36,286 bases of DNA from contig JAKALA010000043.1 in assembly GCA_021813325.1 (NCBI GenBank), positions 1 to 36,286 on the forward strand, written 5' to 3'. The translations under genes were made by a program, and so were the position numbers. Shown here piece by piece: positions 1-36,286 of this stretch. How positions within the stretch are numbered: the stretch's first letter is position 1; each line of letters opens with the position of its first letter. This DNA comes from a bacterium. Lineage in GTDB: Bacteria > Verrucomicrobiota > Verrucomicrobiia > Limisphaerales > UBA11358. The notes beneath the pieces were generated by a model, which was not told the origin of the DNA, ran no database searches, and was given only the letters and a program-made list of their open reading frames with translations.

Positions 1-36
1 AGCCGATAGGAGAGAATTATCAGAATCGCTCGTAGC

Positions 37-61
37 TATCATAACTATCAGAATTATGATA
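37..61. repeat. 8-bp inverted repeat with a 9-nt loop near the left edge
   Basis: TATCATAA (37-44) and TTATGATA (54-61) are perfect reverse complements separated by 9 nt. The motif TATCAGAAT inside the loop region also occurs at about 19-26, so the first 60 bases are locally repetitive. It lies inside the reading frame that continues from base 10 into the gene ending at 753, so it may simply be coding sequence with a repetitive Tyr/Asn/His composition. Function unknown. Confidence 0.4.
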
Positions 62-174
62 ACCGTGAGAATTTAGCCAGTGGTGCTACGGGTGACGCTT
101 ACGATGAATACGTCAAAATTGAATCATCAGTCCCGCAGATCATCGCGCCAACAGACGATGACAGTCCACAGTGG

Positions 175-753
175 GTGCAGAATCTGGAACGGGCGGTTGG
201 CGATGCCTTGTTTCCAGTCGCCAAGCTGAAAAACGAGCCGAGAATGTCGGCAAGATTTTTGGGAGCCATCTTTGGCCATCAATGCGCATCCTGTGTCTGG
301 ATGATGGAGGCGATCCAAAAGGAAACTAAAAAGCCAAAAGTTATAGACAAAGCCAAGCTGACCCCGGAACAGATTGAGGCGGGCAAGCAGGTGCTGGACA
401 AATTGGTAAATGAATTTTACCCCGCTGTGCAGAGCCTGGCGCGACGGGCTTTGTCTTCCAGTGTGGATCAGTCTTACGATGATATGCGGGATTTTCTCCA
501 ATCCTTCTCGGCGGCGTTTGCCAGAAAGCCGAACAGCATGGGGGACATCGGAAATTCAGTTTTCCAAATTCATTATTTCATGCTGGTGCACTGGCCGATC
601 ATCTCCCGCATGCGATCGGTCCACCATTTACAACAAGAGTTGGTAAAGATTTTTGGGCCGCATCAGGTGGGCGAATTGAGACGGGTTGAAAAAATCTGCG
701 AACGCATTGGTCTCACCTATCGGAAACCCGGGCGTCCGTTCCAAGTCAGATAA
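175..753 (+). CDS. Hypothetical protein, unrecognised; start uncertain
   Basis: I do not recognise this 192-residue protein. It looks like a real soluble protein: balanced composition, predicted helical, no signal peptide or membrane segment. It has a Cys-x-x-Cys pair (QCASCVW, about residues 36-42) that could bind metal or form a disulfide, and a basic C-terminus (YRKPGRPF). The GTG at 175 is the first conventional start codon, but the same frame stays open back to base 10 after a TAG at 7-9, and that upstream part also reads like protein (acidic and Tyr/Asn-rich). The true start may therefore be an unusual codon such as ATT at 16, just after an AGGAG sequence, or the gene may be a remnant cut at its 5' end. 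It lies next to a recombinase gene and may be cargo of an integrated element. Confidence 0.6.
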   Translation: MQNLERAVGDALFPVAKLKNEPRMSARFLGAIFGHQCASCVWMMEAIQKETKKPKVIDKAKLTPEQIEAGKQVLDKLVNEFYPAVQSLARRALSSSVDQSYDDMRDFLQSFSAAFARKPNSMGDIGNSVFQIHYFMLVHWPIISRMRSVHHLQQELVKIFGPHQVGELRRVEKICERIGLTYRKPGRPFQVR

Positions 754-970
754 TTCCGACACTCTCCTCCCCGCACTGTCGGTATTACTCCCTTCAACTT
801 TTTGGTTCTATTTCTTCCGTTGAAGGCTGTCTCCTTCACCGTTTCCAAGTTTGGCAAATGGCAGCGACTGGAAATGCCATCACCTGCCAACATTGAAACC
901 CGCATGTCGGCCACGATTTACCAGCACTGGCAAAAAAAGAATGCGCGCGGCAAGCTGGTTCCACCATTGA

Positions 971-991
971 CCTTTCCGCCGGACGGAAAGG
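971..991. repeat. Perfect 8-bp hairpin (CCTTTCCG / CGGAAAGG)
   Basis: CCTTTCCG at 971-978 pairs perfectly with CGGAAAGG at 984-991 around the 5-nt loop CCGGA. No T-tract follows on either strand, so it is not a typical intrinsic terminator. It may be a protein-binding site or part of a recombination site. Confidence 0.4.
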
Positions 992-1060
992 TGCGCGCCA
1001 GCGAACCGGCCAGCGCCGGCGGATAACGGATTCCAAAGGGCGATGCCCTTAGGCGCGGGG

Positions 1061-1134
1061 TTTGGGGACGGCGGCAGTCCCCAAAAAAAGACCAAAAGCG
1101 GTTGAGTCGGCAGAGACGCAACCGCCGCTTTTTT
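1061..1134. terminator. Tandem hairpins, likely bidirectional terminator for the recombinase gene
   Basis: Two stems lie back to back. TTTGGGGAC (1061-1069) pairs with GTCCCCAAA (1077-1085), and GCGGTTG (1098-1104) pairs with CAACCGC (1119-1125). The second is followed on the plus strand by six T residues (1129-1134). On the minus strand it is followed by TTTTGGTCTTTTTTT (the A-runs at 1083-1089 and 1094-1097 read in reverse). The recombinase stop codon is at 1139-1141, so the position suits its terminator, while plus-strand transcripts could also end here. Confidence 0.6.
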
Positions 1135-1138
1135 ATTT

Positions 1139-2164
1139 TCAAGCCGCCACGGCGGCCTGCCTCGTGGCCGCCCTCATTTCGTAATCCTCAAGGGACGGCG
1201 CAATGATGATGGCCTTCTTCGCATAGGCGCGGTGAATGGCCTTGCTGTTGTGGCCCAGTGCGGCTTGGGCAAACCGTTCGGGCATCCCGGCCATTTTTGC
1301 CCGTTCCGCCCACGCGTAACGGTAACAATGCAACGTCACGCCCACCACGCCCGCACGGTGACAGCGGCGGCGGAACCGGCTGGCCCGGTCGCTTTCCGAA
1401 AATTGGGACAGGTGCGGAAACAACGGGCCGACCGTCGGCAGTTGTTGCAACACGCGTGCCAATGCCGTGCTGACGGTGAACTGGGCCAGCGAGCCGGTCT
1501 TTTGCCGGAAGTAGGAAATCGTCCGGGTTGTCCAGTCCACGTCCTCGGCCTTGAAGCTCACCGCGTCGGTCTGGGCCGCGCCGGTTTCCCAGAGCAGTTC
1601 CAGATACAGTTTCCACTCGGCGTTTTTCTCCTGTTCCAAAACGCTCTGGTGTTCGTCCTGCGTGATGCCGCGCCGGTCTTTGGGGGTGTATTTGGGCCAG
1701 AGATACGGGGCCACGATGGGGACGGCAATCCAGCCCAAGGTCAGGGCGAAGTTGTGCAGCCGTTTCAAAAAGTTGATCACGGACACCTTGCCTGCTTTGA
1801 ACACGGCCAGGAAATCATCGGCGGTGGTTTCCAGCAGGGTCTTATGGCGCAACCCGTCATAGGACGGCAATTTGAACATGACCGTATAACGCTCGCGGCT
1901 GCTGTCCTTGCCACGGGCTTGCAACTGGTCCATGACCCTCTGCCAGGTGCGGGCCACAAAGGCGGGGTCGCTGGCCGTCAGGTAGGCGCGGGCCAAGTGC
2001 AAGTTCAACACCGGCTGGCGCTGGGCTTCGTTCTTGGCGTTGAGCAGGCTGCGGGCCTCGGTCTCGTCCTTGGTGCGGAGACTGGTTTGCTTGCCGGTCG
2101 CGCTGTCTTGGGTATAGAATACCTCACCGCGCCGGAACAGGGTGTATTTTGTTTTCATGGGCAT
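1139..2164 (-). CDS. Tyrosine recombinase / phage-type integrase with altered active site
   Basis: A 341-residue site-specific recombinase that would cut and rejoin DNA through a covalent tyrosine link. The N-terminal part (about 50-150) fits a SAM-like core-binding domain and the rest is the catalytic domain. Visible catalytic features are the beta-hairpin lysine (QKTG, K223), HxxR (H279-C-Y-R282), LGH (H305) and the nucleophile tyrosine Y314 in HRAYAKK. The first catalytic arginine, normally in a TGxRxxE motif, is missing: the site reads ETGAAQTDA (194-201). The C-terminus is normal length, so this is not a truncation. ATG codons at 2164 and 2158 are both possible starts, and a perfect palindrome covers the first. 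It points toward the hairpin-rich spacer and the hypothetical gene at the left end, suggesting the edge of an integrated element. The family call is secure; activity is uncertain. Confidence 0.88.
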   Translation of the reverse strand: MPMKTKYTLFRRGEVFYTQDSATGKQTSLRTKDETEARSLLNAKNEAQRQPVLNLHLARAYLTASDPAFVARTWQRVMDQLQARGKDSSRERYTVMFKLPSYDGLRHKTLLETTADDFLAVFKAGKVSVINFLKRLHNFALTLGWIAVPIVAPYLWPKYTPKDRRGITQDEHQSVLEQEKNAEWKLYLELLWETGAAQTDAVSFKAEDVDWTTRTISYFRQKTGSLAQFTVSTALARVLQQLPTVGPLFPHLSQFSESDRASRFRRRCHRAGVVGVTLHCYRYAWAERAKMAGMPERFAQAALGHNSKAIHRAYAKKAIIIAPSLEDYEMRAATRQAAVAA

Positions 2165-2181
2165 GATGCTGAATCATGCCC
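2159..2181. promoter_or_regulatory. Perfect 9-bp palindrome over the recombinase start
   Basis: GGGCATGAT (2159-2167) and ATCATGCCC (2173-2181) are perfect reverse complements around a 5-nt spacer. The element contains the first ATG of the recombinase (2162-2164) and ends immediately before its second in-frame ATG (2156-2158). It could be an operator for an autoregulator or excisionase, or an RNA hairpin that hides the ribosome entry site. No strong Shine-Dalgarno sequence was seen at this start. Confidence 0.5.
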
Positions 2182-2388
2182 CAGAACCGTCGCGACACGT
2201 TAGGGTGTCGTGGGCGGGTTTCAGCGGAGTTCTGGCCAGATAGTGGCGGATTGCGTTTCAACCCGTCACCCGGCTGGCAGTTCCACTGACAGTGGCCGTC
2301 CACGCGTTCAAGAAACCATTTATTTATGCGGGTTTTATCAGCTTGAACACAGATGGACGCGAATAAACACGAATTTTCACGCCGTGGC
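2165..2388. other. Intergenic region upstream of the recombinase
   Basis: No gene was seen. Besides the palindrome at its left edge it holds a second inverted repeat, CGACAC (2193-2198) with GTGTCG (2205-2210), and a short repeat-like segment at 2347-2380. The promoter of the recombinase should lie here, but I could not pick a convincing -35/-10 pair. Confidence 0.4.
2347..2380. repeat. Dispersed-repeat-like segment (ACACAGATGGACGCGAAT...)
   Basis: This 34-base segment resembles a family of short sequences, built from 'ACACAGATGGACACGAATAAACACG'-like units, that I recall as scattered through intergenic regions of Verrucomicrobiota and related genomes. Only one copy is visible in this window, so repetitiveness cannot be shown here. 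It ends 8 bases from the stop codon of the acyl-carrier-like gene. Confidence 0.35.
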
Positions 2389-3087
2389 TTAACCCAACCC
2401 GAGATCCTTTACAAAGTTGGCCTCCTCGCTGAAGTCCGGCTGGCAACCCAGCACTTCGACGATGATTTCACGCACACGAACGGCAATCTGCGCTCGCGTC
2501 CAGCCCGGAACGCCGGCCAGGGCGAGATCCGCCTTGTGGGTCATTATCCAACGGGCCAGATCGCCCGCGGTCTGCAAACCGGCGGGAAATTCTTTACAAA
2601 GCGGTTTGGTCAGACGCAGACCGATACCACCAGCCAGCAGCGCCACAAGCATAAAAACCCAAATGATAACAGAGCTTAAAATCTGTCGCGCGGCTAAAGC
2701 GCCCCAAAGACCAATCAACAAGGCCCCCGCCAACACTGCAATATTGACCCATTTTGGCCGAACCAACGCCGGTGGTTTTTTGACAGCTAAATCTGCGGTG
2801 ATTTTCTCCAGGTGAAGCTTCCGTTGTTCGCGGCTGAACAGCATCGTCAAGTTTGTGGCGGGAGTTATTTCAGAACGTTTCCATCGACTTTGCTGAAGCA
2901 ATGATTTTCGGAACAAGTTGAAAGCACGTTGGGTCAGGCAAACCGTCCCGGCAGTGATAGCGACTTTGCTTTGAATCAATTCAATCAATTGACGTGGCGT
3001 AAGAACTTTTGCTGCTTCGGCATCCTCAATTTGAATATCGAAGGCTTCCTCCACCGCCATTATGATTTCAACGCCATCCAGTCCCAT
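2389..3087 (-). CDS. Membrane protein with split (circularly permuted) acyl-carrier-protein-like ends
   Basis: A 232-residue protein. The N-terminus (MGLDGVEIIMAVEEAF onward, 1-45) matches helices II-III of an acyl carrier protein starting exactly at the phosphopantetheine site; the serine position is Gly2 (normal DSLD reads MGLD). A linker follows, then two membrane helices (about 123-170). The C-terminus (about 197-232) matches the missing ACP helix I and loop and ends in NFVKDLGLG, again at the attachment site. The two ends together would rebuild one ACP fold, but without the serine that carries the cofactor. I chose the ATG at 3087 because the open frame further upstream overlaps the pump gene and has no ACP character. 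The gene begins 32 bases after the RND pump stop and is probably cotranscribed with it. Databases may call the family simply 'acyl carrier protein'. The role is unknown; a docking or scaffold function at the membrane is a guess. Confidence 0.72.
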   Translation of the reverse strand: MGLDGVEIIMAVEEAFDIQIEDAEAAKVLTPRQLIELIQSKVAITAGTVCLTQRAFNLFRKSLLQQSRWKRSEITPATNLTMLFSREQRKLHLEKITADLAVKKPPALVRPKWVNIAVLAGALLIGLWGALAARQILSSVIIWVFMLVALLAGGIGLRLTKPLCKEFPAGLQTAGDLARWIMTHKADLALAGVPGWTRAQIAVRVREIIVEVLGCQPDFSEEANFVKDLGLG

Positions 3088-3119
3088 GCCAAGATTTGTT
3101 GCATTAAAACGCGGCGCGG

Positions 3120-6100
3120 TCAAGGCCGCACGGGTTGCGGTTTGAACCACTGCTGGAGCCGTTCCAAGTAAAGATAAACCACCGGCGTCAGGTAAAGCGT
3201 CAGACATTGCGAAACGACCAGTCCGCCCACCACCGCCAGGCCCAGCGCCTTGCGCGATTCGCCACCGGCGCCCAGTCCCAAGGCGATTGGCAGCGTGGCC
3301 ATGAGCGCGCACATCGTCGTCATCATGATCGGCCGGAACCGCAACAGGCAACCCTGCTGAATCGCCTCGGCGGCGGTTTTGCCGCCGCGCCGGGCGTCGA
3401 TGGCAAAGTCGATCATCATGATGGCGTTTTTCTTCACGATGCCCACCAGCATGATGAGGCCGACGAAGCCATAAATGTTCAGGTCGAGTTTAAAGAGCAT
3501 CAGCGTGATCAAGGCTCCAAAACCCGCCGAGGGCAGGCCGGAGAGAATGGTGATCGGATGGATGAAACTTTCATACAAAATCCCCAGGATGATGTAGATC
3601 ACGATGATCGACACCAGGAGCAGCACCAACAATCCTTGCGAAGAGGCCTGAAACACCTGCGCCGAGCCTTGGAAATTGCCGGTGATGGACGCGGGCAGGT
3701 GCATGTTGGCTTCGATTTCTTTGACTTTCTCTACCGCCGTGCCCAGTGACACGCCCGGGGCGAGGTTGAAGGAAATCGTCGTGGCCGGCAGTTGGCCCAC
3801 GTGGGTGATGCTCGTTGGCCCAAGATTCCGGGTCAACTTCGCCACGGCGCTCAACGGCACCAGGATGCTGGCGCCATTGGTTTCGGTCTTGGAACTGGTG
3901 AGGTAAAGCTGCGACAACGCCGCGGGATTTAGCTGATATTGCGGCTCGACTTCAAACACCACCCAGTATTCGGCCACATCGCCATAAATGGTGGAGGCCT
4001 GCCGGGAGCCGTAGGCGTCATAAAGCGCATTTTCGATTTGCGCGGGCGTGACGCCCAGCGCGGCCGCCTTGTCGCGATCGATTTCCACGTTCACCTGCGG
4101 ACTGGCGATCTGCAAATCTGTGGTCACGTCTTGAAACTCGGGCTGTTCGGAAAGTTTTTGAACCAGCTTCGGCGTCCATGCGAACAGTTCCTTGGTGTCG
4201 GTGTCCTGCAGACTGTATTGATACAGCGCCTTGGTCAAATTGCCGCCGATGCGGATCAGCGGGGGATTTTGCATGAAAACATTGATGCCGGGCAATTGTG
4301 ACAGTTTTTTGCGCAATTCCTGAATGATGCCATTGGCGTCCAAGGCGCGCTCGGAGCGATCCTTCAGGTGCATGAACATGCGCCCCTGATTCAAGGTGGC
4401 CGAAGGGCCGCCCGCGCCCACGGCGGACATGAAGCCTTCAATGTTGGGATCGGCGGCGACGATTTTCGCGGCTTCCATCTGATGCCTGCGCATGGCGTCG
4501 AATGAAATGTCCTGCGACGCTTCGGTGATGGCGAAAATCTGGCCCGTGTCTTCATCCGGGAAGAAACCTTTGGGAACCACTTTGAACAGATACAGCGTCA
4601 CCGCGAAAATCACCAACGACACCACCAGTGTGGCTCGCTGATGCCGCATCACCACTTTCAGACTGCGTTCGTAGCCGCCCAGCAGACCGTCAAAGAAGCG
4701 CTCAAAGAAATTGTAAATCCGCCCGTGCCGGCGGCCCTGTTGCGCGCGGATGAACCGGCTGCACATCATCGGCGTCAGCGACAAGGACACAAACCCCGAC
4801 ACCAGCACCGCCACCACGATGGTCACGGCGAATTCATGGAGCAGGCGTCCCAGCAATCCGCTCATGAACAGGACCGGAATGAACACGGCCGACAACGACA
4901 GCGTCATGGAAACAATCGTGAAGCCGATTTCCCGCGACCCTTTCAGCGCCGCCTGCATGGGCGGCTCGCCCATTTCAATGTGCCGCACGATGTTTTCCAG
5001 CATCACGATGGCGTCGTCCACCACGAAGCCGACGCACAACGTCAGCGACATGAGCGATAGATTATCGAGGCTGTAGCCCAGCAAAGCCATGGCCGCGAAG
5101 GTGCCGATGATGGACATGGGCAACGCCAGGCTCGGAATGAGCGTGGCCGACAGGTTCCGCAAAAACATGAAAATAACCATGACCACCAGCGCCACGGTCA
5201 ACAACAGGGTGTGGGTCACGTCGGCGACGGATTTGCGGATGGATTGCGACCGGTCAAACACGATGTCCAGATGGACGGCCGCGGGCATCTTTTCCCGGAA
5301 TTGCGGCAGCAGCTTTTGAATCCGGTCCACCACCTCCACGGTGTTGGCGCCCGGCTGGCGCTGCACGGCCAGCACCACGGCGCGCACGTTGTTATACCAG
5401 GCGGCGACCTTGTCGTTTTGCACGCTGTCCGTCACATGGCCCAGTTCCTCCAGGCGCACCGGGTTGCCGTTGCGATACGCCACGATCATGGGGCGGAAAT
5501 CCGCGGCCTTTGCCAATTGCCCGTTGGCCTGCACGGTGAACGCCTGATGCCGGCCATACAGCGTGCCCAAGGGCTGATTCACATTGCCCGCTTCAACGGC
5601 CTTTTCCACCTCATCAATTCCCAGCCCATACGCCGCGAGCTTGTTGGGATCCACCTGCACGCGGACGGCATATTGCTGCGAGCCGTAAACGCTGACCTGC
5701 GCGACGCCGTTGATCTGGGAAATCTGCTGCGCCAAAATATTTTCCGCGTAGTTGTCCACCTCCGAGAGCGGCAGCGTCGGCGACGACATGGCGATGTAAA
5801 GCACCGGCGAATCGGCCGGGTTGACTTTGCTGTAGGTCGGCGGCGCCGGCATGTTCGGCGGCAGTTGCCGCGAGGCCTTGGTGATGGCGGCCTGCACATC
5901 CGCCGCCGCCGCGTCAATGTTCCGGTCCAGGGAAAATTGAATCGTGATGCCCGCGCTGCCTTGCGCGCTGACCGAGGACATGGAATCCACGCCGGCAATC
6001 GTGGAGAACTGTTTTTCCAGCGGCGTCGCCACGGCGGAGGCCATGACGGACGGGCTGGCGCCGGGCAGGCTGGCGGAAACCTGGATGGTGGGATAATCCA

Positions 6101-6218
6101 CGCTGGGCAGGTCGCTCACCGGCAGCTCGTGAAAGCCGACCAGGCCGAACAGCAAGATGCCGAACATGACCAGCGTGGTCATCACCGGCCGGCGAATGAA
6201 AAGTTCCGGAACGCTCAT
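3120..6218 (-). CDS. RND-family efflux pump inner-membrane transporter (HAE1 / AcrB-MdtB-like)
   Basis: A 1032-residue proton-driven exporter of the resistance-nodulation-division superfamily, close to the usual length of AcrB (about 1050). The N-terminus (MSVPELFIRRPVMTTLVMFG) is the typical first membrane helix, followed by a large periplasmic porter loop, a block of helices, a second loop and a second block of helices. The proton-relay aspartates sit in helix 4 as D401-D402 in FVVDDAIVMLEN, equivalent to D407/D408 of AcrB. Its start overlaps the stop of the membrane-fusion protein gene by 4 bases (ATGA), a sign of translational coupling. The sequence is closer in style to MdtB/MdtC multidrug pumps than to metal exporters, but the substrate cannot be read from it. 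No TolC-type outer-membrane gene is present in the window, so the channel must be encoded elsewhere. Confidence 0.95.
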   Translation of the reverse strand: MSVPELFIRRPVMTTLVMFGILLFGLVGFHELPVSDLPSVDYPTIQVSASLPGASPSVMASAVATPLEKQFSTIAGVDSMSSVSAQGSAGITIQFSLDRNIDAAAADVQAAITKASRQLPPNMPAPPTYSKVNPADSPVLYIAMSSPTLPLSEVDNYAENILAQQISQINGVAQVSVYGSQQYAVRVQVDPNKLAAYGLGIDEVEKAVEAGNVNQPLGTLYGRHQAFTVQANGQLAKAADFRPMIVAYRNGNPVRLEELGHVTDSVQNDKVAAWYNNVRAVVLAVQRQPGANTVEVVDRIQKLLPQFREKMPAAVHLDIVFDRSQSIRKSVADVTHTLLLTVALVVMVIFMFLRNLSATLIPSLALPMSIIGTFAAMALLGYSLDNLSLMSLTLCVGFVVDDAIVMLENIVRHIEMGEPPMQAALKGSREIGFTIVSMTLSLSAVFIPVLFMSGLLGRLLHEFAVTIVVAVLVSGFVSLSLTPMMCSRFIRAQQGRRHGRIYNFFERFFDGLLGGYERSLKVVMRHQRATLVVSLVIFAVTLYLFKVVPKGFFPDEDTGQIFAITEASQDISFDAMRRHQMEAAKIVAADPNIEGFMSAVGAGGPSATLNQGRMFMHLKDRSERALDANGIIQELRKKLSQLPGINVFMQNPPLIRIGGNLTKALYQYSLQDTDTKELFAWTPKLVQKLSEQPEFQDVTTDLQIASPQVNVEIDRDKAAALGVTPAQIENALYDAYGSRQASTIYGDVAEYWVVFEVEPQYQLNPAALSQLYLTSSKTETNGASILVPLSAVAKLTRNLGPTSITHVGQLPATTISFNLAPGVSLGTAVEKVKEIEANMHLPASITGNFQGSAQVFQASSQGLLVLLLVSIIVIYIILGILYESFIHPITILSGLPSAGFGALITLMLFKLDLNIYGFVGLIMLVGIVKKNAIMMIDFAIDARRGGKTAAEAIQQGCLLRFRPIMMTTMCALMATLPIALGLGAGGESRKALGLAVVGGLVVSQCLTLYLTPVVYLYLERLQQWFKPQPVRP

Positions 6219-7330
6219 GGCGCGGGCGTCGCTGCGGCGGCCTTGGCTTCCACGGTCGCGCCCGGGGCCAGCCGCAACTGGCCGTCGGTCACCACGACTT
6301 CGCCGGGTTTTAAACCGGAGTTGACGACCACCCAGTCCTCGTGATTGACGCCTGCGGTCACCGGTCTTTCCTCCACCGTTTTATCCGCCTTCACCACGTA
6401 AACAAACGTGCCGTTTTGCCCGGTCTGCAACGCCTGGGACGGCACTACCACCGCGTTGGTCAGGTCGTTGAGCGTCACGCCCACCCGCACGAATTGTCCG
6501 GGCCAGAGCTGGCCATCGGCGTTGGCAAAGGTGGCTTTCAGCTCGATGGTGCCGGTGCTTTCATCGACCGCGTTGTCGATGAAGGTCAATTTGCCCCGCG
6601 GCGGCTCGCCGGACAGATTTTCAAAACTCGCGGTCACGGCCAGTTGATGGGTGCGCATTTCCTCGCGGATTTCCGGCAGATATTTTTCCGGCACGGCAAA
6701 GGTGACATAGATGGGATGAATCTGGTTGATGGTCAGGAGCACGTCGTCGGGCGATTTCACGACGTTGCCCGCATGAAACAACAAACTGCCCGTGCGCCCG
6801 TCGATCGGCGAACGGATGTCGGTGTATTGCAGATTCAACTCGGCGTTGGTCACGGCGGCGCGGTCGGCGGCAATGGTGCCGTTCAGCCCGTCCACCGCCG
6901 CCCGGCTGGTGTCGTATTGATCCTGGGAGATGAGGCTCTGGGCGAACAATTTCTCGTCGCGTCCGAACTGGATTTTGACATTTTCCAACTGGGCCAGATC
7001 GCGCTGCAAATTGGCCTGGGCCTGTTCCAGGGCCGCCTGGGTCGGGCGCGGGTCCAGCGTAAACAAGGAATCGCCCCGTTTCACTTCCCGCCCTTCCTCA
7101 AAATTGACCGCGCTGATGATGCCGCCCACCTGCGGGCGAATTTTCACGGAGGAAACCGGCTCCACATGGCCCACCGGCGCCGGATCGATCAACACCGGAA
7201 TGGTTTTCTCCGCCACCACCGCGGTCAGGACGGGCGCGGGCGGTTTCGCGGTGGTGATGTTGGCGGGCGAACACCCGGCAATTGCAACCCACAGGAGAAC
7301 GGTCAAGGCGAGGAGTAAGATTTGTTTCAC
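6215..7330 (-). CDS. RND efflux periplasmic adaptor (membrane-fusion protein), lipoprotein
   Basis: A 371-residue adaptor linking the RND pump to an outer-membrane channel. The N-terminus is a lipoprotein signal (MKQILLLALTVLLWVAIAGC) with the acylated cysteine at residue 20. Domains in order are: lipoyl/barrel-sandwich half (about 55-95, KIRPQVGGIISAVNFEEGREV), a helical hairpin (about 98-150), the second lipoyl half (DIRSPIDGRTGSLLFHAGNVV), a beta-barrel (about 200-285) and a membrane-proximal domain ending in a Pro/Ala-rich tail. This is the standard HlyD/AcrA layout and length. It lies 21 bases downstream of the TetR gene and overlaps the pump gene by 4 bases, so the three form an operon probably controlled by TetR. 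Confidence 0.93.
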   Translation of the reverse strand: MKQILLLALTVLLWVAIAGCSPANITTAKPPAPVLTAVVAEKTIPVLIDPAPVGHVEPVSSVKIRPQVGGIISAVNFEEGREVKRGDSLFTLDPRPTQAALEQAQANLQRDLAQLENVKIQFGRDEKLFAQSLISQDQYDTSRAAVDGLNGTIAADRAAVTNAELNLQYTDIRSPIDGRTGSLLFHAGNVVKSPDDVLLTINQIHPIYVTFAVPEKYLPEIREEMRTHQLAVTASFENLSGEPPRGKLTFIDNAVDESTGTIELKATFANADGQLWPGQFVRVGVTLNDLTNAVVVPSQALQTGQNGTFVYVVKADKTVEERPVTAGVNHEDWVVVNSGLKPGEVVVTDGQLRLAPGATVEAKAAAATPAP

Positions 7331-7351
7331 GGGCGGCTTTCTAGGCGTGGC

Positions 7352-7990
7352 TCATTTCACCACCACGATTGAAGGACGGAACCCGACGGAAATGGTTTCA
7401 AGAAACCGGCCATATTCCTCCTGAAATTTGCGGTTGCGCGGCGAACAGCCCACGATCAACCGGGCCAGTTGCGGCAACGCCACCGGCAGCATGGTCAGGG
7501 AAATTTTCGCCAACTGCACGAAATGCGGCGGCACGTCGCCGCGCAAGCGTCCGGCCTCCTGTTTTTTGCGGATCACTTCCGCCACCTGGCGGGCCAGCCG
7601 CCGACGTTCTTTCTCATCGAGCACCGAATCGCGGACGGATTGCAGGGATTCCCACGCCAGCAAGCGCACCCAGTCGGCATCCTGGCAGTTCTGCCTGAAC
7701 CACTGGGGCAGGCTGGAAACCAGTTTCGGGTCCACCGCCATTTCCTCGGCCCGCCGCATGCGCTCGTTGATTTTGTGGCGCAGCACCGAGCGGAACAAAC
7801 CATTCTTGTCCTGAAAATAATGGTAAAGCATCCGCTTGTTGATTCTGGCGCGGCGGGCAATCGCCCCCACTCTGGCCCCGGCAAAACCCCGCACGGCGAA
7901 TTCTTTGAGCGCCGCCGCCAAAATGCGTTGCCGCGTGCGCTCGGGATCGCGGGAGACAATGTTTGCGGGCCTCTGTTTGGGGCGGAGCAT
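7352..7990 (-). CDS. TetR-family transcriptional repressor
   Basis: A 212-residue repressor, first gene of the efflux operon. The N-terminal DNA-binding domain (about 18-65) is classic: RTRQRILAAALKEFAVRGF, then a helix-turn-helix (VGAIARRARINKRMLYHYF) and the DKNGLF segment. The C-terminal half is a variable ligand-binding and dimer domain, presumably sensing a compound exported by the pump. An inverted repeat, GTAAC-6-GTTAC, sits 10 bases upstream of the ATG and is a good candidate for the operator, giving autoregulation of the repressor and of the downstream adaptor, pump and acyl-carrier-like genes. No strong ribosome-binding site is visible. The ligand is unknown. Confidence 0.93.
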   Translation of the reverse strand: MLRPKQRPANIVSRDPERTRQRILAAALKEFAVRGFAGARVGAIARRARINKRMLYHYFQDKNGLFRSVLRHKINERMRRAEEMAVDPKLVSSLPQWFRQNCQDADWVRLLAWESLQSVRDSVLDEKERRRLARQVAEVIRKKQEAGRLRGDVPPHFVQLAKISLTMLPVALPQLARLIVGCSPRNRKFQEEYGRFLETISVGFRPSIVVVK

Positions 7991-7999
7991 GGCTAGTTT

Positions 8000-8015
8000 G
8001 TAACCAAAAAGTTAC
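8000..8015. promoter_or_regulatory. Probable TetR operator (GTAAC-N6-GTTAC)
   Basis: GTAAC (8000-8004) and GTTAC (8011-8015) form an inverted repeat with a 6-nt spacer, ending ten bases before the start codon of the minus-strand tetR-type gene. Size and position suit a TetR dimer site overlapping the promoter or first transcribed bases of the efflux operon. Confidence 0.55.
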
Positions 8016-8030
8016 TTGGAAACAAGCGGT

Positions 8031-8335
8031 ATCTGGCCATCCTTTCCCCGGCGCGGCTTGATCCTGCCTTGGATGGCGACGTCACGTTGGCCCTCCGGAC
8101 GGGCGCCACTTGGCGCCCCTCCGGATCAGGGCGATGATTCAGGCTTGTCAAAACCGCGCCCGCCGCTTAGACGTGTAAGCCATGCCCCATTTTCCCAGAA
8201 CTTCGCGCCGGCGCCTTCAGGCTAGAACATCGTGAAAACGAAACCGGTGCGCCGGTTGAGGCGATGAATGACGCCGTCAGGTTGGCGGCGGGCCACGGCG
8301 CTTCGTGAGGGGAGCCGATTGTTGAAAGAAAACAT
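8031..8335. other. Divergent intergenic region with a strong compound hairpin
   Basis: No gene was seen between the efflux operon (minus) and the beta-propeller gene (plus). The region must carry the promoters of both units. It contains a strongly paired element at 8094-8125: TCCGG, 2-nt bulge, GGGCGCC, loop ACTT, GGCGCCC, 2-nt bulge, CCGGA. No T-tract follows it, so it is not a standard intrinsic terminator. Confidence 0.45.
8094..8125. repeat. Compound GC-rich hairpin
   Basis: The inner stem GGGCGCC (8101-8107) pairs with GGCGCCC (8112-8118) around the loop ACTT; the outer stem TCCGG (8094-8098) pairs with CCGGA (8121-8125), the two separated by a symmetric 2-nt internal loop. It may be a mobile REP-like repeat or a structured RNA leader; neither can be decided from one copy. 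Confidence 0.45.
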
Positions 8336-9469
8336 ATGATACGATCCTTGTTAACGCTCGGTTGCCTTTGTGTCGCCGGCCGGTTGGAAACCGGCGTGAG
8401 TTCAGCGCAGGAGGTTGGGCCAACCACGATTCAAAATCCCGAGTTGCGCGCCGGCTTTTCGATTCCGCGCACCTGGACGCGCCAGGGCATGGTGTTGAAG
8501 CGCCAGCAAAATGAGAAAGGCGTCAGCGGCGATCCTTGCATCGTTTGGGACGAGGCGATTCATGGCTGGCGAATGGTCCTCTTTTACGATCCCTGGGGCC
8601 ATGCGCAGGCCATCTGCACGAATCGGGACAACCTCGGTCCGGGACAATGGAAATTGGAAGGACCGTTGCCGGTGACCAATCCGCAGGCCGTGGGCGGTTT
8701 TCACAAGCCGTTCATCGTGATGGACCCGGATCATCCCAATCAGGCCGCGAAGGTTGACGGACATTACTGGCTGCTGGTGGTGAGTTTCAAAGACGGCCAT
8801 AAACAGATTCAGCGGGCGTGGTCGGAGAAACTGGCCGGGCCGTGGACGTTCGAGCCGCAAGCGATTATTCCGACGGGTGCCGAAACGGATTTCGATGGCA
8901 AGCATACCGACGCGGTGACGGGCTATTATTTTCCCGAGCGGAAAGAATTCTTGTATTTCTACATGGGCTATCCGCGCAAGGCGCAAGCCCGGAAAATCAG
9001 TCCGTATGGCTCCGCGCAGGCGGTGGCCACGCAAAAATTGGGCGAGACCGTGGCCACAAAACAGGGCGTGATTCTCGAACCCTGCCAGCAGCCGGGGCAC
9101 TGGGCTTCCGGCTGGGTCGGTGGCTTGCAGCTTCTGCGCGGACGCGAGCATCGCTGGGTGGCGGTGATCAATGCCTCTCCCACTGCGCCGGAACCCGGCA
9201 ACCGCGCCGAGTGGAATGAGGAACCGCCACCGAGCCTCGGGGGCTTTGCCTGGTGCGACGAAACCTGGCCGGTGAAAGGCTGGCATTTTGCGCCGGAGCC
9301 GATTGAGTGGGTCAAAGACATTCCGCAATCGGCGCTGGATGCGGGCGAGGGCTACAACCTGTGGCGGCAGTTCATCCATATTTTACCGGATGGTCGCGGC
9401 GCTCTTTTTTACAACAGCGGCTACTACGGGCGCGAGCAGTTGTATCTGAAAATCAGCGATCAGCCTTGA
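8336..9469 (+). CDS. Secreted five-bladed beta-propeller glycosidase-like protein (GH43/GH117-like)
   Basis: A 377-residue exported protein. A signal peptide (about residues 1-24, MIRSLLTLGCLCVAGRLETG, cleavage near SSA-QE) is followed by repeated beta-rich segments typical of five-bladed propeller glycosidases: GDPCIVWDEAIHGWRMVLFY, GGFHKPFIVMDPD, DGHYWLLVVSFKDG, GKHTDAVTGYYFPERKEFLY and a final GRGALFYNSGYYG. The acidic residues in the first and middle blades could be catalytic, but I cannot assign the acid and base with confidence. The exact family (GH43, GH117 or an unnumbered relative) cannot be settled by eye. It is the first gene of the carbohydrate-degradation block and lies 96 bases before the GH78 gene on the same strand, so they may be cotranscribed. 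Confidence 0.75.
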   Translation: MIRSLLTLGCLCVAGRLETGVSSAQEVGPTTIQNPELRAGFSIPRTWTRQGMVLKRQQNEKGVSGDPCIVWDEAIHGWRMVLFYDPWGHAQAICTNRDNLGPGQWKLEGPLPVTNPQAVGGFHKPFIVMDPDHPNQAAKVDGHYWLLVVSFKDGHKQIQRAWSEKLAGPWTFEPQAIIPTGAETDFDGKHTDAVTGYYFPERKEFLYFYMGYPRKAQARKISPYGSAQAVATQKLGETVATKQGVILEPCQQPGHWASGWVGGLQLLRGREHRWVAVINASPTAPEPGNRAEWNEEPPPSLGGFAWCDETWPVKGWHFAPEPIEWVKDIPQSALDAGEGYNLWRQFIHILPDGRGALFYNSGYYGREQLYLKISDQP

Positions 9470-9565
9470 TTGGCGAACGACGGCGTAATCTGGCTGAATT
9501 TCGTTCTGGCGAGCGGAAATGAATGGCCGCGCTGAGGGCGCCCGCATACCCTCGCATCTTTACCA

Positions 9566-12500
9566 ATGAACCTGACGAACCCGGTCAAAACCCTCCGATT
9601 GATTGTATGCGTCGTTTTATTTGTCTGCGCCGGCATCATCCCAAGCCTGGCATCGATTGTGCCGGTAAAGTTGCAGTGCGAATACCGGACTAATCCGCTG
9701 GGCATTGATGTCGTTTCGCCGCGTCTGTTCTGGCAGGTGCAATCATCCGAGCGTGACCAATCGCAGACGGCTTACCGAATTCTGGTCGCGAGTAGTCGGG
9801 AGCAGCTTCACGAAAATCAGGGTGATTTGTGGGATTCTGGAAAGGTCGCCAGCGATGAGACAATCAACCTTGTTTATGCGGGCAAGCCGCTGACTTCGGG
9901 CGAACCGTGTTTTTGGAAGGTAAAAGTTTGGGATAAAAATGGTCAAGCCTCGGACTGGAGCGCGTCCGCGCATTGGAGCATGGGATTGCTTTCGCCCGGT
10001 GACTGGCGGGGAAAATGGATCGGCTGGGATCACGGCGAAGTCACCAACGATTTTGGCGAAGCGCAATGGATTTGGTTCCCGGAAGGAAATCCACAGGATC
10101 AGGCGCCGCTCGGCACGCGCTATTTTCGCCGGACGTTTACGCTGCCAGCCAACCAAACTGTGATCGAAGCAATCCTTGAAATCAGTGCCGATGACCAATT
10201 CGAATTGTTCGTCAATGGCCGGGCCGCTGGCCGGGGAGATAGTTGGAAGCAGCCGCAAAAATTGGACCTCGGCACGTTTTTGAAGCCGGGGGAAAACCTG
10301 CTGGCGATCATGGCGCGTAACATTGGCGACCACCCAAATCCCGCCGGAGTGATCGCCAAACTGAATGTCACTTTCCGGCAAGGCGCTCCCATGACGTTGA
10401 TGACCGACCCGCTTTGGAAATCCTCGACCAATGGTCCCGCGGGCTGGGATACGTTAGTTTACGATGATCACACTTGGGCCTCGGCGAAGGCTCTGGGCGA
10501 ATACGGCACGCAACCTTGGGGAATCATTCAGAATGATGATCGTCCGCTGCCCGCCCGCTATTTGCGGCGCACATTTGCCGTGCCGAAAAAAGTGAAGCGA
10601 GCCACCGCCTATGTCTGCGGGCTGGGGCTCTCGGAACTGTATTTGAACGGTCAGAAAGTCGGTCGTGATTTATTGTCGCCCGCCATGGCCGAGTATGACC
10701 GGCGGGCGTTTTATGTGACCTATGAGGTGACGGATCAATTGCGGCGCGGCCGCAATGCCGTGGGCGTGATACTCGGCAACGGCCGCTACTACGCGCCCCG
10801 CGTAAAGGTGCCGGCTGAGTGCCGGACCTTTGGTTACCCCAAGCTGTTGTTGCAATTGAACATTGAATACGCCGATGGCACTACGGCGCAGGTGGTCAGC
10901 GATGCGCGGTGGAAGCTGACCGACGACGGTTCGATTCGCGCCAACAACGAATTCGACGGCGAAGTGGATGATGCGCGAAAGGAATTTCCCGATTGGGATC
11001 GCGCCGCGTTCGATGACGCCAAATGGCATCCCGTGGAACTGGTGCAACCCGGCGCGCCCGTGTTATCGGCGCAAATTGGCGAGCCGATGCGGGTGGTGGA
11101 TACAGTTCGTCCCGTGGCCGTCACCCAGCCGCGCCCCGGCGTTTTCATTTACGATCTGGGCCAGAACATGGCCGGCTGGTGCCGTTTGAACGTGCAAGGC
11201 CCGGCGGGCACGACAGTGAAACTTCGCTACGCGGAGGGCACCAATTCCGACGGCACGCTTTACACCGCCAACCTGCGCAGCGCCAAGGCGGAGGATTTTT
11301 ACACGCTCAAAGGACACGGGCGCGAATCGTATGCGCCCCGCTTCACACATCACGGTTTTCGTTACGTTGAAGTCACTGGCTTTCCCGGCAAACCCAACCT
11401 TAATTCGCTGGTTGGCGAAGTGGTGCATGATGCGTTGCCCAAGGTCGGCGAATTCGCCACTTCGAATCCGCTGATCAATCAGATTTACCACAACATCTAC
11501 TGGGGCACGCGGGATAATTACCGCACTCTGCCCACCGACATGCCACGCGATGAGCGTCAAGGCTGGATGGGCGACCGGCAGGAAGTTTCCAAAGGGGAAA
11601 CGTTCTTGTTCAATATCGCGCCGTTGTATGCGCAATGGCTGCTGGACATTCGCGATGCGCAGCGCGCCGATGGCAGCGTGCCGGATGTGTGCCCGGCGTT
11701 CTGGCCGCTCTATCAGGATGGGGTTGTCTGGGCCAGCACTTACATCATCGTTCCGAACATGCTGTATGATCAATACGCCGATGTCGGCATTTTGCAGGAG
11801 CATTATGATGCGATGAAACTCTGGACCGATTACATGGAAAAATATCTGGATCATGGCGTGATGACCCGGAATACCTATGGCGACTGGTGTTTCCCGCCGC
11901 GTTCGCCAGCCGAGCTGACCGTGATTAATTCCTCCGATCCCAAATTGACCACGGACGGCAACCTGATGAGCACCGCCATTTTTTATCACGACCTGCAACT
12001 CATGGCCCGCTCCGCCCGGCTTTTGCAAAAACCGGCTGACGCCCGGAAATTTGAGGCGCTTGCCGGTGAAATGAAAATCGCTTTCAACCAGCGTTATTAC
12101 CAGCCGAAGCTTGGTTATTACGACAACGGAACCCAAACGGCCTGCATTCTTCCGCTGGCGTTCGGTCTCGTGCCGGAGGAATACCGAACCAATGTGTTCA
12201 ATCATCTCGTCGAGAAAATTACGGTGGAAAGTGACAACCACCTCGGAACCGGCTTGATCGGCGGACATTATTTGATGCGCGTCTTGTCAGATAATGGCCG
12301 TCCTGACCTCGCTTACACCATCGCCACCCAGACGACGTATCCGAGCTGGGGCTATATGATTTCCAAAGGGGCCACCACGATGTGGGAGTTGTGGAATGGC
12401 GACACCGCCGATGCCGGCATGAACTCGCGCAACATCGTCATGCTGATAGGCGACCTCAATATCTGGCTTCACGAATACCTCGCCGGCATCCGACCGGGCG

Positions 12501-12817
12501 CACCAGGCTTCAAGCAGATTATCATCAAGCCCGAACCCGTTGGTGATCTCACATGGGCAAAGGGCGTTTATGATTCCATTCATGGTCGTATTGCCAGCGA
12601 ATGGAACCGCACCGCTCGCGAATTTGATTTGAAAGTCACCATCCCAGCGAACACCACAGCGACGGTTTATGTGCCGGCCAGGAATCCGGGATCCGTCACC
12701 GAAAGCGGCAAGCCGGCGGCCACGCAGCAAGGTGTTCAATGCTTGCGGCAGGAAAATGACTGCGCGGTTTTTCAAATCGGATCCGGAAATTATTGTTTTG
12801 TCGCCCATGAAAATTAG
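9566..12817 (+). CDS. GH78 alpha-L-rhamnosidase, secreted
   Basis: A 1083-residue exported enzyme that removes terminal alpha-L-rhamnose from plant or microbial glycans. The signal peptide covers about residues 1-30 (LIVCVVLFVCAGIIPSLAS). Then come an Ig-like N-terminal domain (about 32-140; YRTNPLGIDVVSPRLFWQVQ), a jelly-roll module (about 150-270; DDQFELFVNGRAAGRGDSW), the family's N-terminal beta-sandwich (about 330-500; LYLNGQKVGRDLL), a second beta-sandwich (about 520-620; FIYDLGQNMAGW), the (alpha/alpha)6 barrel (about 630-990) and a C-terminal beta-sandwich. Catalytic-site motifs are intact: DERQGWMGD (D662, E663, D670) and TTMWELWNGD (E941, the likely base). The extra jelly-roll near the N-terminus may bind carbohydrate. 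The last 11 bases overlap the next gene, implying coupled translation. Confidence 0.95.
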   Translation: MNLTNPVKTLRLIVCVVLFVCAGIIPSLASIVPVKLQCEYRTNPLGIDVVSPRLFWQVQSSERDQSQTAYRILVASSREQLHENQGDLWDSGKVASDETINLVYAGKPLTSGEPCFWKVKVWDKNGQASDWSASAHWSMGLLSPGDWRGKWIGWDHGEVTNDFGEAQWIWFPEGNPQDQAPLGTRYFRRTFTLPANQTVIEAILEISADDQFELFVNGRAAGRGDSWKQPQKLDLGTFLKPGENLLAIMARNIGDHPNPAGVIAKLNVTFRQGAPMTLMTDPLWKSSTNGPAGWDTLVYDDHTWASAKALGEYGTQPWGIIQNDDRPLPARYLRRTFAVPKKVKRATAYVCGLGLSELYLNGQKVGRDLLSPAMAEYDRRAFYVTYEVTDQLRRGRNAVGVILGNGRYYAPRVKVPAECRTFGYPKLLLQLNIEYADGTTAQVVSDARWKLTDDGSIRANNEFDGEVDDARKEFPDWDRAAFDDAKWHPVELVQPGAPVLSAQIGEPMRVVDTVRPVAVTQPRPGVFIYDLGQNMAGWCRLNVQGPAGTTVKLRYAEGTNSDGTLYTANLRSAKAEDFYTLKGHGRESYAPRFTHHGFRYVEVTGFPGKPNLNSLVGEVVHDALPKVGEFATSNPLINQIYHNIYWGTRDNYRTLPTDMPRDERQGWMGDRQEVSKGETFLFNIAPLYAQWLLDIRDAQRADGSVPDVCPAFWPLYQDGVVWASTYIIVPNMLYDQYADVGILQEHYDAMKLWTDYMEKYLDHGVMTRNTYGDWCFPPRSPAELTVINSSDPKLTTDGNLMSTAIFYHDLQLMARSARLLQKPADARKFEALAGEMKIAFNQRYYQPKLGYYDNGTQTACILPLAFGLVPEEYRTNVFNHLVEKITVESDNHLGTGLIGGHYLMRVLSDNGRPDLAYTIATQTTYPSWGYMISKGATTMWELWNGDTADAGMNSRNIVMLIGDLNIWLHEYLAGIRPGAPGFKQIIIKPEPVGDLTWAKGVYDSIHGRIASEWNRTAREFDLKVTIPANTTATVYVPARNPGSVTESGKPAATQQGVQCLRQENDCAVFQIGSGNYCFVAHEN

Positions 12818-15182
12818 CCGTTTAGCCGGTTGCTCACCGCGCTGGCACGTTACGCTCGTTGCCCTGGCATTGGTAGCGATGCCTTGGAGCAATCGCGCCG
12901 CCGAAAGTCAACCAGAGCCGTCCTCACTTCCGCCCATCGATCGTCATGCGCTCGTGAGCCGGCACGATATTAATTGGCCCGACTTGAAGGGGGAAATCCC
13001 GCTGGGCAACGGCAACTTCGCTTTCAATGCCGATGGCACCGGTTTGGAAACCGTGGGCGGCAATACGATGTCGCACTGGTGCTGGCACAGTTTTCCGCTG
13101 CCGGCCGGCATCCGCAAGGAACAACTCAAGCCGTGGGCCACGCCGGATCACGGGCGCATGACCAACCCGTTGACCACGCGCGATCCGGAGCCGCTGGCGA
13201 GCTGGGAATATAACAACCCGCAGCCGTTAAATTTGGGGCGGATCGGTTTCATCAACCAGGCGGGCGAACGCTTGACCGCGGCCGAGGTGCAGGTGAAGTC
13301 GCGCCGACTGGAATTGTGGACCGGTCTGTTGACAAGCCAGTTCACCTATCTCGGCGAACCGGTCACGGTGCAAACGTGTGTGGCTCCCAAGTCAGATGTG
13401 GTGGCGGTGCGGGTGGAGTCGCCGTTGCTGCGCGATGGTCGCTTGCAAGTGATGCTCGATTTTCCGGCGCCGACGCTCAATGTCGGCGGCTGGCTGGGAG
13501 ATTTTTCCCGGATCGCGGGACAGGAAACGACCATTACGCGTCAGGCCCCCGGCTGGTTGCAGTTGCATCGCACCATTGATGATGCGCAATACGACGTGGT
13601 TTTGGATGGTCAGGGATTTGGGATAAGCCGACCGGTTGAGTTGCATCCGGAAATCGAAAATGCCCGCTATGGCGCCGACGCGGGCGGCTGGACGAATGTC
13701 ACAGCACAAGTGGCCGGCGCGTTGCATGATCGTGGCTTCATCACCGCCAACAATGATGCGTTCGGCGATCCGGCCTATCAGCACCCCAAGCACCTGGTGA
13801 TCCAATATCGGCTTGAAAGAAAAGCGCAAACCAAGCGGCTCGCGGAAAATCAGAGCTGGAACATTCGTCCCTCACCGCATCAATTCATCCTGACGCCGGA
13901 TGCCGGAGTCGGCACCATGGAATTCACCTGCGGCTTTGGAACCAAGCTCGCGAACACCCACGCAACGACTTTTTCCGGCGTCAAAAAAGCTTGCGCCGTT
14001 TCCTGGCCGAAATTTTGGCAACGCGGCGGCGCCATTGATCTCTCGCAAAGTCGCGATCCGCGCTGGCGGGAATTGGAACGACGCATCGTGCTTTCGCAAT
14101 ATGAGCTCGCGGTGCAATCCGCCGGCGATTATCCCCCCGCCGAGGCGGGTTTGACCGGCGAGGATACCTGGCACGGCAAATGGCACTTTGAAATGATCTG
14201 GTGGCATCTCGCGCATTACGCGCTTTGGAATCGCTGGCCCATGGCGGAAAAGGCTCTTTCAATTTATGCCAGCGTGGCCCCGGTGGCCCGGCGCATTGCA
14301 ACGAACTTTGATTATGCGGGGTTGATGTGGCCGAAATCCACCGGCCCCAACGGCTACAACGATGGTTATCCCATCGAGATGTCGCTGTTGTGGCGCGAGC
14401 CGCATCCGATCTTTTTTGCCGAACTGGATTACCGGCTGCATCCGACCCCGGCCACGCTGGCCAAATGGAAAGACATCGTTTTCGGCACGGCGGCGTTCAT
14501 GGCGGATTATCCCAAACACAATCCGGCCAATGGCCAATACGATCTCGATCCCGTCTTTCCCGCCAGCGAAGGCGATACGAGTCCGCTGCGGACCAACACG
14601 GTTTTTGAAATCGCGTATTGGCACGTCGGGTTGGAGATGGCGCAGCAATGGCGACTGCGTCTGGGACTGCCGCGTGAACCGCGCTGGGACGAGGCGGAAC
14701 AGCAGCTCGCGCCGTTGCCGGAAAAGGACGGGCTTTACGTTTTTAGCAACTATCGTTCGGACACTTTTGTGACGCGCACATTTGATCATGTGGACAACAT
14801 CGGCATCGCCGGCATGTTGCCGCCGTTTCGCGGCCTTGATCCTGCAACCGCCCGGCGCACCGTGGAGGAAGTGGGGCGCAGTTGGAATTGGGATGCCACG
14901 TGGGGCTGGGATTTTCCGTGGATGGCGATGGCCGCCGCGCGGGTGGGCGATCCCCAACTGGCGGTGGATTCGCTGCTGAAGTCTTCCACCAAGAATCAAT
15001 ACGATGAACGCGGCATTTGCACCGGCGGCCCCGGGCCGTATCTGCCCGGCAACGGTGGTTTGCTTTATGCCGTGGCCATGATGGCGGCGGGCTGGGATGG
15101 CGCTCCCAATCGGCGCGCGCCGGGGTTTCCTGACGACGGCTCCTGGACCGTGCGCTGGGAAGGATTGAAAAAAGCTCCTTAA
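12807..15182 (+). CDS. Secreted six-hairpin glycosidase-like protein, family unassigned
   Basis: A 791-residue exported protein that starts 11 bases before the GH78 stop codon in another frame. I chose the ATG at 12807 because it begins a good signal peptide (VTLVALALVAMPWSNRAA) and the longer open frame lies inside GH78. The N-terminal third is beta-rich (WPDLKGEIPLGNGNFAF onward). The second half looks like an (alpha/alpha)6 barrel, with the conserved-looking segments DTWHGKWHFEMIWWHLAHYA, WPKSTGPNGYNDGYPIEMS, NTVFEIAYWHVGLEM and WDATWGWDFPWMAMAAARVG. This architecture recalls GH65/GH95-like enzymes, but I cannot place it in a numbered family. Acidic residues in the WHFEM and WDATWGWD segments are candidates for catalysis. 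Coupling to GH78 suggests it acts on the same rhamnose-containing glycan. Confidence 0.75.
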   Translation: MKISRLAGCSPRWHVTLVALALVAMPWSNRAAESQPEPSSLPPIDRHALVSRHDINWPDLKGEIPLGNGNFAFNADGTGLETVGGNTMSHWCWHSFPLPAGIRKEQLKPWATPDHGRMTNPLTTRDPEPLASWEYNNPQPLNLGRIGFINQAGERLTAAEVQVKSRRLELWTGLLTSQFTYLGEPVTVQTCVAPKSDVVAVRVESPLLRDGRLQVMLDFPAPTLNVGGWLGDFSRIAGQETTITRQAPGWLQLHRTIDDAQYDVVLDGQGFGISRPVELHPEIENARYGADAGGWTNVTAQVAGALHDRGFITANNDAFGDPAYQHPKHLVIQYRLERKAQTKRLAENQSWNIRPSPHQFILTPDAGVGTMEFTCGFGTKLANTHATTFSGVKKACAVSWPKFWQRGGAIDLSQSRDPRWRELERRIVLSQYELAVQSAGDYPPAEAGLTGEDTWHGKWHFEMIWWHLAHYALWNRWPMAEKALSIYASVAPVARRIATNFDYAGLMWPKSTGPNGYNDGYPIEMSLLWREPHPIFFAELDYRLHPTPATLAKWKDIVFGTAAFMADYPKHNPANGQYDLDPVFPASEGDTSPLRTNTVFEIAYWHVGLEMAQQWRLRLGLPREPRWDEAEQQLAPLPEKDGLYVFSNYRSDTFVTRTFDHVDNIGIAGMLPPFRGLDPATARRTVEEVGRSWNWDATWGWDFPWMAMAAARVGDPQLAVDSLLKSSTKNQYDERGICTGGPGPYLPGNGGLLYAVAMMAAGWDGAPNRRAPGFPDDGSWTVRWEGLKKAP

Positions 15183-15501
15183 ACAAACCAGCGTTGAGAC
15201 CGCTTGAAACCCGCGAAGTCCGCCAGCATTTGCCTTCAATAGCTGTTCCCCACAACTCGGTCTGGCTGAATCCGGAGCAGTCCAGGAAATTGCGTAGCCG
15301 TATTTTCGGACGGGACGCTTGCCTTCCTCCCGGAACCGCCGGGCAGTGACGCGCCCGCGTTTTCGGACTGTCAGTCAGAATACCCTGGCCACACGCGACC
15401 GGCACCCGGTTTTGCCATCCGATGAAAACCCAACCGCACCTGTGAAAAACCGGATTCATTTTACGGAATTACTCCGGCATTTGGCGGCCAAAACGCCAAA
15501 A
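15183..15501. other. Convergent intergenic region
   Basis: This stretch separates the plus-strand six-hairpin protein from the minus-strand arabinofuranosidase. No gene, strong hairpin with a T-tract, or clear repeat was recognised; the open frames entering it are antisense shadows of the flanking genes. Confidence 0.4.
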
Positions 15502-17988
15502 CTATTTTACCAGATCCGCCCGGATCATGCGCAGCCCAAACACCGCGGCAATTTCGTTGCGATTGACGGCCTGGAAACGAATTGTGATTTTGGTTTTGCC
15601 CTTCACCAAGTCCGCTGGAATGGCGTAGCGCACGTCAAAGAAATGCGGCGTTCCCCGTTTTTCCACCGTCTGTTCGCCAATTTTTTGGCCGTCCGCGAGA
15701 ATATCAAAAGTCCGTTTCTGCCATTCGTCGTTGTAGTAGGTCACGACCAAAGCCATCGCCTGCGTCGAATCCACCGGCAGGTCGAACGAGAACCATTTCG
15801 AACCGCGACGCGCAGCGCGGCCCATGATGCGGTCGGGTTCGGTATCTTCACCCTGTTCGTTAAAATCACGCTCGGACTGCATCTGTCCGGGTTGGGCGTA
15901 AGCCACCGTGGCCAGCTCCAATTTGTGCTGGCGCTCGCGTTCCGCCGCAATTTCCCTGGACCGTTGCTCCCACTCCGCCTGCGAATACAAATCCCAATAA
16001 ACGGCGTAAGCCCGCTCATGCAGCCGGTAAAACGGAACCAAGGTAATGTCCCGTTCCCGGCCCACGCCATCCGTGCGAAATTCACCGGGCTGGCCAGCCA
16101 CCGGTTTGAGCCAGTCGGCCACCGGTCGGTCGCCCGTGACAAACACGGGCACCACCGAAAGGTCGTCCCGATTCCGCCCGCGCCAGTCTTCCGGCCCGAT
16201 GTCGCCCGCCAGCACCAACGGCCCCCACATCAGGGCCACCCGACGGGGATTATCCGGCACCGGTTCTTCGTGCAATCGCTTGGGAAGTGTCAGCATCACT
16301 TTGTCGCCCTCCCGCCACTGCCGGGTCAGTTCCACATAATGATCGGGGGCGGGAACGGCCGATATGAGCGCGCCATTGATGGCGACTTTGAATCCTTCGC
16401 CGGCCCACGGCGGACGGCGCAACGCCAGGGTGAATTGTTTCGGCGCTTTCAAATGCAACGTCACGCTCGCCGATTCGCCCTCGGGAAAATCGGTTTGCAC
16501 CTCCAGTTTTGCCGCCATGGCCTTCCACTCGGCAGTTGAAGGCGTGTAGAAGTTTACCCAGAGTTTTTTGCCGGATTCGTAATAAACACCGTAGCCGTGC
16601 AGAGCGTGATTTTCCATGCCGGTCCCGACACAACAGGTGAAACTTTCAAACATGTCCTGATATTCATGGGTCACTCCGCGACCGACCGGCACCATGTAAC
16701 AAGTCCGGCCATCCGCCGGATCGATTGAAGCTAGAACGTGATTGAAAAGCGCTCGCTCCTCGAAATCCGCGTATTTGACCTCCGGCTGCAGCGCGAACAA
16801 CTCGCGGGTCATCTTGAGCATGTTATAGACGTTGCAACTCTCCGCGGTGCGGCCATCCACGCAATCGTTTAATTTGTCCGGTTCGCCGAAATATTCGTCC
16901 TTGCCATGGCCACCGGTGGCGAAACTGTGATGATAGACCACCTGGTTCCAGAAAAATTTGGCCGCCTCGCCGTTGGTGGGATTGCCCGTGTAAATGTAAT
17001 ACATCAGGTCGCCCAGCAATTTGGGAATCTGCGTGTTGCCGTGTTTGCCAGGCAGGATGTCTTTATCTTCGGCCAGCGGATCAATGATGGCATGATGCTC
17101 AAAATACTGGCACGCGTGCTTCCAGCGTGGGTCACCCGTATCCGCGTAAAGGTCAGCCATGACCTCGTTCATGCCGCCGAATTCGGTGTTCAGCATTTTT
17201 TGAATCTGCGCCTCGGTGAGCTGGGATAAAATGCCATCGGCCCATTCCGCAAATTTGATTTCCACATCCAGCGCTTGATGATTACCAGTCAGTCGGTAGG
17301 CATCGCGCAAACCGGCAAATATTTTATGTTCCACATACCAGGGCGACCACATGCCGTTCAAATCAAAGCCGCCGGAACGAATGATCCCGTTGGTTAGCGC
17401 GTCAAACTGCGTCAAGCCATCGACGAGAACCGTTTGATTTCCCTGGCGCACATCGGCCATCAACGCGCCAATATAGCCGTTACCGCGCGCCTGTTGGATT
17501 TCCGCCAGCTCACTGACCATATAATCCGCCCGTTGCTTGAAACGCGGATCGCCGGTGGCGGCATACATGTAGCTCACGGCAGACAAATAGTGTCCGGCAA
17601 TGTGTCCGGTAAGCTGCCGTCCGGCGCCATCCCAGCCGCCGTAGCCTTCTTTTGCCTTGGGCTTCAAGCCGGCGGTTTTGCGGAGGTAATACAACATGCG
17701 ATCAGGGTCAAGCTGGAGCAAATAGGCCGCGTCCAATGCCTGCGCGCGCTTGAGCGGACCGCCCGTCAATCTCACCGCCGAGAGTGGCAACGGCCGTGCC
17801 AGTTCAGGAACGGCATCGGTGATCACCTGACTGGATGACACCTGCCAATATGAAGACGAACCGGTCCGGGACGTTGGCTCCGAAACCGACTGACTGGAAG
17901 TGAAATGACAACCTGTCGTCGCCGCGACGGTCGCCAGCGCTGCCACAGTGATGGCAGCCAGAAATGTTTTACAGGCGTGTAATGGCAT
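15502..17988 (-). CDS. GH127/GH146-type beta-L-arabinofuranosidase, probable lipoprotein
   Basis: An 828-residue exported enzyme predicted to release beta-L-arabinofuranose. I chose the ATG at 17988 because it begins a signal sequence (MPLHACKTFLAAITVAALAT) ending at a lipobox-like cysteine (AATTGC); the frame is open to 18066 but reads poorly there. The catalytic (alpha/alpha)6 barrel covers about residues 80-530, with the motif GGWDGAGRQLTGHIAGHYLS. The zinc-binding and nucleophile residues of this cysteine-glycosidase fold are all present: E383 and C385 (ESCNVYN) and C452-C453 (FTCCVGTG). Beta-sandwich domains follow, and a C-terminal domain (about 710-828, RGSKWFSFDLPVD onward) resembles the tail found in many DUF1680 proteins. 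It lies downstream of the AraC gene on the same strand and may be its target. GH127 and GH146 cannot be separated by eye. Confidence 0.9.
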   Translation of the reverse strand: MPLHACKTFLAAITVAALATVAATTGCHFTSSQSVSEPTSRTGSSSYWQVSSSQVITDAVPELARPLPLSAVRLTGGPLKRAQALDAAYLLQLDPDRMLYYLRKTAGLKPKAKEGYGGWDGAGRQLTGHIAGHYLSAVSYMYAATGDPRFKQRADYMVSELAEIQQARGNGYIGALMADVRQGNQTVLVDGLTQFDALTNGIIRSGGFDLNGMWSPWYVEHKIFAGLRDAYRLTGNHQALDVEIKFAEWADGILSQLTEAQIQKMLNTEFGGMNEVMADLYADTGDPRWKHACQYFEHHAIIDPLAEDKDILPGKHGNTQIPKLLGDLMYYIYTGNPTNGEAAKFFWNQVVYHHSFATGGHGKDEYFGEPDKLNDCVDGRTAESCNVYNMLKMTRELFALQPEVKYADFEERALFNHVLASIDPADGRTCYMVPVGRGVTHEYQDMFESFTCCVGTGMENHALHGYGVYYESGKKLWVNFYTPSTAEWKAMAAKLEVQTDFPEGESASVTLHLKAPKQFTLALRRPPWAGEGFKVAINGALISAVPAPDHYVELTRQWREGDKVMLTLPKRLHEEPVPDNPRRVALMWGPLVLAGDIGPEDWRGRNRDDLSVVPVFVTGDRPVADWLKPVAGQPGEFRTDGVGRERDITLVPFYRLHERAYAVYWDLYSQAEWEQRSREIAAERERQHKLELATVAYAQPGQMQSERDFNEQGEDTEPDRIMGRAARRGSKWFSFDLPVDSTQAMALVVTYYNDEWQKRTFDILADGQKIGEQTVEKRGTPHFFDVRYAIPADLVKGKTKITIRFQAVNRNEIAAVFGLRMIRADLVK

Positions 17989-18220
17989 GGCTTTGTCTCG
18001 GTTCAAACTCAAGTCCAACCAGGTGGATTGCTTGATCAAATTATCGTCTTCCCGCGCGTCGCCCATGTTCTAAATCCACTTTGACCTATCCGCTTCACGG
18101 CCCCGGCGCACGCCTGGGTTAATTTTAACCTGGCCCGAACCGGTCTGGTTTTGAACTTAAAAGATCCAAGACGCTATAACATTCGCCCGGCAGGCAACTC
18201 CCTGGAAAGTCGATTTCTGG
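17989..18220. other. Intergenic region between AraC and the arabinofuranosidase
   Basis: About 230 bases between two minus-strand genes. It probably carries the promoter of the arabinofuranosidase gene and is a plausible target for the neighbouring AraC protein. AACC and GGTT elements around the palindromic ACCGGT centre (about 18127-18150) are the most symmetric sequence here. No gene was seen. Confidence 0.35.
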
Positions 18221-19114
18221 TCAGGCTTTGATGAATTTCTTGCGGCGGTATTCCGACGGACGCCAGCCAATCCATTTGGTGAACGCGTTGGAAAAGACAA
18301 AAGGATTCTGGTAACCGATACTCTGGGCCACGGCCTCAATCGTCAACTCGGTGGAGCCCAGCAGTTCCGCCGCCCGGCGCATGCGCAGATAAATGACCTG
18401 ATGCATGGGGCTGCGCCCCAACTGGCGCTGGCAAAGGCGGCGCAGATGTTCATTGCTGTAGCCGGATTCCGTCGCCAGGCGCGTCAACGACCATTCGCTG
18501 GCCAGATTGGCTTCCACCCGTTCCCAAAGAATTTTCAACTGATCCGGCTGGTTGGACGGCTGGGCAAACCGCAGCACATATTCGTGAATCAAATCCGTCC
18601 ATTCGCGCATCAAGTGGGGCTGTGCCGGACCACCGCTTTCATACATCAAACCCAGAATGGCCGAACGTAGTGGCAAGGGATCGTAGCGCGTGATGACCGG
18701 CGTGGTGGCTCCGGCGATGGGCCGCTGTTCCGTTGGCCGTTGATAGCATACCCAGCAAAAATCCCATTTCTTTTTGGGCATCGCCTCGAAGGCATTCAAG
18801 GTGTGCGCCGGCAGCAGACACGCGTAGCCTTCGGGACAAACGCGCCAGCGGCCGTCGATGAGCACGCGACCCTGGCCATTGATGCAGGCGAGAAAATACG
18901 TGGTGGTCTGCTTGGTGCGAACGATCTTGGTCGGAGCCTGGGTTTCCTGAATTCCGATGTGAAGGATTTGATATTGATTCAGGATCTGACAGACGGGAAA
19001 TCCTTCAATCCATGGGCGGGACTCGACATTCATCGCCCGCACTCCCCGCATCTGCGTGCGTGGATTGTGGATTGTCACATCTACCAGCTCTGTTGGCGTG
19101 TCGTTCATGCTCAC
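18221..19114 (-). CDS. AraC-family transcriptional regulator
   Basis: A 297-residue regulator. The N-terminal part (about 35-130) is a cupin-like sugar-sensing domain (YFLACINGQGRVLIDGRWRV). The C-terminal 100 residues hold two helix-turn-helix motifs: LTRLATESGYSNEHLRRLCQ and TIEAVAQSIGYQNPFVFSNA, followed by the family's ending GWRPSEYRRK. The frame begins with GTG at 19114 or ATG at 19108; a GAGGAG sequence upstream is a better distance from the GTG. The likely role is activation of nearby glycan-degradation genes on binding a sugar such as arabinose or rhamnose. The candidates are the co-oriented arabinofuranosidase downstream and, across the divergent region, the aminopeptidase and the second GH127 gene. 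Confidence 0.92.
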   Translation of the reverse strand: MSMNDTPTELVDVTIHNPRTQMRGVRAMNVESRPWIEGFPVCQILNQYQILHIGIQETQAPTKIVRTKQTTTYFLACINGQGRVLIDGRWRVCPEGYACLLPAHTLNAFEAMPKKKWDFCWVCYQRPTEQRPIAGATTPVITRYDPLPLRSAILGLMYESGGPAQPHLMREWTDLIHEYVLRFAQPSNQPDQLKILWERVEANLASEWSLTRLATESGYSNEHLRRLCQRQLGRSPMHQVIYLRMRRAAELLGSTELTIEAVAQSIGYQNPFVFSNAFTKWIGWRPSEYRRKKFIKA

Positions 19115-19355
19115 AAACCGCGATCACACTCCTCGAACCACCTGATGGTTTGGGTTCCCGCCATTCGGCAGGCATCCGACGTTACCAATTTACTCTCTCC
19201 ATTTCAACACACTCGGTTCAGGCGCGGAATGGCATGTGACCAAGCCGACGCTGCCGGATTGGTTGGCGCCGGGAAAGCCCTGTCGGCACACGGCGGCAAA
19301 CCGCGCCACAGCGCGGGCAAATATATCCGTAATTTCATTGTGTGATCGCGTGACT

Positions 19356-19370
19356 GCCGGTTAAACCGGC
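19356..19370. promoter_or_regulatory. 15-bp palindrome GCCGGTTAAACCGGC
   Basis: A perfect 7-bp inverted repeat with a single central base, between the AraC and M24 peptidase genes. It could be an operator or, read as RNA, a 5-bp hairpin followed by TTCTTTAT. Confidence 0.45.
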
Positions 19371-19387
19371 TTCTTTATAAACGAAAA

Positions 19388-19409
19388 ACGCCGGCAGGCA
19401 ATCCGGCGT
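19388..19409 (-). terminator. Terminator-like hairpin, minus orientation
   Basis: ACGCCGG (19388-19394) pairs with CCGGCGT (19403-19409). Read on the minus strand, the stem is followed directly by TTTTT and then TCGTTTAT. It would stop any antisense transcript running from the M24 gene toward AraC, or it may be a remnant or operator. Confidence 0.45.
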
Positions 19410-19535
19410 GGGTATATCAGATATGGCTTTGTGCGTTTCATTCATGGGCATCTTGCCCGGGCGGGCATAGCATGGAATCGGATCGCTTGTGCCGGATCGG
19501 AACACTGGATTTCAATTTCACAACAGGCAAAATTT

Positions 19536-20912
19536 ATGCGCTACGAGCCCATACCGCCGGAACTTTTCGTTGCCAATCGCCAGCGTCTGGCCGCGTTATT
19601 GCCGGGGAATTCTCTGGCGGTGATCAACGCGAATGATGTCTGCCCCGCCAATGCGGACGGCACGCAAGCCACCATCGTCAATTCCGATCTGTTTTACCTG
19701 ACCGGAGTTGAGCAGGAACAGACCATTCTCGTCATTTACCCGAATGCGGATGAGGAAAAATTCCGCGAGCTGTTGTTCCTGCGCCAGCCAACCGCAGAGC
19801 TTGCCATCTGGGAAGGCCATAAGCTGACCAAAGCAGAAGCCCGCAAGCTGACCGGCATTCAAAACATCCATTGGCTCTCAGAATTTCCCCGGCTGTTTCA
19901 TCAGTTGATGTGTGAATGCGACCAGGTTTTTCTGAACAGCAACGAGCACAAGCGCGCCATTATTGAGGTGGAAAGCCGTGAGGCGCGATTTGTTGCCGAA
20001 ACGAAACGCAAATATCCGCTGCACCATTTCCGACGGCTGGCCCGGCTGATGCATGAGTTGCGCGCCGTCAAATCAGATGTTGAGATCAGCCTTATTCGCC
20101 GCGCCTGCGACCTGACCCACCGGGGTTTCCTTCGGGTCTTGAATTTCACGCAGCCCGGCGTTCATGAATATCAGGTCGAGGCCGAGTTTGCCCACGAATT
20201 CACCAGTCATGGCGGGCGCATGGCCTACCAGCCCATCATCGGCAGCGGGCGCAACGCCTGTTGTCTGCATTATCTGGCCAATGAAAATATCTGCCGGAAC
20301 GGCGAATTGCTTTTGATGGATGTCGGCGCCAGCTATGCGAATTACAATTCCGACATGACCCGCACCATTCCCGTCGGCGGGCGTTTCACCCGGCGACAGA
20401 AGAAAGTTTACGACTCCGTGCTGAAGGTTCTGAAGCAAAGCATTGCCGGTCTGGTTGCCGGCAAGAAAATCAAGGAATGGCAGGAGGAAGCCGAGGCCAT
20501 GACCGAGCGCGAACTGGTTGATCTTGGACTGATCACCATGAATCAAATTAAACGACAGGACCCCGACGACCCGGCGTTCAAAAAATATCTGATGCATGGC
20601 GTCGGCCATCCGATTGGCCTCGACGTTCACGACGTGGGCATCACCACCCAACCTCTGCAAAACGGCTGGATCATGACTGTGGAGCCGGGCATCTACCTGC
20701 CCGAGGAAGGCTTCGCCGTGCGGCTGGAAAACGACGTGCTGCTTACGGAAAACGGTCCGGTGGATCTGATGGCGGACATTCCGATCGAAGCTGTAGAAAT
20801 CGAATCCCTGATGAACCCAGGCGCCAGGAAAGCCCCGAGCCGAAACGGAAAACCGGATGGATCACACCAACGCCCGAAGATATCGACCAGGGCGGCGGCA
20901 ACCCAGCACTAA
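19536..20912 (+). CDS. pepP: Xaa-Pro aminopeptidase (M24B family, PepP-like)
   Basis: A 458-residue cytoplasmic metallopeptidase that removes an N-terminal residue preceding proline. The ATG at 19536 fits the family's start (MRYEPIPPELFVANRQRLAA); the frame is open further upstream, but that part reads as leader. The N-terminal domain covers about 1-170 and the pita-bread catalytic domain about 175-430. All five metal ligands are visible: D262 (LLMDVG), D273 (NSDMTR), H358 (HGVGHPIGLDVHD), E383 (VEPGIY) and E398 (RLEND); the spacing closely matches E. coli PepP (D260, D271, H354, E383, E406). The C-terminal 30 residues are a basic, disordered tail. It is probably a housekeeping gene placed between glycosidases; the next gene starts 87 bases downstream. 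Confidence 0.95.
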   Translation: MRYEPIPPELFVANRQRLAALLPGNSLAVINANDVCPANADGTQATIVNSDLFYLTGVEQEQTILVIYPNADEEKFRELLFLRQPTAELAIWEGHKLTKAEARKLTGIQNIHWLSEFPRLFHQLMCECDQVFLNSNEHKRAIIEVESREARFVAETKRKYPLHHFRRLARLMHELRAVKSDVEISLIRRACDLTHRGFLRVLNFTQPGVHEYQVEAEFAHEFTSHGGRMAYQPIIGSGRNACCLHYLANENICRNGELLLMDVGASYANYNSDMTRTIPVGGRFTRRQKKVYDSVLKVLKQSIAGLVAGKKIKEWQEEAEAMTERELVDLGLITMNQIKRQDPDDPAFKKYLMHGVGHPIGLDVHDVGITTQPLQNGWIMTVEPGIYLPEEGFAVRLENDVLLTENGPVDLMADIPIEAVEIESLMNPGARKAPSRNGKPDGSHQRPKISTRAAATQH

Positions 20913-20999
20913 TTTTATTGAATGCAGTTCCGGTAATTTCATCAAATAAGAAACGATGGCTTGCCGATGTGATTTCTGGCACCGTCTGCACACAGCTTT

Positions 21000-23468
21000 A
21001 TGAAACAACGCGCCCGCATTTTTTTCACCAGCGCCATGCTCGCCATCAGTTCCGCGAACCTCGGCAAAGCTGCCGGGGCCGCCCCGGATTATCCGGTCAA
21101 ACCGGTGTCTTTCACGTCCGTTCATCTGGACGACCAATTTTGGGCGCCGCGCATTGAGACCAACCGGCTTTACACCATTCCTTTCGCCTTTGAGCAATGT
21201 GAAAAATCGGGGCGCATGGACAATTTTGAACGTGCGGCCAAGGCGTTGCGCGGTGAACCGTTCACCAATCATGAACCACCCGGTTATCCCTTCGATGACA
21301 CCGACCCCTACAAAGTTTTGGAAGGTGCCTCCTATTGTCTCGCCGTCCAGCCCGATCCTAAACTCAAGGCCTATTTAGACAACTTGATCAGCAAAATTGC
21401 CGCCGCCCAGGAACCGGATGGCTATCTTTACACGGCCAGAACGATTGATCCCCAGCATCCTCATGCCTGGTCCGGACACAAACGCTGGTTGAACGATCCC
21501 GACCAGAGCCACGAGCTTTATGATTCAGGACATCTGTTTGAGGCCGCCGTCGCACATTATCAAGCAACGGGCGAAACCAACCTGTTAAATGTTGCCATTA
21601 AAAATGCCAACCTGCTTTGCCAAGTCTTTGGTCCCGGCACGAACCAACTGCACCTCTGGCCCGGGCATGAAATCGTGGAAATGGGATTGGCGAAACTTTA
21701 TCGCGCCACGGGCGACGAGCGTTATCTCAAGCTGGCCAAGTATTTCATCGATGTGCGCGGTCCCGGTGGCGATGACTATCATCAATCGCGCATCAAACCC
21801 GTGGATCAACGCGAAGCCGTGGGCCATGCCGTCCGCGCCGCCTATCTTTACAGCGGCATGGCCGATGTCGCGGCCATGACCGGCGACACCGCTTACACCA
21901 CCGCCATTGACGCCATTTGGGATAATGTGGTGGGCAAGAAACTTTACGTCACCGGCGGCATTGGCGCCCTGGGCTCGGGTGAGGCGTTTGGCCCGAATTA
22001 TTTCCTTCCCAACATGAGCGCGTATTGCGAAACCTGCGCCGCCGTTGGGAATGATTACTGGAATGCGCGGCTGTTCCTGCTCCACGCGGATGCCAGCTAC
22101 ATGGACGTCTTCGAGCGCACGCTTTACAACGGCCTGCTTTCCGGAGTGTCTTTGGACGGCGAGAAATTTTTCTATCCCAATCCGCTGGAATCCATCGGTC
22201 AGCACAGTCGCAGCCCCTGGTTCGGATGCGCCTGTTGCCCGGGCAACATCACCCGCTTTTTGCCATCGGTCCCGGGCTATTTTTACGCCCAGCAAGGAAA
22301 TAATATTTTTGTGAATCTCTACGCCAGCGGCACCGCTGACATCGCGCTGGACAACGGACTCAAAGTGAAGCTCCAGCAGGAGACACGCTATCCTTGGGAC
22401 GGAAACATCAAGCTGGCCATCGCCCCTAAAAAACCTGGACTGTTCCGCTCGACGAAATTCACTTTGAAATTGCGGGTTCCAGGCTGGGCGCGCAACGAGC
22501 CGGTGCCCGGCGACCTCTATCATTTCGCTAAAACCGACACCGAACCAGTCACATTGAAAGTGAACGGCAAGGAGATGCCACTGGAGCTTGATAAAGGCTA
22601 CGCCACCATTACCCGCAAATGGAAAAAGGGCGATGTCGTCGAGTTGGAACTGCCCATGCCGGTGCGCCGCGTGGTTGCCAACGACCAGGTCCAGGCTGAC
22701 CGCGGCCGGGTGACGCTTCAGCGCGGGCCGATTGTGTATTGTTTGGAATGGCCGGACAACCACGGCCATGTGCGCAACCTGATGTTGCCGGACACGGAAA
22801 AGCTTCGGGCGAATTTCAGGCCGGACTTGCTCAACGGCGTCGAGGTCATTCAGGGCACGGCCTACAGTCTTGCTGCCGGGGACGATAATGCCATCCTGCG
22901 TCAGCCGGAAACTTTCACGGCCATTCCCTATTATGCCTGGGCCAATCGTGGCAAAGGTGAAATGACCGTGTGGATTCCCGATGTGGAACAGAGCGCCCAT
23001 GTCCAAGCCAAGCCCACCATCGCTTCGACCAGCAAAGTCACCTTGTCCCATCCCGGAGCCAACCCCGAGGCGATTAATGACCAGTTGGCGCCAAACTCCG
23101 ACGATGGCGAGAAGAACGCCTTCTTTGCCGGCAATGAAGAACCCTTCTTCCATTGGTGGCCGCGCAAAGGCACCGCGGAATGGGTGCAGTATGATTTTGC
23201 CAAGCCGGCACGCGTCAGTGCCGCGGAGGTTTTCTGGTTCGACGACACCGGTCGGGGAGAATGCCGCGTGCCAGAATCCTGGCGACTGCTTTATCACGCG
23301 CATGGCGAATGGAAACCGGTCGAAAATCCCAGCGCTTATGCCTGTCAGGCCAACCGCTTCAATCGGACCACTTTCACTCCCGTGGAAACCGACGGGCTAA
23401 GGCTGGAAGTGCAATTCCAGAAAAACTGGTCGGTCGGCATCTACGAATGGCGGGTTGACTCAAATTGA
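21000..23468 (+). CDS. GH127 beta-L-arabinofuranosidase, secreted, with C-terminal discoidin-like domain
   Basis: An 822-residue exported enzyme of the HypBA1 type. The signal peptide spans about residues 1-28. The (alpha/alpha)6 barrel follows, with the family signatures SVHLDDQFWAPRIETN, DSGHLFEAAVAHYQATG and GGIGALGSGEAFGPNY. The zinc site and cysteine nucleophile are intact: E344 and C346 (YCETCAAVGN) and C412-C413 (GCACCPGN). Beta-sandwich domains come next, and the last 120 residues (WWPRKGTAEWVQYDFAKPAR onward) look like an F5/8-type (discoidin, CBM32-like) module that may bind sugars. It is clearly different from the GH127/GH146-type enzyme at 15502-17988, although both keep the same active-site cysteines, so the pair may act on different arabinose linkages. 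No clear ribosome-binding site is seen upstream. Confidence 0.94.
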   Translation: MKQRARIFFTSAMLAISSANLGKAAGAAPDYPVKPVSFTSVHLDDQFWAPRIETNRLYTIPFAFEQCEKSGRMDNFERAAKALRGEPFTNHEPPGYPFDDTDPYKVLEGASYCLAVQPDPKLKAYLDNLISKIAAAQEPDGYLYTARTIDPQHPHAWSGHKRWLNDPDQSHELYDSGHLFEAAVAHYQATGETNLLNVAIKNANLLCQVFGPGTNQLHLWPGHEIVEMGLAKLYRATGDERYLKLAKYFIDVRGPGGDDYHQSRIKPVDQREAVGHAVRAAYLYSGMADVAAMTGDTAYTTAIDAIWDNVVGKKLYVTGGIGALGSGEAFGPNYFLPNMSAYCETCAAVGNDYWNARLFLLHADASYMDVFERTLYNGLLSGVSLDGEKFFYPNPLESIGQHSRSPWFGCACCPGNITRFLPSVPGYFYAQQGNNIFVNLYASGTADIALDNGLKVKLQQETRYPWDGNIKLAIAPKKPGLFRSTKFTLKLRVPGWARNEPVPGDLYHFAKTDTEPVTLKVNGKEMPLELDKGYATITRKWKKGDVVELELPMPVRRVVANDQVQADRGRVTLQRGPIVYCLEWPDNHGHVRNLMLPDTEKLRANFRPDLLNGVEVIQGTAYSLAAGDDNAILRQPETFTAIPYYAWANRGKGEMTVWIPDVEQSAHVQAKPTIASTSKVTLSHPGANPEAINDQLAPNSDDGEKNAFFAGNEEPFFHWWPRKGTAEWVQYDFAKPARVSAAEVFWFDDTGRGECRVPESWRLLYHAHGEWKPVENPSAYACQANRFNRTTFTPVETDGLRLEVQFQKNWSVGIYEWRVDSN

Positions 23469-23960
23469 ATGTTGCCGGGGCGGAAGGTGGACGAGGGACC
23501 AGCGGCCGCATGACTCGGAGAACAAATTTGAACCTGAAATCCGCAGTGGAACCGCGCACCAGACGAACCACGGGCAATGAAAAGGTTGGCACCGGGTTCG
23601 TTCCGCGCAACCGGTTTCCCCATTACTAGCAAGTCGGGCTTTCTGAAATCCATTGCCTTTTCGGGTATTTCACGGTTTCAACGGCGGCTTTCAGGTTGGA
23701 ATGATTGATCGGAGTATCCAGGTAAAATTTTCCTAAAATTTCCCTCAAAAAACTCGTCTGGCGGCTCAGTTATGACGCGCAATTGCGGCGCGCTTCTAGC
23801 GCACAACCACAAGATATTCATTTGGTTGTAAATTATTTCAGTCGCTTTAAACGCGAATTCTTTGAAACACTGAAGACTAAAGGCAGCTTGGGCATATGGC
23901 TTGCTTGATCATTAAAGTAACCCGATTCAACCGGTGCCCCGAGTCATTGCTGAAGCCGAG
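23469..23960. other. Intergenic region upstream of the sensor kinase
   Basis: About 490 bases without a recognisable gene; the short open frames on both strands have no protein character. The middle (about 23730-23870) is A+T-rich compared with its surroundings and probably holds the kinase promoter. Short inverted repeats occur (for example GCGC elements around 23779-23805 and AACC...GGTT at about 23805-23827), but none is long enough to name. Confidence 0.4.
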
Positions 23961-26900
23961 ATGGAAAGAAACAAACTATGCGACGCTGTTGCCGTCACCC
24001 GCGACCACGCGGGGCACGGGGTGCATTTCCCATTCCGCCTACGGCGGCAACGCCGGCCAGGTTCTCTGGTCACCGGCTTTTTGCGGATCAGCGGATTTAA
24101 ATTAGCGCGGGGGCGTTTTTTTGTTTGGCTGTTGTTGAACACTTTCATTTTTAACCCAAGCCCTTTGTCGGCGCTGGGAGCTGGGGCGGTGCTCAATCAT
24201 TTGAGCCAGTTGGCGGCCCTCACTCCGGACCAAGCGGCAAAAGGCCTTCCCATTCAGGTGAAGGCCACAGTGACTTACTGCGACAATGTGTGGCGGGTTT
24301 TGTTCATTCAGGAGGGCACCAACACGTGTTACGTCTGGCGGGCGGCGCCGCCGGATGATCCTTCCTGGCAACAGTTCAAAGCCGGGACGTTGGTGGAGTT
24401 CACTGGAACAACTCAAAAGGGATCCATCAACAACACCATCAACGCTTCAGATTTTAAAGTGCTCGGTGAGGGACCGCTGCCGGCGCCGCTGGTTTTGAAA
24501 AGCATCGGCGATTTCAACAAAAAAAATGATGTCCGCTGGATCAAACTTCCCGGCGTGATTTATCGCCTCGATGGCACCGGTGACCGCCGGCTATCCTTGA
24601 TGCTCGGCACGCCTTTTGGCAAAAACGTCTCGCTTTGGATGCTGACGGCCAATCGCGCCACCCTGGAAAAACTGGTCGGAACGGCGGTGGAAGTCCAGGG
24701 CGTATTGGGCTTCAAGTTGGATGCCACTTTTCAACCGACCGATGAAAATGAAATTTGGGTTCCCGACCTCAAATGGATCAAGCAGATCAGGGCTATTCCC
24801 GTCACCACCATCAAGGATTTGACTTCGGATTCGCAAGCATGGAATACGAACACGCCGGTTCGTCTGCGCGGCAGCGTCATCAACCAGCGGGTGGGCGAAT
24901 TTGTTTTTGTCCAGGATGTAACCGGCAACGTGCGGGTGAATTTCCATGATCCCACGACCTATGTGCTCGGCAGTCCGGTGGAAGTTTACGGCTATGTGAA
25001 TGGCCCGGGACACCCCGCCGAGGTTCAGGCCATCAGCATCAATCCCTTGACCGCCCCGGCCAATGCCGCGCCCGCTTCTCCGCCGCCCATTCCCAGTGTG
25101 GCCACCAGCGCGAACACCAATCTGCCCGAGCTGAAACAGATCGCGCAGGTTCGCAATTTGTCGGCCAAGGAAGCCGCCCGCGGCTATCCCGTGCGCGTTG
25201 CCGGCGTCGTGACCTACAGCGATTCCGTGGGTTCCATCCAATTTGTCCAGGACGATTCGGCGGGCATCTTCGTCAGCGTCCAATACAAAAAGTCCCCGGG
25301 AATGCCGCCGGCCGGTGAATTCGTGGAAATCACCGGCTTCAGCGGACCGGGGGATTACGCGCCGATCATCCAAGCGGAACACCTGCGCGACCTGGGCCAA
25401 CGGCCGTTTCCCTTCGCCAAATCGGCCGCCCTTGAAACCTTGATGACCGGCAGCGAAGACAGCCAATGGGTGTCGCTGACCGGCATCATTCAGGCCCAGG
25501 CCACGAACAGCGATTACAGCAGTCTCACCTTGTCGGTTGCGAACACCTCGATCAATTTAATCGTGCCCCACAACGGCCAGCCACCCCTGGCAAATTGTGT
25601 GGACGCCCTGGTTGAGGTCAACGGCGTTTGCGGCAGTATATTCGACGACCAGCGGCACCTGGAAGGGGTTCGCGTTTATGTGCCTTCCCCGGCGCAAATT
25701 CAAATCAAGGAAAACATAAAAACCGACCCCTTCCAACTGGAACCTCTCCCGATCAAAGATTTGCTCGGATTTCGCGCCAGCGGCAGCAAACACCGCGCCC
25801 ACACCCGGGGAAGTGTTACCCTGGTTCAACCGGACGGGAGTTTTTATTTGCAAGACGACACGGGCGGCGTGCTGATCCAAGCCTCCAAAGCTTCGGGCAA
25901 AGTGGAGGTTGGCGATCATCTGGATCTCGTCGGATTCCCTTCGGTGCTCAACAAGCTGCCCGTGCTGCAAGAGGCCTCGTTCGTCAAGCTCAAGGCAGCC
26001 AACGGCGTAAAACCGATGCAATTGTCCCCCGCAGTGCCGCTGCAAACGACGCTCAACGGCATGCTGGTTCAAGTCGAAGGCCGGCTGTTAAGCCATTCCT
26101 CCAGCTTGAGCGAGGAGGTGTTGACGCTTCAGTTTGGCAACTGGATCACCGATGCCATCCTGGAAAAAGATCAGCCCAAAGATCAGTTGGCCGGACTGGT
26201 TCCCGGCAGTGTCATCCGGGTGGCCGGCGTCTATGCTCCGCGGCTGGATGACAATCTGAAGGTGCTTTCGTTCCAGTTGGTATTGCGTTCCAGTCAGGAT
26301 GTCACACTGCTTTCCCGGCCTTCCTGGTGGACGCCCGGTCATGTGGCCTGGGTTTTGAGCACGGTGGGATTGGCCGGCATTTTAATCCTGGGCTGGGTGC
26401 GGGTTCTTCGCAAACAGGTGCGGCAACGCACGCGGGAACTGCAAATTGAAATCGAAGAACGCAAACGCATCGAACAACAAGTTGCCAGGACACATCAAGA
26501 GCTGTTGGTTGTTTCCCGCAAAGCCGGCATGGCCGAAGTCGCCGCCAGCGTGTTGCACAACGTCGGCAACGTCCTCAACAGCGTCAATGTCTCGGCCAAC
26601 CTGGTCTCCAAGCAGGTCAAGCAATCCAAGGCAGCCAATGTCAGCCGCGTGTCGGCCCTGTTGCAGGAACAGGCCTCGGATCTGGGAGGCTTTTTGACCC
26701 AGGACACCAAGGGACGTCAGATTCCCGGGTATTTGGAGCAGTTGGGCCAACACCTGATTGAGGAACAGAATTCCATGGCTAGGGAACTCGAATCCCTGAC
26801 CAAAAATGTCGAGCACATCAACGAAATCGTGGCCACGCAACAAAGCTACACCCGGGTCATGGGCATGGCGGAAACCGTTTCCGTGAAAGTCCTCGTCGAG

Positions 26901-27350
26901 GACGCCATCCAGACCGACAGTGTTTCCCTGGCCAAACATCAGGTCGCCGTTACTCGAAACTACGTTGAGCCATTGCCCGAAATCACCACCGACAAACACA
27001 AGGTGCTGCAAATTCTCATCAACCTGTTGCGCAACGCCAAACACGCCTGCAACGACTCGGAACAATCCGCCAAGCGCGTCACCGTGCTCGTCACGGCGGA
27101 AAACGAGAAAATAAAAATCGAAGTCGCCGACAACGGCGTGGGCATTCCGGCGGAAAATTTGACGCGGATTTTCAATTACGGCTTCACCACGCGCAAAACC
27201 GGGAATGGACTGGGCCTCCACATCAGCGCGCTCGCCGCCATGGAAATGGGCGGCAGCCTGACCGCCAAAAGCGACGGTCCCGGCAAAGGCGCTGCGTTCA
27301 CCTTGGAATTGCCGTTAAAAATGAAAACGGCCACGCCAGACATGGCCTAA
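23961..27350 (+). CDS. Membrane sensor histidine kinase with repeated OB-like sensor segments
   Basis: A large sensor kinase of about 1129 residues. The start is uncertain: ATG at 23961 is the only in-frame ATG near the front, but TTG at 24081 would place a clean signal peptide (RFFVWLLLNTFIFNPSPLSA) at the N-terminus. The exported part contains several similar beta-rich, OB-like segments, e.g. LTPDQAAKGLPIQVKATVTY, LSAKEAARGYPVRVAGVVTY and HTRGSVTLVQPDGSFYLQDD. One membrane helix (about 26338-26400) leads into a coiled coil, then the kinase core: phosphoacceptor His at 26556 in SVLHNVGNVLNSV, N-box (INLLRNAKHAC), G1 (DNGVGIP), F-box (FNYGFTTR) and G2 (GNGLGLHIS). No receiver domain or response regulator lies beside it, so its partner is elsewhere. 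It may sense glycans, given its neighbours. Confidence 0.9.
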   Translation: MERNKLCDAVAVTRDHAGHGVHFPFRLRRQRRPGSLVTGFLRISGFKLARGRFFVWLLLNTFIFNPSPLSALGAGAVLNHLSQLAALTPDQAAKGLPIQVKATVTYCDNVWRVLFIQEGTNTCYVWRAAPPDDPSWQQFKAGTLVEFTGTTQKGSINNTINASDFKVLGEGPLPAPLVLKSIGDFNKKNDVRWIKLPGVIYRLDGTGDRRLSLMLGTPFGKNVSLWMLTANRATLEKLVGTAVEVQGVLGFKLDATFQPTDENEIWVPDLKWIKQIRAIPVTTIKDLTSDSQAWNTNTPVRLRGSVINQRVGEFVFVQDVTGNVRVNFHDPTTYVLGSPVEVYGYVNGPGHPAEVQAISINPLTAPANAAPASPPPIPSVATSANTNLPELKQIAQVRNLSAKEAARGYPVRVAGVVTYSDSVGSIQFVQDDSAGIFVSVQYKKSPGMPPAGEFVEITGFSGPGDYAPIIQAEHLRDLGQRPFPFAKSAALETLMTGSEDSQWVSLTGIIQAQATNSDYSSLTLSVANTSINLIVPHNGQPPLANCVDALVEVNGVCGSIFDDQRHLEGVRVYVPSPAQIQIKENIKTDPFQLEPLPIKDLLGFRASGSKHRAHTRGSVTLVQPDGSFYLQDDTGGVLIQASKASGKVEVGDHLDLVGFPSVLNKLPVLQEASFVKLKAANGVKPMQLSPAVPLQTTLNGMLVQVEGRLLSHSSSLSEEVLTLQFGNWITDAILEKDQPKDQLAGLVPGSVIRVAGVYAPRLDDNLKVLSFQLVLRSSQDVTLLSRPSWWTPGHVAWVLSTVGLAGILILGWVRVLRKQVRQRTRELQIEIEERKRIEQQVARTHQELLVVSRKAGMAEVAASVLHNVGNVLNSVNVSANLVSKQVKQSKAANVSRVSALLQEQASDLGGFLTQDTKGRQIPGYLEQLGQHLIEEQNSMARELESLTKNVEHINEIVATQQSYTRVMGMAETVSVKVLVEDAIQTDSVSLAKHQVAVTRNYVEPLPEITTDKHKVLQILINLLRNAKHACNDSEQSAKRVTVLVTAENEKIKIEVADNGVGIPAENLTRIFNYGFTTRKTGNGLGLHISALAAMEMGGSLTAKSDGPGKGAAFTLELPLKMKTATPDMA

Positions 27351-27356
27351 CTCCAT

Positions 27357-28550
27357 TCATCGTTTTCCGGTGGATTTTTGCAGCAGCCGTTTTAACTCCA
27401 CCGCCGGCGTTTTCACCAACTGGGCGGTCACGGCAAACTTTTTCACCCGGCTGGATGGCAGCCGGAACTTGAAATCGCGGAAAACCCGCTCGCAAATCGT
27501 CATCAGCCCGCGCGCCCCCGTTTGTTCCTCCGCTGCCAGCCGCGCCAGTTGGCGCAGCCCGTCATCCCGGAATTCGCATTCAATGCCGTAAGCCGCGAAC
27601 GCCCGCTCGTATTGATGAATCAGGCTGCTCTCACTCCTGCGCAACACATCAAACAGATCGTCTTCGCTCAAGCCGTGGCACGCCACACGCACCGGCAAAC
27701 GCCCGACAAATTCCGGCTCCAGGCCAAACGTAATCAGATCCGCCGTGGAAAGTTGCCCCAACAATTCGTCCGTGGATTTCGCCTGCTGGCGCCGTGTCTG
27801 AATGATTTCCGGGATCCCCGAAAACGCCCCGCTGACGATAAAGAGAATGTGCCGCGTGCTGACCGTTTCCGGCTGCAACGCGCCGCCGCCGCGCATCGCC
27901 GCCATGGCGCTCTGCAACTGGCCCGGCATGTCATTGGGCGACACCAGCGGCACGTCGCCATCCTCCATGAGCTTGAGCAGATTCGTTTGCACGCCGCGGC
28001 CGGAAACATCGCGCCCGGCCGGTTCCCCACGCGTGGCCAGCTTGTCCACTTCATCGAGATAAATAATCCCGTGCTCGGCCTTTTTTACGTCGCCGCCGGC
28101 GTGCCGCACCAGATCGCGCACCAGATCATCCACGTCGCCGCCCACATAGCCGGTTTCGCTGAACTTGGTGGCATCGGCCTTCACGAACGGCACGCCGATC
28201 AGTTCCGCTGCGGACCGGATCAAATGCGTCTTGCCCACGCCCGTCGGCCCCAGCAGCAACACATTTTGCTTCTGATAGAACGGGGCGTGATTTGCTGCCA
28301 AGGACAAGCGCACGTGCTGAAAATGATCGCACAGCGCCACGCTCAACACTTTCTTTGCCTCGCGCTGGCCGATCACAAACCGGTTTAAATGTTTGGCAAT
28401 ATCCGCCGGCTTGAGATCAAAGCTGAACTCCGGTTTGGGCGCGGCGGCAGATTCTTCGACGCCCGGCTTGGACAGGCGGACGCCACGGAATTTTTTGGGC
28501 ACGCCCGCCGCGATGGGGCCAGGCTGATCGCGATGAAGGGTTTCTGACAT
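27357..28550 (-). CDS. ClpX-like AAA+ unfoldase lacking the zinc domain and ClpP-docking loop
   Basis: A 397-residue ATPase closely related to ClpX, which unfolds proteins by pulling them through a ring pore. Present are Walker A (GPTGVGKT, 101-108), the pore-1 loop GYVG (134-137), Walker B (IIYLDE, 162-167), the RDVSGRGVQTNLLKLMED segment (180-197), the arginine finger R284 (EFVGRLPV) and sensor 2 R347 (TGARGL). Missing are the N-terminal four-cysteine zinc domain (replaced by about 40 unrelated residues), the RKH loop (replaced by SAMAAMRGGGALQPE) and the IGFGAT loop that docks ClpP: the segment between GAFSGIPEII and LEPEF is about ten residues shorter. It therefore probably works without ClpP and on other substrates. 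It starts 15 bases after the stop of the alpha/beta hydrolase gene, so the two form an operon. A main clpX is expected elsewhere in the genome. Confidence 0.9.
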   Translation of the reverse strand: MSETLHRDQPGPIAAGVPKKFRGVRLSKPGVEESAAAPKPEFSFDLKPADIAKHLNRFVIGQREAKKVLSVALCDHFQHVRLSLAANHAPFYQKQNVLLLGPTGVGKTHLIRSAAELIGVPFVKADATKFSETGYVGGDVDDLVRDLVRHAGGDVKKAEHGIIYLDEVDKLATRGEPAGRDVSGRGVQTNLLKLMEDGDVPLVSPNDMPGQLQSAMAAMRGGGALQPETVSTRHILFIVSGAFSGIPEIIQTRRQQAKSTDELLGQLSTADLITFGLEPEFVGRLPVRVACHGLSEDDLFDVLRRSESSLIHQYERAFAAYGIECEFRDDGLRQLARLAAEEQTGARGLMTICERVFRDFKFRLPSSRVKKFAVTAQLVKTPAVELKRLLQKSTGKR

Positions 28551-28565
28551 GCGCGAAAGCTTAGT

Positions 28566-29396
28566 TTAATTCATCTTCACTTGCCAGAATTCCAAGACCC
28601 CGCGCCAGAATTTTTCTTGGGGTTCTCCAATTTGCGCATGCCCCAGCTCGGAAAATCGCCACAAATGTTTCCGTCCAGCGTAGCCATTGAACAGCTTGAG
28701 ACCAAACCGCGCCGGCACAATGGTATCGCGGCCATCGACCATCACTCCCACCGGACCATGATACATCGCGAGATAATTGCCCGATCTGAAATCATCCAGC
28801 GTCAGCCAGCGAGCCGGCAACCAGGGATATTGATACTGGGCCACATCCGCCAGGCGTTCATACGGTGCCAACAACATCACTCCGGAAACTCGATCGGGAA
28901 ATTCCCCGGCAAGATACGACGCCACCCCCGTGCCCAGCGATTCGCCCAGGAGAAAAACCGGCTGATTGGTGCTCATCACGCCCAACCCTTGCACCGCCGC
29001 CGCGAACAACGTCCCACGCGTCGGCTCCCCGGATTTATCCTCATAGCCGGGGTATTGCAAAATGAAGACATCCAGTGGAGCCAGTGACTGCAAGGCATCC
29101 GCATAACAGGCGCAGCCGGTCGCTGAACTGGCGTTGCCGTAGCAAATCAATACCGACGCCTCGGCTGGACGTTTCATGCCCAAATAGACGCCCGACGAAT
29201 TCGTCCAGCGCTCCAATCCCGCCTGATGCGCCCGCGACCTCGTTTGTTCAGGTGAACGGACCGGCGGCAGATAAAGCAGTTTTCTTTGAAAACAAAACAC
29301 CAGCGCGCAAACGCCCAAATACAAAACCATCACCGCCACCAGCAGGAAACGGAGCGAACGGAGAAAACGCCCGCGCAACTTTTCATTTTGTCCCAT
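28566..29396 (-). CDS. Membrane-anchored alpha/beta hydrolase
   Basis: A 276-residue protein with one N-terminal membrane helix (about 16-36, LRFLLVAVMVLYLGVCALVF) followed by an alpha/beta-hydrolase domain outside or inside the membrane. The catalytic triad is visible: Ser153 in the nucleophile elbow GESLGTG, Asp224 in VDGRDTIVP and His253 in ELGHAQ. A YGNASS segment after the first strands is the likely oxyanion-hole region. The layout resembles BEM46/YfhR-type hydrolases of unknown substrate. I chose ATG at 29396; a TTG lies two codons upstream. It is the first gene of a two-gene unit with the ClpX-like ATPase, 15 bases apart, which suggests a linked role in membrane or lipid/protein quality control (inference). 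Confidence 0.88.
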   Translation of the reverse strand: MGQNEKLRGRFLRSLRFLLVAVMVLYLGVCALVFCFQRKLLYLPPVRSPEQTRSRAHQAGLERWTNSSGVYLGMKRPAEASVLICYGNASSATGCACYADALQSLAPLDVFILQYPGYEDKSGEPTRGTLFAAAVQGLGVMSTNQPVFLLGESLGTGVASYLAGEFPDRVSGVMLLAPYERLADVAQYQYPWLPARWLTLDDFRSGNYLAMYHGPVGVMVDGRDTIVPARFGLKLFNGYAGRKHLWRFSELGHAQIGEPQEKFWRGVLEFWQVKMN

Positions 29397-29540
29397 CCGC
29401 AAATGTTGTCAGAACACCTCGCGCCCCGGCAAGTTGTCGTAAAAATCCATGCCCGCTTTGAATCTGCCTGCTGATCTGCTTGCGTTCCCGCGCAGAAATT
29501 TGAACCATGAACGGGATGGTCAGCCGATCAACCTGAGCCT

Positions 29541-32486
29541 ATGCGAATGCCAAAAGTCATCTTCCTCCTTGCAGCGAGTCTATCCGGGTTAATTCTTGGT
29601 TCCACCTGCAGCGCCAAGGATGACACCCAATGGGTGGACGTGTTCATCGGCACCGGCGAGCACGGCCACACCTATCCGGGACCATCGATGCCTTTCGGCA
29701 TGATTCAGCCCGGGCCTGACACGCGGAACGATAATTCCTGGGACAGTTGCGCCGGCTATCATTACTCGGACATGTCCATCTTGGGCTTCAGCCATACGCA
29801 TCTTTCCGGCGTGGGCGTGCCGGATTACGGCGATATTCTGCTGCTACCCATCACGGGCGAAGTGCGGCTGAATCCCGGCGATCCCAACCTTCCGCACAGC
29901 GGCTATCGCTCCAGTTTCCGCCACGCAACGGAAAAGGGCGAACCGGGTTACTACTCCGTGGTGCTGGATGATTATCACGTCAAGGCCGAACTCACCGCGT
30001 CGGATCGCGTGGGTTTTCACCGCTACACCTTTGAGCAAGGCGTCCCGGCGCATTTTCTGGTGGATTTGATCCATCGCGACCCGGTCACGGAGGGATTCAT
30101 CCGCGTGGTTAGCGACCGTAAAATTGAAGGCTTTCGTCGCGCCAAGTTTTGGGCGGGCGATCAGTTCCATTATTTTGCCATGGAATTTTCCCAGCCGATG
30201 ACCGGCTACAAAATCTTCAACGCCGGCAAAGATGTGACGGCGCCAGAACGCGTGGACGGGAAAGCGTTGCAAGCCGTGTTGGATTTCAATCTGAAGGCCG
30301 GCGACAAAGTTGAAGTGAAAGTCGCCACCTCCGCCGTGAGCACGGACGGCGCGTGGAAGAATCTGGTAGCCGAGGCGACGGGCGTGTCGTTTGATCAAGC
30401 CCGCCGCGCCGCCAAACGCGCGTGGAATCGTTACCTTTCCAAAATCGATGTCACTGGCGGCGCGAACAAGGAACGGCGCATTTTCTACACCGCGCTTTAC
30501 CACGCGTTTCTCACGCCGAATTTATTTCAGGACGTGGACGGCCAGTATCGCGGCATGGATGGCGGCGTGCATACGGCGGTGGGTTTCACAAATTACACCG
30601 TGTTCTCGCTGTGGGACACCTTTCGTGCGCTGCATCCGCTGATGACCATTCTCGATCCGCAACGCGACGGTGACTTTGCCAGGACATTGGTGAACATGAG
30701 CCGGCGGTTCGGCGAAATTCCGATGTGGGAACTGGCGGCGAACGACACGCGTTGCATGATCGGCTACCACGGTGTGTCGGTCATCGCCGATGCCTATCTC
30801 AAAGGCATCACCAACCTGGACGCCGAGGCCGCGTTGAAGGAAATGAAACGCACGGCCATGCTCGACAAGCGCGGGTTGAAAGATTATCGCACGCTCGGCT
30901 ATGTGCCCGCCAACAAAGGCAGTCAGGCTGTTTCCAAGACGCTCGAATACGCCTACGACGACTGGTGCATCGCGCAATTCGCCCGGGCCATTGGCCATCA
31001 GGACGACTACGATTATTTCATCGCCCGTTCGCAATTTTACCGGAACATTTTTGATCCAAGTGTCGGCTTCATGCGCGGCAAGGACGACGCCCACGTTTGG
31101 TCCAGCCCGTTCAATCCCATGGCGCCGGGCTTGAATTACACCGAGGGTAATGCCTACCAATACACGCCGTTCGTGCCGCAGGACATGCCGGGCTTCATCG
31201 GCCTGCTCGGCGGCAAAGCGGGACTGGCCGGCTATTTGGACCGTTTGTTCGCCACGAAAATGGCGCCGGAATTTCTGGACTCGGATGACGACATCTCCGG
31301 CTTGATCGGTCAATACGCCCACGGCAACGAGCCAAGCCATCACATCGCCTACCTGTATTGTTTCGCCGGCGAACCGTGGAAGGCGCAGGCGATGGCGCGC
31401 AAAATCATGGCCGAGCAATACAACGAAGGCCACGGCGGTCTGGATGGCAACGAAGACTGCGGCCAGATGTCCGCGTGGTATGTGTTGAGTGCGCTCGGCT
31501 TTTATTCGGTTTGCCCCGGCCAGCCGGCTTATGTCATCGGCAGTCCCTTGTTTGCAAAGGCGGTGCTCCATCTCGACCACGGAAAGACTTTTACCATCAA
31601 GGCGAAAAACAATTCGCCGCGGAACGTTTACATCCAAAACGCCAGGCTGAACGGCAAACCCCTGAACGACTTCATGCTGAATCACGCCGCCATCGTGGCC
31701 GGTGGCGCGCTGGAATTTCAGATGGGCAACGAGCCAAATAAACGCTGGGCCACCAACGATTCGCCCGTCGTGGAAATTCAGCCGCTGATTTCGTCCGTGC
31801 CCTATCTGACCCGCGTTTCCGACAAGTTTCTCGACACCTGCCCCATTGAGATCAAATGCGATGAACCCGGTGCCAGCGTTCATTACACACTGGACGGCTC
31901 GGAACCAACGCGGCAATCGCCGGCATTCACCGCGCCGTTCACCGTGAATGCCACCACGACATTACGGATGCGCAGTTTTGTCGCCGGCAAAAAACCGAGC
32001 CTCGTCGCCACGCGCACTCTCACGCGTTCCGAAGCCTGCACGCCGAAAAGCGCGGTGAAACCCGGCTTGAACTACGCTTATTACGAGGGCATTTACCGCT
32101 CGGTTTACGATTTTGCCCGCGACAAACCGGTGGCGACCGGCACCGTGGCGCAGCCGACCACCGACATCATTCAACGCCCCAACTGGATTGCCACTGCGTT
32201 TGACGGGCTGATTCAAATTCCCGCCGATGGCGAATATACCTTTTACGTGGCCGCCAAGGATGGCGGGCAACTGCGGATTGATGGCGAGGAACTCTTTGAA
32301 AGCGATGGCCGCAAATCCGTCGCGCTACCCCAGCAGGCCACCATCGCGCTGCGCCAAGGCTTTCATCAATTCAGCCTCAAGACCTACAAATGCACGGAAA
32401 CCATCTCGCTCTCCGTCGAATGGTCCGGCCCCGGCATCAACCGCATGACCATTCCCAGGGAAGTTTACTTCCACGAAACGGAATAA
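29541..32486 (+). CDS. GH92 alpha-mannosidase with C-terminal CHB_HEX-like and PA14-like domains
   Basis: A 981-residue exported enzyme expected to be a calcium-dependent exo-alpha-mannosidase. The signal peptide covers about 1-25 (VIFLLAASLSGLILGSTCSA). The N-terminal beta-sandwich carries the family start (DVFIGTGEHGHTYPGPSMPF), and the (alpha/alpha)6 catalytic domain runs to about residue 740. Active-site segments are intact: HGNEPSHHIAYLYCFAG, with E597 as the likely general acid, and GLDGNEDCGQMSAWYVLSAL, with the acidic pair E638-D639 in the base region. Two extra domains follow: a chitobiase C-terminal-like beta-sandwich (about 750-832; VHYTLDGSEPTRQSPAF) and a PA14-like domain (about 836-980; YTFYVAAKDGGQLRIDGEEL), both possible carbohydrate-binding parts. 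A hairpin terminator follows the stop codon, so it seems to be a single-gene unit. Confidence 0.94.
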   Translation: MRMPKVIFLLAASLSGLILGSTCSAKDDTQWVDVFIGTGEHGHTYPGPSMPFGMIQPGPDTRNDNSWDSCAGYHYSDMSILGFSHTHLSGVGVPDYGDILLLPITGEVRLNPGDPNLPHSGYRSSFRHATEKGEPGYYSVVLDDYHVKAELTASDRVGFHRYTFEQGVPAHFLVDLIHRDPVTEGFIRVVSDRKIEGFRRAKFWAGDQFHYFAMEFSQPMTGYKIFNAGKDVTAPERVDGKALQAVLDFNLKAGDKVEVKVATSAVSTDGAWKNLVAEATGVSFDQARRAAKRAWNRYLSKIDVTGGANKERRIFYTALYHAFLTPNLFQDVDGQYRGMDGGVHTAVGFTNYTVFSLWDTFRALHPLMTILDPQRDGDFARTLVNMSRRFGEIPMWELAANDTRCMIGYHGVSVIADAYLKGITNLDAEAALKEMKRTAMLDKRGLKDYRTLGYVPANKGSQAVSKTLEYAYDDWCIAQFARAIGHQDDYDYFIARSQFYRNIFDPSVGFMRGKDDAHVWSSPFNPMAPGLNYTEGNAYQYTPFVPQDMPGFIGLLGGKAGLAGYLDRLFATKMAPEFLDSDDDISGLIGQYAHGNEPSHHIAYLYCFAGEPWKAQAMARKIMAEQYNEGHGGLDGNEDCGQMSAWYVLSALGFYSVCPGQPAYVIGSPLFAKAVLHLDHGKTFTIKAKNNSPRNVYIQNARLNGKPLNDFMLNHAAIVAGGALEFQMGNEPNKRWATNDSPVVEIQPLISSVPYLTRVSDKFLDTCPIEIKCDEPGASVHYTLDGSEPTRQSPAFTAPFTVNATTTLRMRSFVAGKKPSLVATRTLTRSEACTPKSAVKPGLNYAYYEGIYRSVYDFARDKPVATGTVAQPTTDIIQRPNWIATAFDGLIQIPADGEYTFYVAAKDGGQLRIDGEELFESDGRKSVALPQQATIALRQGFHQFSLKTYKCTETISLSVEWSGPGINRMTIPREVYFHETE

Positions 32487-32506
32487 TTTGAATCAGCTTT
32501 AAACGA

Positions 32507-32537
32507 AAAGGCGAACGGAATGGCTCCGTCCGCCTTT
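32507..32537 (+). terminator. Intrinsic terminator after the GH92 gene
   Basis: AAAGGCG (32507-32513) pairs with CGCCTTT (32531-32537), and inside it ACGGA (32515-32519) pairs with TCCGT (32525-32529) around the loop ATGGC, with one A/C mismatch. The T-rich tail (TTTGCTGTTT) starts in the stem. It lies 21 bases after the GH92 stop codon. Confidence 0.7.
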
Positions 32538-32539
32538 GC

Positions 32540-33201
32540 TGTTTCCGGCAAGTTGCCGGCGCAGCGAAACCACGCTTCAGCCACCCCGTGAGATTTCTTC
32601 GATTTTGCAGACACGGGGGCGGAGTGGCGGCAACCGGCATTGTTTTCGTCCGCTTTGGCATTGGGATCTGGAATTACAAGGCTCATCTGGACGAGCTGCT
32701 GGGCAACGGTTCCAGCGGTGCGCGGTTCTGCGAGCAATATCAGTTGCCCTCCTCGCTCACCGTGCGCGACGATATCAATCGCTGCATCAAACCCCCGCTC
32801 CGGAAGCGGAAAGGAATGGCTTTACCCGCTCCCGCGCCTGGTCTGGTTGGACCCGGAATTTCCCGATCAAACCAGCAACCTCATGGAGCGCCATGAAGGG
32901 CATCGCAGCCATGGGTGCGCTCTCGCAAAAAAGTTCGGGAGGCAAACACAGTTGCTGGGCAACAAAGCCACTCCCTGGCTGTTTAATTCCATTTTTGCGC
33001 CTTGCACGGCATCCGCGGCCCAAACTAATTTACGGCCATCAACCGCGTCTGGTTTAAAGCCTATCTGGCACATCACCCCGATTCCGCAATTAAATCGGCC
33101 AACAGACCCCTGTAACAATTGATGGCAAAGGGCCGTCTAAACCAGCGGACATCGCGGATAAAACCACCACGTCAAATCCATTGACCCGCACCGGATCTCC
33201 A
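32540..33201 (+). pseudogene. Gene-poor stretch, possible decayed gene, unrecognised
   Basis: About 660 bases between the GH92 terminator and the sulfatase without an intact gene. Protein-like text appears in two different plus-strand frames: FVRFGIGIWNYKAHLDELLG and FCEQYQLPSSLTVRDDINRC (about 32645-32800), then in another frame YPLPRLVWLDPEFPDQTSNL (about 32820-32880). Neither has a good start or a matching continuation. This would fit a coding sequence broken by frameshifts, but I cannot name the family and the composition could be chance. The sulfatase promoter must lie toward its right end. Confidence 0.25.
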
Positions 33202-34818
33202 ATGACCAAGCCTATGATGAACAAAATAATTTTCTCCGCGCCGCCTGCGAGCTGTGCCGCCCTGGGGATGGTGACTGTCTGCCTTGGCGCAGGAATCCTG
33301 CCGGCCCATTCGGCTGATTCAAAACCGAATATCATCGTCATCGTCACCGATGATTTGGGTTACGGCGATCTGAGCTGCTACGGAGCCACCAAAATTCATA
33401 CGCCGAATGTTGATCGGCTGGCAGCCGAAGGGCTTCGGTTTACCCAAGCCTACGCGCCGGCCTCCACCTGCACGCCTTCGCGCTATTCGCTGCTCACCGG
33501 CGATTACGCTTGGCGGCAGAAGGCCAAGAAAACCACCATTCTCGATGGCGACGCCCCGCTGGCGATTGAACCTGGCTCGTTGACCCTGCCGGAAATGTTG
33601 CGCAAAGCTGGCTATGCGACCGGGATCGTCGGCAAATGGCATCTCGGCCTGGGCGACGGCATCACGCCGGTGAATTTCAATGGCGACATCCAGCCCGGCC
33701 CGCTCGAGGTGGGCTTTGATTATTCCTGCATCATTCCGGCCACGGTGGATCGCGTGCCGTGTGTCTGGATTGAAAATCATCGCGTCGTCGGCCTGGACCC
33801 CAACGATCCCATCAGTGTCAGTTACCGCAAAAACATCAGCGACGATCCCACCGGACTGGAGCACCCCGAGCTGCTCAAGGTGCCGGCCGACCGGCAACAC
33901 TCGGGCACGATTGTGGATGGCATCAGCCGCATCGGCTACATGAAGGGCGGCCACTCCGCGCGGTGGAAAGATGAGGAACTCGCCAAAACCGTCGTCCACA
34001 AATCCGTTCAATTCCTCGAACAAAACAAGGACAACCACTTTTTTCTCTACATCGGCATGTTTGAACCGCACGTGCCGCGCACGGCGGAAAAGCCGTTCAT
34101 CGGCGCGAGCGACTGTGGCGTGCGGGGCGACGTCATCGAACAGATTGACTGGGAAACCCAGGAAATCATGGCTGCCTTGAAACGGCTGCATTTGGCCACC
34201 AACACGCTCGTGCTCTTCACCAGCGACAATGGCCCGATCTTTTTCGACGGCTACCATGACCACTCGAAAGAGGCGGCGCATGGCCATCAGCCGGCGGGTG
34301 GTTTGCGCGGCTGGAAATATCTGGTTTACGAAGGCGGCACGCGCGTGCCGTTCATTGCCTGGTGGCCGGGCCAGGTGCCGGCGGGCGTGTCCGACCGGAT
34401 GTTTTGCCTGACGGACGTGCTGCGCACCTGCGGGGCGCTGACAGGCGAAAAGATCCCGAAGAACGCGGCGGTGGACAGCTTGAACCAGAAATCGGTTTTG
34501 TTGAACGCAAAGGCCCGGCCGGTGCGTAAATTTGTGGTGCAACAAGGCATTTCCGGCGCATTTGGGATCCGGCAGGGCGACTGGAAATACATTCCCTCCA
34601 ATGCCAGCGACGCGGCAAGCGGCATGGGCTCGGGCGCCAATCCAAACGACCCGCGCTTTGCGGCGGCCATCATCCGCGAGCCTCTGCTGTTCAATCTGGC
34701 CGATGACCCGGATGAAACCCACAACGTGATCGCCCAATTCCCGGCCAAGGCCAGGGAACTAGCCGCCCGGCTGCAAAAAACCGGGGCAATTCATCCGCTG
34801 AAAGTGGATGAAAACTGA
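33202..34818 (+). CDS. Secreted formylglycine-dependent sulfatase (S1 family)
   Basis: A 538-residue exported sulfatase of the alkaline-phosphatase fold, which removes sulfate esters from glycans or small molecules. ATG at 33202 is chosen over a TTG at 33181; ATGs at 33214 and 33217 are also possible. The signal peptide ends near ILPAHS-AD. The metal-binding start IIVIVTDDLGYGDLSCYG, the maturation signature CTPSRYSLLTG with C90 to be converted to formylglycine, the active-site lysine/histidine segment GIVGKWHLG and the SDNGPIFFDG metal segment are all intact. Activity needs a maturase (anSME or FGE), which is not in the window. The glycosidase gene 36 bases downstream is probably in the same operon, suggesting a sulfated glycan substrate. 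Confidence 0.94.
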   Translation: MTKPMMNKIIFSAPPASCAALGMVTVCLGAGILPAHSADSKPNIIVIVTDDLGYGDLSCYGATKIHTPNVDRLAAEGLRFTQAYAPASTCTPSRYSLLTGDYAWRQKAKKTTILDGDAPLAIEPGSLTLPEMLRKAGYATGIVGKWHLGLGDGITPVNFNGDIQPGPLEVGFDYSCIIPATVDRVPCVWIENHRVVGLDPNDPISVSYRKNISDDPTGLEHPELLKVPADRQHSGTIVDGISRIGYMKGGHSARWKDEELAKTVVHKSVQFLEQNKDNHFFLYIGMFEPHVPRTAEKPFIGASDCGVRGDVIEQIDWETQEIMAALKRLHLATNTLVLFTSDNGPIFFDGYHDHSKEAAHGHQPAGGLRGWKYLVYEGGTRVPFIAWWPGQVPAGVSDRMFCLTDVLRTCGALTGEKIPKNAAVDSLNQKSVLLNAKARPVRKFVVQQGISGAFGIRQGDWKYIPSNASDAASGMGSGANPNDPRFAAAIIREPLLFNLADDPDETHNVIAQFPAKARELAARLQKTGAIHPLKVDEN

Positions 34819-34854
34819 AGCCGGATTGTCTTTACCAAAACAAAAAACCATCCA

Positions 34855-35973
34855 ATGAAACCCTCGACCAGTTTACTTTGTCTCGCCTTGCTGGCGGCCA
34901 ATCGTTGTTTGGCCGCCGACCAACCCGCCGTTCGCCGGGATGACCCGTCAACCATTCGCGGCGCGGTTTATGTGTCGTCCGGGGCCTACAACGCCCCGCA
35001 AATGTGGAAGCATTTCAGCCTTGAAGAAACCCGCCGCGACTTTGGTTATGCCCGGGAAATTCATTTGAATGCACTCCGTGTCTGGGCCAGCTACGAATAT
35101 TGGCAGGAAAATCCGGAGCGATTCAAAACTTCCTTTGACGAAATGCTGGCGGTTGCCAACACGAATGGAATCCGAATCTTGGTCTCACTTTTCGAGCGCT
35201 GCGGCAGAGCCTGCCCTCCCGGTGATATGTGGTCCACAAATCCACTGACAGCTTTCGCCGTCATTTCGCCAAATCCCGAAATATTCCGGCCCGAACATAC
35301 CCATCTCTGGAGCGAACCGCGGACTTTTTTGACCTGGTTCATGGAACATTATCGCAATGACGAACGACTGCTGGCCATTGAGGTCATGAACGAACCCCAA
35401 AACAAGGATGGGAATGTGCCGCCCTCCATGCCGTTTGCCAAAGCCATGTTTGCCGCCGCCAAAGCGATGCAAGGATCCGTGCCCTTGACCATCGGAAACG
35501 ACACTTTGGCGCACGCCGAGGAGTTCATCCCGCTGGGATTGGACGTCATTCAATTCCATGATAATTTTCCCGCCAGCGGTCACGACTTGGAAACAAACAT
35601 TCAAGCGGCGATCGCGCTTGGCAAAAAAAACAATCTGCCCGTATGGCTGACTGAATGGCAACGGGCGCGCCCGGGCGGGACGGGGTGGGGCAACGATAAA
35701 ATCTCACCATCGGAAACCACGCCAGACTATGCTTCACTGGCGGCAACGGTGCGGAAATATCCGGTCGGAAATTTCTTCTGGTCGTTAATGGTCAAGAAAG
35801 CCTATTTGCCAGCACAGCGCATGAAAGGCACCATCAACGGCTTGTTCTGGCCGGACGGTTCCGTGTGGAGCTTGGCCGATGCTCGTGCCATCGCCAAAAA
35901 TCCCGGCCTGAACCTGACCGAGGCGCACTCGCTCCCGGCGGGATTTTTGGATTACCTCAACGCGAAGAAATGA
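34855..35973 (+). CDS. Secreted GH5-like (clan GH-A) glycoside hydrolase
   Basis: A 372-residue exported TIM-barrel glycosidase of the cellulase/mannanase type. The signal peptide covers about 1-20 (MKPSTSLLCLALLAANRCLA). The barrel begins at about 33 (IRGAVYVSSGAYNAP), and the segment HLNALRVWASYEYW is the usual strand-2/3 region. The acid/base Glu180 lies in EVMNEPQ and the nucleophile Glu267 in VWLTEWQRA, at the ends of strands 4 and 7; the 87-residue spacing is normal for the clan. VIQFHDNF before it supplies the conserved His on strand 6. The exact family (GH5 subfamily, or a relative) and its substrate are not certain. It follows the sulfatase gene by 36 bases and is likely cotranscribed with it. 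Confidence 0.85.
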   Translation: MKPSTSLLCLALLAANRCLAADQPAVRRDDPSTIRGAVYVSSGAYNAPQMWKHFSLEETRRDFGYAREIHLNALRVWASYEYWQENPERFKTSFDEMLAVANTNGIRILVSLFERCGRACPPGDMWSTNPLTAFAVISPNPEIFRPEHTHLWSEPRTFLTWFMEHYRNDERLLAIEVMNEPQNKDGNVPPSMPFAKAMFAAAKAMQGSVPLTIGNDTLAHAEEFIPLGLDVIQFHDNFPASGHDLETNIQAAIALGKKNNLPVWLTEWQRARPGGTGWGNDKISPSETTPDYASLAATVRKYPVGNFFWSLMVKKAYLPAQRMKGTINGLFWPDGSVWSLADARAIAKNPGLNLTEAHSLPAGFLDYLNAKK

Positions 35974-36033
35974 TGAACCCAGCGATGCGACCAGACAAAA
36001 AGACGCCCTGCACCGGAGCAAAGAATTTCAGAT

Positions 36034-36286
36034 TTGAATATTAAACGATTTGTTCCGCTGTTCGCGTTGTTCATCGGATTCGCCGTCCCCCGCTGCCGAC
36101 ATTCATCCGCTGCTCACTGGTCCAGCACCGGGCCGACAGTTGGAAGCGACTGCGAAAAGCGCGCCGGCGGCGCGGTGTCTGGCAGCATCCGTGCGGCAGG
36201 TTCGCCCCGCTGGGCCGTCATCTCCAAGACCCGCGCGCCCAATATCACTCCTTCTATCCGGCGGACGTTTTGCCCGCTTGAAACAC
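36034..36286 (+). CDS. Possible start of a further exported protein (partial, low confidence)
   Basis: A TTG codon at 36034 begins a frame that stays open to the end of the window. It starts with a signal-peptide-like stretch (LNIKRFVPLFALFIGFAV), but the remaining 65 residues are Arg/Ser-rich and look poor. A change of frame near the C-run at about 36089-36093 gives PAADIHPLLTGPAPGR, which also fits an exported protein. The gene may therefore be frameshifted, or this may be non-coding. Nothing can be said about function. Confidence 0.25.
   Translation, partial: MNIKRFVPLFALFIGFAVPRCRHSSAAHWSSTGPTVGSDCEKRAGGAVSGSIRAAGSPRWAVISKTRAPNITPSIRRTFCPLET

Follow-up and report, generated by a model that had tools for sequence, protein, structure and literature searches.

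What does a ClpX-type motor do once the loop that docks it on ClpP is gone? This question is raised by a gene in the window, by which we mean the whole stretch of 36,286 nucleotides analysed here, an entire contig of a 4.28 Mb Verrucomicrobiota assembly with 95% completeness. The initial annotation saw in this gene a ClpX paralogue stripped of its zinc domain, RKH loop and IGF loop, with an intact motor acting on its own. Our analyses assign the product to type A of a family that occurs in Verrucomicrobiota in two forms, A and B (Table 1); the literature in the open library held nothing relevant on a ClpX paralogue or a ClpX-like family in Verrucomicrobia.

Table 1. Features of the type A gene and its upstream neighbour (positions in the window)
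Feature	Position	Strand	Basis
Type A ClpX/HslU-like AAA+ unfoldase, 397 aa	27357..28550	minus	ORF, ATG start; profile and structure matches; alignments
N-terminal ~40 aa in place of the zinc domain	28431..28550	minus	conservation in 30 type A sequences; predicted disordered
Walker A GPTGVGKT, aa 101-108	28227..28250	minus	invariant in 30 type A orthologues
Pore-1 loop GYVG, aa 134-137	28140..28151	minus	invariant in 30 type A orthologues
Walker B IIYLDE, aa 162-167	28050..28067	minus	D166 and E167 invariant in 30 type A orthologues
Pore-2 loop RDVSGRGVQ, aa 180-188	27987..28013	minus	alignments
Loop in place of the RKH loop, aa 198-232	27855..27959	minus	partly conserved in types A and B (SPND..GQ.Q..M)
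Short linker, aa 254-261, in place of the 21-residue IGF loop for ClpP docking	27768..27791	minus	alignments, model
Arginine finger R284 in PEFVGRLPV	27699..27701	minus	invariant in 30 type A orthologues
Sensor-2 arginine R347 in TGARGL	27510..27512	minus	invariant in 30 type A orthologues
Alpha/beta hydrolase gene	28566..29402	minus	15 bp upstream of the type A gene, same strand

An intact motor under purifying selection

The full set of ClpX motor signatures (Walker A and B, GYVG, arginine finger and sensor 2), together with the second pore loop, is present in the protein, as the initial annotation had it, and the catalytic positions are unchanged in an alignment of 30 type A orthologues spanning several families. 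Comparison of the window gene with six orthologues from the same genus gave dN/dS of 0.08-0.11, values that are rough given the strong divergence of the pairs (dS 1.2-2.0); on this evidence, the gene is real and under strong purifying selection.

With respect to family assignment, the protein scores 305 bits against the NF003745 profile of ClpX and 274 bits against TIGR00382 (clpX), below the respective curated cut-offs of 359 and 370.75, followed by the HslU profile at 207 bits. Its matches among solved structures are ClpX, at about 229-231 bits. A model of the type A protein was predicted with moderate confidence (mean pLDDT 66), and the closest fold match to this model is again ClpX (Z about 19), listed above HslU, with an rmsd so large (about 20 Angstrom) that family membership is not decided from the fold search.

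A lineage apart from ClpX and HslU

Phylogenetic analysis resolves the separate clade that the initial annotation had envisaged: types A and B together form a group (99/99) that lies outside both the ClpX clade (99/99) and the HslU clade (98/96), with the root among the three left unsettled where long branches meet. The mean identity is 38.1% between type A and ClpX, 37.3% between type A and HslU, and 38.4% between ClpX and HslU. In addition to the motor motifs, type A shares with ClpX the GYVG and RDVSG pore loops and the small domain, whereas with HslU/ClpY (TIGR00390) the A/B family has in common the aligned stretches HILFI.SGAF and GRLP.RV; unlike HslU, however, the window protein has no I-domain insert in the alignment.

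These data bear on the reading of the window gene as a canonical ClpX that recently lost its zinc domain and loops, that is, an ordinary degenerate paralogue. Although the best named match is indeed ClpX, this reading is largely refuted by a distance to ClpX that equals that between ClpX and HslU and by the well-supported clade. Moreover, it sits poorly with the strong purifying selection and with the presence in the same genus of truly degenerating clpX genes that, unlike type A, have lost both pore loops. We therefore regard it as highly improbable.

Within the family, type B is widespread, about 530 aa long, and carries an IGF-like [ILVM]GF loop as well as a C-terminal extension of about 100 residues, both of which type A lacks; by profile comparison, the extension duplicates the small AAA+ domain (probability 98%, E 1.8e-13). 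The two types are 52-67% identical over the motor, share the replacement of the RKH loop, and differ further in that type B has another N-terminal helix. The tree gathers type A in one clade (support 100) that branches from within type B, and the type B ancestor of this clade had the docking loop; by this nesting, both that loop and the second small domain disappeared in the type A line. Throughout the A/B family there is neither a zinc domain nor an RKH loop, and the window protein belongs with type B both in the tree and in its loop at the RKH site. Thus, the part of the initial annotation that spoke of a stripped ClpX paralogue has to be revised: the protein is no recently stripped ClpX but a member of a lineage whose distance from ClpX is about that of HslU, and of the three missing parts only the IGF loop was lost specifically in type A.

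Replaced N-terminus and RKH loop

The N-terminal four-cysteine zinc domain is absent as first described: the only cysteines of the protein are at positions 74, 291, 325 and 353, none of them N-terminal, and zf-C4_ClpX (PF06689) has no match in the entire host genome. In its place stands a segment in which G11 and G16 are invariant and L10, P12, K28, G30, V31 and A35 are conserved in at least 90% of 30 type A sequences, forming the motifs LGP(V/I)xxG(V/I)P and KPGVxExAAP, of which the window protein has a degenerate version, QPGPIAAGVP. Apart from these two short motifs, the region is variable across type A, and its pLDDT in the predicted model is about 30. On the strength of their conservation, the two motifs are candidates for the choice of clients or adaptors.

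Likewise, alignment with ClpX finds no RKH substrate loop in the protein and, at its site, a longer and partly conserved loop (...PLVSPNDMPGQLQSAMAAMRGGGALQPETVSTRH...). The conserved residues that the initial annotation proposed to look for are thus present in both the new N-terminus and the replaced loop.

Loss of the ClpP-docking loop

In E. coli ClpX, most contacts with ClpP are made by the IGF loop, and changes in the residues or length of the loop weaken ClpP binding (PMC7112951). The corresponding segment of the window protein is indeed shortened, by about 15 residues relative to E. coli ClpX, and a scan of its whole sequence found no [ILVM]G[FLY] motif anywhere. With a linker of about 8 residues and the motif missing, this route to ClpP is very probably closed. 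GF is absent from 69 of 69 distinct type A sequences and present in 53 of 53 intact type B sequences, the sole apparent exception (L112) being a type B gene cut by a contig end. The linker is constrained in type B (45-48 residues) and variable in type A, both in length (34-72 residues) and in sequence, as would be expected once selection for docking was gone. Hence the IGF-like loop whose discovery would have spoken against the initial annotation occurs in the sister type B, not in type A.

Clp proteins of the host genome

A genome-wide profile search of the host, an incomplete metagenome assembly, detected no canonical clpX. The genome does encode one good ClpP, in a gene inside a 112 kb contig and away from its edge, and a ClpC with an LGF docking loop. 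One of the two findings that might have returned the gene to ClpX proper is therefore present, in that the host has no other clpX, yet the type A gene does not lie beside clpP, either in the window genome or in the relatives examined.

Two side observations concern other Clp genes of the host. A clpB-type gene (G000:C26, about 31.4-35.0 kb; L001:1207-3558, minus strand) contains an in-frame IS200/RAYT-type transposase domain (Pfam Y1_Tnp, 4.5e-10) near the end of the middle domain, after the first AAA lid and ahead of the second AAA domain, which may be a real insertion or an assembly join. Furthermore, two near-identical single-AAA proteins that resemble the D2 part of ClpA/B and have no first AAA domain are encoded elsewhere (L003, G000:C18, and L004, G000:C122).

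HslV is missing from the host and from all 10 genomes checked, and HslU from 388 genomes of the phylum, which leaves type A with no alternative HslV partner. This counts against the possibility that, in the way HslU pairs with HslV, type A has some other peptidase or partner ring to dock on. The HslU-like stretches of the A/B family lend this some plausibility; however, the C-termini of type A are variable (30 sequences) and unlike the HslU tail, and clustering of ORFs around 20 orthologues (8 kb on either side where contigs allowed) revealed no gene neighbour conserved beyond the genus. We consider such a partner unlikely. In the absence of conserved neighbours, genomic context hints at no client either; the alpha/beta hydrolase gene upstream recurs in three loci of the same genus only and is probably no functional partner.

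Distribution and the loss of ClpX in the genus

Relatives of the window protein were found in 99 of 388 genomes sampled across the phylum, including complete genomes of 0.9 Mb, and the best 80 loci of a scan of genome contigs are nearly all from Verrucomicrobiota records (one is titled only "bacterium"). Phage and plasmid collections yielded no relative above 60% identity, with the best among the matches listed at about 42% or less and most named ones annotated as ClpX, and viral contigs a single match at 34%. Two single-contig Verrucomicrobiota genomes of about 0.9 Mb (G376:C1 and G355:C1) have kept type B, a retention that suggests an important role for it.

In a survey of more than 320 genomes from the order, canonical ClpX was often accompanied by relatives of 58-85% identity, and in many of these genomes it is type A that coexists with ClpX. 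This coexistence indicates that the lost ClpP dock of type A is not a consequence of the absence of ClpX and that type A is not simply the local ClpX.

In the genus of the host, the distribution is different. Among 49 genomes, 17 have canonical clpX (2 of them as fragments and 2 in reworked form), 9 have type A, 23 have neither and none has both; these absences rest on incomplete metagenome assemblies, over many of which the pattern repeats. In the rpoB tree, 20 genomes of the genus form a clade (100/99) that comprises all 8 type A genomes that the tree covers, 10 having neither gene and the 2 with reworked clpX; the other 12 consist of 11 with canonical clpX and 1 with neither. A partly conserved neighbourhood, argD-ksgA-nudix-clpP, continues into clpX in the canonical genomes and was found without clpX in the others examined, so that an assembly gap is an unlikely cause. 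Type A is patchy inside the 20-genome clade, and in the gene tree copies from this genus sit next to copies from other families, at weakly supported nodes; transfer and repeated loss thus cannot be told apart. In the same genus, two clpX genes directly beside clpP (L085 and L086, in G242:C263 and G252:C65) still have the zinc domain and the Walker motifs but no longer GYVG, the pore-2 motif RDVSG, RKH or IGF, and appear, judging by these motifs, to be losing their substrate grip.

ClpP is encoded by 41 of the 49 genomes. That these include all 9 type A genomes, none with canonical ClpX, and that in this genus type A is confined to the clade from which clpX was lost, could mean that type A replaced ClpX in the clade and still feeds ClpP via a different contact. 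However, the docking motif disappeared in lineages where canonical ClpX persists, the window protein has no [ILVM]G[FLY] motif at any position, ClpC with its LGF loop is available for ClpP, and many genomes keep ClpP without either ClpX or type A. A replacement that still feeds ClpP is, in our judgement, improbable. ClpP is kept in 17 of the 23 genomes of the genus that have no gene of the ClpX family. Given that 23 of the 32 ClpX-less genomes are also without type A, the role of type A is dispensable, a point that counts against the function proposed below.

Proposed function

Taken together, we consider it probable that type A is a hexameric AAA+ unfoldase/translocase of a third ClpX/HslU-like lineage, held by Verrucomicrobiota, that works without ClpP. 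The protein would assemble as a hexameric ring whose GYVG pore loops would grip clients, chosen by the N-terminal motifs and the loop replacing RKH, and would pull or partly unfold them, so as to remodel or activate them or to dismantle complexes. Type A is predicted not to bind ClpP, although it might contact ClpP in another way. Of the stand-alone motor proposed initially, the intact motor, the missing IGF route to ClpP and the distinct, conserved N-terminus and loop are borne out, and the remodelling role is what such a combination would suggest.

The best reading, by analogy, is a logic like that of yeast mitochondrial ClpX (Mcx1), a ClpX-type unfoldase or remodeller that acts where docking on ClpP is unavailable: it has no ClpP partner and activates ALAS via partial unfolding (PMC8361296, PMC7077987). 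Unlike type A, Mcx1 is a true, mitochondrial member of the ClpX family, and the comparison concerns function, with no close relation between the two shown.

Implications

To our knowledge, unfoldases of this kind have so far been divided into just two families, ClpX and HslU. We hold the balance to be even on the broader proposal that Verrucomicrobiota have a third, ancient lineage of this level, in which type B would be the original ClpP-docking form with a duplicated small domain, and type A a derived form that, having dropped the docking loop along with the extra domain, turned into a machine devoted to protein remodelling, in some lineages outliving canonical ClpX. The same genus offers natural lineages that lost ClpX and kept ClpP. 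If a third, equally deep lineage is real, types B and A, with and without the docking loop, would form a natural before-and-after pair for how a protease motor becomes a stand-alone remodeller, and would open to experiment the question of what a ClpX-type motor does when it has no ClpP.
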